Shown here: positions 1 through 64,000 of the stretch, piece by piece | Layout: every line of letters begins with the position of its first letter | Numbering within the stretch: position 1 is the stretch's first letter | From: an alpha proteobacterium BAL199 | GTDB lineage: Bacteria; Pseudomonadota; Alphaproteobacteria; Thalassobaculales; Thalassobaculaceae | DNA: 64,000 bases | Assembly (NCBI GenBank): GCA_000171835.1 | Contig: ABHC01000001.1 | Span: 372,001 to 436,000 of the forward strand | Direction of reading: 5' to 3' | Made by a program: the position numbers and the translations under genes | The notes under the pieces: model-generated | The model's database searches: none | What the model was told of the DNA's origin: nothing | Seen by the model: the letters and a program-made list of their open reading frames with translations, nothing else

Positions 1-1
1 C

Positions 2-1177
2 GAAGGCGTGGCGCTCGATGCCGACGTTTCCGGCCTCGACGAACTGCTGCATCGCCAGGTCGAGGGCATGGTGTCGGGCGGAACGTTGTCGATTGCGGCG
101 CTCGAAGCACTCCGCATGGAGTTCGGCGACAACGCGATCGTGGTCGACGCTCTCAACCAGGGCATCGTGGCGTACACCGATGCCGCCAACGACAACGTGG
201 CGGCGCAGTTGACACTGGCTGACGTGACCCGGCTGGCGACCAAGGAACTCGACGCGCAGATCCGCGAGCAGGAGGAGGTCGCGCGGAGTGCGGGAGCGGT
301 GGTGGAGGCGATCGCCGATACCCGACGCCGGCTCGCCCTCGATCCGGCGCTCTCGATCCTGTCGCCACAGGAGCAGTTGGAGGAAGCCCGGCTGCGCTTC
401 GAAGACCTAGCGGGCCGATCGTTGGCCGGCGATCAGGCGGCCCAAGCTGAGCTGCCGGAGGCGAGCGAGGCGTATCTGAAGTTGGCCCGCGACTTCTACG
501 CCAGCAATGAGGACTACGCCCGGGTGTTCCGCCAGGTCGATGCGGCACTGCGTGACACCAGCGACATCGCCGACCGGCAGTTGCAGGTCGCCGAGGCCCA
601 GTTGGAGGAACTGAAGCAGTTGCGTCGGGCGCTGACCGGCGAGTTTGGGGACCTGCCGAACCCGACCGCCGATTTTGGCCACAACCCGACCCGCAACCGG
701 CTGCTGGCCAGGGTCACCGGATACGCCGGGGATTTCGGCAACGGCGGCTTCGCAGCGTTCCGAACCGGTCTGTCGCCCGACATCAACGCGCTGGTCGACG
801 CCATCGCCTCGACCATCAACTTCGCCGATGGCGGGGTGATGACATCGAGCGGACCGTTCGACCTGCACCGATACGCTCGCGGCGGCATCGCGCACGGGCC
901 GCAGCTGGCGCTGTTTGGTGAAGGCCGAATGCCGGAGGCTTTCGTGCCGCTGCCGGACGGGCGGACGATCCCGGTCACCGTGACGGCGCCGGCCAACGAT
1001 TCCGCTGCGCGCGGGTCGGATGCCGGTGCTGCCCGCAGGACCGCCGGCATCGAGACGCTGGTCGAGGAGACCCGTCGGCTGCGGGCCGACATCGGCGGAC
1101 TGCGCGACGAGAACGCAGCGTTGCGACGTGGGCTGGAGCGGGTGGCGGCTGGAATCAACGCGGGGAGGGTGGCATGA
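2..1177 (+). CDS. Phage tail tape-measure-like protein, C-terminal part (5' end outside window)
   Basis: The frame is open to the left edge of the window, so this is the C-terminal part of a longer protein; the GTG at position 8 need not be its start. The first two thirds are helical and charged, with Glu/Gln-rich stretches that look like coiled coil. Near residue 275 there is a FADGGVM segment followed by YARGGIAHGP and an FGEGRMPEAFVPLPDGR motif. Gly-Gly-Val/Ile motifs of this kind, followed by an 'E-A-x-x-P' stretch, are typical of the C-terminus of tailed-phage tape-measure proteins. The last 40 residues (about ETLVEETRRLRADI onward) form a leucine-zipper-like coil. It overlaps the next gene by ATGA, so the tail genes are translationally coupled. 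The family assignment is by motif only. Confidence 0.65.
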   Translation, partial: EGVALDADVSGLDELLHRQVEGMVSGGTLSIAALEALRMEFGDNAIVVDALNQGIVAYTDAANDNVAAQLTLADVTRLATKELDAQIREQEEVARSAGAVVEAIADTRRRLALDPALSILSPQEQLEEARLRFEDLAGRSLAGDQAAQAELPEASEAYLKLARDFYASNEDYARVFRQVDAALRDTSDIADRQLQVAEAQLEELKQLRRALTGEFGDLPNPTADFGHNPTRNRLLARVTGYAGDFGNGGFAAFRTGLSPDINALVDAIASTINFADGGVMTSSGPFDLHRYARGGIAHGPQLALFGEGRMPEAFVPLPDGRTIPVTVTAPANDSAARGSDAGAARRTAGIETLVEETRRLRADIGGLRDENAALRRGLERVAAGINAGRVA

Positions 1178-2688
1178 GCCGGTTCGACGACCTGCTGGCC
1201 AATCCCCATGCGGCGCGACGCTATCTCGTGGTGGTCGAACCGTTCGATCCGGCGCTCGGGACGACCCGGACGCTGCGCTACAGCGATCATGGGTTCGTCA
1301 CGCGCCCGGACGACACCCCGCCGAACACCTGGTTCGATCCGCGGCTGGTGACCGCGTTGAACTTCGAGCGGCAACTGTTCTCCGGCGGACGGCTGGAGGG
1401 TCGCTCGGTGCCGGGATTCGGCACCCTGACCTTGAACAACGCCGATGGCGGGCTGGACAATCTGGCCGGCATGGCCTGGGACGGCCGTCGGGTGCGGGTC
1501 TGGCTCGGCGGCGACGGCTTCCGGCTGGCCGAGTTTGGGTTGGTGTTCGATGGCACGGCCGACCAGATCGAGTTCGACGACCTGTTGGTCGCCGTCCGGC
1601 TGCGCGATCTGCAGGCCCGCTTTGAAGCGGAAGTGACGCGAGCCAGCTACGCCGGTACCGGTGGAACTGAAGGCCGCGAAGGACTCACCGGACGGGCGCG
1701 ACCTCTGTGCTTCGGTCAGGTCTTGCGGGTTCCGGCGGTGCTCGTCGACCCGGCAGCGCTGCTGTACCAGGTGCATGACGGCGCGATCGCCGATGTGGAT
1801 GCTGTGTACGACCGCGGCGTGGCGCTGAACAAAGTCACCGGCGCGCCGACTGCCGGCCAATTCCGCTCCGACCCGGCGACCGGCTGCTTCACGCTCGGTG
1901 CATCGCCGGCCGGCACCGTGACCGCCGATGTGCGCGGCGATGCGACCGGAGGCTATGTGGAGACGGCGGCCGCGCTGGTGCGGCGGGTCGCGATCAGCCG
2001 GGCCGGATTCGCCGATCCGGAGGATCTCGATGCTGCGGCGTTCGAGGCCCTCGACGCGGCGGCACCGGTGCCGGTCGGGTTGTTCGTCGAGACCGAAGCA
2101 CCCCTGGTCGACCTGCTGGACACCCTGGTCGAGGCGATCGGCGGGCACTACGGCTTCGACCGTGCCGGGCGGCTGACAGTCGGCCGGGTCGAGGCACCAG
2201 CCGCAGCGGCCGACGCCGAGTTCGATTCCATGCAGATCCTGGAAATCGAGCGGGTGGCGGTGGCCCGGCCGATCTGGCGCCAGAAACTGGGGTACGCCCG
2301 TTACTGGCGGACCCTCGACGCATCGGGGGTCGCCGGTTCGGTCAATGCGGAAACCCGAGCCGATCTGGCCGAGGGTTTCCGGTATGCCACAGCGGACGAT
2401 CCGGCCATCAAGGTTCGCCATCTGCTGGCCGAGGAAGCGGTGCGCGACACCGTGCTCGCTCTGGCTACGGATGCGGCGTCCGAAGCGGCCCGGCGCCTGG
2501 CCCTGTTCGGAGCCGACCGCGATGCCTTGCGGGTGCGATTGAAAACCCAGCCGTTCGCGCTGGATCTGGGGCTGACAGTGCGGATCCGGTACCCGCGCTA
2601 CGGGCTCGCCGCCGGCCGCAATCTGCTCGTCGTCGGCATGACCGAGGACGCGGCGGTGAACGAAGTGACCCTCGACCTTTGGGGATGA
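1174..2688 (+). CDS. Phage tail/baseplate-type structural protein (504 aa)
   Basis: This starts inside the stop of the tape-measure-like gene (ATGA) and is read with the same high-GC codon use. The protein is rich in beta-type sequence with no signal peptide or membrane segment. Residues about 85-150 (PGFGTLTLNNADGG ... FDGTADQIEF) resemble the small beta domains of phage tail hub proteins. The C-terminal third (about 300-500, with LVDLLDTLVEAIGGHYGFDRAG) looks like a repeated hub or baseplate fold. Its position directly after a tape-measure-like protein is where siphophage distal-tail and hub proteins sit. I do not recognise a named family. The assignment to a tail structure rests on gene order and general sequence character. 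Confidence 0.6.
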   Translation: MSRFDDLLANPHAARRYLVVVEPFDPALGTTRTLRYSDHGFVTRPDDTPPNTWFDPRLVTALNFERQLFSGGRLEGRSVPGFGTLTLNNADGGLDNLAGMAWDGRRVRVWLGGDGFRLAEFGLVFDGTADQIEFDDLLVAVRLRDLQARFEAEVTRASYAGTGGTEGREGLTGRARPLCFGQVLRVPAVLVDPAALLYQVHDGAIADVDAVYDRGVALNKVTGAPTAGQFRSDPATGCFTLGASPAGTVTADVRGDATGGYVETAAALVRRVAISRAGFADPEDLDAAAFEALDAAAPVPVGLFVETEAPLVDLLDTLVEAIGGHYGFDRAGRLTVGRVEAPAAAADAEFDSMQILEIERVAVARPIWRQKLGYARYWRTLDASGVAGSVNAETRADLAEGFRYATADDPAIKVRHLLAEEAVRDTVLALATDAASEAARRLALFGADRDALRVRLKTQPFALDLGLTVRIRYPRYGLAAGRNLLVVGMTEDAAVNEVTLDLWG

Positions 2689-2695
2689 CAAGCGC

Positions 2696-3550
2696 ATGGG
2701 CACGGTCCTGATCGCCTACCGCAACCACGCCGACAACGCCGAGTTCTTGGGCGGCGGCTGGAGTTCGGAGCTACCGGCGGCCAATCTGGCCGACCGGCAG
2801 CCGAGTCGGGTGGCCCGCACGGCCTCCGCCGACCCTGTCGACACGACCGTCGACCTCGACTTCGGTGCCCAGAAGCCTGTGCGATTCGTGGCGCTGATCC
2901 GCCACAGCCTGACGCAGTCCGGACGATGGCGGTTGCGGCTGGCGTTGAGCGGCGAGTTTTCCGAACCGCTGCTCGACACCGGTTGGATGGCGATCTGGCC
3001 GGCGTCGACGCCGTTCGGAGTCGGCGTGTGGGGCGAGTTCCACTGGGGCGGCCGGTTGCCGCCTGAAGAGGCGGCGACCTACGGCATTGCCGCCATTCAC
3101 GTGCTGCCGGTACCGGTGATCGCGCGGCACCTGCGCCTGGAACTCGACGATCCGGGCAATCCCGAAGGCTATCTGCAGGCCGGGCGGCTGGTCGCCGGGC
3201 CCGCCTGGCAGCCCCGGGTCAACCTGCAGTACGGCTGGTCGATCGAGCAGGTCGACGACAGCCGCACCGTGCGGTCGCGGGGCGGACAGAGCTATGTCGA
3301 CGTGCAGCCGAAGTACCGGCGCTTGCGATTCGCGTTCGATTTCCTGGAGCGAGACGAAGTGTTCGGACATGCCTACGAGCTTGAGCGCATCAAAGGCGTC
3401 GGCGGCGATCTGATGGTGATGGCCGACCCTGACGACCTGCAGCACCGCCACCGCCACACCGTCTACGGCGTGCTGGCCGAGACCGCGCCGATCGCCAACC
3501 CGGCGTTCGGCCGGTTCGCCAAGGCGTTCACAGTCGACGAATTGCTCTAA
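2696..3550 (+). CDS. Phage tail-associated protein (284 aa)
   Basis: The ORF starts 7 bases after the preceding tail gene and has the same orientation and codon use. The protein opens with an AYRNHADNAEF segment and then has a domain of about 150 residues (DLDFGAQKPVRFVALIRHSL ... RHLRLELDDPGNPEGYLQAGRL). Its alternating hydrophobic pattern suggests a discoidin or carbohydrate-binding-like beta sandwich. The second half (YGWSIEQVDDSRTVRSRGG and onward) looks like another beta-rich tail domain. No catalytic motif is visible. The role as a tail or baseplate component is inferred from its place in the late gene block. Confidence 0.6.
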   Translation: MGTVLIAYRNHADNAEFLGGGWSSELPAANLADRQPSRVARTASADPVDTTVDLDFGAQKPVRFVALIRHSLTQSGRWRLRLALSGEFSEPLLDTGWMAIWPASTPFGVGVWGEFHWGGRLPPEEAATYGIAAIHVLPVPVIARHLRLELDDPGNPEGYLQAGRLVAGPAWQPRVNLQYGWSIEQVDDSRTVRSRGGQSYVDVQPKYRRLRFAFDFLERDEVFGHAYELERIKGVGGDLMVMADPDDLQHRHRHTVYGVLAETAPIANPAFGRFAKAFTVDELL

Positions 3551-3603
3551 CTCCCGCGCCCCCGGCCGATACCACCCAGCCGCCCTGATCGGAGACTAGA
3601 TCC

Positions 3604-4446
3604 ATGTCCTGGAGCGTGACCCTCGCCGGCGAAACCTTCACCGACGCGAACGTGGCCGGCACGGCATACGCCGACGAAGCAACCGGTTTTCCGGCCATTC
3701 TCGCCGCCTTCGCCCGGGAAGCAGCATTCCTGAAAGGATTGGCCGCCACCTCGGCCACGCCGCTGACCCCGAGTACTGGAGCGGTAGCGTTCACCACGCA
3801 TCAGGACGCCACGACGGTCGGCCTATCGCCCGGGATGTTGGTGCGGGTGGTGAGCGCATCGGACCCGACCCGGCTGATGATCGGCACGGTCACGGCCTTC
3901 ACCGGGACAGCCCTTGAACTGGACGTGACCTTCGCCAACGGAACCACCGCAGCCGACTGGGTGATCACCCGGCCGACCGGAGGCAGCAGTCTGGCGCTCG
4001 ATCCGGCACCGGCGCTGGCCGCGGACCTAAACGCCGCCGGGTACAGCTTGGACGGAGTGCTGAACCTGATCGTCTCGGCGCTGGCGTCGTTGACCAACCT
4101 GCGGGTCAGCGGCGGCGACGAATGGCGGGAACTGGATCTTGGCACGGTAACGGCGGCGGTATCCGGATCGCCGGCTAACACGTCCCTGCAACGCCTGACC
4201 CTGGGCGCCGACATCGACGTCGAGCACGCGCCGCCGACGTCCGGCTACGTCTACTGGAAGCAATGGACGGTCCTGCAGGACGCCACCGGCGGTCGCACAC
4301 CGACCTTCCGGCTGCTGGGTGGTGCCGCCGGACTCTGGCCGAACGACGACGAGCCGGAGTGGACTGACCAGGATCCGGAAGTCGAAACGACGGTCGTCGC
4401 CAAGGTCGGGCCGGGTGCTGTCTTGAAGCTGTATGTGGGAGGATGA
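3604..4446 (+). CDS. Phage structural protein upstream of the glycine-rich tip gene (280 aa)
   Basis: A GGAG lies 9 bases before the ATG. The protein begins with a short beta stretch (SWSVTLAGETF) and has small, Thr/Ala/Gly-rich beta repeats around residues 55-130 (VGLSPGMLVRVVSASDPTRL, GTALELDVTFANGT), in keeping with a tail-fibre or baseplate accessory protein. The end (VAKVGPGAVLKLYVGG) is close to the start of the next gene, whose ribosome-binding site GGAGG lies inside this stop region. I cannot place it in a named family. The 53-base gap before it is the only real space in the tail block and may hold no more than the ribosome-binding site. Confidence 0.55.
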   Translation: MSWSVTLAGETFTDANVAGTAYADEATGFPAILAAFAREAAFLKGLAATSATPLTPSTGAVAFTTHQDATTVGLSPGMLVRVVSASDPTRLMIGTVTAFTGTALELDVTFANGTTAADWVITRPTGGSSLALDPAPALAADLNAAGYSLDGVLNLIVSALASLTNLRVSGGDEWRELDLGTVTAAVSGSPANTSLQRLTLGADIDVEHAPPTSGYVYWKQWTVLQDATGGRTPTFRLLGGAAGLWPNDDEPEWTDQDPEVETTVVAKVGPGAVLKLYVGG

Positions 4447-4559
4447 GCAATGCCACCGATTGTTGTTGTCAAGAGTCATAGCGTCTCGCTTCCGGTTGGC
4501 ATTGGGGCGTCAACTCCTTTTGCAAACAACGCCGAAATTACTGTTTCTGACGGTTCATG

Positions 4560-5639
4560 CTTGCCTATCCGGTTGACTCCCATGCCCACTAGATCTAGCG
4601 TTTGGCATGGATGTCCTGGCCCGAGAAGATCTGCCGTTTCCGCAGTCGCTGCCGGAATTTCAGTGCTTTTTTCCCGACGACGCGGCCTGTGCTGCATATC
4701 TCGAAAAGGCCCGCTGGAATGGTGGGTTCGTCTGCCCGAGATGCGGCGTTGTCGGCGAACCGTTCCGTTTCGAGGCGCGTCCGGGCGTTCTGCGCTGCCG
4801 CGCCTGTCGCAAAGACGTAAGCCTGATGGCTGGGACTGTCATGGAGCGCAGTCACACGCCGTTGTCGACCTGGTTCTGGGCGGCTTACCTGATGGCCAGC
4901 CAGACGCCCGGAATGTCGGCCGTTCAATTTCAACGGCAACTCGGCCTGTCGCGCTATGAGACTGCATTCGGCATCCTTCACAAGCTCCGCGCCGCGATGG
5001 TGCGCCCAGAGCGCGACAAGATTGGCGGCAAGCCGCAAGAGCATGTCGAAGTGGATGAAACGTGGGTTGGAGGGCGCACCCGAGGCGAGGGCCGGGGAGT
5101 CCATCACAAGGTTCTCGTCTCCTGCGCCGTGGAGGTGCGTCGCCGCAAGCCGGGAACCAAACTCGACAATCGGAAAGACGGTCGCTACGCGGGACGCGTT
5201 CGTCTCGCCGTCGTCCCCGACCGCAGCGCCAATTCGCTCGGCAGTTTCGTCGAAAACGCCGTTGCTCCCGGATCGCTGATCGTCACCGACGACTGGAGCG
5301 GCTATGCCGGGCTTCGCAAGCGCGGATTCGACCACCACGCGATCGCCGAATGCGGAGACCCGGAGATCGCAGAGGAATTCCTGCCGATCATCCACTTGGT
5401 CTTCGCCAATCTGAAGACCTGGATCAATGGCATCCATCACGGCGTCAGTGCCAAGCATCTGCAAGCCTACCTCAACGAGTTCACGTTCCGCTTCAATCGG
5501 CGCTTCTATCCGTTCAACTCGTTCCGCTCACTGCTCGGAATCGCCGGCGGGGCCGCAGCGCCGACCTTCGACGGGCTCTACTCGGGAGAATGGACTCACC
5601 CTACATTTAGTGGGTGTGGGTAACAACCGGATAGGCAAG
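4560..5639 (+). mobile_element. Complete IS1595-family insertion sequence with 8-bp target duplication
   Basis: The element is 1080 bp. Its terminal inverted repeats begin CTTGCCTATCCGGTTG at 4560 and end with the complement at 5639; about 26 of the first 31 positions match, with mismatches in the middle. The flanks carry an exact 8-bp direct repeat GGTTCATG (4552-4559 and 5640-5647), the duplication length expected for the IS1595 family. The sole gene inside is an ISXO2-like transposase whose stop lies within the right inverted repeat. The intact ends and perfect target repeat suggest a fairly recent insertion. It sits in the coding sequence of the glycine-rich phage gene. Confidence 0.92.
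4607..5623 (+). CDS. IS1595-family (ISXO2-like) transposase (338 aa)
   Basis: This transposase fills the IS. An N-terminal zinc ribbon has two Cys pairs, CPRCG near residue 43 and CRACRKD near residue 65. The catalytic domain follows with VEVDETWVGGR near residue 147 (first Asp), TDDWSGY near residue 227 (second Asp), and a helical end with NLKTWINGIHHGVSAKHLQ and LNEFTFRFNRR. These are the hallmarks of ISXO2-like transposases (DDE fold with an Asn/His-type third position). No frameshift or stop interrupts it, so the enzyme may be active. Confidence 0.93.
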   Translation: MDVLAREDLPFPQSLPEFQCFFPDDAACAAYLEKARWNGGFVCPRCGVVGEPFRFEARPGVLRCRACRKDVSLMAGTVMERSHTPLSTWFWAAYLMASQTPGMSAVQFQRQLGLSRYETAFGILHKLRAAMVRPERDKIGGKPQEHVEVDETWVGGRTRGEGRGVHHKVLVSCAVEVRRRKPGTKLDNRKDGRYAGRVRLAVVPDRSANSLGSFVENAVAPGSLIVTDDWSGYAGLRKRGFDHHAIAECGDPEIAEEFLPIIHLVFANLKTWINGIHHGVSAKHLQAYLNEFTFRFNRRFYPFNSFRSLLGIAGGAAAPTFDGLYSGEWTHPTFSGCG

Positions 5640-6568
5640 GGTTCATGGAATATATCGAAAGCCAGTATCCCTAGTGGAACAGAGATAATTCGACTTCATT
5701 TATTCGGTCCTGGTGGAAATGGTTCAAATGGTGGTGGAGGGGGCGGGGGTTCCTGTTGCATTAAGACCGTATATCTGGAGGGGGGCTCGATGTTGCGACG
5801 TTCAACATAACTCTTCCTGCGGGCGGTTCCGGCGCCGCTGGAACCATTGTTTGCGTAAACCCAACCATAAGTATGTCGGCTGGTGCCGGAGGCAATGCGA
5901 GCGGTGACACCCCAGGAACTGGAGGCATAGCCATAGGCGGCGACTCCAATCGCTTGGGTGGGACCGGCGGAAACGGAGCCTTTGGCGGCGGCGGCGGCGG
6001 TTCTGCTGGATCCTGGCTTGGTGATGGCAGAACCGGAGGTCCGGCCAGTATCGGCGGGAACGGTGGCGGCGGTGGCGCGGGCGTTTCTGGTGACGGAGGG
6101 AACGCAGATGGCTCAAGTAACAACGCAGGAACCGGTGGCGCAATCAGCGCTGGCGGCGGTTCGGGGACGCCTGGTGGTGTTGGGTTCACTGGCCCATTCG
6201 GAACTGGCGGAGGGTCATTCTCGGCGCCCGGAAGTGCGACTACGGGCGCGGGTGGTTGGGGGGCAGGCGGTACAGGCGCCAGCACATCCAGCAGCGTGCC
6301 GGGGACCGGTTCAGCGGGTGGTAGATGTGGAGGAGGTGGTGGCGCTGGTATCCTTGGGATCGGAGGAGATGGCGGTTATGGCGGCGGCGGTGGCGGCTCA
6401 GCGACAGGTGGATCTGGTGGTAAGGCATTCGTGGTTGTCGAATGGAACTAGGAGGCTAAAGGAAGTAAACGTGGTGTGCTGTGTATCCGCCGTGACGATG
6501 ATTGCGCAACGTCGCTGACGTTCGAGCCGGCCGCGGCGCCTGATCTCTATCCTTCCACGAGGCACCCC

Positions 6569-6769
6569 ATGAAGGATTTTGCCGTTCCGGCCGGGTCCGA
6601 GCGTCGGGATGCCGGGACGGTGGTTGACCGGACGTTGTTCAACCACCGCCTGACTGAGCTCGAGCGCCGAGTCGGCCGCATCGAGGCGTTTCTGCTCGGC
6701 GTGCTGTGCACCATCGCGGTGTCGGTGCTGGGCGGAATGGTTGCCGTGCTGAACCTGCCGCGGCCCTGA
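6569..6769 (+). CDS. Small single-pass membrane protein of the phage segment (66 aa)
   Basis: I chose the ATG at 6569, which follows a CGAGG. An in-frame ATG-less extension upstream to 6476 looks non-coding. The N-terminal half is charged (DRTLFNHRLTELERRVGRIEAF) and amphipathic. The C-terminal half is one membrane span (LLGVLCTIAVSVLGGMVAVL) ending NLPRP. A short coil followed by a C-terminal membrane anchor recurs among small phage proteins near lysis or tail-tip genes (haemolysin XhlA-like, holin-associated). That role is a guess from context. Confidence 0.5.
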   Translation: MKDFAVPAGSERRDAGTVVDRTLFNHRLTELERRVGRIEAFLLGVLCTIAVSVLGGMVAVLNLPRP

Positions 6770-6826
6770 GACTGGCACGCCGAACCGGCGTTCCGACCAA
6801 TCCAATCATTCTCATCGGAGGCTCTG

Positions 6827-7048
6827 ATGACCGGTCCGTTTCGCGCGGCGGCGGGCGCTGCCGTCGTGTTCCTGCTTCTATTGCTCGGCGGCTGCCTGAC
6901 GGTGCCGGCGGTGCTCGCGGTCGGCGGTGCGCTGGTCGCCGCGACCGACGCCTATTGCGGCGGCATCACCCTCGATACCAGGCAGGCGTTGCGCGACCGG
7001 TTCACCAGTGGCCGGGCGGTGATCCATTGCGTGACGGAGGACCACTGA
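6827..7048 (+). CDS. Small lipoprotein of the phage segment (73 aa)
   Basis: A GGAGG lies 6 bases before the ATG. The N-terminus is a signal peptide with a lipobox, LLLLLGGC, making Cys23 the likely lipidated residue. After cleavage about 50 residues remain, including a short hydrophobic stretch (VPAVLAVGGALVAATDAYC) and a polar tail with Cys and His. A small outer-membrane lipoprotein beside small membrane proteins recalls the Rz1-like outer spanin of phage lysis cassettes. It lacks the proline-rich body usual for Rz1, so the function stays open. Its stop overlaps the next start (TGATG). Confidence 0.55.
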   Translation: MTGPFRAAAGAAVVFLLLLLGGCLTVPAVLAVGGALVAATDAYCGGITLDTRQALRDRFTSGRAVIHCVTEDH

Positions 7049-7284
7049 TGGCCGCGGTCACGGCGCCGCGCCTGGCCGTATCCGGCGCATCGGTCGGACT
7101 TGGCGTGCTGGTCGCCTGGGCATGGAACGCCGCGATCCCGCAGGTCCCGATGCCGGCCGAGGTGGCGGCGGTCGTTGGCGCCGTCATCGCACCGCTGTTC
7201 GACGTGCTGGTGGCGTTGCGCGACGCGGCGCTGGCCCGCATCGCCGGCACGGGCGAGGTATCGGCCGCCTCGGATCAGCGGTGA
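7048..7284 (+). CDS. Small hydrophobic protein of the phage segment, possibly holin-like (78 aa)
   Basis: This is translationally coupled to the lipoprotein through TGATG. It has two hydrophobic stretches, about residues 7-27 (LAVSGASVGLGVLVAWAWNAA) and 33-52 (PAEVAAVVGAVIAPLFDVLVA), then a short polar tail. The size and two-span layout would fit a holin-like protein, but no endolysin is visible in the window, so this is only a suggestion. Its end overlaps the convergent gene on the other strand by 10 bases, making this the right edge of the phage-type genes. Confidence 0.5.
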   Translation: MAAVTAPRLAVSGASVGLGVLVAWAWNAAIPQVPMPAEVAAVVGAVIAPLFDVLVALRDAALARIAGTGEVSAASDQR

Positions 7285-7961
7285 TTGCCGAACACGAAAG
7301 CGTAGCGGCCGAGGTCGACCTTGCCGGTTGGCAATTCGTACTCCGCCAAGCGGTCATCGTCGAAGCCTTCGGCCAGTGCAGCCCCGACGATCGCCGGCGT
7401 GCTGCCTTCCAGGATGACCACCCACTCCTGCTTCAAGTCCGCCGGCACCGGCTTGCCCTGGGCCCGCATTCCCTCGGCCACCACGTCGAGGTCGTTCTCC
7501 ATCAGCACTGCGCCGTGCATGCCGGCACGTCCGCCCAGCTCCGGCAGCAGGGAGTCACGCAGCAACTCGCGCAGCGCCGGCTTGTGCTCGTCGGCTGGAA
7601 AGAACCGGGCTAGGCCGGCCGCACCCGAGATGCCGTGCGCCAGATCGACCGTGCAGGTCAGGGTCAGCCGGTCGAAATGGGTGAATTTTGCCATCACCCG
7701 TTTCGACCAGTCGGACTGGTTGCCCAACAGCTTCATGTACTCGGGCGCGCACAGGTCGCGGACCGTATCGGTCTCGTAGGTCGCGAAGTACTTCACCTTG
7801 GTGGCAGAATCCGCTGCCACGTACCGGCGCGCGCGCTTGAAGCCGGGCATGAACACCCGCTCGTCCACATGCTCGCGGTTGTACCACTCGTTGAAGTCCA
7901 TCTCGTCCTGCGGCGCCACCTCAGTGAAGGTGATCAGCATTCCGGTCCCGAGCAGTCCCAT
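7275..7961 (-). CDS. Dimeric alpha/beta-barrel-type protein of a catabolic operon (228 aa)
   Basis: The start is ATG 7961, which follows AGGAGA at the right distance; the ORF extends further upstream only by chance. The N-terminal part (GTGMLITFTEVAPQDEMDFNEWYNREH) has the shape of ferredoxin-like dimeric alpha/beta-barrel proteins, with the F-N-x-W-Y-x-x-E-H pattern known from EthD/DUF-type families. The second half (MHGAVLMENDLD ... EWVVILEG) reads like a second copy of such a domain. It is the last gene of an operon behind a fumarylacetoacetate-hydrolase-family gene, so a role in small-molecule catabolism is likely. The exact substrate cannot be read from sequence. Its 3' end overlaps the phage gene opposite. 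Confidence 0.6.
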   Translation of the reverse strand: MGLLGTGMLITFTEVAPQDEMDFNEWYNREHVDERVFMPGFKRARRYVAADSATKVKYFATYETDTVRDLCAPEYMKLLGNQSDWSKRVMAKFTHFDRLTLTCTVDLAHGISGAAGLARFFPADEHKPALRELLRDSLLPELGGRAGMHGAVLMENDLDVVAEGMRAQGKPVPADLKQEWVVILEGSTPAIVGAALAEGFDDDRLAEYELPTGKVDLGRYAFVFGNHR

Positions 7962-7989
7962 GGTCGTCTCCTGCGGTGCGTGCGAGGCG

Positions 7990-8868
7990 TCAAGCGTCAA
8001 TGAAGGCGGTGCCGTTGGGTTCCGCAATCACCCGGTTCTCGATGTGGCCGAGCCCGTCGATCTCCACCCGCACCACATCGCCCGGCTGCAGGTAGCGCTT
8101 CGGCGTGAAACCCTCGCCGACACCCGGCGGGGTTCCGGTGGTGATGACATCGCCGGGCTCCAACGTTACCGCCTGACTGAGCAGCGCGATCAGGTCGGCG
8201 CAAGTGAATGTCATTTCGGCAGTGGAGGAGTTCTGCCGGACCTCGCCGTTCACCATGGTACGCACCGCCAAGGTCTGGGGGTCCGGCACTGCGTCGGCGG
8301 TGGTCATCCACGGGCCGAACGGGCCGTGAGTGTCAAAGCTCTTCGGGATCACCACCTGCGGGGTCAGGGTCACCCACTCCCGCACCGTCAGGTCGTTGAC
8401 GACGACGTAGCCGGCCACGACCTCGAGCGCCCGTTGCTTCGGCACATGCCGGCAGCGCCGACCGATCACCAGACCAAGCTCGCCTTCGTAGTCGAGCGAG
8501 TCCGATACCCGCGGGCGGTGCACCGGGTCGTATGGGCCGTTGATGCAGCTCGACATCTTGGCGAAGGTCGAGGGGAAGGTGGGCGTCTTGGCGCCGATCT
8601 CTTTGATGTGGTCGGCGTAGTTCAGGCCGACTGCCAGGAACTTCCCGGGGCGCGGCACCGGCGCCTCCAGGCGAACCTCGGACAGCGGTCGGCGCGGCGC
8701 GGTGGCCAGCGCCTTGTCCAGGGCCTTCCGGCCCACCGCACCCAGTTTCAGAAATGCCGTCATGTCGGTTGGGAACATCGGATCGACCGCCGAGACGTCG
8801 GCGATTCGAGCGTCCTCGATGACGCCGATCCGGGTTCGGCCGCCTTCGGTGAAGGTTGCGAGCTTCAT
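7990..8868 (-). CDS. Fumarylacetoacetate hydrolase-family protein (292 aa)
   Basis: AGGAGGG lies just before the ATG. The small N-terminal domain (about 1-70) is followed by the FAH fold, which begins at PGKFLAVGLNYADH (about 83-96). The metal-binding acidic residues can be seen in DYEGELGLVIG (about 125-136) and VNDLTVREW (about 157). The end, TGTPPGVGEGF, is the family's conserved loop. FAH-family enzymes cleave C-C bonds or decarboxylate/isomerise 2-oxo-acid intermediates such as acylpyruvates and oxaloacetate, using Mg2+ or Mn2+. It lies 13 bases after the SHGG-motif gene and 28 before the barrel protein, so the three are one operon. Confidence 0.9.
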   Translation of the reverse strand: MKLATFTEGGRTRIGVIEDARIADVSAVDPMFPTDMTAFLKLGAVGRKALDKALATAPRRPLSEVRLEAPVPRPGKFLAVGLNYADHIKEIGAKTPTFPSTFAKMSSCINGPYDPVHRPRVSDSLDYEGELGLVIGRRCRHVPKQRALEVVAGYVVVNDLTVREWVTLTPQVVIPKSFDTHGPFGPWMTTADAVPDPQTLAVRTMVNGEVRQNSSTAEMTFTCADLIALLSQAVTLEPGDVITTGTPPGVGEGFTPKRYLQPGDVVRVEIDGLGHIENRVIAEPNGTAFIDA

Positions 8869-8881
8869 AGTCCGACCCTCC

Positions 8882-9691
8882 TCAGGCGATCAGCTTGGCG
8901 CAGAAATCCTTGAGCGTCATGCCCTCGGTTCCACCAAGGCGCCGTGCGGTGTCGTTGACCCGGCTGAGCACGCCGTCGTCGTAGCTCGAGCGCGCATCGC
9001 CGATCCGGGCGCTGGTGGCCGTGACGGTTCCTGCGGCAATCCCGCGTTCGTCGAGCGCCGGCAGCCGGCTGAAGCCGCCGCCATCGGCACCCCCTCCGGC
9101 GTCGTTGAAGAACGCGGCATGGCCATCGATCTTCAATGCCGCAGCCTTCTCATTCCCCAGGATGCCGCCGTGCGAGCCGGACACGATGACCTGGCCGACA
9201 TCGCCCGGCCCGACCAACGAGATCGAGTCGACCAGCAGAACGCGCCGGCCGTTCGGTCCGGCCGGTAGTTCCGTTCGCGCCTCGGTGTAGGCCGGCACCG
9301 GTCGGGTCGAGAGCGCTGCCCGGGTCATCGCGTCGGCGGCCGCCGAGCAACTCATGCCAGGATGAACGCCAAGGGCGGTTGCCGTCCGGTTCGCGGTAGA
9401 GATAACGCCGCGCGCCACCATGTCGCCGCCGTTGCCGATCCGGGCCGACATGGTGTCGATCGCGGCATACGGAATGCCAAGTTCGTCGCAGTACGCGCCG
9501 CCGCCGATGCCGGCCTTGTCCTTGCCGATACCAGCATCGTTCAGGATTACGCCGCGAACGCCAGCCTTCACGGCGCAATACGCGGCATATATTCCACCAT
9601 GCGAACCGGCGACCAGTACCGCGCCTTTCCAGGCCTCGGTCGGCCGCGTCACGGTATCGGCGGCAATTACGCCGGCTGGCGTTTCGCCCAT
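8882..9691 (-). CDS. Uncharacterised protein with two SHGG/NDAG/SARIG repeats (269 aa)
   Basis: GGGAGG precedes the ATG. The protein has a clear internal duplication: SHGG at 30-33 and 173-176, NDAG at 51-54 and 196-199, SARIG at 82-86 and 227-231. The spacing is nearly constant within each half, and each half ends with a GVIS/GVLS stretch and an Asn. Small residues dominate and there is no signal peptide. Conserved Ser-His-Gly-Gly and Asn-Asp-Ala-Gly blocks look like active-site or ligand loops, with the two halves forming a pseudo-dimer. I do not recognise a characterised family. It is the first gene of the operon with the FAH-family enzyme, so a step in the same catabolic route is likely. 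Confidence 0.7.
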   Translation of the reverse strand: MGETPAGVIAADTVTRPTEAWKGAVLVAGSHGGIYAAYCAVKAGVRGVILNDAGIGKDKAGIGGGAYCDELGIPYAAIDTMSARIGNGGDMVARGVISTANRTATALGVHPGMSCSAAADAMTRAALSTRPVPAYTEARTELPAGPNGRRVLLVDSISLVGPGDVGQVIVSGSHGGILGNEKAAALKIDGHAAFFNDAGGGADGGGFSRLPALDERGIAAGTVTATSARIGDARSSYDDGVLSRVNDTARRLGGTEGMTLKDFCAKLIA

Positions 9692-9926
9692 GGCATCCTC
9701 CCGGAGAGCGGGGCCGACCGAACGGCGGCCCAGGACTTTTCGCTATCCTGACGGGCGGCGCGGGGTCGGTCCAGGGGTAACGGTCGCGGGGCCGCTCCCG
9801 GCGCCCGACGGCCTCGCTGATCGGGTGGGTGCCGCAGATGAGTTGCAGTTCCTCGGGGTTGCAGCGCACCGCCCCGGCAGCTACGGCAACGGCGAGCGCC
9901 AACCACCCGGCGCCTGGCCTCTCGCG
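9692..9926. other. Intergenic stretch between queF and the SHGG operon, no supported gene
   Basis: These 235 bases are GC-rich, and the frames that run through them on both strands continue into the neighbouring genes as shadows. The promoter of the minus-strand SHGG operon must lie here, with the end of the queF operon upstream of it. I see no clear hairpin followed by T residues and no recognisable RNA gene. Confidence 0.4.
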
Positions 9927-10394
9927 TCACGGCCGTCCGCGGTAGATCGGCACATCCTGCGGCGGGATCCACAGCCCGCGCGGCGGCTCGCCCGACTGGT
10001 AGAACACGTCGATCGGCATGCCGCCGCGCGGATACCAATAGCCGCCGATGCGCAGCCACTTCGGCGCCATCAGCGCTTCCAGCCGCTTGGCGATGTCGAC
10101 CGTACAGCCTTCGTGGAAGGCGCCGTGGTTGCGGAATGATCCAAGATAGAGCTTTAACGACTTGCTCTCGACCAACCAGCCGTCGGGCACGTAGTCGATC
10201 ATCAGGAACGCAAAATCGGGCTGACCGGTCACCGGGCACAGCGAGGTGAACTCCGGCGCGGTGAACCGGACCACGTAGTCGGTTCCGGCGTGCGGGTTCG
10301 CGACCTTCTCCAGCACCGCGGTCTCCGGGGAGTCCGGCATCCGGGTTTCGCCGCCGAGCTGGGTGAGAGTGCGGTAGATGGTTTCATCGGTCAT
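9927..10394 (-). CDS. queF: NADPH-dependent 7-cyano-7-deazaguanine reductase QueF
   Basis: QueF reduces preQ0 to preQ1, the last small-molecule step of queuosine synthesis, in the cytoplasm. I start at ATG 10394, which overlaps the queG stop (ATGA) and follows GGGAG. The 155-aa length fits the short unimodular form. The catalytic Cys53 lies in [10 protein letters not shown] with the partner Asp60, and the signature ESKSLK (76-81) and [10 protein letters not shown] (86-95) supply the NADPH- and substrate-binding residues. It is the last gene of the queuosine operon. Confidence 0.95.
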
Positions 10395-11509
10395 GCTGGA
10401 TCTCCCAGAGCGAGGCGCCACTCGGCGCGGACGTCGTCGTCGGTTTCGGAATCGGCCCGGGCGGCGTTCCGGTGCAGTGCGCCAGACGACAGCCGGGCCA
10501 GCGCCCAGATCGCTATGCCACGGACCAACGGGCTGGCGTCGTCGAGCCGTCGTTCCACGACCGCAACGGCCGAACTGTCGCCGGAGTTTCCAAGCGCAAT
10601 CAGGACGTTGCGCACGAACCGGTCGCGCCCGGTGCGCTTGATCGGCGATCCGGCGAAATACGCTCGGAACGCCGCGTCATCGAGTTCGGCCAGATCGGCC
10701 AGCAGTGGCAGGGTCAGGTCGTCGCGCGGCACGAAAGCCAGCTCTTGCGTGGCAGTCGCGAATTTGTTCCACGGGCAAACCGCCAGGCAGTCGTCGCAGC
10801 CGTAGATCCGGTTGCCCATGGCGACCCGGAATTCCACCGGAATCGAACCTTTGTGCTCGATCGTCAGGTAGCTGATGCAGCGCCGGGCATCCAGCGTGTA
10901 CGGCGTTGGGAACGCGGCCGTTGGGCAGATATCGAGGCATTGCCGACAGGTGCCGCAGTGGTCGACCTCGGCCGCGTCGGCAGGCAGTTCCAGGGTGGTG
11001 AATACTTCGCCGAGAAACAGCCAGGATCCGAAGCCGCGGCTGACCAGATTGGTATGCTTACCCTGCCATCCGATCCCGGCGCGCGCCGCCAGCGGCTTCT
11101 CCATCACCGGCGCAGTATCGACGAACACCTTCACCTCGGCGCCCAGGTCGCTGTGAATCCAGCGTGCCAGCCGTTTGAGGCGTTTTTTCAGCAGGTCGTG
11201 ATAGTCCTTGTTGCGCGCATACACGGCAACCGCGCCGCGGTCCCGCCGCTCTAGATCGTCGAGCGGATCGTGGGCCGGGCCGTAGTTGGCGGCGCAGACA
11301 ATCACGCTGCGCGCCTCGGGCCACAACACCGCCGGGTCTCGCCGCCGATCCAGCTTGTCGGCCATCCAGGCCATCTCGCCGTGTTCGCCGCCGCCGACGA
11401 AAGCGTCCATGCGAGCCTGCTCGCGGCCGCCGATCACCGCGGGCGCAATGCCGACCGCATCGAACCCTAGGGCGAGGGCTTCGGCCTTGATTTGGGTAGA
11501 AAAGGTCAT
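10391..11509 (-). CDS. queG: Epoxyqueuosine reductase QueG
   Basis: QueG reduces epoxyqueuosine to queuosine in tRNA, with cobalamin and two [4Fe-4S] clusters. The protein is 372 aa. The cluster ligands are visible as [12 protein letters not shown] (Cys185, 188, 191, 195) and CDDCLAVCP (Cys238, 241, 245), with a further Cys211. [13 protein letters not shown] (about 127-138) carries the catalytic Asp131. The C-terminal third ([15 protein letters not shown] and onward) is a HEAT-like repeat known from this family. It overlaps queF by 4 bases and lies 28 bases behind the 177-aa unknown gene. Confidence 0.95.
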
Positions 11510-11537
11510 GACCGGCCTTGGGGGCGCAACGCGCTCG

Positions 11538-12071
11538 TCAGGGTGAGAACAGCAGGTCGATCTGCTTCTGGTCGAGGCGGAACACGGTGCCGTTGATCAC
11601 CGCGCCGATGCGCTCCTGAATCTCCCGGATGTCCTTCATCAGTTCCGTGACCTTGGCGCGCAACGCGTCCTCGCCCAGGACCCCGGCGGTCTGGCTCAGT
11701 TCGGTGACAGCGCGAAGGATCAAGGTGTCGGCCGCCGATACCAACTCCTCGAACGCCTCAATGTATTCCTTCGGTGCGTTCTTGTAGGCCCAGATCGCCA
11801 GATCCTTGTCCGAGAATACGCTGGCGGCGAAGTGTTCGATGTACGAGGCGGGCTGCCATTCGACCGCCTCCTCGATGATCTCCGGCATGTCCGGAACCAT
11901 CTCCAAAATCATGACCACCTCGTTGAAATGATTGAGATAGTCGGTGGCCAGAAGAGATGTGGCATTGATGTTGGTGCCGCGCACCAGCAGGCGGTAAGTC
12001 TTCGTCAGCCGGAACCTGTCGTCCATGCCCGGGCTCGGCGATGTTGTCCCATCCATCCCGGTTTCTGACAT
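11538..12071 (-). CDS. Unknown helical protein inside the queuosine operon (177 aa)
   Basis: The start ATG 12071 keeps a full ribosome-binding site, TTAGGAG, part of which is the IS target duplication. The sequence is mostly helical, with no signal peptide, membrane span or cysteine cluster. Notable stretches are [19 protein letters not shown] (about 47-65), [17 protein letters not shown] and a C-terminal amphipathic helix ([16 protein letters not shown]). I recognise no characterised family. Before the IS1182 insertion it stood 34 bases after tgt and 28 before queG, the spacing of an operon gene, so a role tied to queuosine or tRNA is possible but unproven. Confidence 0.7.
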
Positions 12072-12083
12072 AGATTCTCCTAA

Positions 12084-13660
12084 GAGCCTGTTGCTGAATG
12101 AGTCTGGCTTGACGGCATGAAGCAGCTATCCGGTGATTTTGCCCTCAGACGGCATTTTTCTTGTCCAATTGCTTCAGTTCAAGAGCCATTTTCCACCCTT
12201 TCTTCCTCTGCGGACGGACTCCGAGTGTAGTTTTTTGATGTTGTGGGCGGCGCAGTGCAGGTTCCATTCACCCTGGGTCTCCTGCTCCCCGCGCATCATG
12301 AATCCGTCTGCGCCCTGGGTCTCCTTCATTTGCCCGAACACCGGTTCCACGGTCTGGCCGCGCAGCCGGTAAAGTTTTCGGCCCCGTTGGGTCAGGAGCT
12401 TACGCTCCATCTGGTCACGGGCACTCATGTCCCTGGGTATACGGCCCCGGGGTGGTGGAGCATCACGCATCGCCTTGCGCTGCTTCCAATCCTTAGTGGT
12501 GGCGATCAGGTATTCGCATTCCGCTGTTTCCGTGGCCGCGTTCTCGTCAGACCAATAGCCCGCGTCAAACAGGCCAACCCCCAGCACCGCCTCGTCGCCG
12601 GTCACCGCCTCCATCATCGTCAGGGTCCGGGCAATCATCGGGGCCAGTTGGCGAACGTCGTTGGCCTGGTTCGTCACATCGGTGGCGAGGATGATCTGGT
12701 CCGCCGTCACCACCGCCTGGGCATTGTACCCCTGGAGATATCCCTTGCGGCTCTTCATGATCCGGCTGTCCGGGTCGCTCACGTTGGCCTTGGCCTCTTC
12801 CTTGACAACCGCCTCGGCTGTCTTCGGCTTCCGCCCGCGTTTGGCTTTTCCGTTCGCCTTTTCCTCGGCAATCCGGGCGTTGATCTTCTCCTGCTGCTCG
12901 ACCCGTTGATGGTCGGCTTCGCGCAAGAGACGTTCATGACAGGAGCGAAGACGGGACAGCCGATCTGACGGCTTCCTCAGCCCGACGGGAACATCGTCAC
13001 CTCGGCCCTCCCCGAACATCCCGTCCTCGGCGGCATCGATCGCCTCGGCCTCCGACAGCATGGCGGCAACCTCCGCCTCCAGGGACTTCGAGGTCTGGTT
13101 CGCCGCAAGCGACGCATTTGCCTTCACCTTGGTCCCATCCAGCGCCACCACGCCCAACCGCACCAGCCCCGCCGCATGACACAGCTTCAGGACCTCCACG
13201 AACAGGGTCTCCAGGTCGCCCCGGTGCCGCTTGCGGAACCGCGCTATCACGCTGTGGTCGGGAACCTCGGCGCACACGATCGTCCGAAACCCAGCATCCC
13301 GCACGCACAGGCGCTCGATCTTGCGGCTTGAGCGTTGCCCGTTCGCATACGCATAAACAAGGAGACTAACCATCATCCTCGGCGCGAACGGTGGCGCTCC
13401 CGACCCACGCTTCCGGTAGTGCGTCTCGAATGCCGATAGATCCATCAAACCCACGGCATCCAGAAGAAGGTGCACGAGGTCTGTGTCCGGAACCCAATCC
13501 GCCATGTCCACCGGCAGAAGAAACCGCTGCCTACGATCTGGTTCTCGGTAAAAATTTGCCATCTCCCCCCCCTTCAAATTGCCTCTCCCAACGGAATCAG
13601 GACCCCGTCAGTGGGTCAAGCGGAGATCGTCGGTGGAACCGGTGATTCTGCAACAGCCTC
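12084..13660 (-). mobile_element. IS1182-family insertion sequence splitting the queuosine operon
   Basis: The element is 1577 bp. Its ends are inverted repeats beginning GAG(C/G)CTGTTGC(T/A)GAAT at 12084 and, complemented, at 13660, with about 14 of the first 16 positions identical. The flanking CTAA (12080-12083 and 13661-13664) is a likely 4-bp target repeat. A single intact transposase gene on the minus strand fills it. It lies between tgt and the 177-aa gene, 12 bp upstream of the latter's start codon, and is oriented with the operon. Confidence 0.88.
12174..13562 (-). CDS. IS1182-family transposase (462 aa)
   Basis: I start at ATG 13562 (MANFYREPDRRQ), the usual beginning of this family; five more codons are open upstream. 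The N-terminal DUF772-type domain runs to about residue 120 (HYRKRGSGAPPFAPRMMVSL, then DHSVIARFRKRH). The DDE catalytic core has VVALDGTKVKANAS (first Asp, about 145), VGLFDAGYWSDENA (second Asp) and a C-terminal EPVFGQMKETQGADGFMMRG with the Glu. A Lys/Glu-rich coil (residues about 215-260) separates the parts, as is common in IS1182. The frame is intact. Confidence 0.94.
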   Translation of the reverse strand: MANFYREPDRRQRFLLPVDMADWVPDTDLVHLLLDAVGLMDLSAFETHYRKRGSGAPPFAPRMMVSLLVYAYANGQRSSRKIERLCVRDAGFRTIVCAEVPDHSVIARFRKRHRGDLETLFVEVLKLCHAAGLVRLGVVALDGTKVKANASLAANQTSKSLEAEVAAMLSEAEAIDAAEDGMFGEGRGDDVPVGLRKPSDRLSRLRSCHERLLREADHQRVEQQEKINARIAEEKANGKAKRGRKPKTAEAVVKEEAKANVSDPDSRIMKSRKGYLQGYNAQAVVTADQIILATDVTNQANDVRQLAPMIARTLTMMEAVTGDEAVLGVGLFDAGYWSDENAATETAECEYLIATTKDWKQRKAMRDAPPPRGRIPRDMSARDQMERKLLTQRGRKLYRLRGQTVEPVFGQMKETQGADGFMMRGEQETQGEWNLHCAAHNIKKLHSESVRRGRKGGKWLLN

Positions 13661-13686
13661 CTAACGAATCCCAAACGCCGCTTGGG

Positions 13687-15857
<2,171 letters not shown>

Positions 15858-15873
15858 CAGGAACCGGGCCGCA

Positions 15874-16431
15874 TCAGACCCGAGTGGTCTCCGACTGGCG
15901 CCACGCTACCGGCAGAGCCGCGAGTACCGCCCGGAACGGTGCCAGCAGCACGGCTGCCATTGCCAGCTTGGCGGCATAGTCGCCGAGCGCCCAGGTCATC
16001 CACGGTAGGGTGGTGAAGGCGAAGGCGGCGGTAAAGAACACTGCGGTGTCCAGCGCTGAGGCGATCAGCGACGACACGATCGGGGCCTTCCACCAGGACT
16101 GCCGGCGCAGCCGATCGAAGATCCAGATGTCGAGCAACTGGGCCAGCAGGAACGCCGAGCCCGATGCCAAGGCAATCCGCAGGTCGGCGAACACGATCGA
16201 CAGCACCACGCCGACAGCGAAGCCGACATAGACGACCCGACGGGCCGGGCTGGCACCGAGAATCCGGTTGGTCAGGTCTTTGACCAGGAAGGCGAGCGGA
16301 TAGGTCAGCGCACCCCAGGTCAGCCAGTCATTGATCGGATAGCCGACCGCGATGTTCGAGACCAGAACCACCAGGCCCATGGCAAGGGCGCCGGCAATCA
16401 ACGCGTTGCGCTCCATGGCGTGCGTGCGCAT
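15874..16431 (-). CDS. yhhQ: YhhQ/VUT-family queuosine-precursor transporter
   Basis: This is a 185-aa membrane protein with about six spans. It shows the VUT (DUF165) pattern: [31 protein letters not shown] (split by short loops, residues 26-56), [12 protein letters not shown], a central [19 protein letters not shown], and [16 protein letters not shown] before a final [12 protein letters not shown]. YhhQ proteins import preQ0, preQ1 or queuine. GGAGG stands 6 bases before the first ATG. Heading the queA-tgt operon, it would feed the pathway with scavenged precursor beside the QueF step. Confidence 0.92.
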
Positions 16432-16520
16432 CGCCGTCCTCCACGAAATTCGGAAAAGCGGGCGCGTGATACAGCCGACAGGCCGGAATGTCGAGAAACG
16501 ATCGCCGTCGGTGCCGCAGC

Positions 16521-16916
16521 CTACTTCGGAAACTTGCCGTCCAGCACCGTCCAGATTTCATGAGGCTTCAGGTCCTGGACGGTGACGATGCGCTGCTTGT
16601 CGCGCTCCAGGATGGTCAGCAGGGTGCCGCAGTTCTTCTGTCCGATCGTGACGTCATACCAGCCGGCCCGCTTGATGCCGCCTTCGTCGCTCGCGAGCTG
16701 AGGTGGGCCGAGTTCGTCTCGGGCGTCGGCCACGCTCCATCCCTCGACCTCGTCGCCGAGATCGCGCAGCGACACCCCGCGCGTGGTCTCTCCGCACGGT
16801 TCGCGCGGTTCAGCCCCATAGGGGGCCAGCCGGGCGAGCTCGGCTCGGTTGGGCCCGCAACCCGTGAGTAGGCCGGCAAGTACCAGCACGGCGACGGTCA
16901 GGCGAATGGTCGGCAT
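16521..16916 (-). CDS. Small predicted lipoprotein (131 aa)
   Basis: GGAGA precedes the ATG. A signal peptide ends with the lipobox LAGLLTGC, so the mature protein is anchored by Cys20. The body is about 110 residues, with one pair of Cys (EPCGETT and QKNCGTLL) that could form a disulfide in the periplasm, and a C-terminal acidic/basic helix. It lies 89 bases upstream of yhhQ in the same direction, and no shared function is apparent. I do not recognise the family; secretion and lipidation are well supported. Confidence 0.7.
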   Translation of the reverse strand: MPTIRLTVAVLVLAGLLTGCGPNRAELARLAPYGAEPREPCGETTRGVSLRDLGDEVEGWSVADARDELGPPQLASDEGGIKRAGWYDVTIGQKNCGTLLTILERDKQRIVTVQDLKPHEIWTVLDGKFPK

Positions 16917-17077
16917 CGTCGATCTCCGTTTGTCGGCGGCGTTCCGGTGATCAGCACTGAAGCGCGTCAGTTTGTTCTAAGCAAGTATCAGGCCGATTTT
17001 GACGGTTGTGCGGCAGCGGGTTAACGGCGCGCCCCTCCTGTGGCATCAACAGCGACCGCTGGACGCTGAAAGCTCAT

Positions 17078-18538
17078 ATGCCGAATCCTATCCCCTCGAC
17101 CGTCACCGCTGCTTTCCGGCTCTATCAGGCGGCGCGGTCGGACGCCGCATTCGCCGCGTTGGAGGAAGCCGGCGACGCCGCGCTGGGGCATGCGGCCGGG
17201 CAACTGCTGCTCGGCGCCCTCCTACTTGATCGTAGTGATCTAAGACGGGCCGCCGGCGCGTTTCGGCGAGCCGTTCTCCTGGATCCTGGTTTCGGTCGCG
17301 CCTGCGTCAACGCGTCGGTGGTGTTGCGGCGCCTGAACCGATTGGAACCAGCACGGAGGGCTGCTGACTGGTCGGTGTGCGTCGACCCGGTCGGCCACGC
17401 CGCCCGCAATGCCCGGTCGGCGGTGCTGCTTGATCTTGATCGGCCTGCCCAGGCACAGGTCGATGCCGACACTGTCTTGGCCAGCGCTCCGGATGATGCC
17501 GAAGCGCTGCTCAATCGGGGCGTCGCCTTGCAGCGCCTCGGGCGCTTTAACGACGCTAAAGCGACGCTTGACGCGGCTGTGAGTTGCCGACCACGTGATC
17601 CAGCTGCCCATCACGCCAGGGCCTATCTGCGGCTGCTGCAGGGCGATCTGCCGGATGGCTGGATTGAGCGGGAGGCTCGTTGGGCGCTGCCTGGTCACGC
17701 GCCATTACCGCGCTTGGCGGAGGTGCCGCTCTGGGCCGGAGAGCCGCTTCCCGGTCGAACCATCGCGGTGTTCGGTGACGAGGGTCGTGGCGACATGATC
17801 CAGTACGTCCGGTTTCTGCGCCAGCCACCGTTCGATCAGGCGCGTGTCGTCCTGAGCGCGCCGTCCTACATGGTGCGGCTGTTTGCCGGGGCGCTGCCGG
17901 CCGCCGACGTCATTGCGTCACCTCCGGCGGGGCCAGTTGACTACCAGATTCCGCTGTCGCGCATTCCCAGCGTGCTCGGCACGGACCTCGGCACGATCCC
18001 CGCGCAGGTTCCCTACCTACCGGTCGAATCCGAGCGGGTGGCGCGCTGGCGCTCCCTGATCGGTGATCACGGACTGCGCATCGCGATATGTTGGCAGGGT
18101 AATCCCGGCACGCCGGTCGATCGCGGCCGGTCGATTCCGCTGGCAAGCTTCGCACCGCTGGCCGCCGTACCGGGGGTGCGACTGATCGCGTTGCAGGCGC
18201 GCCACGGTGTCGACCAGTTGGCCAACCTGCCGGCCGGCATGACGGTGGAAGTGCTCGGCCCCGACTACGACCGCGGCCCGGATTCGTTTGTCGATCCGGC
18301 GGCGGTCGCCCAGGCGGTGGACCTGGTGATCAGTTCCGACACCGCGCTCGCGCATCTGGCCGGTGCGCTCGGCCGACCGGTCTGGCTGGCGTTGCGCCGG
18401 GTTCCCGATTTCCGCTGGCTGCTCGATCGCGACGACAGCCCCTGGTACCCGACGATGCGGCTGTTTCGTCAGCGCAGTGAAGGCGACTGGGGTGAGTTGA
18501 TCGGTCGGATGGTCGAGGCCTTGCGGGACTATCGCTAA
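17078..18538 (+). CDS. TPR protein with a C-terminal glycosyltransferase-9-like domain (486 aa)
   Basis: I use ATG 17078 (MPNPIPSTV). A longer frame begins at 17006 but has no better ribosome-binding site. The first 190 residues are tetratricopeptide repeats (GQLLLGALLLDRSDLRRAAGAF and LLNRGVALQRLGRFNDA are clear units). The rest resembles the heptosyltransferase/GT9-like domain often attached to TPRs: VFGDEGRGDMIQYVRFL, RIAICWQGNP, SIPLASFAPL and DLVISSDTALAHLAGALGRPVWLAL, with the Ser-Asp-Thr-Ala-x-x-H motif. No signal peptide or membrane span is seen. Such proteins are thought to act in protein or surface glycosylation; the substrate here is unknown. Its stop overlaps the convergent NDH-2-like gene by 4 bases. 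Confidence 0.75.
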   Translation: MPNPIPSTVTAAFRLYQAARSDAAFAALEEAGDAALGHAAGQLLLGALLLDRSDLRRAAGAFRRAVLLDPGFGRACVNASVVLRRLNRLEPARRAADWSVCVDPVGHAARNARSAVLLDLDRPAQAQVDADTVLASAPDDAEALLNRGVALQRLGRFNDAKATLDAAVSCRPRDPAAHHARAYLRLLQGDLPDGWIEREARWALPGHAPLPRLAEVPLWAGEPLPGRTIAVFGDEGRGDMIQYVRFLRQPPFDQARVVLSAPSYMVRLFAGALPAADVIASPPAGPVDYQIPLSRIPSVLGTDLGTIPAQVPYLPVESERVARWRSLIGDHGLRIAICWQGNPGTPVDRGRSIPLASFAPLAAVPGVRLIALQARHGVDQLANLPAGMTVEVLGPDYDRGPDSFVDPAAVAQAVDLVISSDTALAHLAGALGRPVWLALRRVPDFRWLLDRDDSPWYPTMRLFRQRSEGDWGELIGRMVEALRDYR

Positions 18539-19722
18539 GAGGCTGGCCGCTGCTGCTGGGTCGGGTCGATGCTCGACAGCGCCATCAGGACATCGCCGGG
18601 AACGTCTTGCGGCGGGTAGATCACCGTCCGGTTGATTCGCTGCTTCAGCGCCTTGGTCTCCAGCCCCGCCTGTGTCACCGCGCGTTCCCAGCCCTGGGTG
18701 AGCACCGCGCCCGATCGGCCCAGGTCGAGGCAGGTGACGTAGCGCAACTGCGTATACGGCACCATCGGCATACCGAGCAGGTCGCGGGCGGCGTTCTCGC
18801 CGGCGAAACGCCCTAGTTGCAGCGCGTGCTGGCAGGATTGCAGCGCCCGATGGCCGTTGCCTGTGTCGGCGGCGGCGCTGTCGCCGGTGACGAAGATGTC
18901 CGGGGCGGCTGGCGCGCGCAATGCGCTGTCGACCACCACCCGGCCCAGTCCGTCGCGTTCTCCCGGCACTTGCGCAGCGAACGGAGCGGCCTGCATTCCC
19001 GTCGCGACCACCACCGCGTCGACATCCATCGGATCACCGTCCGCCAGTGTGATCCGTCGCGGGTCCAGCCCGGTGATCGTCGCCGACAGGCGCAGTTCAA
19101 CCCGGGCGGCCGCCAACGCGGCCTCGATCGTGGCGCGCGGCCCCGATCCGAGTTCAGGTCCGACCGCATCAGCGCGGTCCAGCAGGACAATCCGGGCCCG
19201 TTCGGCCAGCGCCTCACCGGCATGCAGCGCCAGCCGGTCGCGCAGTTCCAGCGCCAACTCGATTCCGGTGAAACCGGCTCCGACGATTGCGATGCTTGGG
19301 TTGCCGCCGGCCTGGGCGATTTCCTGCAGGCGGCGGTCGAACGCCATCGCCTCGCTGATCGTGTCGATGCTGAAGGCCGCTTCGGCCCCGGACACTGGCG
19401 GTCGGCGCATCTGGCTGCCGGTGGCGACGACCAGTCGGTGAAAACCGATGCGTTCGCCGGCGCTCAGGATGACACCACGCCTTTCGACATCGATGGCGGC
19501 GGCCTCGCCCTGCCGGAACGCTACACCAGCCTTTTCCAGCAACGGGCGTAGGTCGATCCCGAGCTGTTCGGGGTTCGCCTCGTAGAGCCGTGGCCGCATC
19601 TCCAGGACCGGCTCGCGCGAGACCAGTGTCACCAAGGCTCGGTTTCCTGCGACGCGTTTGGCGGCCAGCGCTGCCCAGAACCCGGCAAAGCCCCCGCCGA
19701 CGACCAGAATGCCCTCAGTCAC
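18535..19722 (-). CDS. NADH dehydrogenase type II-like FAD/NAD(P) oxidoreductase (395 aa)
   Basis: The start is GTG 19722 behind GGGAGA; it overlaps the Rrf2 gene by 8 bases, and the longer open frame upstream is inside that gene. Two dinucleotide folds are clear: ILVVGGGFAGFWAALAA at the N-terminus (FAD) and IAIVGAGFTGIELALELRD around residue 155 (NADH). VVATGSQMRRP and DIFVTGDSAA match the family's second and third FAD contacts. The C-terminal part is short, with ALKQRINRTVIYPP. Such enzymes pass electrons from NADH to quinone without pumping protons. Placement directly behind an Fe-S-type Rrf2 regulator suggests redox control. Confidence 0.85.
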   Translation of the reverse strand: MTEGILVVGGGFAGFWAALAAKRVAGNRALVTLVSREPVLEMRPRLYEANPEQLGIDLRPLLEKAGVAFRQGEAAAIDVERRGVILSAGERIGFHRLVVATGSQMRRPPVSGAEAAFSIDTISEAMAFDRRLQEIAQAGGNPSIAIVGAGFTGIELALELRDRLALHAGEALAERARIVLLDRADAVGPELGSGPRATIEAALAAARVELRLSATITGLDPRRITLADGDPMDVDAVVVATGMQAAPFAAQVPGERDGLGRVVVDSALRAPAAPDIFVTGDSAAADTGNGHRALQSCQHALQLGRFAGENAARDLLGMPMVPYTQLRYVTCLDLGRSGAVLTQGWERAVTQAGLETKALKQRINRTVIYPPQDVPGDVLMALSSIDPTQQQRPAS

Positions 19723-20257
19723 GATTGTCTCCCGTGAATACCCCGCCGCGACGGTTGGCGCTGCGGTTGTCGAACCAGTTTGCGGCGACCGTGGGGAAGG
19801 CGGCGGATGACTTGTCCGTGACGCGATCGACGATGTCCGCGAGCGTGTGCGCGGCGAGTTCCTGTCGCATCGCCGCTTCGGCTGACAGCATGACTGCGTG
19901 TATCGAGCACACGCCCGACACCGCTGCCTGTGGTGGTGATGCGTCGTCCCACAGCGCGCAGCGGGCTCGGATGTTCCGGCACTTGAACAACGCGTCGTCG
20001 CCCTTGGCGGCATCCGCCACATCCAGCACGGTGATGGCGTTGGCGGCGCGTGCCATCCGCCATCCGCCTCGAATGCCTTCCGCCCCTGTCACCAGACCGG
20101 CTTTCTCCAGCTGGGTCAGAAGTTTCTGGATGAACGGTACCGGCAGCCGCTGGAAGTCGGCGAGGTCGCGTGCGCTCGGTGCCGTGCCCGGCGGCGCGAG
20201 CGCCAAATTCAGCAGCGTGTGAAGCGCGTACTCCACGCTCGCACCGTAGAGCGGCAT
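19715..20257 (-). CDS. Rrf2-family transcriptional regulator, probably Fe-S (180 aa)
   Basis: The N-terminal winged helix matches Rrf2 proteins (VEYALHTLLNLA; FIQKLLTQLEKAGLVTGAEGIRGGWRMA). Three cysteines stand in the ligand region: Cys93, Cys100 and Cys117 (FKCRNIRARC, SGVCSIHAVM). This is the position used by IscR/NsrR/RsrR proteins to bind an Fe-S cluster, though the C-X6-C-X16-C spacing is longer than usual. It is the first gene of a two-gene unit with the oxidoreductase. It is divergent from the E1 cluster, so it may govern both sides of the shared intergenic region. Confidence 0.88.
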   Translation of the reverse strand: MPLYGASVEYALHTLLNLALAPPGTAPSARDLADFQRLPVPFIQKLLTQLEKAGLVTGAEGIRGGWRMARAANAITVLDVADAAKGDDALFKCRNIRARCALWDDASPPQAAVSGVCSIHAVMLSAEAAMRQELAAHTLADIVDRVTDKSSAAFPTVAANWFDNRSANRRGGVFTGDNRD

Positions 20258-20429
20258 CCCAATTCCTATAACTACGATTAACTAACTCGGAGTATTTAAT
20301 GGACACCGGATCGTGTCAAGCGGTTCGGATTGCGCATTTTCTTGACCCTCGCTCCGGCGCCTCCCTAGACTTCCGGACCCGCGTAACAAGCAAACACCCT
20401 AAGAAGCGGACTTTCTGGAGGAACGCCCT
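20258..20429. promoter_or_regulatory. Divergent promoter region between the Rrf2 gene and the E1/TPP cluster
   Basis: These 172 bases separate two outward-facing units. The part near 20270-20300 is the most AT-rich of the neighbourhood and holds an imperfect dyad, ATAACTACGATTAAC to CTCGGAGTAT, with matched ends (ATA/TAT) and a matched centre. That is a reasonable Rrf2 operator candidate next to the regulator's own start. No canonical -35/-10 pair is certain. The downstream gene's ribosome-binding site CTGGAGG is at its right end. Confidence 0.4.
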
Positions 20430-21434
20430 TTGCCCGCGACATCCGTGCCGCGCAATCTCGATGTTGACCGTTTGCTGTCCCATCATCGGCTGATGTGGCG
20501 GATTCGCGCCTTCGAGGAAGCGGCTTTGCAGGCCAACACCGAGAAGCTGGTGCTGGGCGCGATCCATCCGTCGATCGGCCAGGAGGGCATCGCTGTCGGC
20601 GTCTGCTCGAACCTGAACCGCGACGACATCCTGTCTTCGACCCATCGCGGCCACGGCCACACCCTGGCGAAAGGCGCTGACGCCGGCGCGATGATGCGCG
20701 AGTTGCTGGGCCGCGAGGGTGGCACCAGCCACGGCAAGGGCGGGTCGATGCACATCGCCGACTTCACGGTCGGCATGCTCGGCGCCAACGGCGTGGTCGC
20801 GGCCAACATCCACATCACCGCCGGTGCCGCCCACGCCATCAAGCTGCGCGGCGAGAACCGGGTCGCCTGCTCGATCTTCGGCGACGGCGCGATCAACAGG
20901 GGGCCGTTCCTGGAAGGGCTGAACTGGGCCAAGGTGTTCGAGTTGCCGGCGCTGTTCGTGTGCGAGGACAACGGCTTTGCATCCACCACCCGCACCGCCG
21001 CGATGACCGGCGGCCCCGGTCCGGCCGCACGCGCCGAGGCGCTGGGTGTGCCGGCGGTCGAGGTCGACGGCAACGACGTGCTGGCGGTCGACGAGGCTAC
21101 GCGTGAGGCGGTGGTGGCGATCCGCGCTGGCGGCGGCCCGCGCTTCATCGTCGCCAAGACCTACCGGCTGACCGGCCACACCGCCTCCGATCCTGCCGCC
21201 TATCGCCCGAAGGACGAAGTCGATGCGGCGTGGCGCGACGACCCGATCGCTCGGCTGGCCCAGACCCTGGCTGACGCCGGCGTGAAGGGGATGACCCTGG
21301 CCGAGAACGAGCGCGTGGCCAAGGACGAGATGGACGGCGTCTACGCCGACGCCAAGGCGGCACCCTGGCCGCCGCTGTCGCGCGGCTACGAGGACGTGCA
21401 GGACGCGGGCGACCCGCGGCAAGGAGCTTTCTGA
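20430..21434 (+). CDS. TPP-dependent dehydrogenase E1 component, alpha subunit (334 aa)
   Basis: The start is TTG 20430, 8 bases after GGAGG; no ATG lies at a comparable place. The protein is an E1 alpha of the pyruvate/acetoin/branched-chain 2-oxo-acid dehydrogenase type: RIRAFEEAAL, HPSIGQEGIAVG (about 46-57), STHRGHGHTLAKG (about 70-82), GGTSHGKGGSMH, and the thiamine-diphosphate motif GDGAINRG (151-158) closing with CEDNGFAS. It oxidatively decarboxylates a 2-oxo acid with its beta partner. The E1 beta gene follows by TGATG overlap. No E2 (lipoyl) gene is near. Confidence 0.92.
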   Translation: MPATSVPRNLDVDRLLSHHRLMWRIRAFEEAALQANTEKLVLGAIHPSIGQEGIAVGVCSNLNRDDILSSTHRGHGHTLAKGADAGAMMRELLGREGGTSHGKGGSMHIADFTVGMLGANGVVAANIHITAGAAHAIKLRGENRVACSIFGDGAINRGPFLEGLNWAKVFELPALFVCEDNGFASTTRTAAMTGGPGPAARAEALGVPAVEVDGNDVLAVDEATREAVVAIRAGGGPRFIVAKTYRLTGHTASDPAAYRPKDEVDAAWRDDPIARLAQTLADAGVKGMTLAENERVAKDEMDGVYADAKAAPWPPLSRGYEDVQDAGDPRQGAF

Positions 21435-22408
21435 TGGCGACGCTGACCTACGCGGAAGCCGGCAAGCAGGCCCTGGCCGAGGAGATGCGCCGCGACCCGC
21501 TGGTGTGGGCGGTCGGTGAGGATCTCGGGCGTGGCGGGGTGTTCGGCCAGTACAAGGGCATGGTCGAGGAGTTCGGGCCGCTGCGGATCTCCGACGCGCC
21601 GATCTCCGAGGCCGCCATCCTGGGCTCGGCGGTCGGTGCGGCGATGACCGGCACGCGGCCGGTGGTCGAGATGCGGTTCGCCGATTTCGCCCTGTGCGCG
21701 GTCGACGAGTTGATCAACCAGGCGGCCAAGGCCCGCTACATGTTCGGCGGCCAGACCAAGGTGCCGCTGGTGGTGCGCGAGCCAATGGGCATGTGGCGCT
21801 CGTCGGCCGCCCAGCACTCGCAATCGCTCGAGGGCTGGTACACCCATATCCCGGGTCTCGTGGTGGTCTGCCCGTCGACACCGGCCGACAATAAGGGCCT
21901 GCTGAAGACCGCGATCCGCAGCGACGACCCGGTGGTCTATTTCGAGCACAAGAACATCTGGGGCCTGGAAGGCGAGGTACCGGACGGCGACGTGACGATC
22001 CCGTTCGGTGTTGCTCGCACTGCGCGCGAGGGCCGGGACATCACTATCGTCAGCTGGTCGGCAACCGTCCACGCAGCCACTAAGGCAGCCGAGACGCTGG
22101 CCGGCGACGGCATCGAGGCCGAGGTGATCGACCTGCGCACTCTGTGGCCGTGGGACCGCGAGGCGGTGTTTGCCAGCGTGGCGAAGACCGGCCGGCTGAT
22201 TGTCGCCCACGAGGCGGTGCAGGTCGGGGGATTCGGCGCCGAGGTGGCGGCAACCGTGGGCGAGCACTGTTTCAAGATGCTGAAGGCGCCGGTTCGCCGG
22301 CTCGGTTCGCCGCGCGTGCCGATCGCCTATGCGCCGCCGCTGGAGGACATGCTGCGGATCACCCCGGACAAGATCGCCGACGCGGCCCGCGCGCTGGTAA
22401 AGAGCTGA
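21434..22408 (+). CDS. TPP-dependent dehydrogenase E1 component, beta subunit (324 aa)
   Basis: This is coupled to the alpha subunit through TGATG. Family blocks are visible: VWAVGEDLGRGGVFGQYKGM (about 19-38), ISDAPISEAAILGSAVG (about 50-66), EMRFADFALCAVDELINQAAK, a transketolase C-terminal part with ITIVSWSATVHAA and VIDLRTLWPWDREA, and IVAHEAVQVGGFGAEVAA. It forms the alpha2beta2 E1 with its neighbour and contributes the active-site Glu and His. The pair most resembles acetoin/2-oxo-acid dehydrogenases. Substrate choice cannot be read from the sequence. Confidence 0.93.
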   Translation: MATLTYAEAGKQALAEEMRRDPLVWAVGEDLGRGGVFGQYKGMVEEFGPLRISDAPISEAAILGSAVGAAMTGTRPVVEMRFADFALCAVDELINQAAKARYMFGGQTKVPLVVREPMGMWRSSAAQHSQSLEGWYTHIPGLVVVCPSTPADNKGLLKTAIRSDDPVVYFEHKNIWGLEGEVPDGDVTIPFGVARTAREGRDITIVSWSATVHAATKAAETLAGDGIEAEVIDLRTLWPWDREAVFASVAKTGRLIVAHEAVQVGGFGAEVAATVGEHCFKMLKAPVRRLGSPRVPIAYAPPLEDMLRITPDKIADAARALVKS

Positions 22409-22447
22409 ACCCGACCGTAGGCCCGATTGACGGCCCAAGAGGATGAC

Positions 22448-24181
22448 ATGGCGACCAATGAGATGACTGGTGGCGAAGCGCTCGCCCGGATGCTGCTGGC
22501 CTTCGAGAGCGGGCCGATGTTCGGGATGGGCGGCTTCCAGCTGCTGCCGTTCTACGACGCCGCCCGCCGCCTCGGCCTGAAGCATTATCTGATCAATGAC
22601 GAGCGTTGCGGCGCGTTTGCCGCCGACGCCTACGCCAAGGTGACCGGCCGGGTCGGGGTGTGCGACGCCACTCTCGGACCGGGAGCGACCAATCTGGTGA
22701 CCGCCCTGGTGGAGAGCCTGAACGCCGGCGTGCCGATCGTCGCGATCGTCGGCGATACCCACAGGCTGCATTCCTGGAAGAATATGACCCAGGAGAGCCG
22801 GCAACTCGACATCCTGCGTCCGGCGGTCAAGGACGTGGTGCGGGTCGAGTACATCGAGCGGATTCCCGAACTGGTGCGCCGGGCCTTCGCGGTCGCTACC
22901 AGCGGCCGGCCCGGCCCGGTGGTGCTGGATGTGCCGGAGGACATCTGCCACGCGACCTACCCGTTCTCCGAGGAAGACTTCGTGGTCGATCCGATCCACC
23001 GCGCCGCGCCGGCGTTGCGGGTCCGTCCGTCGGCCGAGGGCGTGGCGGCGGCGGTCGGCATGCTGCGCGGTGCCGAGCGGCCGCTGATGCTGTGCGGCGG
23101 CGGCGTCCACATCAGCCGGGCCGCCGAGGCGGTCACTGCGTTCGCCGAGGCGACCAACATGCCGGTCGCCCACACCCTGAGCGGCAAGGGCGCGGTCGCC
23201 TGCACCAGCGACCTGTCGGCCGGACTGTTCGGCCGCTACGACCGGATCGCCAACAAGCTGATCGACGAATCCGACCTGCTGTTCGTGGTCGGCTGCAAGC
23301 TCGGCGAGATCGCGACCAAGCGCTACACCGTGCCGCCCAAGGGCAAGACCGTCATCCACCTGGACATCGTCGCCGAGGAGATGGGCCGTACCCTGATGCC
23401 GCAGCTCAGCCTGTGGGGCGATGCGCGGGAAACCCTGGACGAGTTGCGCGTCGCACTCGCCGGATCCGGCATGAAGGAGCGGCTGGCCGGCTGGGCGGGT
23501 GACGTGCCGAAGCGCATGGCGGTCTGGCGCAAGGACGTCGACGCGCGTCTGACCTCGCAAGAGCGGCCGATCAACATGGCCCGGCTGCTGCACGAGTTGA
23601 ACCTGAACCTGCCGGCCGACGCCACGCTGGTGGCCGACGGCGGATTCGCCGCCCACTGGGGCGGGCTGCTGTACGACACCAAACAACCGGGTCGCGGCTT
23701 CGTGCCGGATCGCGGCTTCGCCTCGATCGGCTACGGCGTGCCGGGCGGTATCGGTGCCACCCTGGGGGCGGAGCACGACAAGCTTGGCCCGGTGGTGGCG
23801 CTGACCGGCGACGGCGGCTTCAACATGGTGATGGGCGAGTTGGAGACGGCCCGCCGGCTGGGCCTCGCCTTCACCGTGATCGTCGTGAACAACGCGGCCT
23901 CAGGTTACGTGAAGGCGCTGCAGCACCTGATGTACGGCGCCGACGCCTACCAGTCGTCGGACTTGGCCGAGACCAACTACGCCAACGTGGTGGAGGCGTT
24001 CGGCTGCAAAGGCATCCGGGTCGAGCGGCCGGAGGAATTGGGGGCAGCCCTGCAGGCGGCGATGGCTGAGAAGGGGCGGCCGACCGTGCTGGACGTGGTG
24101 GTGACCCGCGACCCGGCGAAGATGCTGCCGGCGGTCGACAACCGCACTGTCCAGGTCAAGAAGGGCGACCGGGTGGCTTAG
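22448..24181 (+). CDS. Thiamine-diphosphate enzyme of the acetolactate synthase/benzoylformate decarboxylase superfamily (577 aa)
   Basis: I choose ATG 22448, close behind AAGAGGATG. The three POX domains are present: an N-terminal pyrimidine-binding domain with the catalytic Glu52 in INDERCGAFAADAYAKVTGR, a central domain (about 195-330), and a C-terminal diphosphate-binding domain with GDGGFNMVMGELETARR (about 454) and the closing IVVNN. The protein is like acetolactate synthase but has no FAD-specific or quinone motif I can call. It stands 39 bases after E1 beta in the same operon. It may be a decarboxylase or carboligase acting on the same 2-oxo acid. Confidence 0.85.
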   Translation: MATNEMTGGEALARMLLAFESGPMFGMGGFQLLPFYDAARRLGLKHYLINDERCGAFAADAYAKVTGRVGVCDATLGPGATNLVTALVESLNAGVPIVAIVGDTHRLHSWKNMTQESRQLDILRPAVKDVVRVEYIERIPELVRRAFAVATSGRPGPVVLDVPEDICHATYPFSEEDFVVDPIHRAAPALRVRPSAEGVAAAVGMLRGAERPLMLCGGGVHISRAAEAVTAFAEATNMPVAHTLSGKGAVACTSDLSAGLFGRYDRIANKLIDESDLLFVVGCKLGEIATKRYTVPPKGKTVIHLDIVAEEMGRTLMPQLSLWGDARETLDELRVALAGSGMKERLAGWAGDVPKRMAVWRKDVDARLTSQERPINMARLLHELNLNLPADATLVADGGFAAHWGGLLYDTKQPGRGFVPDRGFASIGYGVPGGIGATLGAEHDKLGPVVALTGDGGFNMVMGELETARRLGLAFTVIVVNNAASGYVKALQHLMYGADAYQSSDLAETNYANVVEAFGCKGIRVERPEELGAALQAAMAEKGRPTVLDVVVTRDPAKMLPAVDNRTVQVKKGDRVA

Positions 24182-24191
24182 GCGGCACGGT

Positions 24192-24731
24192 CTACCCGCA
24201 GACTCGGTCCGCACGATGGTCGATCGGACTGTCGAGATGCGTCTCGATGATGCCGTCGGGGTCGACGTTGACCGTGCTGGTCGAGCTGAGCAGGGCAACG
24301 ACCATTCCGCCGAAGACAAATCGAGCGACACCGCTGTCGTCGGCAACCGGAAGCATGAGCCGGCCGCTCTCCCTAAACTCCTGGCCGATCGGCGTCATGC
24401 GCGCGCGGAAGTAGATCGCACGGGGCGCAGCAATGCAGTCGGCGTAGAGCGCCAGCCGTCGGCGACCCAGTTCCGAGTGCAACTTGGTGTCCAGGTAAGC
24501 TCCGGTAGGCTCATATCCGAGATCGTCGGTGAAACGCGTACCCGCCAGACGGCACCGGAAACGGCCATCCTGCTCTCGCTCATAAATGAAGGCGTGCGGT
24601 ATTACGGTTTTCGGCAGATCGAGCACGTCCATGCCACCACGCCCTGGCAGTTCCCGCCCGCTGCGGCTCTGCGCCTGCCAATGGACGTACAGGTCGTGCA
24701 GCGGCTGTTCTCGGATGAAACCTGCCAGCAT
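24192..24731 (-). CDS. PAS_5-type sensor-domain protein, copy 1 (179 aa)
   Basis: The start ATG 24731 (MLAGFIREQPLHDLY) is chosen by match to the paralogue at 26748. The family signature is the PAS_5-like stretch DVLDLPKTVIPHAFIYERE, the core FRCRLAGTRFTDDLGYEPTG, then RMTPIGQEFRESGRLMLPV and RFVFGGMVV. Single-domain PAS proteins of this kind are common in alphaproteobacteria, and their signal is usually unknown. It shares most of its sequence with the second copy (core blocks identical over more than 15 residues). It follows the decayed oxygenase fragment at 24780-24925, just as the second copy follows the intact oxygenase gene. Confidence 0.8.
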   Translation of the reverse strand: MLAGFIREQPLHDLYVHWQAQSRSGRELPGRGGMDVLDLPKTVIPHAFIYEREQDGRFRCRLAGTRFTDDLGYEPTGAYLDTKLHSELGRRRLALYADCIAAPRAIYFRARMTPIGQEFRESGRLMLPVADDSGVARFVFGGMVVALLSSTSTVNVDPDGIIETHLDSPIDHRADRVCG

Positions 24732-24779
24732 ATCCATCCCAAAACGTTTTCCATGGTTCAGCCAGGATAGTACCCTGGT

Positions 24780-24925
24780 GCAGGGTCTCCAAGCACGGGC
24801 TGCCGTCACCCACCGTCGCGAAACAGCGCCGCTCGATTAGTGCGGTACGGCACCCGGATCAAAGCGTCGCGGCGGACGCCAAGGTCGCCGTGACAAACTC
24901 GGCGTGCGGGTTGATGTCGTCTCGT
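24780..24925 (-). pseudogene. Decayed C-terminal remnant of a second TPR/2OG-oxygenase-like gene
   Basis: Between the sulfotransferase stop and PAS copy 1, the minus strand carries pieces homologous to the C-terminus of the gene at 26786-28318. In one frame it reads INPHAEF; in the next HGDLGVRRDALIRVPYRTNRAALF, matching HGYLGDRRDDVIRVPHRANRAVLF of the intact gene; then GDGSP, matching GDGASP. The block between INPHADF and SAEFIHGY of the intact copy is deleted, and a one-base loss follows. The remnant lies upstream of PAS copy 1 in the same order as the intact pair, so it is left from a tandem duplication. Confidence 0.75.
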
Positions 24926-24935
24926 TGGATCCGGA

Positions 24936-26066
24936 CTATGCATGGGTCCTGTCGATGATCGAGAAATCGACGTCCGGATACTCGGCGAAGAGAGTGCGGA
25001 CCCAGGCTCGTTCGTCGGCGGTGAACATCGCACCGCGACCTGAGCTGCCGCGATTGAACCGCAACGCACCCCGTTCGGCTTCGGACAGAGCGGCCGGGTC
25101 GGCGGTCGACACAATCCCGTCGATCCGGGCCGCATCGGCTACGACCTGCGTATGGTCGAAAACCCGGCGGACGACTGCTGCGGGTTCGTCCCTGACCTGC
25201 TCGTAGGTGATCCAAAGGACGCTGAACTCGCGCTCGGCAGCGCGCCAGCTGGCGACCATGTCGACGTAATGACGGGCCATCCGCATGATGGTGATCCGTC
25301 GGCGTTGCGCGGCGTCGAGCCGATCGAATTGGGCGTCGGCGTATCGTCGGTGCCGGCTTTGCTCAAGGTAGCTTGCCAGGGAGTCGAAGATGTCCCGGGT
25401 CTGCACGACCGGGTTGAGATCGAGCAGGCGAAGCATGGCCAACGTCCGCAGGTTGGCGTCCAGATGCGAATGCACGACGCCACCAACCTCGATGGAGCGC
25501 AGCAGATCGCCGCGATCGACGTTCACGCCAACGGGATCGTTGATGGAGTGCGGCGATGTCATCGGCCGTTGAAGGATCCGCGCGATCATCGAGCATAGAT
25601 ACGTGCTCGCGGATTTCGGCATCGCGGCGACAAGGATCCGGGCCGGTGTTCTGCCAAGCTGCTCGTTCTCGGTCAGATAGCGTAGCGCGGTCTGTCGGCT
25701 GCCGGCGCCGCGGGGCGGCGAATGTGCGATGGCCCGTTCAAGGTTGGGCAGGCCGACGAAGATCGATCCCCCGCGATCCCGGACGGCGGTGATCATCGCC
25801 AGGTAATGGCGGGTCTCGTACTCCTCCATGCTGCGCGTCAGTGTCGCCAGTGTCTGAAGCTGCGCGCCCAGGATCAGGATGCGTCGCGCCTTCAGGTCGG
25901 CGGCAACAGTGCGATCAGGAATCACGTCAGGCGTTGCGGCCAGTTCAAGGTACCCACCGGGCGCGTCCGGCCGAAGGAGGACCCTCAGCACGGCGGTCGC
26001 TGTTCTGGCGGACCCATCGCCAATAGATTGTCCGAAGTCCACGTTTGCTATCGTCGATGCCGACAC
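24936..26066 (-). CDS. Sulfotransferase-family protein (376 aa)
   Basis: The start is uncertain (GTG 26066, without a clear ribosome-binding site). The C-terminal two thirds show a sulfotransferase fold: a PAPS-binding loop ILVAAMPKSASTYLCSMIARI (about 144-164, the PKSxST form of the P-loop), then VVQTRDIFDSLASYLEQS (about 215) in the place of the 3'-phosphate-binding RDP helix. EFSVLWITYEQVRDEPAAVV follows, matching the family's YExLxxDP segment. The first 130 residues are not typical and contain LILGAQLQTLATL and GLPNLERAI. The target molecule is unknown. The gene sits between the two PAS_5 copies. Confidence 0.75.
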   Translation of the reverse strand: MSASTIANVDFGQSIGDGSARTATAVLRVLLRPDAPGGYLELAATPDVIPDRTVAADLKARRILILGAQLQTLATLTRSMEEYETRHYLAMITAVRDRGGSIFVGLPNLERAIAHSPPRGAGSRQTALRYLTENEQLGRTPARILVAAMPKSASTYLCSMIARILQRPMTSPHSINDPVGVNVDRGDLLRSIEVGGVVHSHLDANLRTLAMLRLLDLNPVVQTRDIFDSLASYLEQSRHRRYADAQFDRLDAAQRRRITIMRMARHYVDMVASWRAAEREFSVLWITYEQVRDEPAAVVRRVFDHTQVVADAARIDGIVSTADPAALSEAERGALRFNRGSSGRGAMFTADERAWVRTLFAEYPDVDFSIIDRTHA

Positions 26067-26208
26067 TGTGTTTTTAAACGGTCTAACGTTGATATGGACG
26101 CCGTGCGCTGTGTAAACGCTATCCCAAACCAGAGCAATCAGCGTCCTGGTTGCCGGGGGAGGTACTGCGCGGCGCCAGGATTGGCTTCATTCCGTCGGCA
26201 CGACGGTG

Positions 26209-26748
26209 TCACCCGCAACGGCGACCCGCGTCGGTGCCGATCGGTTCGTCGCAGTGGGTGGCGATCATCCCGTCCGGTGCGGCATGTTCTGGATCGGCGT
26301 CGGCAATCCGGGCGACCAGCATCCCGCCGAACACGAAGCGCGGCGTTCCGTCGGCGTCCGCCACCGGTAGCAACAGTCGACCGCTTTCACGGTGCTCGTG
26401 CCCGATGGGCGTCAACCGGGCACGATAATAACAGGCGCGCGGGCCGGAGAGACAATGGTCGTACAGGGCGATACGGCTGCGTCCGAGCGACGAACCCAGC
26501 ATGGCATCGAGGTGGAGGCCGGTCGGCTCGTAGCCGAGGTCATCGGTAAACCGTGTGCCGGCGAGGCGGCAGCGGAACCGCCCGTCGTCCTCACGTTCGT
26601 AGATGAATGCGTGTGGCAGGACCGCCACCGGCAAATCCAGCATGTCCATCTCGTCGCGGCCGGGAAGACGCTGCCCGCCCTTACTACTGGTCCGCCAATG
26701 GGCGTAAAGAGCCTGCAATGGCTCCTCGCGGATGAAGCCGGTCAGCAT
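26209..26748 (-). CDS. PAS_5-type sensor-domain protein, copy 2 (179 aa)
   Basis: The start ATG 26748 (MLTGFIREEPLQALYAHW) is set by alignment to copy 1. The same core blocks occur: LPHAFIYERE, DGRFRCRLAGTRFTDDLG, YEPTG, RLTPIGHEHRESGRLLLPV and PRFVFGGMLVA. Differences gather in the loops and the C-terminal tail. It follows 37 bases behind the TPR/2OG gene and is probably co-transcribed with it, so it may sense the same condition that the oxygenase-like protein serves. No DNA-binding or output domain is attached. Confidence 0.82.
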   Translation of the reverse strand: MLTGFIREEPLQALYAHWRTSSKGGQRLPGRDEMDMLDLPVAVLPHAFIYEREDDGRFRCRLAGTRFTDDLGYEPTGLHLDAMLGSSLGRSRIALYDHCLSGPRACYYRARLTPIGHEHRESGRLLLPVADADGTPRFVFGGMLVARIADADPEHAAPDGMIATHCDEPIGTDAGRRCG

Positions 26749-26785
26749 ACTCGCCCTCCGCAATTTCTCCGCTGGTCGTGCGAGC

Positions 26786-28318
26786 CTAGGCCGACCGCCG
26801 GGGTTCGCCAAGTCCACCCAATGGGGACGCCCCGTCACCGAATAGCATCGTGATGTTGATGCGGCGATTCGCGAAGCCCGGCTTGAAGCAGAACACGTCG
26901 GTCTCGTGGATCAGCCGGCTGTCGAACAGCACCGCCCGGTTGGCGCGATGCGGCACCCGGATCACGTCGTCGCGACGATCGCCGAGGTAGCCGTGGATGA
27001 ATTCGGCCGAGGTGGTGTTGTAGGTCCGGAAGTCCCACTCCGGCGGCGCGGCCTTGCGGTAGACCAGCAAGCCGCCGGTGTCGGGATCGAGGTTGGCGTC
27101 ATCCTCGGTGATCCAGAAGTTCATGTTGATGCGAGCGAAGTCGGCGTGCGGGTTGATGCCGACCATGGCCTGGTCGTAGCTGTACGCCCAGATCACCTTG
27201 ACCGGCAGGCCGGCCAGCACCCGCGGCATCCGTTCCTTCAGTTCCTCGGCAAGACGGACGATCAGTGGGTCGTTGAAGCCCTCTCGGAAATAGGCACCGA
27301 GATAGCCGGCACCCTTGATCTGATGCCAGAAGGTCGAGTTCCGGCAGACCCGGCGCAGAGCGGCCAGCGCATCGGGCGCCAGCACCCCGTCTATGGTCAC
27401 GGCGCGCGGGTCGCCGGCCAGGAAGGCGTCCTGCATCGCGGTCCAATCAACCGATTCGGACAGCGCTGGGCGATCGCCCCAGCCCGACGGCTCCAATCGG
27501 ACGAACCGGTTGTAACTCGCGGCGATGCGAGCGTAGCGATCCTCCGACAAGGTGAAGCTTATGGCCGAACGCTCCTCGGTCGACAGATCGTCCAGCACCG
27601 ACTGATAGGCTTCGGGTTCGCTATCGAGCGCGTCCGGCAGCAAGCCTTGGTCGCGCAGCCATAAGAACTGGTCGCGGTCGTGCTCCAGACGATGCCGACA
27701 GGTTAGAAGTGAGACGCCGCGCACCGGGTCGGGCGGCAGACCGGGGAACGGATCGCTGTCTGCCTGATTGTCCGGGCGCCCGCGCAACAGGCGCCCGTGG
27801 CGGCGGTAGACCTCCGCGGCTGCAGCCAGTTGCCCGGTTTCGACCAGCGCTACTCCGAGATTGTACCAAACATCGGGATCCACCGGCGCGAGCGTCGCGG
27901 CACGCCGCAGGGCGGCTGCGGCAAGCGTCCGGTCACCGGCGTGGCTGGAGGCAAGCCCCAGGGCCGCGTGCGGGCCATCGGCGCCGGGACTGATTGTGAC
28001 GGCTCGGCGCAGCGGATCGATGGCACTGGCGGGTCGTCCCAGGCGGGTACGTGCGGTCGCCAGGTTGACATGCAGGGCCGCTATTCTCGGAAGTTTTCGG
28101 GCAGCTTCGGCCAGCAACGGCTCGGCCCGCGCGCAATCACCGCGCTGCAGCGCGATCACGCCGAGTTGGGCGAGAGCGGCCGGCGTTCCCGGATGGGCTT
28201 CCAGGATCGAGGCATAAGCCCGCTCCGCGTCGTCCGTGCGGCCGCCGGACAGGAGCGTGGCGGCGTCGGCAAGCGCGGCGCGCAGCGCGTTCGTTTCAGC
28301 GGTCATGGTCCCGGTCAT
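26786..28318 (-). CDS. TPR protein with a C-terminal 2-oxoglutarate/Fe(II) oxygenase-like domain (510 aa)
   Basis: The N-terminal 180 residues are tetratricopeptide repeats (AALAQLGVIALQRGDCARAE, DVWYNLGVALVETGQLAAA). From about residue 310 a double-stranded beta-helix domain follows with INPHADFARINMNFWIT (His391 and Asp393), a distal His471 in SRLIHETD, and Arg485 in FANRRINIT. That is the H-x-D...H...R set of Fe(II)/2-oxoglutarate oxygenases. Such TPR-oxygenase proteins may hydroxylate proteins or glycan carriers. No signal peptide is seen. The start could be 28318 or the ATG at 28306. It is the intact copy of the fragment near 24.9 kb. Confidence 0.8.
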   Translation of the reverse strand: MTGTMTAETNALRAALADAATLLSGGRTDDAERAYASILEAHPGTPAALAQLGVIALQRGDCARAEPLLAEAARKLPRIAALHVNLATARTRLGRPASAIDPLRRAVTISPGADGPHAALGLASSHAGDRTLAAAALRRAATLAPVDPDVWYNLGVALVETGQLAAAAEVYRRHGRLLRGRPDNQADSDPFPGLPPDPVRGVSLLTCRHRLEHDRDQFLWLRDQGLLPDALDSEPEAYQSVLDDLSTEERSAISFTLSEDRYARIAASYNRFVRLEPSGWGDRPALSESVDWTAMQDAFLAGDPRAVTIDGVLAPDALAALRRVCRNSTFWHQIKGAGYLGAYFREGFNDPLIVRLAEELKERMPRVLAGLPVKVIWAYSYDQAMVGINPHADFARINMNFWITEDDANLDPDTGGLLVYRKAAPPEWDFRTYNTTSAEFIHGYLGDRRDDVIRVPHRANRAVLFDSRLIHETDVFCFKPGFANRRINITMLFGDGASPLGGLGEPRRSA

Positions 28319-28415
28319 ACCAGATCGATGGTCCTGGGATCATGTCTCAATTGCACGGCCTAAGGGAGCCCGTCCGTCGGCGAGATCCGCCCCGAATGCG
28401 GCACGTCGGGCAGGT

Positions 28416-28955
28416 TTACAGATACGGCCAGAACACCCGTGTCACTGCGATCGTCGCCAGCTCCAGATACAGGATCATCGACACCAGCATGCCGTAGCGC
28501 TGCAGGTCGCTGACCGCCTTGGATTTGCGGCGCCGGGCGGCGGTGGTGAAGCTTGACCACTTGCTGGTGATGTAGGCGATCTTGTCCTGCTCGGCGCCCT
28601 GCCACCACTGCAGGCTCAGCAGGATCAGCACCGACATGACGCTGAACAGCCAGACGAGTGCCAGCAGGAAGAAGGTCAGCTTGCTGTCGGCCCAGCGCGA
28701 GACCTGTCCGTAGGTCGTGACTGCGATCACCCCGATGGTGAAGTAAAGCACCGTTCGCCATTGCTGTTCCTTGGCGAACCGGATGTTGGCGGATGCGTCG
28801 TTGTAGACAGCGATGAACTCGGCGTGCGTCGACTCGTCGAGGTCACTCGGCGTGTTGTCGACCGGATTGAGCGGATCGTCGGTCTCGGCGTCCCGGTCAT
28901 CGCGAGGCCCGGGCTTGGCGGATCCCGGCGTCGACCTCAGCTCCCGTGCAACCAT
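28416..28955 (-). CDS. Membrane protein with three predicted spans (179 aa)
   Basis: ATG 28955 is preferred because GGAGG lies 6 bases before it; two upstream in-frame starts have none. A polar, acidic N-terminal segment of about 60 residues (AKPGPRDDRDAETDD) precedes spans at about 75-95, 100-125 and 155-175. A short basic cytoplasmic loop (TTAARRRKSKAV) lies between spans two and three. No enzyme motif is seen and I do not recognise the family. It stands alone between the TPR/2OG gene and greB, with gaps of about 95 bases on each side. Confidence 0.65.
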   Translation of the reverse strand: MVARELRSTPGSAKPGPRDDRDAETDDPLNPVDNTPSDLDESTHAEFIAVYNDASANIRFAKEQQWRTVLYFTIGVIAVTTYGQVSRWADSKLTFFLLALVWLFSVMSVLILLSLQWWQGAEQDKIAYITSKWSSFTTAARRRKSKAVSDLQRYGMLVSMILYLELATIAVTRVFWPYL

Positions 28956-29050
28956 GGCAGCCTCCATCACCGTGGGCGGTCAGTATGCGCCCACCGGAGC
29001 AATCGGCCAATGCGCGCGATTACCAGATGTCGTGCGGTTGGAACTGCAGC

Positions 29051-29608
29051 CTACTTGTCCTCGTAGGCGATGCGGACGACCTCGATGTTTTGTGGTCCGG
29101 CGGGTGTACGCAGTTCGACCACGTCACCCTCCTGGGCTTTCAGCAGCGCTCGGGCGATCGGAGCGATCCAACTGACCTCGCCGCGTTCCAAGTCGGCCTC
29201 GTCGACGCCGACGATCCGCACCGTGCGCTCATTGTCCTGCTCGTCGGCGTAGGTGACAGTGGCGCCGAAGAATACTTGGTCATGGTTCTTCTGCTGCGCC
29301 GGATCTACGACCTCGGCGATCTCCAATCGCTTCAATAGGAATCGAATCCGGCGATCGATCTCGCGCAGCCGCTTCTTGCCGTACAGGTAGTCGCCGTTCT
29401 CCGAACGGTCGCCGTTGCCGGCTGCCCACGACACCACCTCCACCACTTTCGGGCGTTCGACCCGCCGCAGCTGTCTAAGCTCGTCACGCATCGCCTGGAA
29501 GCCGCGCGGCGTGATGTAGTTCTTGGTGCCGGCGGGCAACGGCGAAGGGGCGTCGTCCTCGTCGTCCTCGACCTCGGTGTCGGTTTCCTTGGTGAACGCC
29601 TTGCTCAT
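29051..29608 (-). CDS. greB: Transcription elongation factor GreB
   Basis: GreB binds stalled RNA polymerase and stimulates cleavage of the backtracked transcript. The protein is 185 aa, with an acidic N-terminal extension of about 30 residues before NYITPRGFQAMRDELRQLRR. The coiled-coil tip carries AAGNGDRSENGDYLYGKKRLREIDRRI, with the two acidic residues that reach the active site, and the C-terminal FKBP-like domain begins around FGATVTYADEQD. The residues IDRRIRFLLKRLE mark GreB rather than GreA. The gene is divergent from pncC with a 100-base gap. Confidence 0.93.
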   Translation of the reverse strand: MSKAFTKETDTEVEDDEDDAPSPLPAGTKNYITPRGFQAMRDELRQLRRVERPKVVEVVSWAAGNGDRSENGDYLYGKKRLREIDRRIRFLLKRLEIAEVVDPAQQKNHDQVFFGATVTYADEQDNERTVRIVGVDEADLERGEVSWIAPIARALLKAQEGDVVELRTPAGPQNIEVVRIAYEDK

Positions 29609-29708
29609 CGTGCTCGTTCGTCCGGTGGGTCCAAAGATCGCGCGGGCCGGTTAGTATCGCCGAATGAGCCGCCGGGGCAAATCGGGCGGCGCGGCATGGA
29701 GACGAACG

Positions 29709-30197
29709 ATGCGGTCATTGACCAGCCTGGGCGAGACGGTGGGGGCGTTGCTGAAGGAGCGTGGGGAAACGGTGGCAGTGTCGGAATCCTCGACCGGCGG
29801 GTTGGTGTCGGCGGCTCTGCTGGCGGTCCCGGGGGCGTCGGCGTACTTCATGGGAGCGGGCGTCATCTACACCCACCCGGCGCGCAAGGCGTTGCTGGGT
29901 GTCCGGCTGGTCGACCATCCCGGTGTCCGGTCATCGTCCGAACCCTATGCAGCATTGGCCGCCGAGGCGATCCGCGCCAAGCTCGACACCACCTGGGGGT
30001 TGGCGGAGACCGGAGCGGCGGGGCCGACCGGCAACCGCTACGGCGACGCCGCCGGGCACACCTGCGTCGCAGTGGCCGGACCGGTTCAGCGCCGATTCAC
30101 GCTCGAGACCGGATCGTCCGACCGGGAGGCCAACATGTGGCGTTTCGTGGAAGCGACCCTGGCCGAACTCGAAGCGGCCCTGCGTGCGGCTGGATGA
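29709..30197 (+). CDS. pncC: Nicotinamide-nucleotide amidase, CinA C-terminal domain (PncC-like)
   Basis: I start at ATG 29709 behind GGAGA; an ATG at 29664 in the same frame is weaker. At 162 aa this is the stand-alone CinA C-terminal domain, which hydrolyses nicotinamide mononucleotide to nicotinate mononucleotide in NAD salvage. VSESSTGGLVSAALLAVPGASAYF carries the catalytic Ser and Lys region, YTHPARKALLGV follows, and AETGAAGPTGNRYGDAAGH is the second signature. The GNAT gene follows after 10 bases and is likely co-transcribed. Confidence 0.88.
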   Translation: MRSLTSLGETVGALLKERGETVAVSESSTGGLVSAALLAVPGASAYFMGAGVIYTHPARKALLGVRLVDHPGVRSSSEPYAALAAEAIRAKLDTTWGLAETGAAGPTGNRYGDAAGHTCVAVAGPVQRRFTLETGSSDREANMWRFVEATLAELEAALRAAG

Positions 30198-30207
30198 GGG
30201 TTTGCGA

Positions 30208-30855
30208 ATGGTCGAGATCCGTGGCTACCGGCCCGAAGACCTCGACGACCTCTACCGCATCGCGCTGGCTACCGGAGATGCCGGTGGCGATGCTTCGGCG
30301 CTGTACCGCGATTCCCGGCTGATCGGTCACGTCTATGCTGGGCCCTACGCCACGCTGCTCCCTGAAACGGTGCTGGTCGCCGAGGACTCCGGCGGAGTGG
30401 CGGGGTACATCCTTGGCGCGGTCGATACGCGAGCCTTCGAGATCCGGCAGGAGGCGGAATGGTGGCCGGCCCTGCGGCGGCGTTATCCAGATCCGGTCAG
30501 CGTTCCGCCGGAGTATCGCACGCCGGATCAGCAACGCTGCCACCGGATCCACCACCCGCTGGGCATGCCGGATGCGATCGTAGGCGACCACCCGTCGCAC
30601 CTGCACATCAACCTGCTGCCACGGCAGCAGCGGCGCGGCGTCGGTCGACGGTTGGTCGAACGGTGGCTGGGTTTGGCGCAAGCCATGGGATCGCACGGGG
30701 TACATCTTGGGGTAAACAGCGCCAATCGTGCGGCCGTGACGTTCTACAGGGCGAATGGGTTCCGGGAACTGGATTGCCCGGTTGCGTCGGCGCCCCTGGC
30801 GATCTGGTTCGTGATCGGTTTGAACCCAAGCGCCACATCGGACAGTGGTCGCTGA
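30208..30855 (+). CDS. GNAT-family N-acetyltransferase (215 aa)
   Basis: ATG 30208 (MVEIRGYRPEDLDDLYRIAL) is the natural start, with GAGG 11 bases before it. The fold is seen in VLVAEDSGGVAGYILGAVD (beta strand 4), HLHINLLPRQQRRGVGRRLVERWL (the acetyl-CoA loop, Q-x-x-G-x-G type) and VHLGVNSANRAAVTFYRANGFREL (motif B). The substrate is unknown; the length and a His-Pro-Leu-Gly insert around residue 115 are like the YitI/NAT8-like bacterial subgroup that acts on small amines. The gene is probably in an operon with pncC and is convergent with the diguanylate cyclase gene. Confidence 0.85.
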   Translation: MVEIRGYRPEDLDDLYRIALATGDAGGDASALYRDSRLIGHVYAGPYATLLPETVLVAEDSGGVAGYILGAVDTRAFEIRQEAEWWPALRRRYPDPVSVPPEYRTPDQQRCHRIHHPLGMPDAIVGDHPSHLHINLLPRQQRRGVGRRLVERWLGLAQAMGSHGVHLGVNSANRAAVTFYRANGFRELDCPVASAPLAIWFVIGLNPSATSDSGR

Positions 30856-30861
30856 CCGACG

Positions 30862-32148
30862 CTACTTGTCCAGTGCGTCGTTGCCGCCGAGGCTGGTGTC
30901 GCGGCCGATCACGCGGTTCCGGCCGGCGTGCTTGGCGATGTAGAGGCGCTCGTCGGTGACGGTGAACAACCGGTCGACGGTAAGGGCGTCGAGCGGACAA
31001 GTTGCAACGCCGACGCTGACGGTGATCGGCCCGCCCGGCTCCTTGGCGGTGACGAGTTCGACCGCCCGGCGCAGCCTTTCGCCAAGGACGAAGGCTGACC
31101 CGTGGGCCAGGCCGTCGCTGAGGATGACGAACTCGTCCCCTCCGTAGCGGAACAGGTGATCTTGTTTGCGAAGCGACTCGGCGATCGTCTGGGCGATCGT
31201 GCGGAGCACGTCGTCGCCCTTTGTGTGGCCGAACCGATCGTTGATGATCTTGAAGCCATCGAGATCGATGATAATCATGCTGATCGGCCTGCCTGCCTGC
31301 AGGGCGGTGTCGACGATTGCGGCCCCGCCGGCGTCCAACCGACCCCGGTCATAGGCGCCCGTCAGGATATCCCGGCCCGAGCGTGCCAGAAGGTGTTCGT
31401 ACCGTTCGCGGTATGTCAGTGCCTGGAACACGTCGGTCAGGCGCATGGGTACGGGAGCGGGTTCGGTTCGGACCTCGAACCAGCGCAGGTAGGCACCGAC
31501 CAGCAGGCTGTAGACGATGGCGGCCCCCATCTTGGCGCACCAACCTCCGAACATCACATACCAGGGCGCGCCAGAGACGTAGTGCAGGGCCAGGAAGAAT
31601 CCCGCCTGGTCGATGCTGAGGATGACCGACAGGGTAATCAGGCTGCGAACGACCGGCCAACGCTGCAGCCAGGTGCCGAGCCGCTCGTACAGCAGGATCA
31701 TCGCGATCGAATCGATGAACAGCAGCGTGGTGCCCCACACCATCAGCCACCCCATCTCGTCGACGAATTCAAAGTTCGGCAACCGCCCGGGAACCGCTGA
31801 TACCACCTCGTGATATCGCAGGATCATCACCAGGGCGACCATCAGGAAGTTGCCGATCAGCAGCCCGTAGATCGGCTGGCGGACCACCGCGGCATCCTCG
31901 CGGATGTACAGCATCAGGATGATCGCCAGCTTACCCGAGAACAGCACGGTCGAGCCTGGCGAGATGATGCCGAACGGTAACTCAATGTAGAACACGCTGG
32001 CCAGATAGGTTTCCAGGAAATGCATCACTCCGAGGGCGCACAGGAAGGCACCGAGACCGAACCGGGCACGCCCCCTGAACAATGCGGCCATGACGCCGAA
32101 ATAGACCAAGGCCTGAGCGAGCAGCAGGGCTGTATTCAGAAGAGTCAT
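30862..32148 (-). CDS. Diguanylate cyclase with a seven-span membrane domain resembling VUT transporters (428 aa)
   Basis: I use ATG 32148 (MTLLNTALLLAQALVYF), which overlaps the upstream gene's stop (ATGA); the longer frame is an artefact. The N-terminal 245 residues are about seven membrane spans. The C-terminal GGDEF domain has IIIDLDGFKIINDRFGHTKGDDVL and an intact FRYGGDEFVIL active site. RKQD stands five residues before GGDEF, the product-inhibition RxxD site. It therefore probably makes c-di-GMP and is feedback controlled. The span pattern (LMLYIREDAAVVRQPIYGLLIGN; SLITLSVILSIDQAGFF; GWCAKMGAAIVYSL) recalls YhhQ/VUT transporters, suggesting a sensor derived from a transporter. Confidence 0.9.
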   Translation of the reverse strand: MTLLNTALLLAQALVYFGVMAALFRGRARFGLGAFLCALGVMHFLETYLASVFYIELPFGIISPGSTVLFSGKLAIILMLYIREDAAVVRQPIYGLLIGNFLMVALVMILRYHEVVSAVPGRLPNFEFVDEMGWLMVWGTTLLFIDSIAMILLYERLGTWLQRWPVVRSLITLSVILSIDQAGFFLALHYVSGAPWYVMFGGWCAKMGAAIVYSLLVGAYLRWFEVRTEPAPVPMRLTDVFQALTYRERYEHLLARSGRDILTGAYDRGRLDAGGAAIVDTALQAGRPISMIIIDLDGFKIINDRFGHTKGDDVLRTIAQTIAESLRKQDHLFRYGGDEFVILSDGLAHGSAFVLGERLRRAVELVTAKEPGGPITVSVGVATCPLDALTVDRLFTVTDERLYIAKHAGRNRVIGRDTSLGGNDALDK

Positions 32149-32690
32149 GGTCGGAGTGACGCCAGTTGGTGGCGAAGGCCAGCGTCGGATGCCCCGAGAG
32201 TGATCGAAGCCTGGCAGTAACGCGCGTCGGACGGGGCTAGCGGTATCGGGCGCCGTGGCGGGATGAAATACTGATAGGTGGCCATGGCGGCCGGCGTTAA
32301 CGCTTGGCCGACCGCACAGAACGAGGCGAACACCACACCACCAAGCGCAATATAGGCTGCCGTCGGATTGGCGGCCGTCACCAGTCCTCCGGCGATCAGG
32401 TTGATCACGTTCAAGCCACCGGCGCTGATCGACAGGCCGGTGCCCGTCACGCCGCCGACGATGCATCCGAGGCTGAGGTCGTACTCCGTCACGCCGGTGT
32501 CGGTGTTCGGAGCGGCGCCTTCGGTGCGGCGGTTCGGCAGCGAGAAGTCGGGGCCATAGGACTTTGTCGGTGCGACTGTCGCTGCGGCGGCGCTTTGTGG
32601 GCGGTCACTTGCCGATGCGGAATCGGCTGGCAGGGCCGTGGCCATCAGTCCCGCCAACACCACACCCATTCGCAACGGATCCTTGCGCAT
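32145..32690 (-). CDS. Secreted or membrane-associated glycine-rich protein before the diguanylate cyclase (181 aa)
   Basis: GGAGGGCTGG precedes the ATG. A signal peptide of about 27 residues (VVLAGLMATALPADSASA) is followed by a polar linker and then a small-residue-rich hydrophobic part (LSLGCIVGGVTGTGLSISAGGLNVINLIAGGLVTAA, split into two possible spans at residues 73-125). Two or three cysteines are present (SLGC, ASFC, RYCQ). Its stop overlaps the start of the GGDEF gene, so the two are translationally coupled. It may partner the cyclase's membrane sensor. I do not recognise the family. Confidence 0.65.
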   Translation of the reverse strand: MRKDPLRMGVVLAGLMATALPADSASASDRPQSAAAATVAPTKSYGPDFSLPNRRTEGAAPNTDTGVTEYDLSLGCIVGGVTGTGLSISAGGLNVINLIAGGLVTAANPTAAYIALGGVVFASFCAVGQALTPAAMATYQYFIPPRRPIPLAPSDARYCQASITLGASDAGLRHQLASLRP

Positions 32691-32780
32691 CCAGCCCTCC
32701 GGCCGTTCCCAACAACACGGCTCCCCGACACCATGTCATTAGACGGCGCGCGCCAGATCACAAGACGATTGCTGCAGGGG

Positions 32781-32816
32781 CGGCGGCCACTTACGCGCGA
32801 TACGCGGTGGCCGCCG
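32781..32816 (-). terminator. Hairpin downstream of htpG
   Basis: A perfect 10-bp inverted repeat, CGGCGGCCAC (32781-32790) and GTGGCCGCCG (32807-32816), encloses a 16-nt loop about 14 bases after the htpG stop on the minus strand. There is no clear T tract after it. A strong stem at this place suggests a terminator or a 3' mRNA stabiliser. Confidence 0.6.
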
Positions 32817-32830
32817 GTCTCCTTATGCTT

Positions 32831-34726
32831 CTAAAGGCCCTTGGCCATAACCGCAGACAGCCGACGGGTGAACGCCTTCGTGTCGGGAATCGGCTCGCCT
32901 TCCAGAATCCGAGCTTGGTCGAGCAGCAGGTGCGCGGCATCGTTGATCGCCGGCCCCATGGCGCCCGCCTTGACGCGCTCGGCCAAGGTTCGGATCAGAT
33001 CGTGTTCCGGATTCAACTCCAGCACCCGTTTGGCTGCCTGATCGAGTTGTTTGTGCTGGCGCAGCATGCGCTCCAGGTTCATGTCCATATCGCCTTCGTC
33101 GGCGATCAGGCACACCGGGCTGTCGGCCAGACGATCTGTCGTGCGCACGTCCTTCACGAGGTCGCCTAGGGCCAGCTTCACGTTGGCGACCAAGGCCGAT
33201 ATGGCACCTTGGTCGATGTTCTTGTCAGCCTCAGCCTCTGCGGGCTTGTCAGGGTCCGCTTCAGCGGACTTGATCGATTTCAGGTCGGCACCACCACGGG
33301 TGATCGACTTCAGCGGCTTGCTGTCATAGCCGTCGTACAACATCTGGACCCAGAATTCGTCGATCGGGTCGGTCAGGTACAGAACTTCCACGCCCTTCTT
33401 GCGGAAGCCCTCCAGCTGTGGCGAGGCGGCGGCGGCCTCCTCAGTTTCTGCGGCGATGTAGTAGATCGCCTCCTGGCCTTCCTTCATGCGCCCGACATAC
33501 TCGGCCAGACCGACAATGCCCTCGCCGGTGCTCGACCGGAAGCGTGCCAGCGCCAGCAGCGCGTCACGGTGTTCCATGCCGTCGGAGTACAGGCCTTCCT
33601 TCAGCACCGCACCGAAGGCCTTCCAGAACTCGGCATACGCTTCGGGCTCTTTCTCGGCTTTCTTGGTCAGTTCACTGAGCACGCGCTTGGTGACCGCCTG
33701 ACTGACGCTGGCGACCACCGGATTCTTTTGCAACATTTCCCGGCTGACGTTCAGCGGCAGGTCCTGGCAGTCGATCACACCCTTCACGAACCGCAGCCAG
33801 GAGGGAACCAGCCCCTCGACGTTGTCGGTAATGAAGACGCGCTTCACGTAGAGCTTCACGTGATGGCGGCGTTCCGGGTTGAACAGGTCGAACGGCCGCT
33901 GGGTCGGTACGAACAGCAGGGCGTGGTACTCGATCCGGCCTTCGGCCTTCCAATGCACGGTCAGCCACGGATCGTCGAAGGCATGGCCGACGTGACGGTA
34001 GAACTCCTTGTAGTCGCTCTCCGATACCTCGGATTTGGCGCGGGTCCACAGCGCCGACGCCTTGTTCAGCGTCTCGCCAGTGTCGTCGACGGCCTCGCCC
34101 TCGACGAAGGTCACCGGGAACGGGATGTGGTCGGAGTATGTCCGTACGATCTGCTGCAGACGGCTCTTTTCCAGGAACTCGGTCGCATCGTCCTTCAGGT
34201 GGAGCGTAATGACCGTGCCGCGGCTCTCCTTCTCCGCCGGCTCGACCGTGTACTCACCGAGGCCATCGGATTTCCAGAGCCACGCTGCATCCTCGCCGGC
34301 CTTGCGGGTCAGCACCTCGACCTGGTCGGCGACCATGAATGCGGAATAGAAGCCGACGCCGAACTGTCCGATCAGGCCGACATCCTTCTTGGCGTCGCCT
34401 GTCAGTTCGTCGACGAAGGCCGACGTGCCGGAGCGCGCGATGGTGCCGAGATTTTCGTCCAACTCGGTCTCGTTCATGCCGACGCCGTTGTCGGCGATGG
34501 TCAGCGTCTTCGCATCCTTGTCGGCGGCGAGACGCACGATGAACGCCGAATCGCCGGACGTCAGGTCGGGATTCGAGATCGACAGGAATCGGAGCTTGTC
34601 GCAGGCATCGGCGGCGTTGGAGATCAGCTCGCGCAGGAACACCTCGCGCTCGCTGTAGAGCGCGTTGGCCACGATCTTGAGGAGCTTGGATACCTCGGCC
34701 TGAAAAGAGCGGGTTTCAGCGGTCAT
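32831..34726 (-). CDS. htpG: Molecular chaperone HtpG (Hsp90)
   Basis: The start is ATG 34726 (MTAETRSFQAEVSKLLKIV); a much longer open frame continues upstream, antisense to the helicase gene, and is a shadow. The 631-aa protein has the ATP-binding GHKL domain: LRELISNAADACDKLRF (Asn of the N-box, about 32-48), IADNGVGMNETEL (G1 box, about 80) and GQFGVGFYSAFMVAD (about 118). The middle domain has WLTVHWKAEGRIEYHALLFVP and the client-loop Arg of NVSREMLQKN. The C-terminal dimer domain carries the end. It is divergent from the helicase gene across 138 bases. Confidence 0.96.
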   Translation of the reverse strand: MTAETRSFQAEVSKLLKIVANALYSEREVFLRELISNAADACDKLRFLSISNPDLTSGDSAFIVRLAADKDAKTLTIADNGVGMNETELDENLGTIARSGTSAFVDELTGDAKKDVGLIGQFGVGFYSAFMVADQVEVLTRKAGEDAAWLWKSDGLGEYTVEPAEKESRGTVITLHLKDDATEFLEKSRLQQIVRTYSDHIPFPVTFVEGEAVDDTGETLNKASALWTRAKSEVSESDYKEFYRHVGHAFDDPWLTVHWKAEGRIEYHALLFVPTQRPFDLFNPERRHHVKLYVKRVFITDNVEGLVPSWLRFVKGVIDCQDLPLNVSREMLQKNPVVASVSQAVTKRVLSELTKKAEKEPEAYAEFWKAFGAVLKEGLYSDGMEHRDALLALARFRSSTGEGIVGLAEYVGRMKEGQEAIYYIAAETEEAAAASPQLEGFRKKGVEVLYLTDPIDEFWVQMLYDGYDSKPLKSITRGGADLKSIKSAEADPDKPAEAEADKNIDQGAISALVANVKLALGDLVKDVRTTDRLADSPVCLIADEGDMDMNLERMLRQHKQLDQAAKRVLELNPEHDLIRTLAERVKAGAMGPAINDAAHLLLDQARILEGEPIPDTKAFTRRLSAVMAKGL

Positions 34727-34864
34727 GGCGGATTGATTTTCGTTGTTGGTGACGGAAAAGAGCGTGGGAAATGCGTGCTCCCAGCGCAACACGGAGATAT
34801 GTATACATTCGCGCGCGGCTGCAAGCCCTTGCCAGCGAGGCGCTGAGCCGGAATCCTGACAGCA
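34727..34864. promoter_or_regulatory. Divergent htpG-helicase promoter region
   Basis: Both flanking genes read outward from this 138-base gap. The minus strand has GGCTTGCAG at about 34825-34833 and an AT-rich TATACATAT about 12 bases later. A CTTG followed by an AT-rich box recalls alphaproteobacterial RpoH promoters, which would suit htpG, but the spacing is not exact. No other motif is clear. Confidence 0.35.
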
Positions 34865-37675
34865 ATGGCATTTGCAGGACCCTCCTCCCTGGTCACCGCG
34901 GTTCTCGGTCCGACCAACACGGGAAAGACCCATCTCGCGATCGAGCGCATGCTTGGTCATGAGAGCGGTATGATCGGCTTTCCGCTGCGGCTGCTGGCGC
35001 GGGAGAACTATGACCGGGTGGTGGCGGCCAAGGGCGCGCGTGCGGTCGCACTGATCACCGGCGAGGAAAAGATCGTTCCCGCCGAGGCGCGCTACTTCGT
35101 GTGCACCGTCGAGTCCATGCCACTGGATCGCGAGGTCGCGTTCCTGGCGATCGACGAGATCCAACTGGCCGGCGATCCGGAACGTGGCCACGTCTTCACC
35201 GATCGGCTGATGCACGCGCGCGGTGCCGAGGAGACGATGTTCCTGGGCGCGGATACGATCCGCCCGTTGCTGCAGCGCCTGGTGCCGGAGGCGCGGGTGG
35301 AGACCCGACCGCGCCTGTCGAAGCTGACCTATGCCGGTCCGTGCAAGATCACCCGCCTGCCAAGGCGCAGCGCGATCGTCGCGTTCTCGGCCGCCGACGT
35401 TTATGCGCTCGCGGAAATCGTGCGCCGCCAGCGCGGTGGGGCCGCCGTGGTGATGGGCGCGCTCAGCCCGCGCACCCGCAACGCCCAGGTCAAGCTCTTC
35501 CAGGAAGGCGAGGTCGACTACCTGATCGCGACCGACGCCATCGGCATGGGCCTGAACATGGACGTCGACCACGTAGCGTTCGCCGAGGATGCCAAGTTCG
35601 ACGGCCGGATGCCCCGCAAGTTGACGCCCGCCGAGCTTGCCCAGATCGCCGGTCGCGCCGGCCGCCACATGAACGACGGCAGCTTCGGCGTGACCATGGA
35701 TTGCCGGCCGCTCGACGAGGAGATCGTCTCGGCGATCGAAGAGCATCGCTTCGAGTCGATCCGACAACTGCATTGGCGCAACGCCGATCTGTCGTTCGCC
35801 ACGGTTCGCGACCTGTTGCGCACCCTGGATGAACGGCCCCCGCACGATTTCCTGATCCGTAAGCGCGACGCCGACGATCAGCGCGCGCTGGAGGCGCTGT
35901 CGCGGCTGCCGGAGGTGACCGACCGGACCACCGCGTCCAGCCGAATCCGGCTGCTCTGGGATGTCTGCCAGATTCCGGACTTCCAGAAGATCATGTCCGA
36001 GAGCCATGCCCGTCTGCTGGTCCAGGTGTTCACCCACCTGACCGAAGGATCGGAGCGGTTGCCGTCGAATTGGGTCGACGAGCAGATGGATCGCTTCGAT
36101 CGTACCGACGGCGACATCGACACGCTGGCCGGGCGGATCGCCCATGTCCGCACATGGACCTACATCACCAACCGCGGCGAGTGGATCGATGATCCGCTCG
36201 ACCGCCAGCAGCGGGCGCGGGCGATCGAAGATCGGTTGTCGGACGCGCTGCACGATCGCCTGACCCAGCGCTTCGTCGACCGCCGTGCCGCAACGCTGTC
36301 CCGCCGGTTGCAGGACGACGATGCCGAGCTGATCGCGGCAGTGGCGGCGGACGGTGCGGTGCTAGTCGAGGGGCATCGGGTCGGCCACCTCGAGGGCCTC
36401 GACTTCATTGCCGAGGTGACAGACGCCGCCGACGCCAAGGCGGTGCTGACCACCGCCCGCCGGGTGTTGCCGTCGGAAATTGCCCGCCGGGTGGCACGCA
36501 TCGACGAGGCCGATGACGCCGCCATCACGCTCGACGGTCGTGGTCGCTTCCTGTGGGAAGGTTCGGTGATCGCCTATCTGGTTGCCGGGGATGCAATCTG
36601 GCGCCCGGAGATCCGGGTCACGCGCAACGAAATGATTGCCCCGGCCCAGCGCGACCGGTTGCTGGCACGAGTGCAAGCCTGGTTCGAACGCCATCAGGAG
36701 GCGGCGGCACCACGACTGCTGCAGCTTCAGCGGGCCGATCTCGAGGGACCGGCTCGGGGCATCGCCTTTCAGGTTCTTGAAGGTCTCGGCGGTGCCCCGG
36801 CATCGGCGGTCGAGACCCTGGTCAAGGATCTGGACGAAGAGGGCCGCAAGACCTTGGCCCGGGTCGGGATCCGGCTCGGCACCGAATCGCTTTACGTCCC
36901 GGAACTGCTGAAGCCACGGGCGGTGCGGTTGCGCGGTCTGCTGTGGTCGGCGGCGCGCGGCAACCATCCGGTCGAAGGGCCTCCGCCCGAGGGTCGGGTC
37001 CAGGCGGCACGCGCTGACGCGACGCCGGCGGCCTACGATGCTGCGCTTGGATACGCCCGACTGGGCGGCCGGGCGGTGCGGGTCGACATGGTCGAACGGC
37101 TGGCCGCGTTGGTGCGCCGGGTCGGCCGCGAGGGTCCGTTCGCAATCACCGCCGAGATGCTGTCGCTCGCCGGCGTCGATGGTGAAACTTTCGCAGCGAT
37201 GTTGCGGGATTTGGGCTGCCAACCGGCGACGCCGGCGGAGGACGGTACGCTACGGTTTGAGCGCAGACGCCGTCCGCGGCCGCCGCGACGCGACCGACCC
37301 CGTAAGCCGGCTATTCCGGCGGCCAGCTCCGCCCAGAAGTCCACTGATGGAGCGACGGCTGCGGTCGTTGTCGGCCCGGTGGCCGGTTCCGACGTGCCGG
37401 CGGCCGACGTTGCGGCCGATGCGATGACCGTGCCGGACGCGGAGCCGCGTCGTCCTCGACGGCGGCGGCGGAAGCCGAAAGAGGTAGGGCAACCGCAAGC
37501 GGCCGCCGTGCAGCAGGAAGCTGCAAAGACGTCGCAACCGGCTAGATCGCACCGGTCGCCCAAGCCGGCGGTGGCGGCCCAACAGGCGCCGCGCGCACCG
37601 CGTGCTCCGACCTACGATCCGAACTCGCCGTTCGCCGTGCTGGCCAAGTTGAGGCTTGGCAACTCCGGTCGATGA
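34865..37675 (+). CDS. SUV3-like RNA helicase with a basic C-terminal tail (936 aa)
   Basis: The helicase core occupies the first 300 residues: Walker A GPTNTGKTH (about 16-24), motif II DEIQLAGDPERGH (about 97, DEIQ form), GADTIRPLL, then RRQRGGAAVVMGALSPRTRNAQV and VDYLIATDAIGMGLNMDVDHVAFAE, and motif VI AQIAGRAGRH (about 260). This is the SUV3/MgpS-like arrangement of RNA helicases. The middle is helical and unlike known domains to my eye. Residues about 800-936 are low-complexity, Arg/Ala/Pro-rich (RPPRRDRPRKP, RRPRRRRRKPKE) and probably bind RNA. The stop overlaps the S4 gene by 4 bases, a pairing typical of alphaproteobacteria. Confidence 0.9.
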   Translation: MAFAGPSSLVTAVLGPTNTGKTHLAIERMLGHESGMIGFPLRLLARENYDRVVAAKGARAVALITGEEKIVPAEARYFVCTVESMPLDREVAFLAIDEIQLAGDPERGHVFTDRLMHARGAEETMFLGADTIRPLLQRLVPEARVETRPRLSKLTYAGPCKITRLPRRSAIVAFSAADVYALAEIVRRQRGGAAVVMGALSPRTRNAQVKLFQEGEVDYLIATDAIGMGLNMDVDHVAFAEDAKFDGRMPRKLTPAELAQIAGRAGRHMNDGSFGVTMDCRPLDEEIVSAIEEHRFESIRQLHWRNADLSFATVRDLLRTLDERPPHDFLIRKRDADDQRALEALSRLPEVTDRTTASSRIRLLWDVCQIPDFQKIMSESHARLLVQVFTHLTEGSERLPSNWVDEQMDRFDRTDGDIDTLAGRIAHVRTWTYITNRGEWIDDPLDRQQRARAIEDRLSDALHDRLTQRFVDRRAATLSRRLQDDDAELIAAVAADGAVLVEGHRVGHLEGLDFIAEVTDAADAKAVLTTARRVLPSEIARRVARIDEADDAAITLDGRGRFLWEGSVIAYLVAGDAIWRPEIRVTRNEMIAPAQRDRLLARVQAWFERHQEAAAPRLLQLQRADLEGPARGIAFQVLEGLGGAPASAVETLVKDLDEEGRKTLARVGIRLGTESLYVPELLKPRAVRLRGLLWSAARGNHPVEGPPPEGRVQAARADATPAAYDAALGYARLGGRAVRVDMVERLAALVRRVGREGPFAITAEMLSLAGVDGETFAAMLRDLGCQPATPAEDGTLRFERRRRPRPPRRDRPRKPAIPAASSAQKSTDGATAAVVVGPVAGSDVPAADVAADAMTVPDAEPRRPRRRRRKPKEVGQPQAAAVQQEAAKTSQPARSHRSPKPAVAAQQAPRAPRAPTYDPNSPFAVLAKLRLGNSGR

Positions 37676-38088
37676 CTGAGGATGCTGGGGAAGGAGGCGG
37701 TGCGCAGCGCCTCGACAAGTGGCTGTGGTGCGCCCGGTTCTTCAAGTCCCGCAATCTTGCCCACACGCTGCTGGCGGCCGGCCGGCTGCGGCTGTCGGGC
37801 ACCGTGGTGACTAAGGCGCATCAAAAGGTGAAGCCGGGCGACGTGCTGACGTTTCCTCAGGGTCTGCATGTCCGGGTCGTGAAGGTGCTGGTGCTGGCGA
37901 CTCGCCGTGGCCCGGCGGCGGAGGCGCAGACGCTGTACGAGGATCTGGCGCCGGTGCCGGAGCGGAAGTCCGGTCAGGCCGATCCCGACACCTTCGAAGC
38001 GATCGCGCCGGCCCGTGATCGCGGGGCCGGTCGGCCGACCAAGAAGGACCGTCGGGCCGTCGACCGATTCAACCTCGACGAAGGCTGA
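37672..38088 (+). CDS. S4-domain RNA-binding protein, Hsp15-like (138 aa)
   Basis: The ATG lies in the helicase stop (ATGA). QRLDKWLWCARFFKSRNLAHTLLAAGRLRLSG (parts; residues 12-43) is the S4 motif, followed by VTKAHQKVKPGDVLTF, as in the heat-shock protein Hsp15, which binds stalled 50S subunits carrying nascent chains. The C-terminal part (GRPTKKDRRAVDRF) is the short basic tail common in alphaproteobacterial members. Its fixed pairing with the helicase suggests a shared role in RNA or ribosome handling. Confidence 0.9.
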   Translation: MTEDAGEGGGAQRLDKWLWCARFFKSRNLAHTLLAAGRLRLSGTVVTKAHQKVKPGDVLTFPQGLHVRVVKVLVLATRRGPAAEAQTLYEDLAPVPERKSGQADPDTFEAIAPARDRGAGRPTKKDRRAVDRFNLDEG

Positions 38089-38149
38089 CAGCGGCAGGCG
38101 CTGCGGGTAGCGTCCGAGGCACGTTGATTCGACAGGAGCAGGTTGCCCG

Positions 38150-39322
38150 ATGACGTTCGATCTTGCCCGAGCCCGTGCCGAGACCCGTGGCTGCGCCGAA
38201 GTCACCCACTTGAACCATGCTGGCGCGTCGCTCATGCCGGCACCGGTCGCTGATGCCGTGATCGACTGGCTGCGCGAGGAGGAACTGACCGGCGGCTACG
38301 AGACCGCGAACCGTCACCGCGGCCGATTGGAGCATTTCTACGATGCGACCGCGAAGCTGCTGAACTGTCATCGCGACGAGGTGGCGTTCGTGGAGAATGC
38401 GACCCGGGCCTGGGACATGGCGTTCTACGCGCTCGACCTGGGGCCGGGCGACCGGATCCTGACCGCCGAGTGCGAGTACGGCTCGAACATGATCGCCTAT
38501 CTGCACCGCGCCAAGCGTACCGGCTGCAGGGTCGACATCGTCCCGAGCGACAAGCACGGCCAGATCGATGTCGCGGCCTTGGATTCGATGGTCGATTCGC
38601 ACACCAAGCTGATCTCGATCAGCCACATTCCGACCGGCGGCGGGCTGGTGAACCCGGCCGAGGCGGTCGGCGCGGTCGCCCGCAAATACGGCGTGCCTTA
38701 CCTCCTGGATGCCTGCCAGTCGGTCGGCCAGATGCCGATCGATGTCGAGGCGATCGGTTGCGACTTCCTGTCGGCGACCGGCCGCAAATACCTGCGCGGG
38801 CCGCGCGGCACCGGCTTCCTGTACGTCCGCTACCGCTGGATCGAGGAGATGGACATCGATCCACCGCTGCTCGACCAGCACGCCGCCACCCTGGTGTCGG
38901 AGAGCGAGTATGCGATGCGTGACGACGCGCGACGGTTCGAGAATTGGGAATGCTATTTCGCCGGCAAGGCGGCGCTGGGCACCGCGATCGACTACGCGCT
39001 GGCCTGGGGCATGCCGGCGATCTGGAAGCGGGTGACCGCGGTAGCCGATGATCTGCGCGCCAAGCTGGCCACGGTGCCCGGCGTCACCGTGACTGACCAG
39101 GGGCTGGCGAAATGCGGCATCGTCACCTTCACCAAGAAGGGCGAGGACTTGCCAGCCCTGAGGCAGCGGCTGCTCGAACAGAAGATCAACATCAGCGTTT
39201 CCACCGGCTCCGGCAGCCGTGTCGGGTTCGACCGGCGCGGTCTCGATGCGGTGGTGCGGGCCAGCGTCCACTATCTGACCAGCGAAGAAGAGGTGGACCG
39301 GTTGATTGCGGCGATCCGCTGA
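38150..39322 (+). CDS. PLP-dependent aminotransferase class V / cysteine desulfurase-like enzyme (390 aa)
   Basis: The protein shows fold-type I class V features: HLNHAGASLMPAPV at the N-terminus (about 20-33), ISHIPTGGGLVNPAEAV (about 162-178), LLDACQSVGQMPIDV with the PLP-phenol Asp (about 184-198), and SATGRKYLRGPRGTGFLYVR with the Schiff-base Lys (about 208-227). The late segment KINISVSTGSGSR is in the place of the cysteine-desulfurase loop but has no catalytic Cys. That favours an aminotransferase, isopenicillin-N-epimerase-like or related activity rather than a true IscS. Substrate unknown. Confidence 0.85.
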   Translation: MTFDLARARAETRGCAEVTHLNHAGASLMPAPVADAVIDWLREEELTGGYETANRHRGRLEHFYDATAKLLNCHRDEVAFVENATRAWDMAFYALDLGPGDRILTAECEYGSNMIAYLHRAKRTGCRVDIVPSDKHGQIDVAALDSMVDSHTKLISISHIPTGGGLVNPAEAVGAVARKYGVPYLLDACQSVGQMPIDVEAIGCDFLSATGRKYLRGPRGTGFLYVRYRWIEEMDIDPPLLDQHAATLVSESEYAMRDDARRFENWECYFAGKAALGTAIDYALAWGMPAIWKRVTAVADDLRAKLATVPGVTVTDQGLAKCGIVTFTKKGEDLPALRQRLLEQKINISVSTGSGSRVGFDRRGLDAVVRASVHYLTSEEEVDRLIAAIR

Positions 39323-39337
39323 GCTCCGTTGCGGAGG

Positions 39338-40168
39338 TTAGCTGCCCGGCCATTCGTTGAGCTGGCGGTTGTCCATCCAGCGCACGGTCCGACTGGGCTG
39401 CAACTCGGCGCGCAACTCGCGGTCGGCGTAGGCGGCGATGTGGGACAGCGCGGAGGCCTCGGAGCCGCCGAAGTCCACCAGGTTGCGGCGCCAGAACGCG
39501 TTCAGCAGCAATGCGCCGTCCTCGACGCGCACCGCGCGCGGGTGGTTCACGTACCCGATTGCCGAATCCTCGATTTGCCGGTCCACGGTCTCGCCCTGAA
39601 ACGCGGCGCGCGGCAGCGCCGGACCGCCCAGGCTGGCGTCGCACAGGCCGTAGTGCCAGCGTGGGTCCTGGAACACTGGGCGCAGCGCTGCCGTCCGGAT
39701 TGAGCCCAGCGAGACGCTGGCACCGTCGACCCGGGCGAGGGTGGCGCTCCACGGCCCGCGGCTGAACGATCCGCCGAGATTGATGTCGTCCGGGCTGCGC
39801 GCGATCAGGTGGTCCAGGACCACCCTGACCATCAGCGCGTTGTGCAGGTTCAGCCAGAACGCCAGCTGCTGCGGCCGGTCCAGGCGTTTCACCGGGACCC
39901 GCTGCAGGCCGGCAAGATAGTCGGAAAGCAGTTCCCGGTCGGCTACCGGAACACTGGCGTAGGCGACGCGGGTGATACCGTCGGCCCCGGTAAAGGTGTG
40001 GCGGTCGAGGAACAGCTGCCATGCCCGGTGGTCGACAATGGCATCGGATCCCGGCGCGTGCCCGATCCAACGGTCGACACCGGATGCCCCGCACCCCACC
40101 AAGAACAGCGGCCCCCCGACGGCCACGCCGAAGGCTGCGAGAACGGAACGGCGCGATGGACGCTGCAT
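39338..40168 (-). CDS. DUF547 protein with a twin-arginine lipoprotein signal (276 aa)
   Basis: ATG 40168 (MQRPSRRSVLAAFGVAVGG) is the start; the longer open frame reaching 41110 lies antisense to the transporter and is a shadow. The N-terminus has a twin-arginine SRRSVLAAF followed by a hydrophobic stretch and LFLVGC, suggesting Tat export and lipidation at the Cys. The body matches DUF547: LAFWLNLHNALMVRVVLDHLI (about 102-122) and SIRTAALRPVFQDPRWHYGLCDASLGGPALP, where an N-x-x-N and a His-Tyr-x-x-Cys resemble a papain-like fold. Enzymatic function is unknown. Confidence 0.8.
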   Translation of the reverse strand: MQRPSRRSVLAAFGVAVGGPLFLVGCGASGVDRWIGHAPGSDAIVDHRAWQLFLDRHTFTGADGITRVAYASVPVADRELLSDYLAGLQRVPVKRLDRPQQLAFWLNLHNALMVRVVLDHLIARSPDDINLGGSFSRGPWSATLARVDGASVSLGSIRTAALRPVFQDPRWHYGLCDASLGGPALPRAAFQGETVDRQIEDSAIGYVNHPRAVRVEDGALLLNAFWRRNLVDFGGSEASALSHIAAYADRELRAELQPSRTVRWMDNRQLNEWPGS

Positions 40169-40264
40169 GGCGCCAGTGTAGCGACCGACGCGCCTGACGC
40201 CATGCCTGCGTTGACGCCCAGGTGTCCGGGCCGCTAGAAGTCGCGGCCCACCCGGAGGCCTTGC

Positions 40265-41221
40265 TTGGCCAGTATTCTCGACGCCGTCGTACCGCTGTTC
40301 GCCGTGATCTTCGCCGGCTACCTGGCCGGGCGGACTCGGATTCTGGCCGAGGACGCGGTGCGCGGGCTGAACCGGTTCGTGTTCACCTTCGCGATGCCGC
40401 CGATGCTGTTCCGGTTGATGGCGACCACGGACGTGACGGCGCTGGGCCAGGGGCGGTTTCTGTTCGGGTTCTTCTGGGCCGAGCTGCTGGTGTTCCTGGT
40501 CGGCGCGATCCTGGGCGGGTTGCTGTTCCGCCAGCGCTTCGCCGAAATGGTGATGCAGGGCTTCGGGTCGTCGTTCTCCAACGGCGTGCTGATCGCGCTG
40601 CCGCTGCTGATCAGCCTGCACGGCGAACAGGGCGCGGTGCCGGCGCTGCTGCTGTTCACTCTCGACGTCCTGATGTTCAGTGCCATCACCATCATGCTGG
40701 AGGCGGCGCGGGCTCGAGACGGCGAGGGTGCCGGCTCGGCCCTGGCGGCGGCGCGGACCACCGGCATGGCAATTCTGCAGAACCCGATCATCATGGCGAC
40801 CCTGCTTGGCATCCTGTGGGGCATTGCCGGGCTGCCGATGCCGTCCCTGGTGTCGAAGACCTTCGGCTTTCTGGGGCAGGCCGGGCCGCCGGCCGCGCTG
40901 TTCGCGCTCGGCGCCACCCTGGCCTACCGCCGGGTGCGCGGCAGTGTCGGCAGCGCGTCCGGCATGGTGATCCTGAAACTGTTCGTGCACCCGGCGCTGG
41001 TGTTCCTGACCCTGACCCTGGTGGTGCCGGTCGAGCCGTTCTGGGTGCATGCGGCCGTGGTGTTCGCGGCCTGCCCGGTCGGGGCCAACGTCTACGTGTT
41101 TGCCCAGCATTACGGGGTGCAGGTCACCGCCGCTTCGGCGGCGATCCTGGTGTCGACCGGACTGTCGATGCTGACGATCACGGCGTTGCTGGTGTTGTAC
41201 CAGCCGCCGCTGCCGGTCTGA
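40265..41221 (+). CDS. AEC-family transporter (318 aa)
   Basis: The start is TTG 40265, 6 bases after GGAGG. The protein has about ten membrane spans in two halves. ILDAVVPLFAVIFAGYLAGRTRILAEDAVRGLNRFVFTFAMPPMLFRLMA (split; residues 4-53) is the N-terminal repeat of auxin-efflux/malate-permease-like carriers, with the Asn-Arg-Phe-Val-x-x-x-x-x-P-P signature. The second half repeats the pattern (MVILKLFVHPALVFLTLTL, CPVGANVYVFAQHYG). These carriers move organic acids or amino-acid derivatives. An HNH nuclease gene follows almost directly. Confidence 0.9.
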   Translation: MASILDAVVPLFAVIFAGYLAGRTRILAEDAVRGLNRFVFTFAMPPMLFRLMATTDVTALGQGRFLFGFFWAELLVFLVGAILGGLLFRQRFAEMVMQGFGSSFSNGVLIALPLLISLHGEQGAVPALLLFTLDVLMFSAITIMLEAARARDGEGAGSALAAARTTGMAILQNPIIMATLLGILWGIAGLPMPSLVSKTFGFLGQAGPPAALFALGATLAYRRVRGSVGSASGMVILKLFVHPALVFLTLTLVVPVEPFWVHAAVVFAACPVGANVYVFAQHYGVQVTAASAAILVSTGLSMLTITALLVLYQPPLPV

Positions 41222-41223
41222 GC

Positions 41224-41886
41224 GTGGCCCGGCGGTCCCGACGCACGGCCGCGCGCGCCGCCAACTGGCGGATGGCCGGACTGCTGCGCGGCCGGTTCGG
41301 CTGGACGGTGCGGATCGCCGCTCTGATCGCGGTGGCGGTTGCCGGAATTGGCGAGGCGCGGCAGTCGGAGTGGTTCTATCCGGTCGCCCAACCGTTTGAT
41401 CGCGCCTTGTACCGGCACTGGATCGACGCCGACGGCGACTGTCAGGACACCCGCGTCGAGGCGCTGATCCAGGAGAGCCTGGAGCCGGTCAAACTGTCGG
41501 CCGACGGCTGCACGGTGGTCCGCGGGCGCTGGTACGACCCGTACACCGACCGCGCCTTCACCGATCCGCGTGATCTCGACGTCGACCACCGCATCCCGCT
41601 GGCGGAGGCCCACCGTTCCGGCGCTGACCGCTGGGATCCGGCGCGCCGCCAGGTCTTCGCCAACGATCTGTCGCACCCCGACACGCTGATCGCTGTCGAC
41701 CAGTCGGCCAATCGATCGAAAGCCGATGGCGACCCGCTGTCTTGGCTGCCCCCGGCCTGGGGCTACCGTTGCCGCTACGTGCAGCGCTGGCGCGAAACCA
41801 AGCGGCGCTGGGATCTGCGCGAGGATGCACTCGAAGGCTGGTGGATCGACGGGGTCAGCTGGATGTGCCGACATCTCGGCGAATAG
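41224..41886 (+). CDS. Secreted or membrane-anchored HNH-type nuclease (about 204-220 aa)
   Basis: The start is unclear: GTG 41224, just after the transporter stop, or ATG 41272. Either leaves an N-terminal hydrophobic segment (GWTVRIAALIAVAVAGIGEA) that is a signal or membrane anchor. The mature part has the DUF1524-type HNH motif RDLDVDHRIPLAEAHRSGADRW, and LIAVDQSANRSKADGDPLSWLPP, which supplies the Asn and downstream His-like positions. A Cys pair (DGDCQDTR and DGCTVV) and a third (YRCRYV) may form disulfides outside the cytoplasm. It would cut DNA or RNA in the periplasm or medium. Confidence 0.78.
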   Translation: MARRSRRTAARAANWRMAGLLRGRFGWTVRIAALIAVAVAGIGEARQSEWFYPVAQPFDRALYRHWIDADGDCQDTRVEALIQESLEPVKLSADGCTVVRGRWYDPYTDRAFTDPRDLDVDHRIPLAEAHRSGADRWDPARRQVFANDLSHPDTLIAVDQSANRSKADGDPLSWLPPAWGYRCRYVQRWRETKRRWDLREDALEGWWIDGVSWMCRHLGE

Positions 41887-41959
41887 GCACCACCGCCTCT
41901 TCGCGCATCCGGATTGGCGCGCTACTGATTCCAGGCAACCAACTCTGGGGCATCGTTCC

Positions 41960-43174
41960 ATGTATATCGATTTCGATACCGAGATTGATCGGGAAGGCAC
42001 CAACTCGATCAAATGGGAGTTCCACAACCACGGCGGCGTGCCGGGACAGCACTGGGACCGGGCCAGCCGGCGCCATGGCGCCGACCGGACCCTGGCGATG
42101 TGGGTCGCGGACATGGACTTCCGGTGCCCCGAGCCGGTGATCGCGGCCATGCGTGACCGGGTCGAGCACGGCATCTTCGGTTACTCGAACAAAACCGACA
42201 GCTATTTCGAGGCGGTGGCAGCATGGTTCGCCCGCCGCCAGGGCTGGCCCGTTCAGAAGGAGTGGATCGTCACCACCCCGGGCGTGGTCCCGACCCTGAA
42301 CGTGGTGGTGCGCGGCTTCACCCAGCCGGGCGACAAAGTGATCGTGCAGCGCCCGGTCTACTACCCGTTCTTCCGGGTCGCCAAGAACAACGGGGCCGAG
42401 ATCGTCTCCAACGGGCTGATCTACGAGAACGGCGACTACCGCATGGATCTTGAGGACCTCGAGCGCAAGGCGGCCGACCCGAAGGCCAAGCTGTTCATCC
42501 TGTGCTCGCCACACAACCCGATTGGCAAGGTCTGGGGCGCCGAGGAGTTGCGGGCCGTTGCCGAGGTCTGCGCGCGCCACGGGGTGCTGGTGGTTGCCGA
42601 CGAGATTCACGGCGACCTGCTGTTTCCCGACGTTCGCTTCACGGCGTTCGCGACGCTCGGATCGGTCGCCGCCGACAACACCATCGTGTGCACGGCCCCG
42701 TCGAAGACCTTCAACCTAGCCGGCCTGCACACCTCCAACGTGATCATTCCGAACCAGGCGATCCGGGAGCGGTTCCAGACCGCGCTTGCGACCTCCAGCA
42801 TGCCGGGGATGAACCCGTTCGGCATCGTGGCCACCGAAGCGGCCTATCGCGAGGGCGAGCCTTGGTTGAATTCGGTCATGCAGTATGTCGCGGGCAACGC
42901 CCGACGCATGACCGAGTTCTTCGCCGCGGAACTGCCGAAGCTGAAGGTCGTGCAGCCGGAGGGCACCTACCTGTTGTGGTTCGACTGCACCGCGCTCGGC
43001 CTCGACAAGGATCAGCTTGAGAGCCTGATGCTCGACAAGGCCAAAATCTACTTCGACGAAGGCTACATCTTCGGCGACGAGGGCATCGGCTTCGAACGGA
43101 TCAACATCGCCTGTCCGCGCTCGATCCTGGACGAGGCGTTGAGCCGGATGCGCGACGCGATTCGCAGCCTGTAG
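41960..43174 (+). CDS. MalY/PatB-type PLP-dependent cystathionine beta-lyase/aminotransferase (404 aa)
   Basis: ATG 41960 (MYIDFDTEIDREGTNSIKWE) is the start; the frame runs further upstream only as a shadow of the nuclease gene. The MalY/PatB signatures are present: MWVADMDFRCPEPVI (about 45-59), HGIFGYSNKTDSY, TPGVVPTLNVVV, QRPVYYPFF, CSPHNPIGKVW (about 182-192), VVADEIHGDLLF with the PLP Asp (about 210-221), and TAPSKTFNLAGLH with the Schiff-base Lys (about 245). Members cleave cystathionine or cysteine conjugates. No regulatory domain is attached. Confidence 0.93.
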   Translation: MYIDFDTEIDREGTNSIKWEFHNHGGVPGQHWDRASRRHGADRTLAMWVADMDFRCPEPVIAAMRDRVEHGIFGYSNKTDSYFEAVAAWFARRQGWPVQKEWIVTTPGVVPTLNVVVRGFTQPGDKVIVQRPVYYPFFRVAKNNGAEIVSNGLIYENGDYRMDLEDLERKAADPKAKLFILCSPHNPIGKVWGAEELRAVAEVCARHGVLVVADEIHGDLLFPDVRFTAFATLGSVAADNTIVCTAPSKTFNLAGLHTSNVIIPNQAIRERFQTALATSSMPGMNPFGIVATEAAYREGEPWLNSVMQYVAGNARRMTEFFAAELPKLKVVQPEGTYLLWFDCTALGLDKDQLESLMLDKAKIYFDEGYIFGDEGIGFERINIACPRSILDEALSRMRDAIRSL

Positions 43175-43192
43175 CGCAGAGGGCGTCGACCG

Positions 43193-43621
43193 TCAGGTGC
43201 CCGCCACATAGGCGGCCATCTGACGGACCTCTTCCTGAGCCTCCTCCAGCCGCCACTTCACCACGTCACCGATCGAGATCATGCCGGCGACCTTGCCGTT
43301 GTCGACCACGGGGACGTGCCGAAACCGACCGGTGGTCATCATCTGCATGACGTCAGCGATGGTCTGTGCCGGCGTGCAGGTGACGACCTTGGCGGTCATC
43401 AACCGGGACACCGGGCCGTCGAGACAGCCAGCGCCTTCGTTGGCCAGTGCCCGTACGATGTCGCGCTCCGAAAGGATGCCGGCGACCTTGTTCCGTTCCA
43501 GGATCAGGATCGACCCGATCCGCTTTTCGGCCAGTAATCGGGCAGCGTCGGCGACCGGCATCGATGGTGGTGCCGTGACCACGGCGCTGCCCTTGGATTT
43601 CAGGATGTCGGAAACCAACAT
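43193..43621 (-). CDS. CBS-pair protein (142 aa)
   Basis: The start is ATG 43621 behind GGGAGA. It is made only of two CBS motifs: the first (about 7-62) with MPVADAARLLAEKRIGSILIL and GILSERDIVRAL, the second (about 72-130) with QTIADVMQMMTTGRFRHVPVVDNGKVAGMISIGDVVKW. Stand-alone CBS pairs bind adenine nucleotides or SAM and sense energy status. The Ser-Glu-Arg-Asp and Ser-Ile-Gly-Asp ends are the usual nucleotide contacts. It is divergent from the desaturase gene and converges on the PatB-like gene. Confidence 0.9.
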   Translation of the reverse strand: MLVSDILKSKGSAVVTAPPSMPVADAARLLAEKRIGSILILERNKVAGILSERDIVRALANEGAGCLDGPVSRLMTAKVVTCTPAQTIADVMQMMTTGRFRHVPVVDNGKVAGMISIGDVVKWRLEEAQEEVRQMAAYVAGT

Positions 43622-43885
43622 TGCGCATCTCCCGTCCAACTCGCGTGGCGGGCCGTCGCTGTGCCGCCAACGACACTCGCCGTCCTGGTCTCCGGGTGGT
43701 CGGGAAGCCCGAACCCCTGGACGACAGGCGCCTTGTCGACGCGAACGGCCCGATCGTGTGTTGCCCTCGATCGGTGGGCCGTGCCGGAAATCATCGCTCC
43801 GAATGGCTAGTTGTGGCAAACCCCAAGTGGAAAGTCCGGAAAATCGGTCCTAGGCCACTATTCGGCCGTGATCGGCTGCCATAGG

Positions 43886-45025
43886 ATGACGCGCGCAACC
43901 GACGGCGAGGACCGTTCCATTTCGACCAACTGTTCTGCTGACACGGCACCCCAGGTGCCGGCAAATGAAATGCTCTCCGACGCACCGACCCCGACGGACG
44001 CCGCTGGCGAGACACCCAGCGAGCGTGCCCGGCGCTGGCGGCGGATTGCCGCGTCGTATGCCGTGCCGAGCCTGCGGCGCAGCATCCTGCAACTGATCAT
44101 TACCCTGGCAGCATTCGCAGCGATCTGGGCGGGGATGGTGGCGGTCGCCGAATACTCCTACTGGGCGACCCTGCCGCTGGCGGTACCGGCGGCGGCGTTC
44201 CTGATTCGGTTGTTCCTGATCCAGCATGATTGCGGCCATCACTCGTTCTTCAAGTCCCGACGGCTGAACGATATCGTCGGCTCGGTCATTGGCTTGCTCA
44301 CGCTCACGCCGCACGGTTACTGGCGCAAGGCGCACAACATTCACCACGCGACCTCCGGCAACCTCGACAAGCGCGGTATCGGCGACATCTCGATCCTGAC
44401 GGTGCGCGAGTATCTGGCGCTCTCCTGGTGGAAGCGTCTTGGCTATCGGTGCTACCGCCATCCTCTGGTGTTCCTGGGAATCGGCCCGCTTTACGTGTTC
44501 GTGGTGAAATACCGGCTGCCGCTTGACCTGCTGAGCAAGCACCGCGACATGATCCCTGGTGTTCTGGCGACCAACCTGGCGATCGGTCTCATCGTGGCCG
44601 GGCTTGGCTGGTGGTTGGGTTTTGCCGACGTTCTGATGGTCCACGCGCCGATCATCACGCTGTCGACCATGGCCGGGGTCTGGCTGTTCTACGTCCAGCA
44701 CCAGTTCGAGGACACCTACTGGCGCCAGACCAAGGACTGGAGCTTCCACGAGGCGGCGATTCACGGCAGTTCGTTCTACGACCTGCCGCAGCCGCTGCGG
44801 TGGCTCACCGCCGACATCGGCATTCACCACATCCACCACCTGTCCAGCCGGATTCCGAACTACCGGCTCGCCGAATGCCTGGCCGACCACGACGAGATGC
44901 GCGATGTCGGCCGGCTGACGCTGTGGCAGAGCCTCAGCTGTCTTCGGTTGGCGCTGTGGGACGAGGATGCCGAGCGGCTGATCGGATTTCGCAGTCTGCG
45001 GCAGTTGGCGCCGGCTGCCGGCTGA
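43886..45025 (+). CDS. Membrane fatty-acid desaturase (about 379 aa)
   Basis: The start is uncertain (ATG 43886 or 43970; neither has a clear ribosome-binding site). The three histidine boxes of di-iron desaturases are present: HDCGHHSFF, HNIHHATSGN and HHIHHLSSRIPNY. The boxes lie around membrane spans (LQLIITLAAFAAIWAGMVAV, LPLAVPAAAFLIRLFLIQ, LATNLAIGLIVAGLGWWLGF). The arrangement is that of delta-9/delta-12 acyl-lipid desaturases. The variable first 70 residues are polar. The enzyme would introduce double bonds into membrane fatty acids with a ferredoxin-type partner, none of which is in the window. Confidence 0.88.
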   Translation: MTRATDGEDRSISTNCSADTAPQVPANEMLSDAPTPTDAAGETPSERARRWRRIAASYAVPSLRRSILQLIITLAAFAAIWAGMVAVAEYSYWATLPLAVPAAAFLIRLFLIQHDCGHHSFFKSRRLNDIVGSVIGLLTLTPHGYWRKAHNIHHATSGNLDKRGIGDISILTVREYLALSWWKRLGYRCYRHPLVFLGIGPLYVFVVKYRLPLDLLSKHRDMIPGVLATNLAIGLIVAGLGWWLGFADVLMVHAPIITLSTMAGVWLFYVQHQFEDTYWRQTKDWSFHEAAIHGSSFYDLPQPLRWLTADIGIHHIHHLSSRIPNYRLAECLADHDEMRDVGRLTLWQSLSCLRLALWDEDAERLIGFRSLRQLAPAAG

Positions 45026-45112
45026 ACCGTCGCGTTCGGCATTTCGGACTGATAACGGCCGCTAGCAATCTGGTATCATTGCCGTTCCTCGTCCACGGAT
45101 GCTGAGGTTCGC

Positions 45113-45895
45113 ATGTGCCGCTGGCTCGCCTATCTCGGCGCTCCCCGCTATCTGGAAACCCTGGTAACCGAGCCTGCCAACTCGCTGGTCCAACAGTCGC
45201 TGCACGCCCAGCGCGGCACCGTTCCGACCAATGGTGACGGTTTTGGCCTCGGCTGGTACGGCGAGCGTGACATGCCCGGCGTGTACCGCGAGACCTTGCC
45301 GGCCTGGAACGACCGCAACCTGCGCTCGTTGTGCCAGCAGATCCGCTCCTCGCTGTTCTTCGCCCATGTCCGGGCCTCGACCGGCACGGCGACGACGCGG
45401 GCCAACTGCCACCCGTTCGTGGTCGGGCGCTGGCTGTTCATGCACAACGGCAAGATCGGCAACTACGAGCGGGTGCGCCGCCGCCTTGAGCTTGACGTCC
45501 AGGATGAGCATTACGGGTTTCGGGAGGGGACGACGGACAGCGAGTTGTTCTTCCTGCTGATGTTCGCCGATGGGCTGGGCAACGGACAGGGTGCCGGGAT
45601 CTGCGATGCCCTGCTCCGCACCACCCGCCGGGTTCTGGACGCCATGGAAGCGGCCGACGCGAGCGAGCCGCTGCGGCTGACCGCGGCCCTGACCGACGGC
45701 CGAAGGGTGGCGGCGGTCCGCTACGCCAGCGACAACCAGCCGCCGACCCTGTATTGGGCGCGCTCGGGCGACCGCACCGTGATCGTGTCGGAACCGCTCG
45801 ACGCGGGCGATTCCGAGCCCTGGCAGGAAGTGCCGAACGGCCACCTGCTGCTGGCCGAAGGCTCGGACGTGGAACTGCGGGCGTTCACGGTCTGA
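45113..45895 (+). CDS. Class II glutamine amidotransferase domain protein (260 aa)
   Basis: MCRWLAYLGAP puts the nucleophile Cys at residue 2, as in YafJ/EgtC-type class II amidotransferases. The other active-site blocks follow: NGDGFGLGWYGERD (about 41-54), FFAHVRASTGTATTRANCHPF (about 82-102), FMHNGKIGNYERVRR with the oxyanion Asn (about 110) and GTTDSELFFLLM (about 141). EgtC-like members hydrolyse gamma-glutamyl amides in ergothioneine synthesis, but no other egt gene is present, so the substrate is open. It is the last host gene before the tRNA/island boundary. Confidence 0.88.
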   Translation: MCRWLAYLGAPRYLETLVTEPANSLVQQSLHAQRGTVPTNGDGFGLGWYGERDMPGVYRETLPAWNDRNLRSLCQQIRSSLFFAHVRASTGTATTRANCHPFVVGRWLFMHNGKIGNYERVRRRLELDVQDEHYGFREGTTDSELFFLLMFADGLGNGQGAGICDALLRTTRRVLDAMEAADASEPLRLTAALTDGRRVAAVRYASDNQPPTLYWARSGDRTVIVSEPLDAGDSEPWQEVPNGHLLLAEGSDVELRAFTV

Positions 45896-45970
45896 GCCGG
45901 GGTTTGGGGCCAAGCCCGAGCGGTTCGGAAGGTGGCGAAACCGCCTCGTTTGCGGTAAACAGACCGCGAT

Positions 45971-46009
45971 GTCCTCGTAGCTCAGCAGGATAGAGCACCA
46001 GATTCCTAA
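45971..46009 (+). pseudogene. 5' half of tRNA-Arg(CCT), left attachment boundary of the island
   Basis: The 39 nt read as an acceptor-stem strand GTCCTCG, TA, D-arm GCTC/GAGC with AGCAGGATA, and an anticodon stem strand CCAGA and loop TTCCTAA. The anticodon is CCT. After this the sequence should continue with TCTGG and a T-arm but turns into AT-rich, unrelated DNA. The gene is therefore broken exactly in the anticodon loop, a common target of tyrosine integrases. Confidence 0.85.
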
Positions 46010-46176
46010 TAACGATACCCATGCCAACATATTGATATAAAATGACAAAATAAACCCAATTCAAAAAGTAAATTAATAGTGAATACGATTTTACCGGCAG
46101 AGTGAACGGTGCCTGGGTTGGTTCAGCTGAGTGGTTTCATCTGCCAAAAAATACGCTATTGTCAGGAAATCGCGTG

Positions 46177-46253
46177 GTCCTCGTAGCTCAGTTGGATAGA
46201 GCGACGGTTTCCTAAACCGTAGGTCGCAGGTTCGAGTCCTGCCGGGGACGCCA
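46177..46253 (+). tRNA. tRNA-Arg (anticodon CCT), with encoded CCA
   Basis: A full cloverleaf can be drawn. Acceptor GTCCTCG pairs with CGGGGAC (two G-T pairs). D-arm GCTC/GAGC. Anticodon stem ACGGT/ACCGT encloses TTCCTAA (anticodon CCT). Variable loop AGGTC. T-arm GCAGG/CCTGC with TTCGAGT. The discriminator G is followed by encoded CCA. It differs from the broken host copy in the D-loop and anticodon stem, so it is not a duplicate of it but an island-borne replacement. Confidence 0.96.
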
Positions 46254-46329
46254 TCCCCATTCACGATTTCCAATAGGAAACTGAACATTCGTGGGTGCGA
46301 CAAGTCAATAAACCGATCATGAAACAGAA

Positions 46330-46353
46330 AAGGCGCTGCAAAAGCAGCGCCTT
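46330..46353 (-). terminator. Rho-independent terminator of the small DUF3102-like operon
   Basis: A perfect stem AAGGCGCTGC (46330-46339) / GCAGCGCCTT (46344-46353) with an AAAA/TTTT loop is followed, on the minus strand, by TTCTGTTTC. It lies about 60 bases after the stop of the 69-aa ORF. Confidence 0.82.
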
Positions 46354-46412
46354 CGGGTAGTTCATCGTAAAATATTGAAAAACTTATATTTGATCGTGAT
46401 TTGAGTTTTTGC

Positions 46413-46622
46413 TTATGCTGCTTCATCAAGGCGACCAATATAAGCAAATGCGGGTTGGGTCCGGGAGAAATATTTGTCATTACGCTTCTTCATTCGCGTC
46501 ATTGCGCGGTTATATGCATCCGTCTCGATGTTCCCATCGTAGCTCAAGGCACTAATGACCTCGGCTGGATTTTCATCAAAATTCGCAAGAATCTCGGCGC
46601 GATCATTGTAAATTCCGATCAT
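46413..46622 (-). CDS. Small island protein, possibly the separated C-terminus of the upstream gene (69 aa)
   Basis: The ATG at 46622 has no ribosome-binding site. The frame stays open upstream for 33 codons to the TAA that ends the 204-aa gene, and both are in the same frame. The protein is polar and helical (DAYNRAMTRMKKRNDKYFSRTQP), with no known motif. It may be a separate gene translated by coupling, or a C-terminal domain cut off by a nonsense mutation (the joined protein would be about 306 aa). Confidence 0.5.
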   Translation of the reverse strand: MIGIYNDRAEILANFDENPAEVISALSYDGNIETDAYNRAMTRMKKRNDKYFSRTQPAFAYIGRLDEAA

Positions 46623-46721
46623 TGGGTTACTTTGTTTGCGACGCTGAGAAGCAGGAGTGTTGTTCCAGTGTTGCCATTCGCTCGATGAGTTTTTGTAACT
46701 CTTGATCGTCTCAGCAAGAAT

Positions 46722-47336
46722 TTACTGTCGAGCAACTTTCATAAAGCGTTCAAGATTGGCGAACTCGGAGCTGGCATTCTTCTCAAACAGGTCTGCGTTA
46801 TCTACTCGGATGTGTAGGATCTCATCCTGAATCTGCTTCAGTAAAGATACCAGCTTCGCATAATGTTCACCTGTAAATGATTCAGATTTCAGCGCTGCAT
46901 CGTCGATTCGGATGTTGAACGCAACCTTATAAGCGTCTGGAGCTTTTTGAATCTCACCCTTTTTGATCGCGGAGACGAAAGCAGGCGTAACAGATCCATT
47001 CTCTGGCGCTGCTGAGATCAGCTTATCAAACTGCTCGTCGGTTAGCGTTGTCACCTCGTACAGAGTCGTCCAAGCTTGAACCGTATCAAACAGGGTGGGT
47101 TGCCGAGCAAGGCGGGTATCGCGAGCGATTGCGACGAGTTTGCATGCCTTCGACTTGCTAAAGTTCGCCGCCTTCAAAATCATCTTATAGGAATCGCTAT
47201 CTGTTCCATATTGTTCGGTCGCCGAGAGCAGATGATTTGCGATCCTGCGCCAGGACTGGATCGCAGAGGCAAGCTCGGCATTGATGAGTTCAACAAACTC
47301 AGACGGGTTACGGTGGTTAGAAGTATTAGTCATCAT
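46722..47336 (-). CDS. DUF3102-like phage/plasmid protein (204 aa)
   Basis: The start ATG 47336 has AAAGGA 6 bases upstream. The N-terminal half has FVELINAELASAIQSWRRIANHLLSA and KMILKAANFSKSKACKLVAIARDTRL, and then AWTTLYEVTTLTDEQFDKLI. The W-T-x-L-Y-E-V-x-x-L pattern after a helical DNA-binding-like segment is known from DUF3102 and related plasmid and phage proteins of unknown role. The rest is helical. A palindromic operator directly upstream suggests autoregulation. Confidence 0.6.
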   Translation of the reverse strand: MMTNTSNHRNPSEFVELINAELASAIQSWRRIANHLLSATEQYGTDSDSYKMILKAANFSKSKACKLVAIARDTRLARQPTLFDTVQAWTTLYEVTTLTDEQFDKLISAAPENGSVTPAFVSAIKKGEIQKAPDAYKVAFNIRIDDAALKSESFTGEHYAKLVSLLKQIQDEILHIRVDNADLFEKNASSEFANLERFMKVARQ

Positions 47337-47355
47337 GTTTTCCTTTCATGTTTGA

Positions 47356-47371
47356 ACGAACGTTTGTTCGT
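47356..47371. promoter_or_regulatory. Palindromic operator upstream of the DUF3102-like gene
   Basis: ACGAAC-GTTT-GTTCGT is a perfect 6-bp inverted repeat with a 4-base centre, 20 bases before the gene start on the minus strand and inside an AT-rich promoter region. Its place fits binding by a dimeric repressor, perhaps the gene's own product. Confidence 0.55.
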
Positions 47372-47496
47372 CACTCAATATGGTGACTATACGTGGAAAC
47401 GGATTTGATCGATTGTGACAGAACCAATCCCCTCTATCGGGGTTGGTGCTGTCCGAAACGGTTCCGGTCGGAAATCGAGGGTCGAGGCAACCGCCA

Positions 47497-48261
47497 ATGA
47501 CAGAAGCGTGGTCCGGTGATGGGCGATATCTCCTGCCAGCGCGAAAGGTCGAACCGTATCGGCTCTGGTTCGAGTTTCTGAAGGCGGCGTTCCAGGACCC
47601 GGATATCTCGGTTGATCGGCGGCTCTATGCCGATTGGGGGGATGTCGAGGACCTATCGTTCGACGACTGGTGGCGCAGCGGCATCTGGCGGGTGCTGTTC
47701 GCTATCGACACGGCGGTGAGCATCGTGGAGCCGGGATCGGCGCTCGACCCGACGGACGGCACATTGATCGTTCGACTACCGCTCGGTCGCGACCCGAAAG
47801 AGACCCTCCGAGATGTTCGGGATCTGCTGGAGGAGCATGGGGCGAGCGGTTTGGTTGGGAGTTCGAACCGTGGGAGGTTTCGACTGTCCGACGGAGTGGA
47901 ACACGGGTTCCTGCACGCAAACAGATTGGCGTCCGTCCGGTTGATGCTCAGGCTGTACCGAGCGTGGATCGATCATCGTGAGAATGGCACCCGAGAACGG
48001 GTCCAGGCAGCGGCGATGGATGTGTACGATTGGGGGCGAGCGTGGAACGAAAAGGTTCGCGCAAACCGATGGAAGCGTGACCTGACGTACCTGCCTATCT
48101 GCTTTACGACCTGGGTGGGGTATCTGCGGCGCGAAAACCGGCGCGAAGTATGGGAGGGTGATGATCCGGAGTCAGCGCGCCGGCAGGTTCAGCGCTACAT
48201 CTCCCGTGCTCGGGCGATTGCGGCAAACGTCGCTCGCGGTGAGTTTCCGGGAGTGTATTAG
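47497..48261 (+). CDS. Island protein of unknown function with a FDDWW motif (254 aa)
   Basis: I start at ATG 47497 (MTEAWSGDGRYLLPARKVEPY), after GAGGC; the frame is open 18 codons further up. The segment YADWGDVEDLSFDDWWRSGIW (about residues 46-66, the last five being the FDDWW core) is a pattern I have seen in phage and island proteins (a D-W-G-D-V, then F-D-x-W-W). The protein is acidic, with a tryptophan-rich C-terminal half (YDWGRAWNEKVRANRW). GC content is higher here than in neighbouring island genes, near the host level. No function can be given. Confidence 0.6.
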   Translation: MTEAWSGDGRYLLPARKVEPYRLWFEFLKAAFQDPDISVDRRLYADWGDVEDLSFDDWWRSGIWRVLFAIDTAVSIVEPGSALDPTDGTLIVRLPLGRDPKETLRDVRDLLEEHGASGLVGSSNRGRFRLSDGVEHGFLHANRLASVRLMLRLYRAWIDHRENGTRERVQAAAMDVYDWGRAWNEKVRANRWKRDLTYLPICFTTWVGYLRRENRREVWEGDDPESARRQVQRYISRARAIAANVARGEFPGVY

Positions 48262-48391
48262 CGATGCCATCGGAGCGAATGAGCTGTTCCTTTCGCGGCG
48301 CGCAGGTTACGCCACGCCCATCGTGGTCTCTAAAGTTTGGATGTCGGGTATACTCTCTGAACGAGGTTGTTGCTGTGAACGGACGCCGGGA

Positions 48392-49333
48392 ATGACAACG
48401 CCATGCTCTATCAGGGTGTTTCTCGTCGATGGAACGCCGTCGGGAGTAATCACCGCCGATATACCGACATGGACCGGGAAAGTAATATCTGCGCCACGAA
48501 CGCGATTAGGTGATGTGATTAAGCGCAAAGAAACTGAGTCATGTGGCATATATGTTCTCAGTGGTCCAAATATTGAACAACCAGAAAAGCCACTAATTTA
48601 TATTGTTCAGTCAAACAACATAGCGAAACGACTCATTCAACACTCAAAAGATCAATCAAAAGATTTTTGGAATCGAGTAACATTTGTGGTTTATAAAGAT
48701 GAAAATTTAACTGAGTCGCACTCAAGATATTTAGAGATTCGATTATTAAATATATCGAAGCTATCTGGGCGTTCAATTTTGATAAATTCGAATGAACCAG
48801 ATTATAATAATCTTCCGGAACCGGACAAGGCGGACATGGAGTACTTCATAGATCGATGTCGTCTGATATTTCCGGTGGTAGGTGTGGATATTTTGCACAC
48901 AAAAGCGACCAGTGCGACTGCTTATAGTGATCAGAATAGCGGTGATGTTTCTGATGAATTTGTCGAATTTGAAATTGATGGTGTTAATGTGCAAGCAAAA
49001 ATGAAAATTGTAGAAGGAGAATTTATCGTATTGAAGGGATCGCGGGCGAGGAAAATCGGCACTCCGTCGTGGGTTAGGACGTATTCCAAAAAGGCGCGTG
49101 ACAAGATTATTGAGTCAGGGTTGTTAAAGTTAGAGGAAGGTGGTGAATATTACGTATTTGTAGATGACGTTGCATTCAAAACTCCAACGGCAGCTGCCGA
49201 AGCCGTTCTCGCGCGCTCAGAAAATGGTCGAACCGGATGGAAGCTAAAAAACAGTAAATTGACCTTGGCGCAGTGGGAACAAAATGTAATTACTAAAGTA
49301 GAAAATTCAAATGACTCATCAACACCCATGTAA
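48392..49333 (+). CDS. GIY-YIG nuclease-fold protein with a C-terminal DUF4357 domain (313 aa)
   Basis: I use ATG 48392 (MTTPCSIRVFLVDGTPSG). A TATACT box at 48350 suggests the transcript starts after the upstream in-frame ATGs. GIY (52-54) is followed by IYIVQSNNIAKRLIQHSKDQ, where YIG has become YIV, with Arg80 and a later Glu in RYLEIRLL (about 112). The C-terminal 60 residues are DUF4357 (IGTPSWVRTYSKKARDK, FKTPTAAAEAVLARSENGRTGWKL). This domain pair occurs in proteins near restriction-modification and mobile elements. AT-rich codons mark it as acquired. Confidence 0.8.
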   Translation: MTTPCSIRVFLVDGTPSGVITADIPTWTGKVISAPRTRLGDVIKRKETESCGIYVLSGPNIEQPEKPLIYIVQSNNIAKRLIQHSKDQSKDFWNRVTFVVYKDENLTESHSRYLEIRLLNISKLSGRSILINSNEPDYNNLPEPDKADMEYFIDRCRLIFPVVGVDILHTKATSATAYSDQNSGDVSDEFVEFEIDGVNVQAKMKIVEGEFIVLKGSRARKIGTPSWVRTYSKKARDKIIESGLLKLEEGGEYYVFVDDVAFKTPTAAAEAVLARSENGRTGWKLKNSKLTLAQWEQNVITKVENSNDSSTPM

Positions 49334-49375
49334 AAGTAATTTAATTGATATGATTGTGGGTGATGTGTATTGGTT

Positions 49376-49540
49376 TTAATGAGGATTATTATTGTTGCCT
49401 GCGGCTGAGATCGCGAGCGCAGACAACCAGGCAACGTCTGACAACATATCGGCGATTGCGGAGAGCTTGGCGTTCATGGTCGGTGCCCGTTTGATCGTCT
49501 CCTTATGCTTCGCGACCCTGGCGAGCAGTCCGACCGCCAT
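49376..49540 (-). CDS. Possible small protein, antisense-looking region (54 aa)
   Basis: This is an ATG-to-stop frame on the minus strand with a plausible short helical product (HKETIKRAPTMNAKLSAIAD) but no good ribosome-binding site. It is too short for a motif search by eye and may be chance. It lies downstream of the two small minus-strand genes that follow and could be the third member of that run. Confidence 0.25.
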   Translation of the reverse strand: MAVGLLARVAKHKETIKRAPTMNAKLSAIADMLSDVAWLSALAISAAGNNNNPH

Positions 49541-49641
49541 GATGCGCGCGGTTCCCGGTCGAATGGCGATTTCGTTCAGCGACCGACTTTTCCGACAGGA
49601 AATGGTTTATGCGCTCTGACGTGCATACGCCTTGAACCGTT

Positions 49642-49833
49642 TCAAGCGTGTTTGAGGCATAGGACCGTTACTCGTGACAGGTCGTTCCCGACGAACTTCG
49701 TGAGTTCGGTGCCGACGGTGCGAATGTCGTTTTTGGTTTCCAGCTCCAGGGTGAGGCACGCGGAATAGGTTGATCGCTTGATCGTGGTCGCGATGGTTGA
49801 GCTGGAGGGATTAAGCGTCTTAATCGTCTTCAT
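49642..49833 (-). CDS. Small basic island protein (63 aa)
   Basis: The start ATG 49833 (MKTIKTLNPSSSTIATTIKR) follows AAGGA at 8 bases and overlaps the end of the preceding small gene by 14. The product is small and moderately basic, with a beta-like pattern (IATTIKRSTYSACLTLELETKNDIRTVG in two pieces). It resembles small regulators or phage accessory proteins but shows no named motif. It likely forms a two-gene unit with its neighbour. Confidence 0.4.
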   Translation of the reverse strand: MKTIKTLNPSSSTIATTIKRSTYSACLTLELETKNDIRTVGTELTKFVGNDLSRVTVLCLKHA

Positions 49834-49960
49834 GCTCGTTTTCCTTGAGGGTCTGATAATGGATTTCAAGAATTCGCTTCGACAGATATGCCTCTTCCGA
49901 ATCAGGATTCGATAAAATATTGATTAATAATTGAGATTCATCTGATGGTGATATTGACAT
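49820..49960 (-). CDS. Small acidic island protein (46 aa)
   Basis: ATG 49960 (MSISPSDESQLL) has AAAGGA 8 bases upstream. The 46-residue product is helical and acidic (NILSNPDSEEAYLSKRIL, KENEHEDD). No motif is recognised. It is the first of two overlapping small genes. Confidence 0.42.
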   Translation of the reverse strand: MSISPSDESQLLINILSNPDSEEAYLSKRILEIHYQTLKENEHEDD

Positions 49961-50542
49961 TTTTGGTATCCTTTCGTTCTTGAGTGTATTATTTCGATTG
50001 TTCGCTTCGCTCACAATCGCCTCGTTTCACTCGGTGATTTGTTTTTTGTTTTCAATATGGCTCGCGAAGCGAGCACGGAGCAAAGCGACGGATCAAACGA
50101 TCCTATAACCAATCATCATCAGTGGGTGTTCAGCGGACGCATTTTCCCACTCAGGGTCAAACACGTCCGGAGCGTCATCAGTACGGCGACGAGCAAACGC
50201 AGCATGTTGGAGCACCTGGGGTCAGGTCGGGCAGGTCAGCGTTCTCCCGTTACGCTCCGTTTTCAGATTTCTCTCTGACGGCAAATCGCACCCGCCTACA
50301 TGCCGACGGTGATGCGGTCCTGAGGGTTGTGATGCTACACATTGCCCTCCACTTTCTCGGTCACCTTCTGACAGCGGACACCGCCCAAGTGGGATGCCTT
50401 ATCACCTGCAAATAACTCGTTTCTGAGTGGTCGCGGCAGGGCGCAATAATGAAAATCAATAATTGTAGTTATATTTATATAAATAAGAACGGTTAATTGA
50501 ATGATTCACACAAAAAAATACAAAAATTAGGAGATTTAAATT
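49961..50542. other. Island intergenic region with hairpins and no convincing gene
   Basis: This 580-base stretch contains two compact inverted repeats: CGATTGT...ACAATCG near 49997-50021, and GCTCGC-GAA-GCGAGC near 50060-50074. A 40-aa minus-strand frame (GTG 50215 to 50093; product with DAPDVFDPEWENASAEHPL) could be a remnant. AT-rich DNA at 50450-50500 is the promoter of the ribbon-helix-helix gene. I see no repeat array and no RNA gene. Confidence 0.45.
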
Positions 50543-50737
50543 TTGGCAGTTCATCAATTCCTATTCAATATTCCGTTAGATATCTGGCGCGAGATCGATC
50601 TGTTTTGCGGAAATCGCCGGATTCCGAGAACAAGATTTCTAGTCGAGGCGACGCGAAGGTATCTTGCCGACGCCCGGTCTTCCGGCAAGGGTGGTTGGCG
50701 TTCCTGGGACCAGGACGACTCTGGCACAGGGTTGTAG
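50543..50737 (+). CDS. Ribbon-helix-helix-type small DNA-binding protein (64 aa)
   Basis: The start is TTG 50543, 8 bases after TAGGAGA; no ATG suits the frame. The pattern VHQFLFNIPLDIWREIDLFCGNRR-IPRTRFLVEATRRYL (split) is the beta-alpha-alpha layout of CopG/MobA-type regulators, with the beta strand at residues 3-10 and the second helix starting after RTR. The tail is short and polar. It precedes the nuclease gene by 37 bases, so the two may form a unit. Confidence 0.6.
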   Translation: MAVHQFLFNIPLDIWREIDLFCGNRRIPRTRFLVEATRRYLADARSSGKGGWRSWDQDDSGTGL

Positions 50738-50774
50738 GGTCGGTCATCGTTTCCGACCGGAAATCGGGAGGCGG

Positions 50775-51146
50775 ATGGTGAACCGAGCGATTTGCCTGAT
50801 CGTCCTTATCAGTCTTGGACCCTGGATCGCAGGTGCCACTGAGGCGCGGGATCGTGCTTTCATCAACTACGATGGCGACACATTTCGCGCCACCTTTCGC
50901 ATCGCGAACATCGACACACCTGAGATCGAGGGCAAGTGCGAGGCAGAACGGGATCTCGCTCAGAAAGCGAAGCTGTTCACCGAGCGATTCCTTGCTCGAG
51001 GCGATGTTGTGATCCGACAGACTGGAGTTGATCGGTACGGTCGCATCCTGGCGCTCGTGACCTCTGACGGGCGGGATCTCGGCGAGGCGTTGGTCGCAGC
51101 TGGGTTGGCGCGACCCTGGATGGGGCGACGTGAAAAGTGGTGTTGA
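50775..51146 (+). CDS. Secreted staphylococcal-nuclease-like protein (123 aa)
   Basis: GGGAGG stands at the start. A signal peptide (AICLIVLISLGPWIAGATEA) leads to a short SNase domain: INYDGDTFRATFRIANIDTPEIEGKC (about 30-55) has the metal-binding Asp, the active Arg and Glu, and DRYGRILALV (about 85-94) the second Arg. At about 100 residues it is shorter than classic thermonuclease and ends in ARPWMGRREKWC. It would degrade nucleic acid outside the cytoplasm. Such genes are common on integrated and conjugative elements. Confidence 0.82.
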   Translation: MVNRAICLIVLISLGPWIAGATEARDRAFINYDGDTFRATFRIANIDTPEIEGKCEAERDLAQKAKLFTERFLARGDVVIRQTGVDRYGRILALVTSDGRDLGEALVAAGLARPWMGRREKWC

Positions 51147-51386
51147 CGACAACGACGCCCGTGTTCAAGCTTCCGTTTGAATAACACTTGGTTCAAAAAC
51201 GGCGGATCGAGGTTTCGGATCGATAGGGTTTCCGTAACCAGACGATGGGATATTTGTCTGGGTTAAAAATACGGCAGCTAAGGCGAGAGGGCTGCCTTCC
51301 AAAAGTCGACACGCTGGCGTGACGTTTAGGAAATTTGTACGATGAATCAAAATAAAACCTAAACATTTTCTAAAAAGAGCAGAAAT
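51147..51386. other. Gap before the NfeD-SPFH pair
   Basis: This holds 240 bases that turn AT-rich towards the right. Two weak stems occur, CCAGAC/GTCTGG near 51238-51261 and GGCAGC/GCTGCC near 51273-51296, either of which could end the nuclease transcript. AAATTTGTACGATGAATC and AAAACCTAAACATTTTC before the next gene look like promoter sequence. Confidence 0.35.
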
Positions 51387-51920
51387 ATGGAAATATTCGG
51401 TGAGTTTCTACTAGAACTGAACCCGTGGTGGTTCGCGGCGATTGGGTTATTGCTGATTGTTATTGATGGAACGATACTTTCATCAGGGGTGTTTCTGTTT
51501 CTTGGCATTTCTGTGTTTTTGCTATTGGCGCCTAGAATGTTAACTGAAAGTCCCTTTATAATGTCATGGTCTTTTCCAGCAGCACTATTTATAAGTTATG
51601 TTGGGCATAAAAAATTAATGAAAATTTTATTTAGAAACTCTGAGCAATTTAATCCCGGCGAAAAAATCATTGGAAGAGAGGGTAAAATCATAGAAGTTCA
51701 CAATTCAAATGCTTCCACCGAAAGTTTCTATGCATATAAAGCAAATATTCCACACGAAGTGACCGTCACGCAAAAATCTGACGTTACATTACGTGTAACT
51801 CTCGATGATGGAAAAATATTGCCAATTACAAATCCATCAGACTTAAAGGTTAATGAAGTGGTGCAAGTTGTCGATTTTGATGGGATCAACGCAACTGTAA
51901 GGAGAAAACAAAGTGTCTAA
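51387..51920 (+). CDS. NfeD-family membrane protein (177 aa)
   Basis: The ATG follows AAGAGCAG. Three membrane spans occupy residues 10-75 (WWFAAIGLLLIVIDGTIL, VFLFLGISVFLLLAP, WSFPAALFISYVG). The C-terminal part is an OB-fold-type domain (IIGREGKIIEV at the start, VNEVVQVVDFDGINATVRRK at the end). This is the short NfeD type, which works beside SPFH proteins in membrane microdomains. It overlaps the next gene by 8 bases. The AT-rich codons are unlike the host's. Confidence 0.85.
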   Translation: MEIFGEFLLELNPWWFAAIGLLLIVIDGTILSSGVFLFLGISVFLLLAPRMLTESPFIMSWSFPAALFISYVGHKKLMKILFRNSEQFNPGEKIIGREGKIIEVHNSNASTESFYAYKANIPHEVTVTQKSDVTLRVTLDDGKILPITNPSDLKVNEVVQVVDFDGINATVRRKQSV

Positions 51921-52992
51921 CCTGAGTTCAATCATCATCGACCCTCAACTGCTAACGGTTGCGTTAATATCTTTAATATTTCTGCTTATCCTGTTTTCGG
52001 GAATTCAGAAGGTTCCAGATGGAAATGCTAGAGTCGTGGAGCGTCTTGGAAAAAGACACAGAACGATTCGACCGGGGATTTCTTTTATAATACCATTTGT
52101 CGACTCGATCAAAAAGCGTGGCGTCGTTCTCGATACGTATCTGGAAAATGGCTCGTCGAAGCTAAGTTTAATAGACAGCAAGGGAAATATTTCAATTGCT
52201 GAGAACAGGATGGACCCAAAAGAGTTAAAGTTACTCGGAAAAGATAATAGCGAAATTTATGTTGATTCGGTCGCTTATTTTAAAATTTCTGATCCGATTA
52301 AAGCGGTCTACGATATCTCTTCCCTTTCAGATTCATTTTTGAGTCTAATTGAAACGACGTTAAGACAAGAGGTTGGAAAGCTGGATGGGGACACGGTCGT
52401 TACCTCGCGTGATATTCTTAGTGATCGACTACGTGAATCTTTGCAGGCGGCGGCGACGAATTGGGGAATCACGGTTTTTCGTGTCGAAATCGAGGACATA
52501 CGGTTCGACGATGAGGTTTCTAAAAGGCTATCAGACGCCAGAAAAGAGGAATTAGTTCGTAGAGCAGAGCTTGTATCTGCACAGGCAGTCGCAGACCAAA
52601 AAGTGATCGAAGCAGAAGCAGAGAAAAAAGCAAAAGTGCTCCAAGCAGAGGGTGAAAGGCAAGCAGAAATCACAAGGGCGGAAGGGGAAAAGCAGGCGCA
52701 GATTTTGAGAGCAGAAGGCTTGTTTGAAGAGCAGCGGTTGCAAGCCGAGGCGCATTTTTTGCTCCAGTCAAGAGAGCAAGAGGGTGTGGCTAAAGGCTAT
52801 TCAGCGATTGTTGAGGCGATATCTGCGAACTCAGATGCCGTGATCGCTCTCGAGCAAGTAAAGGCGCAGATCAAAGTAGCCGAGAGTTTAGGTAATTCAG
52901 GTAATGCACTGATTATACCTGCAGAGGCGGCAGGTTTGTTCGGTGCAGTATCTGCTGCAATAAAGAGCTTCGAGCAGATTACAAAAAAATGA
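51913..52992 (+). CDS. SPFH/Band-7 (stomatin/paraslipin-like) protein (359 aa)
   Basis: The start is GTG 51913 behind AAGGAG. One membrane span (LLTVALISLIFLLILFSG, about 13-30) leads to the PHB domain (VPDGNARVVERLGKRHRTIRPGISFIIPFVD; YVDSVAYFKISDPIKAVYDI; TLRQEVGKLDGDTV; LQAAATNWGITVFRVEIEDI). A long coiled coil with AEAEKKAKVLQAEGERQAE-type repeats follows (about 215-290). The C-terminal part is Ala/Gly-rich. The protein would form rings or scaffolds in the membrane together with NfeD. Its placement on an integrative island is unusual. Confidence 0.9.
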   Translation: MSNLSSIIIDPQLLTVALISLIFLLILFSGIQKVPDGNARVVERLGKRHRTIRPGISFIIPFVDSIKKRGVVLDTYLENGSSKLSLIDSKGNISIAENRMDPKELKLLGKDNSEIYVDSVAYFKISDPIKAVYDISSLSDSFLSLIETTLRQEVGKLDGDTVVTSRDILSDRLRESLQAAATNWGITVFRVEIEDIRFDDEVSKRLSDARKEELVRRAELVSAQAVADQKVIEAEAEKKAKVLQAEGERQAEITRAEGEKQAQILRAEGLFEEQRLQAEAHFLLQSREQEGVAKGYSAIVEAISANSDAVIALEQVKAQIKVAESLGNSGNALIIPAEAAGLFGAVSAAIKSFEQITKK

Positions 52993-53004
52993 ATACATGA
53001 TCGG

Positions 53005-54216
53005 TTACTTCTTGTGGGTCGCTATCTTCGTTATCTCTGACACATTCCGAGGATCGCTGGTTCGCTTCTTGCCGTAGTACATCTCGATCATATCGACCGA
53101 TGTGCCCATGTTGGAAGCGAGTTGGTAGACGTTGACGCCCTCGGCGATCCGCATGGTCGCGTAGGTGTGGCGGAGGGAGTACGGGACGCGCTTCTGCCCG
53201 TTGTCCTGGAACAGCAACCCGCACTCGCTCATCACCCGCTCGAACCCCTTCTTGAAGGAGTGGATGGGTTCTCCGTCGCGGTTGCAGAACACGACCTCGG
53301 ATGACGGAGGTTCGTGCCCGAGTTCGTCCGTTCGGAAGTCTCGCAACCGCTTGAGGTAGGTTTCGACGCCGGCGTTGGCGATCACCAGCCTCGGACCCGT
53401 CTTGCCCGACACGGAGATCGATACCCGCGCCTCGCCCTCGACCGTTCGAACTTCACCGATGTCGGACCAGCGAACATTCCTCATCTCACCGACGCGGATG
53501 CCAGTGTTGCCGAGAATGAGAATCCAGTGCTGGAGGTAGAACCTCTCCCGGTGTCGGCGCTTGTCCTGCGCCTGACCGACGTAGCGACGGAGATAGGTGT
53601 ACAGAGTTTGCCATTCCTCGCGGGTGATGTCCGGTCTCGGTGACACCTTCATCTTCGGTTGGGGAACGTCCGGGGCGTTGGCGATGTATCCCTTGCGCTT
53701 CGCGTAGGTGAGGATGTGCCGCAGCACGGTTCCCTCGTGGCGGAGGGTCACATTCGACGGGACCGGATCGGCACTCTGGCGACTGACGAAGTAGTCGACC
53801 ATCAGGTTCTCATCGACCCGTTCGACAGGCGTCTTGCCGAAGAACGGAACCAGATACAACTCGCCGCGCCGGATGTTGCCGGTGATGTACGAGTCCGATC
53901 GCCCGCGCATGGTCGCTGGATACTCCTTGCGCCACTCGTCGAAGACCTTCTGAAAGGGCTTCGCCCGGATGGTCTCGCCGCGCCGCGATCTGCCCTCCAG
54001 CTGGTAGTACAGATCCTCGCTGAAACGCCTCGCTTCGTAGAAGTCGGTGGTGCGGCAGGATTTGACGATGTACCCGGTACCACCTGGCACCTTGATCCGG
54101 ACGTTCCACCGCGGATTTCCGTGATCCTTGCGCTTGTAGAGCACGATCCGACCGTCACCCCGCAGATCGGTGTAGTCGGCGTAGGATTTGTGGTCGGCGT
54201 CAGCAGGCATGAGCAC
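53005..54216 (-). CDS. Tyrosine recombinase/integrase of the island (403 aa)
   Basis: The N-terminal arm and core-binding domains (to about residue 190) contain SDSYITGNIRRGELYLVPFFGK. The catalytic part has Arg241 (NTGIRVGEMRNVRW), Lys272 (VSGKTGPR), PYSLRHTYATMRI with Arg349 and His350 (the usual first His is Tyr346) and MIEMYYGKK with the nucleophile Tyr near 380. The GTS in place of GHS is common in one integrase branch. The start overlaps the truncated resolvase's end by 17 bases (ATG 54216 or 54210). It presumably catalysed entry into the tRNA-Arg. Confidence 0.93.
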   Translation of the reverse strand: MLMPADADHKSYADYTDLRGDGRIVLYKRKDHGNPRWNVRIKVPGGTGYIVKSCRTTDFYEARRFSEDLYYQLEGRSRRGETIRAKPFQKVFDEWRKEYPATMRGRSDSYITGNIRRGELYLVPFFGKTPVERVDENLMVDYFVSRQSADPVPSNVTLRHEGTVLRHILTYAKRKGYIANAPDVPQPKMKVSPRPDITREEWQTLYTYLRRYVGQAQDKRRHRERFYLQHWILILGNTGIRVGEMRNVRWSDIGEVRTVEGEARVSISVSGKTGPRLVIANAGVETYLKRLRDFRTDELGHEPPSSEVVFCNRDGEPIHSFKKGFERVMSECGLLFQDNGQKRVPYSLRHTYATMRIAEGVNVYQLASNMGTSVDMIEMYYGKKRTSDPRNVSEITKIATHKK

Positions 54217-54546
54217 GATCCATCGTCAGAACCTTGTACACGGTTGACCGCGATACCGGCACTCGAGCGGCAATCGCGGTCAGTCCGAGACCATCATCCT
54301 TCAGGCGCCAGATATCCCGGACCAGCGCATCGCTGATCTTGGTCGGTTGACCGAGTTTCTTGCCCTGGTCGCGGACGCGCTTCAGTCCGAGTTTCACCCG
54401 CTCCGAGATCATCGACCGTTCGAACTCGGCGAAAACCCCGACCATCTGGAACATCATCCGACCGGATGGTGTCGAGGTATCGAGTCCCTGCTGGTGAATG
54501 AACAGGTCGCATCCGACCGCCTGCACATCGTTCAGGAACTCGATCA
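54200..54546 (-). pseudogene. Serine recombinase/resolvase, N-terminus removed by the IS6 element
   Basis: The surviving frame holds the C-terminal half of a resolvase: LIEFLNDVQAVGCDLFIHQQGLDTSTPSG, MMFQMVGVFAEFERSMISERVKLGLKRVRDQGKK (split) and the Hin-like helix-turn-helix (ALVRDIWRLKDDGLGLTAIA, VSRSTVYKVL). The catalytic N-terminal Ser region is absent, because at 54547 the frame enters the IS inverted repeat. The frame only appears to continue through IS sequence. It therefore cannot be a functional recombinase. Confidence 0.85.
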
Positions 54547-55366
54547 GGGGTGTTGTCACGTTAACTCGTCGAGTTAGCAAGTTGGCATGCCGGTCGTTGA
54601 TCAAGCGGCATGTGCCGCGGATTTCCAAGCTTCGAACGCTTCGAGCCGATGGTAGCGAATGGTGAGGGCGGAACGACGGCGGGCTGGGACAGAGTAACGA
54701 TTGCGGGTTGCGGATTGCATAGACACGAAGCGTTGTAATCCACCCGGTGATCGGAAGCCTTGCATCACCCGCTCTCGTTTTCGGAAGGGCAAGTGGCTGT
54801 TCTCGGCGCGGTTATTGAGCCCCTTGTGTGACCAATGATCAAGGCCAGGCGCGACCTCGCGCTTGGCGGCCCCATATGAGCGCAGTTTGTCCGTAATGAT
54901 CCTTTTGGGCACGAAGCCCCAACGTTTCATCAGCTTGATCAAAAGCCGCTTTGCAGCGCGCTTGTCTCGCTTCGATTGTAAGATTTCCTCAAGAACGACA
55001 CCGTGTTGGTCGACGGCGCGCCACAGCCAGTATGACCGGCCCGCGATCTTCACGACGACTTCGTCCAGATGCCAAACATCACCAGGGCGAGGCTGCCGTC
55101 GCCGCAGAACGTGGGCGATCCGGGGACCGAACTTGACGGTCCAGCGCCGGATCGTCTCATACGAAACGTCCACACCACGTTCCAGCATAAGCTCCTCGAC
55201 CTCGCGCAGGCTCAAGTTGAACCGGGCGTAGAGCCAGACAACATGAGAAATGATCTGAGGCGGAAAGCGGTGGCGCTTGTAGCTGATTTTCTCTGTTTGC
55301 ATCGACACCGCCTACGCCCGGATCATTGAACCCGCAACCTCAGGCACGTTAACGTGACAACACCCC
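54547..55366 (-). mobile_element. IS6-family element, no target duplication
   Basis: The element is 820 bp with perfect 19-bp inverted ends, GGGGTGTTGTCACGTTAAC (54547-54565) and its complement at 55348-55366. The match even extends three bases outward. The 8 bases on each side, CTCGATCA and TGAAAGGC, do not match, so no target duplication is seen, which fits an IS6-type adjacent deletion or recombination. It sits at the join between the truncated resolvase and host DNA. Confidence 0.88.
54601..55308 (-). CDS. IS6-family transposase (235 aa)
   Basis: The protein opens with the IS6 start (HRFPPQIISHVVWLYARF) and an HTH-like SLREVEELMLERGVDVSYETIRRW. The DDE residues appear in DVWHLDEVVVKIAG (first Asp, about 80), IITDKLRSYGAAKRE (second Asp, about 140) and NNRAENSHLPFRKRERVMQGF with the Glu (about 174). 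The frame is complete, so the element could still be active. Confidence 0.94.
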   Translation of the reverse strand: MSMQTEKISYKRHRFPPQIISHVVWLYARFNLSLREVEELMLERGVDVSYETIRRWTVKFGPRIAHVLRRRQPRPGDVWHLDEVVVKIAGRSYWLWRAVDQHGVVLEEILQSKRDKRAAKRLLIKLMKRWGFVPKRIITDKLRSYGAAKREVAPGLDHWSHKGLNNRAENSHLPFRKRERVMQGFRSPGGLQRFVSMQSATRNRYSVPARRRSALTIRYHRLEAFEAWKSAAHAA

Positions 55367-55639
55367 TGAAAGGCCTGCGTCGGTTCGGCCGCGCCTGGAC
55401 GGGAGTTCCTTGACATCGCGCCGGAAGCTGGGGTTCAAGCGCTCGCACAGCCAGACGGCAGGTTGGACAACCGACGGCTCGTTGTGGACACCCGCGCGAG
55501 GCCGGCTTCGTGGTTCAACGGCTCAGGCGGATGCCGCATGCTGCAAGACGTTCGCATACCAATGCCTTGTGATAATCTCCGGCGACGGTGGCCAGCGCCA
55601 CCAAACGCGTAACATTCTCCAGCCGAAGGAGGCCGCCTG
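55367..55639. other. Host DNA beyond the IS6 edge, with a truncated gene end
   Basis: Directly after the IS a plus-strand frame reads LKGLRRFGRAWTGVP then TGA at 55411-55413. This looks like the last codons of a host gene whose front was lost. The rest, about 225 bases, holds the promoter of the CoA-transferase genes: TGTGATAAT at 55568-55576 is a good extended -10, followed by GGAGG. No tRNA 3' half is seen here. Confidence 0.45.
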
Positions 55640-56338
55640 ATGGCCCAGAAAATCTACCCCGATGCGCGATCCGCGCTTGATGGGGTGCTGTTTGACGGCA
55701 TGTTGATCGCCGCCGGGGGGTTCGGCCTGTGCGGCATTCCGGAACTGCTGCTGCAAGGCATCAAGGAGGCCGGCACCAAGAACCTCACCTTTGCTTCGAA
55801 CAACGCCGGTGTGGACGATTTCGGCATCGGCATCCTGCTGCAGACCCGGCAGGTGAAGAAGATGATCAGTTCCTATGTCGGTGAGAACGCCGAGTTCATG
55901 CGGCAGTATCTCGATGGAGAACTGGAGGTTGAGTTCAACCCGCAGGGCACGCTGGCCGAACGGATGCGGGCCGGTGGCGCCGGCATTCCCGGCTTCTACA
56001 CCAAGACCGGCGTCGGTACCGACATCGCCAAGGGCAAGGAGCACAAGGACTTCGACGGGACCACGTACATCCTGGAGCGTGGGCTGGTCGCCGATCTGTC
56101 GATCGTCAAGGCCTGGAAGGCCGATGACACCGGCAATCTGGTGTTCCGCAAGACGGCGCGCAACTTCAACCCGCCGGCCGCCAGTTGCGGCAAGATCTGC
56201 ATCGCCGAGGTGGAGGAGATCGTGCCGCGCGGCTCGCTCGACCCGGACATGATCCATCTTCCGGGCATCTACGTGCATCGCCTGATCCAGGGCGAGCATG
56301 AGAAGCGCATCGAGCAACGCACCGTGAGGGAGGCCTGA
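55640..56338 (+). CDS. scoA: 3-oxoacid CoA-transferase subunit A
   Basis: GGAGG precedes the ATG. The 232-aa protein matches the A subunit of bacterial succinyl-CoA:3-ketoacid CoA-transferase: [19 protein letters not shown] (about 19-37), [51 protein letters not shown] (about 112-130) and [25 protein letters not shown] at the end. It moves CoA from succinyl-CoA to acetoacetate or a similar acid with the B subunit, whose gene begins two bases after its stop. Confidence 0.95.
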
Positions 56339-56340
56339 TC

Positions 56341-56967
56341 ATGGCTTGGGATCGCAATCAAATGGCGGCCCGCGCCGCTCAGGAACTGGCCGACGGGATG
56401 TATGTCAACCTCGGCATCGGCATCCCGACCCTGGTCTCCAACTACATTCCGGAAGGTGTCGACGTGACCTTGCAGTCCGAGAACGGAATGCTCGGCATGG
56501 GGCCCTTCCCGTTGGACAGCGAGGTTGACGCCGACCTGATCAATGCCGGCAAGCAGACCATCACGGCACTGGCCCGAACCGCCTATTTCGACAGCGCGAC
56601 CTCCTTCGGGATGATCCGGGGCGGCAAGATCGCGATGGCGATCCTCGGCGCCATGGAAGTGGCGGAGAACGGCGATCTCGCCAACTGGATGATCCCCGGC
56701 AAGTTGATCAAGGGCATGGGCGGGGCGATGGATCTGGTGGCCGGTGTCGGTCGGGTCGTCGTGGTAATGGACCACACCAACAAGAAGGGCGAGTCGAAGG
56801 TCCTGAAGTCCTGCACCCTGCCGTTGACAGGGGCCGGCGTCGTCGACCGGATCATCACCAATCTCGGTGTGCTGGATGTCGTCGAAGGTGGACTGAAACT
56901 GATCGAGACCGCCCCCGGCGTCTCGACCGAGGAACTCGTCAACGCGACCGAGGCAACCCTCGTCTGA
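56341..56967 (+). CDS. scoB: 3-oxoacid CoA-transferase subunit B
   Basis: The 208-aa protein has the catalytic [12 protein letters not shown] (Glu near residue 47), which forms the CoA thioester. [15 protein letters not shown] precedes it. [37 protein letters not shown] is read in the second half, with the B-subunit signature. Together with scoA it forms the alpha/beta enzyme that activates ketone bodies. A convergent hairpin follows after the stop. Confidence 0.95.
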
Positions 56968-56992
56968 CGCCACGATCGGGACGAGCGATTCC

Positions 56993-57031
56993 GGAGACCG
57001 CCGCGCCAACTTCTCTTGAGCGGCGGTCTCC
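56993..57031. terminator. Bidirectional hairpin between scoB and the SDR gene
   Basis: A perfect 12-bp stem, GGAGACCGCCGC (56993-57004) and GCGGCGGTCTCC (57020-57031), encloses a 15-nt loop. It lies between two convergent genes and would serve both. There is no T tract on the plus side. Confidence 0.68.
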
Positions 57032-57076
57032 GTAGGTCTTCCGGCGGTGCTGCGTCGCTCCCGGCCCGGATTCGCG

Positions 57077-57847
57077 TCAGGTCTTGTTGATCGACACCCC
57101 GCCATCGACCAGCAGAGCCGTGCCGGTGGTGAAGCCTGATGCGCTGGAGGCGAGGTACAGCACCGACGGCGCGATCTCTTGCGGCGTCGACGTGCGCTTG
57201 AGCGCGTGCATGCCGCGCACGAACGTCCAGGCTTCCTCGCTGTCCAGCATCTGGTGGGCCATCGGCGTGTCGGTGCCGCCGGGCAGGATCGCGTTGACCC
57301 GGATGCCCTGGGGTCCGTACTCGACGGCCAGCGTCTTAATCAGCCCGATCATCCCGGCTTTGCCCGCCGCATAGGCTGCCGTGCCCGGCATCCCGGCGGT
57401 GTGGCCGACGAACGACGAGGTGAAGATCACCGACCCGCCGCCGCGCTTCAGCATGGCGGGGATCTGGTGCTTGGCTCCCAGGAAGGCGCCGGTCAGGTTG
57501 ACGTCCAAGGCCTCGGCCCAATCGGCCAGCGCGACCTCCTGGCTCGGCCCCATCGGGCCGAGGGTTCCGGCGTTGTTGAACGAAACGTCCAGGCCGCCGA
57601 ACCGATCGGTGGCGATCTCGACCAGGGCCACGGCGAACGCCTCGTCGCGGATGTTTCCGGCCAATGCGACCGCCTCTCCACCGGCGGTCTCGATCTCGAT
57701 CACCAGGGTGTCGAGCTCGGCGTTGCGACGCGCGGCCACCACCACCTTGGCGCCTTCCTGCGCGAACAGCAGCGCCGTGGCGCGGCCGATCCCGGAACTG
57801 GCCCCGGTGACAATGGCGACCTTGTCGGCGAGGGCTTTCGTGGTCAT
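57077..57847 (-). CDS. Short-chain dehydrogenase/reductase (256 aa)
   Basis: The start is ATG 57847 behind AGGAGA; 43 more codons open upstream are a shadow. TGASSGIG (14-21) is the cofactor motif, NNAG lies at 91-94, and the catalytic set is Ser144/145, Tyr159 and Lys163 (TSSF ... YAAGK). AARRN after the second strand suggests an NADP or NAD preference that cannot be settled. The C-terminus (FTTGTALLVDGGVSINK) is typical of classical SDRs. The substrate is unknown; it lies beside CoA-transferase and uptake genes. Confidence 0.9.
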   Translation of the reverse strand: MTTKALADKVAIVTGASSGIGRATALLFAQEGAKVVVAARRNAELDTLVIEIETAGGEAVALAGNIRDEAFAVALVEIATDRFGGLDVSFNNAGTLGPMGPSQEVALADWAEALDVNLTGAFLGAKHQIPAMLKRGGGSVIFTSSFVGHTAGMPGTAAYAAGKAGMIGLIKTLAVEYGPQGIRVNAILPGGTDTPMAHQMLDSEEAWTFVRGMHALKRTSTPQEIAPSVLYLASSASGFTTGTALLVDGGVSINKT

Positions 57848-57979
57848 CGGCTTCTCCTGTGCTGGTGCGGACGCCCATGCGCCCGCCAGCGCAAACTGCC
57901 GATCCGAAACCGACGGTTCACCCCGCGGCTTGCCGTCCAATTCGGTTTCCGCGTCGGGATGGAAGCGGAGACACAAAGA

Positions 57980-58005
57980 GGGCCGCCGGAGTGACCCGGC
58001 GGCCC
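57980..58005 (-). terminator. Terminator of the liv uptake operon
   Basis: A perfect 10-bp stem GGGCCGCCGG (57980-57989) / CCGGCGGCCC (57996-58005) with a 6-base loop follows about 37 bases after the binding-protein stop on the minus strand. It is followed by TCTTTGTGTC, a partial T tract. Confidence 0.82.
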
Positions 58006-58042
58006 GAGAAGGTACAGGAGTGAGTCTTTCGAAGAAGTCAGG

Positions 58043-59257
58043 TCAGCTGCCGACCTCGCCGTTGATCACCGGACCGAACAGTTCCCAGCTCGTCCCGTTG
58101 AACTTGCCGAGCTGCATCTGCTCGATCGGGTAGAAGTCCTTCGGCCCGGTGTTGATCTTGATCCCGGGCAGCAGCATGTCGAGTTCGACGTTCTTCAGGC
58201 TGGCGGCCTGCTTCATGACGTTTGCGCGGGTCAACTCGTCGCCGCACTGCTTGAGGGCCTGAACCAGGGTCTGCGCGACCGTGTAGCCATAGACCGTGAA
58301 CGACGACTTCTTGTCGCCATCGGGATGGTGCTTGTCCATCCAGTCGCTCCAGGTCTTGTAACCGGCATCGCTCTGCCACTGCGGATCGGTCGGATCCTTG
58401 GTGTAGAACGACGAGATGATGCCGATGCCGTTCTCGGCGCCGGCCGGGTTCATCACCGAGCCGACCGAGTTGGAGACGTTGTTCAGGAAGTGGGTGGGCT
58501 TCCACTCCAGCTCGGCGACCTTGCGGATCGCCTGGGCGGCGAATTTCGGGGTCGTCACGTTGAACAGCACGTCGGCACCGCTCGCCTTCAGCTTGATGAT
58601 CTGCGAGGCGATCGTTGGCTCGGTGGTCTCGTAGCTCTCCTCGGCGACAATCATCTTGCCGGCCAGCGAACCGAGACCGTCCTTCATGCCCTGGACGTAA
58701 TCCTTACCGTAGTCGTCGTTCTGGTAGAGGATCGCGATCTTGGCGTTCGGCAGGTTCTGCTTGATGTAGTTCGCGTAGATCCGGCCTTCGGTCTGGTAGT
58801 TCGGCTGCCAGCCCATGGTCCACGGGAAGTTGTCCGGGTCGCCCCACTTGGTGGCGCCGGTCGCCACGAACAGCTGGGGCACCTTCTCGCGGTTCATGTA
58901 GGCGTGCACGGCCGAATTGGTCGGCGTGCCGAGCGACTGAAAGACGAACAGCACCTTGTCGCTTTCGACCAGCTTGCGGAATTGCTCCTTGGTCTTCGGC
59001 GGGCTGTAGCCGTCGTCCAGCGAAACGAAGTCGATCTTGCGGCCGTTGATCCCGCCGGCGGCGTTCACCGTGTTGAAGTAGGCGGCGATCGTCTTGCCGA
59101 TCTGGCCGTAGGCCGATGCCGGGCCGCTGTACGGGTTGGTGTTACCGATCTTGATCTCGGTGTCGGTGGCGCCGGTATCGTAGGTTCCGGCCATGGCCGC
59201 TGCGGGCAGCGACAGGCCGGCGATCGTAAGCACGGCGAGGGCTAGTCTTCTGTTCAT
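58043..59257 (-). CDS. Branched-chain amino-acid-type ABC transporter substrate-binding protein (404 aa)
   Basis: The start is ATG 59257 behind GGGAGAGAA. A signal peptide (LALAVLTIAGLSLPAAAMA) leads into a type I periplasmic binding fold: TEIKIGNTNPYSGPASAYG, GGINGRKIDFVSLDDGYSPP, IAILYQNDDYGKDYVQGMKDGL and QIIKLKASGADVLFNVTT. It binds a small amino or organic acid outside the membrane and delivers it to the LivHM-type permease encoded upstream. It is the last gene of the operon. Confidence 0.93.
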   Translation of the reverse strand: MNRRLALAVLTIAGLSLPAAAMAGTYDTGATDTEIKIGNTNPYSGPASAYGQIGKTIAAYFNTVNAAGGINGRKIDFVSLDDGYSPPKTKEQFRKLVESDKVLFVFQSLGTPTNSAVHAYMNREKVPQLFVATGATKWGDPDNFPWTMGWQPNYQTEGRIYANYIKQNLPNAKIAILYQNDDYGKDYVQGMKDGLGSLAGKMIVAEESYETTEPTIASQIIKLKASGADVLFNVTTPKFAAQAIRKVAELEWKPTHFLNNVSNSVGSVMNPAGAENGIGIISSFYTKDPTDPQWQSDAGYKTWSDWMDKHHPDGDKKSSFTVYGYTVAQTLVQALKQCGDELTRANVMKQAASLKNVELDMLLPGIKINTGPKDFYPIEQMQLGKFNGTSWELFGPVINGEVGS

Positions 59258-59294
59258 GAGTTCTCTCCCTTCGAGACGTGTTGTCGGCGGTTCC

Positions 59295-60332
59295 TCACGC
59301 CTTGTTGTTGTCGCGGTCGAGCCGGCGGCGCAGGTGGGTGATGCCAAGACGCACCAACCCCGCCGCACCCGACGGCATCAGGTAGATGACGAGCAGGATG
59401 ATCACGCCGAACAGCACCCCGGCGAGGCCAGTGGAGATGCCTTCGGCAAGATTGGGCACGTACAGAACGAAGGCCCCGCCGATCACGGCGCCGGGTATCC
59501 AGCCGACGCCGCCGATCACCAGTCCGATCAGGAAATAGACCGACAGCACGAAGGTAAAACTGTCGGGCGCGACGTACTCGACGACGATGGCGCTGAGCGC
59601 GCCAGCGACAGCCGTCAGCAGCGCACTCACCCCGAAGGTCAGGGTTTTGTACAGCGCAGTGTTCACCCCCATGGTCGCTGCCGCGATGGGATTGTCGCGG
59701 ATCGCCATGATTGCCCGGCCGGTCCGGCTGTTGATCAAGTTCCGGGCCATCCAGAAGGCAAACAGCGTGATCGCCAGAGTGACGTAGTACCACCATTGAT
59801 CGACGCTGAACGGCAGGTCGAACGGTGCGGAGTCCTTCAGCAGGTTGATCCCCTGCACCCCGCCGGTGAAGTCCTCGAAGTGATTGTATTTGAGCAGTTG
59901 CGGTGTCGCGACCGACAGCGCGAAGGTGGCAAGCGCCAGGTACAATCCGCTCAACCGCAGGGCGGGGAAGCCGAACAGGAACCCGGCGGCGAAGCCAAGA
60001 CCGCCGGCGACCGGGATGGTCAGGTAGGTCGATACCCCGTAGCGCTCGACCAGGATCGCCGTGGTGTAGGCGCCGATCGCGAAGAACGCGCTGTGACCCA
60101 GCGAGAACTGCCCGTTGAAGCCGGTCAGGATGTTCAGCCCGAGGATCGCGATCGCATAGAACAGCACCAGGGTGATCTGGAAGGTCTGGAAGCTGCCGAG
60201 CGTCCAGGGCAGGACCACGGCTACCAGGATCGCGATCGCGGTGGCTGCGCACCGCCAACCGCCCGAGGTCAGGCCGGCGATCCGGCGCTCCGGGTCGACG
60301 CTCTGCGCCGTGACTTGGGTTTCCGCCGTCAT
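59295..60332 (-). CDS. livM: Branched-chain amino-acid ABC permease LivM
   Basis: The 345-aa protein has about eight to ten membrane spans. ILGLNILTGFNGQFSLGHSAFFAIGAYTTAIL (two pieces, residues 42-73) is the LivM repeat region, with its Gly-Gln-x-S-x-G-H signature. The cytoplasmic loop GRAIMAIRDNPIAAATMGVNTALYKTLTF holds the EAA-like coupling helix. It starts three bases after the livH stop. It forms the channel with LivH. Confidence 0.95.
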   Translation of the reverse strand: MTAETQVTAQSVDPERRIAGLTSGGWRCAATAIAILVAVVLPWTLGSFQTFQITLVLFYAIAILGLNILTGFNGQFSLGHSAFFAIGAYTTAILVERYGVSTYLTIPVAGGLGFAAGFLFGFPALRLSGLYLALATFALSVATPQLLKYNHFEDFTGGVQGINLLKDSAPFDLPFSVDQWWYYVTLAITLFAFWMARNLINSRTGRAIMAIRDNPIAAATMGVNTALYKTLTFGVSALLTAVAGALSAIVVEYVAPDSFTFVLSVYFLIGLVIGGVGWIPGAVIGGAFVLYVPNLAEGISTGLAGVLFGVIILLVIYLMPSGAAGLVRLGITHLRRRLDRDNNKA

Positions 60333-60335
60333 CGC

Positions 60336-61208
60336 CTACACCCTCGTCACGGTGGTTCGCCCGAACAGCCCGCTCGGCTTGACCATCAGCACGCTGATGA
60401 TCAGCACCAGAGCCACCGTCAGCTTCAGCTCGCTACCGACGAATGGGATGTAGGTTCCGACTAGGTTTTCCAGCACGCCGACCATGAAGCCGCCGGCAAC
60501 CGCGCCGGCTGGGTTGGTGATGCCGCCGACGATCGCCGCCGCGAAACCGTACAGCAGGATGCCCAGCATCATGTTCGGCTCCAGGAACACCACCGGTGCG
60601 ATCAGGATACCGCCGACCGCGCCGATCGCCGAGGCCATGCCCCAACCGAGCGCGATCATCCAGCCGACCGAGATGCCGCACAGCTTGGCGGATTCTGGAT
60701 TCTGCGCGGCGGCGCGCATGGCGAGACCGACCGAGGTGTACCGGAAGAACAGGTACAGCAGCGCCAGCATGATCAGCACGATGCCGATCATCCCGATCTC
60801 GTGGTAGCCGATCAGCCCGCTGATCGATCCCTCAGGAAACGGGCTCGCCATCGGCTTGATGGTGAAGTCCCAGATCCAGCCGGCGCCGTTGTTCAGGATG
60901 AAGAACAGCCCGAGGAACGCGATGATGTGGCTCAGCACCGGTGCCGCGTGCAGCGGACGGAACAGGATGCGTTCGATCGCGATTCCGCCCGCGAACGAGA
61001 TCCCGATGGTCAGTACGAACGCGACCCAATACGGCAGGCCGGCATCGATCAGGGCCCAGCAGATGAAGGTGCTGAACATCGCCATCTCGCCTTGGGCGAA
61101 ATTGAAATGGTCGATCGCCAGGAAGATCATCACCACCGCCAGAGCCACGGCAGCGTAGATCGCGCCGGTGGCGAGGCCGGAGAAAATCTGGTGTAGAAAC
61201 AGCTCCAT
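60336..61208 (-). CDS. livH: Branched-chain amino-acid ABC permease LivH
   Basis: AGAGGAAATC precedes the ATG. The 290-aa protein has the LivH start (QIFSGLATGAIYAAVALAVVMIF), NFAQGEMAMFSTFICWALI (about 36-54), and the coupling loop GLAMRAAAQNPESAKLCGI (about 165-183). The last spans include GAVAGGFMVGVLENLVGTYIP. It forms the heterodimeric channel with LivM. Confidence 0.95.
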   Translation of the reverse strand: MELFLHQIFSGLATGAIYAAVALAVVMIFLAIDHFNFAQGEMAMFSTFICWALIDAGLPYWVAFVLTIGISFAGGIAIERILFRPLHAAPVLSHIIAFLGLFFILNNGAGWIWDFTIKPMASPFPEGSISGLIGYHEIGMIGIVLIMLALLYLFFRYTSVGLAMRAAAQNPESAKLCGISVGWMIALGWGMASAIGAVGGILIAPVVFLEPNMMLGILLYGFAAAIVGGITNPAGAVAGGFMVGVLENLVGTYIPFVGSELKLTVALVLIISVLMVKPSGLFGRTTVTRV

Positions 61209-61219
61209 CCGATTTCCTC

Positions 61220-61933
<714 letters not shown>

Positions 61934-61934
61934 G

Positions 61935-62729
61935 TCAGTGGGCCTCCGTCTCGTGGCCCGAACCGAGATAGGCGTCGATCACGCTTGGATTGCTCTGCAC
62001 CTCCGTCGGTGTGCCTTCGGCGATCTTGCGGCCGAAGTTCAGCACCACGACCTGATCCGACACACTCATCACCAGGTTCATGTGATGCTCGACCAGCAGG
62101 ATCGAGATATGGCGGTGGTCGCGAATGCGCCGGACCACATCCTTGAATTCCTCGACCTCGTCATGGTTCAGGCCGCCGGCCGGCTCATCGAGCATCAGCA
62201 GGGTCGGCTTGGCCGACAGGGCCCGGGCCAATTCCACGCGTTTCTGGGTGCCGAACGGCAGGGCCGCCACGGTCTCGCCGGCGATGTCGTCGAGCCGCAA
62301 TTCCTCGAGCAGCGCCATCGCCTCGTCCCGCAGCGCCGTTTCCCGCCGCCGCATGCCGAGCAGCCGCAGGGCGTCGCTGACGAAGTTGCCCATGGTGCGG
62401 GCGTGGGCGCCGATCAGGACGTTGTCCAGCACCGACAACTTGCCGAACAGGGCCAGGTTCTGGAACGTGCGGCCCAGGCCGACCTTGCTGATCCCGTGGA
62501 TCGGGCTGTCGAAGATCGGTTTGCCGTCGACCCGGATGCTGCCGGAATCGGCCTGGTAGATCCGGCTGATGCAGTTGAACAGCGTCGTCTTGCCGGCGCC
62601 GTTCGGCCCGATCAGCCCGGCAATCGCGCCGCGTTGCACGCTGAACGACACCCCGTCCAAGGCGACGATGCCGCCGAACGTGACCCGCACGTCCTCGACA
62701 TCCAGCAGAGGGACTGCCGCCCCGGTCAT
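61935..62729 (-). CDS. livG: Branched-chain amino-acid ABC ATPase LivG
   Basis: I start at ATG 62729 (MTGAAVPLLDVEDVRVTFGG). Walker A is GPNGAGKTTLFNC (about 42-54). GLGRTFQNLALFGKLSVLDNVLIGAH is the LivG-specific region, ALPFGTQKRVELARAL the signature and LLMLDEPAGGLNHDE the Walker B. The last helix (NPSVIDAYLGSGHE) is the typical LivG end. It is the first gene of the uptake operon, behind the IclR regulator and the operator. Confidence 0.95.
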   Translation of the reverse strand: MTGAAVPLLDVEDVRVTFGGIVALDGVSFSVQRGAIAGLIGPNGAGKTTLFNCISRIYQADSGSIRVDGKPIFDSPIHGISKVGLGRTFQNLALFGKLSVLDNVLIGAHARTMGNFVSDALRLLGMRRRETALRDEAMALLEELRLDDIAGETVAALPFGTQKRVELARALSAKPTLLMLDEPAGGLNHDEVEEFKDVVRRIRDHRHISILLVEHHMNLVMSVSDQVVVLNFGRKIAEGTPTEVQSNPSVIDAYLGSGHETEAH

Positions 62730-62923
62730 TGCGGGCACCGTCGGCGATTCATCGCCACACCGGCCCGCATGCAGCGGTTCCACCAGATCATGCCTTCCTC
62801 CCTGATCCTCGGGCGGTCGTTTGGATGCCGCCGTTTCGGATCGCAGCTGCGGATTGGTGCCGCAGACTGCATGGATGACAGTTTGACCGGCCCGCAAACC
62901 GTGTCAAACAAAATGAAATTATA

Positions 62924-62938
62924 TTCCGTATATCGGAA
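62924..62938. promoter_or_regulatory. Palindromic operator over the liv promoter, probably bound by the IclR protein
   Basis: TTCCG-TATAT-CGGAA is a perfect 5-bp inverted repeat with a 5-base centre. On the minus strand TATAAT follows directly, so the dyad overlaps a likely -10 promoter region. It is 195 bases before livG and 10 after the iclR stop. IclR-family operators are short palindromes of this kind. Confidence 0.62.
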
Positions 62939-62947
62939 ATGTTTTCG

Positions 62948-63820
62948 TCAAACCCCAACTGTTGAGTGTAAAGCATTGACCGGATCTGCTGTTGGTGCCG
63001 CTGTGAACAGATCGCGACGGATGTGCTCGGCCATGTCGACCAAAGCCGGGCCAAACCGGCGTTCGATTGTGGATTGAGTCAGCCGCTGGCTTGCCCCACC
63101 GCAGTTGAAGGCCAGGATCTGTGCCCCGCCGTCCATGGCCACCGCCACGCCGGCCGAGGAAATGCCGTGATGCCATGCGCCAAGCGACATACAGAACCCG
63201 TGCGCGCGATAGTGCTGCATGGCGTCGTCCAGCGTTCGCTTGGTGTCGTCCCACCCATCGGGGTCGGAGTCGCGGATTCGGCCCAGCACGATCTGCCGCT
63301 CCCGCTCCGGCAGTACCGAAAGGTAGGCGCGCCCCATCGAGGTCAGGGCAATCGGTATGCGCGAACCGACGCCGAGCCGAAGAATCATCGGTCCGGCCCC
63401 GTGGCAAACCTCGGTGTAGATCATTGACAGACGGTCGGGGGTTCCCATCGCGATGGCACAGTCCGCGGCGTTGGCGAGTGCCTGCATGTGCGGCCGGGCC
63501 GCCGCCCGCAGGCCCGACGCCGCCAGGTGGCGATAGCCAAGCGCGAGAATTCCGGCGCCGAGTTGGTACTTCTCGAAACGCGGCAGGTAGCGCATGTAGC
63601 CGAGTGCGGTCAGCGTCTGGGTCAGGCGCGACACCGTCGATCGCGGGATGCCGGTGCGTTCGGCCAGCTCGCCGTTGCCGAGCAGTTCATCGTCGGGTCG
63701 GAAGGCCCGCAGGATCTCAAGCCCGCGAGCCAGCGCGGTCACGAAACCCGGATCGGAGTCGCGCCCGGCTTGCCAGTGTTCGACTGAGGCGATCCGAGGC
63801 CGTTTTGGTGGACGAGCCAT
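62948..63820 (-). CDS. IclR-family transcriptional regulator (290 aa)
   Basis: GGAGC precedes the ATG. The winged-helix DNA-binding domain is at residues 25-85 (ALARGLEILRAFRPDDELLG; GIPRSTVSRLTQTLTALGYMRY). The effector-binding domain follows with MIYTEVCHGAGPMILRLGVGSRIPIALTSMGRAYLSVL (two pieces, about 133-170) and ISSAGVAVAMDG. It is a typical PcaR/IclR-like regulator that responds to a small acid. It lies upstream of the uptake operon it most likely controls. Confidence 0.9.
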   Translation of the reverse strand: MARPPKRPRIASVEHWQAGRDSDPGFVTALARGLEILRAFRPDDELLGNGELAERTGIPRSTVSRLTQTLTALGYMRYLPRFEKYQLGAGILALGYRHLAASGLRAAARPHMQALANAADCAIAMGTPDRLSMIYTEVCHGAGPMILRLGVGSRIPIALTSMGRAYLSVLPERERQIVLGRIRDSDPDGWDDTKRTLDDAMQHYRAHGFCMSLGAWHHGISSAGVAVAMDGGAQILAFNCGGASQRLTQSTIERRFGPALVDMAEHIRRDLFTAAPTADPVNALHSTVGV

Positions 63821-64000
63821 CTGGCGCTCCTACCGCGGGGCCACAACGGCGCGGGCCGGTTCCTGGTCTCGATGTGCCGTCATGCGCACCTCGCAGTCCG
63901 TTGATCCGACTAGACATTGACGCTGATCATACGGTGCCCGGCTCGATCATGGGAGTCGCGACGTCAGACAGCGAAGCGGACCCCCTACTTTGACGTGTCG
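63821..64000. other. Right edge, upstream of the IclR gene, no gene seen
   Basis: These 180 bases carry the promoter of the IclR gene on the minus strand. The open frames crossing them are shadows of the regulator gene. No start with a ribosome-binding site points out of the window. Confidence 0.4.

Follow-up and report, generated by a model that had tools for sequence, protein, structure and literature searches.

A pair of overlapping genes encoding an NfeD-like protein and an SPFH protein is horizontally acquired cargo of a genomic island in the alphaproteobacterium BAL199, distinct from the core SPFH–NfeD pair that the same cell carries. It is a genuine divergent member of a known two-protein family, and we consider it very probable that its products constitute an accessory NfeD–SPFH membrane complex of the QmcA–YbbJ kind. 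The pair lies in a window of 64,000 nucleotides (contig ABHC01000001.1), to which all coordinates refer unless another sequence is named.

A damaged island at a tRNA-Arg gene

Between 46 and 53 kb of the window, the GC content drops from about 65% to 44–52%. A 40-nt 5' fragment of the host tRNA-Arg(CCT) gene (45971–46010, plus strand) marks the left junction of this segment; it agrees at every position with the intact gene in a genome from the same genus and is cut in the anticodon loop after TTCCTAA. Shortly downstream, the island carries a complete tRNA-Arg(CCT) gene of its own (46177–46253, plus strand; 86% identical to the same-genus gene), the only complete CCT copy that a similarity search found in the 69-contig assembly. 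The host gene is thus broken in its anticodon loop, and the complete, divergent gene comes from the island. Loss of the island might deprive the cell of tRNA-Arg(CCT), which could stabilise the element.

At the opposite end, a tyrosine recombinase gene on the minus strand (53005–54216) represents the island integrase; its distant relatives occur in other genomes, some of them adjoining tRNA-Arg genes. It is followed by a resolvase remnant lacking its N-terminal part (54200–54628, minus strand). An IS6/IS240-type insertion sequence (54544–55369, minus strand), bounded by perfect inverted repeats of 22 bp, cuts this remnant and marks the damaged right end, and a search of the assembly did not recover the host 3' half of the tRNA gene, expected at the right attachment site. 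The island is thus genuine, yet damaged, with a clear left junction and a right end cut by the insertion sequence. A second copy of the IS6/IS240-type transposase gene lies on contig 61 (locus L028, 12967–13674), about 5 kb from the host core SPFH–NfeD pair.

The island carries further cargo. Two open reading frames of 204 aa (46722–47336, minus strand) and 272 aa (47443–48261, plus strand) gave no match in Pfam or NCBIfam. Next to them lies a gene for a GIY-YIG/DUF4357 protein (48158–49333, plus strand; start codon uncertain), about 2 kb from the pair; on plasmids, its relatives overlap with annotations of restriction endonuclease subunit S. From 49.4 to 50.6 kb, long intervals lack clear genes. 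No recognised transfer genes were present on the island. An SNase-like nuclease frame (50664–51146, plus strand; true start uncertain) precedes the pair, and the position between a nuclease and the integrase that a sequence-only reading had assigned to the pair was thus borne out.

The same reading had described a small, overlapping and AT-rich gene pair, and the reading frames agree with it in position, overlap and composition. The NfeD-like frame (51387–51920, plus strand; 177 aa) starts with ATG at 51387, and the SPFH/stomatin-like frame (51913–52992, plus strand; 359 aa), a paraslipin of the QmcA type, starts with GTG at 51913, giving an overlap of 8 bp. A ribosome-binding-like AAGGAG is located shortly 5' of this GTG within the 3' end of nfeD (51900–51920, plus strand). 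Together, overlap and motif suggest that the two genes may be translated in a coupled manner. The longest open stretch at the pair comprises 363 codons, a length not due to chance, since 500 shuffled versions of this DNA reached at most 169. GC content is 37% in nfeD and 45% in the SPFH gene, with third-position values (GC3) of 0.33 and 0.42 versus 0.82–0.88 in neighbouring host genes. A search in the vicinity of the pair revealed no sigma-70-like promoter.

Identity of the two proteins

The SPFH protein matches the Pfam family Band_7 with an E-value of 3.4e-28. Its AlphaFold2 (AF2) model (pLDDT 80) comprises an N-terminal membrane helix, consistent with a hydrophobic N-terminus, an SPFH domain, a helix of about 105 residues and C-terminal helices, and both results place it in the SPFH/Band 7 superfamily. 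Within this superfamily, sequence and fold assign it to the SPFH1a/paraslipin (QmcA) type. The top Foldseek match of the model was QmcA (8z5g_A, E = 7e-19), the top sequence match in the PDB was also 8z5g (1.4e-35), and QmcA scored better than HflK/C, flotillin and prohibitin. Consistent with this, the protein fell far under the cut-off of the NCBIfam models for HflK, HflC and FloT.

Several features set the protein apart from its relatives. A 22-residue insertion where the coiled coil begins (residues 209–230; 52537–52602, plus strand) is absent from all 30 aligned relatives, and the nearly invariant PP that follows the SPFH core in the alignment is missing. A loop insertion between SPFH strands, on the other hand, is common to several proteins from pairs in which nfeD comes first. 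Most invariant residues of the family are kept, as is the predicted fold.

The partner required a different line of evidence. With an E-value of 0.005 and 17.4 bits against a gathering cut-off of 29.1, the Pfam NfeD match remained below the threshold, so that the name needed other support, and a plain sequence search of the PDB gave no match. A profile built from paired NfeD proteins recognised the protein at 6.7e-7 and 15.6 bits, values obtained with filters off and a database of this single sequence. The AF2 model (pLDDT 79) predicts three membrane helices besides a short N-terminal helix, followed by a five-stranded OB-fold, which is the multi-helix membrane region with C-terminal OB-fold of the NfeD family. 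YbbJ was the first structural match of this model (8z5g_AA, 1.1e-5), followed by the NfeD domains 3wwv and 3cp0 and, two ranks lower, 2exd. With 177 aa and no N-terminal ClpP protease domain, the protein is not of the long, ClpP-type NfeD1b class. The near-invariant tryptophan of the OB-fold is missing. With the Pfam match below its threshold, the name NfeD rests on the predicted fold, on the pairing with an SPFH gene and on a profile match of low score. Since the models of two adjacent genes match both partners of one complex, QmcA–YbbJ, these predictions make a strong case that the genes encode a short-type NfeD–SPFH pair, lacking ClpP.

QmcA–YbbJ of E. coli (SPFH1a–NfeD1a, a paraslipin with a short NfeD; PDB 8z5g) is thus the best structural match for both subunits. 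The two systems share adjacent, overlapping genes and the same domain order within each protein. The island pair differs in its reversed, NfeD-first gene order and its location on an island, in the low identity of the structural alignments (28% for SPFH, 15% for NfeD), and in the extra coiled-coil segment, the loop insertion and the missing PP motif of its SPFH protein.

Relation to the host core pair and origin

The host genome encodes six SPFH genes. Four of them form two adjacent pairs, which are probably HflK/HflC-like; one belongs to the core paraslipin–NfeD pair and one to the island. The core pair (contig 61, about 149.7–151.5 kb) likewise couples SPFH with NfeD in the same cell, but it is SPFH-first and common to the genus, and its SPFH protein is only 27% identical to that of the island. 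In the one same-genus genome examined, the tRNA-Arg(CCT) site is intact and the core pair is present in the gene order opposite to that of the island pair. None of the relatives examined contains the island pair, as an ordinary chromosomal unit or otherwise; these relatives, like the members of the class and phylum that were sampled, have distant SPFH genes only, mostly paired with NfeD. Together with the tRNA-Arg context, this upholds the proposal of the sequence-only reading that the pair is island cargo and not part of the core genome.

Close homologues were not found in wider searches either. Among the matches listed in an exact-peptide-pattern scan of about 85,000 species genomes, no orthologue exceeded 37% identity, and plasmids, phages and viral contigs (IMG/VR) held no close copies of the pair above the same value. 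The island NfeD had no match in the 146 genomes searched apart from its own. The matches listed in the scan, the best at 37%, were mainly NfeD-first pairs from Bacteroidota, Bacillota and KSB1, with some SPFH-first pairs from Alphaproteobacteria. An NfeD gene adjoins nearly all of the nearest relatives of the island SPFH, and SPFH–NfeD adjacency is known to mark the SPFH1/NfeD1 groups (PMC2636767). The NfeD-first paraslipin pairs (e.g. those of Defluviitalea and of a KSB1 member) share the gene order of the island pair, give the best sequence scores to its SPFH protein among the matches listed (34–36%) and in several members possess a similar insertion between SPFH strands, but no homologue of the other island genes lies near them and no supported grouping with the island SPFH was obtained.

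In phylogenetic analysis, the branch of the island SPFH reached about 4 changes per column and lay outside the SPFH-first clade that holds the host copy (support 99/98), without a supported nearest neighbour; the protein did not group with the proteobacterial paraslipins of the host lineage. Owing to the long branch, its placement with any donor phylum was unsupported. Because this branch is long, the PP motif and the NfeD tryptophan are lost and a 22-residue segment has been gained, the function of the pair may have shifted from the family norm. The search for conserved company suggested by the sequence-only reading came back empty: none of the 80 homologue loci shared an island neighbour, and the same cargo was found beside none of the seven related integrases.

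Pairs on other mobile elements and candidate roles

That NfeD–SPFH pairs ride on mobile elements is not new. The conjugative IncI2 plasmid NZ_CP010220.1 carries an SPFH–NfeD pair (8941–10399) just upstream of its type IV secretion genes, and NfeD and SPFH genes of this enterobacterial IncI2 type occur in 536 and 550 plasmid records, respectively, 514 of them conjugative in each count. On the Candidatus Manganitrophus plasmid CP114559.1, an overlapping NfeD–paraslipin pair (7484–8945) follows shortly after TraG and a lytic transglycosylase gene. Further NfeD–SPFH pairs are present on plasmids of Vibrio, Acinetobacter and Pontibacillus, and an SPFH gene stands alone on an IncT plasmid. The Salmonella plasmid NZ_CP149222 was rejected as a mobile example, as its pair belongs to a chromosomal segment on the plasmid (ybbP, cueR, copA). 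A full-text search of the openly licensed literature found no paper on IncI2 with SPFH or on conjugative plasmids with NfeD. As the IncI2-type plasmids show, SPFH and NfeD genes occur outside core genomes too, which amends the view that they normally belong to the core. The IncI2 pair resembles the island pair in being borne by a mobile element; it differs in being SPFH-first, in its membership of the QmcA clade and in its position beside type IV secretion genes, and the two are not closely related.

These plasmid contexts invite the explanation that the pair is a conjugative left-over, which would have helped a donor or recipient membrane to house type IV secretion or entry machinery before the island lost its transfer genes. 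The neighbourhoods of the IncI2 and Manganitrophus pairs, the 514 conjugative records in each count and the IncT SPFH gene agree with such a past, but no recognised transfer gene is left on the island, the trees do not bring its SPFH protein close to the plasmid versions, and in A. tumefaciens type IV secretion did not depend on any of the three SPFH proteins tested (PMC8656257). We regard this explanation as unlikely. Similarly doubtful to us is the broader idea of a recurrent mobile-element module, shared by IncI2-type backbones, the IncT SPFH gene, other conjugative plasmids and tRNA islands, that would re-organise the membrane of the recipient in favour of transfer, establishment or protection, the island pair being a highly divergent lineage of it.

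A role in anti-phage defence or envelope protection, in which the pair would sense or patch membrane damage from phage entry or lysis proteins, draws on the small island that it shares with the GIY-YIG/DUF4357 protein. This neighbour is a PADLOC candidate (PDC-S14, 1.5e-96) and is the only support from the island itself; its relatives are annotated together with restriction subunits on plasmids. In B. subtilis, YdjI, an SPFH protein, connects PspA with the membrane (PMC8581546). PADLOC matched neither NfeD nor the SPFH protein to a known defence system, however, and no full-text paper in the openly licensed literature was found to join SPFH with defence islands, so that a defence role is not supported; the distance of about 2 kb to the GIY-YIG gene and the lack of any island neighbour conserved with homologues also speak against it, and we judge it improbable. 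The pair could instead be a passive passenger that is decaying after its import and has no selected role. This would suit an island with a lost right end, a cut resolvase and a gene-poor interval at 49.4–50.6 kb, as well as the lack of a promoter-like site near the pair. Both frames are nevertheless intact, with a clean overlap and a translation signal, and the retention of most invariant residues and the fold on so divergent a branch argues for past selection on the pair. Mere passage thus also appears rather improbable.

By analogy with characterised complexes, the likeliest role of the pair, to which we give about an even chance, is an accessory one in membrane-protein quality control. QmcA–YbbJ is described as a cage of 26 heterodimers that sits on the inner membrane and faces the cytoplasm (Tan et al. 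2024, as summarised in PMC13086221), and in staphylococci FloA–NfeD binds unfolded proteins, capturing and stabilising them, while NfeD braces the arms of the oligomer (PMC11222466). If the island proteins behave like their family, the SPFH protein would be anchored in the inner membrane, its long helices assembling on the side of the cytoplasm to form a ring or cage, while NfeD would insert beside it and brace the SPFH arms with its OB-fold. Such a cage would confine and stabilise membrane or unfolded proteins and may tune quality control of the FtsH type. An extra, divergent copy could add envelope-stress tolerance or house specific clients, with the host complex not being replaced.

Debate continues over what SPFH–NfeD complexes do in bacteria, and knock-outs of core copies often have mild phenotypes. 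A copy on a mobile element is small and self-contained and is missing from siblings, which allows a clean comparison of cells with and without the pair. If plasmid-borne pairs are important for transfer or establishment, they would give SPFH–NfeD scaffolds a testable job, and this wider pattern of pairs in conjugative backbones adds more interest than the island pair itself.
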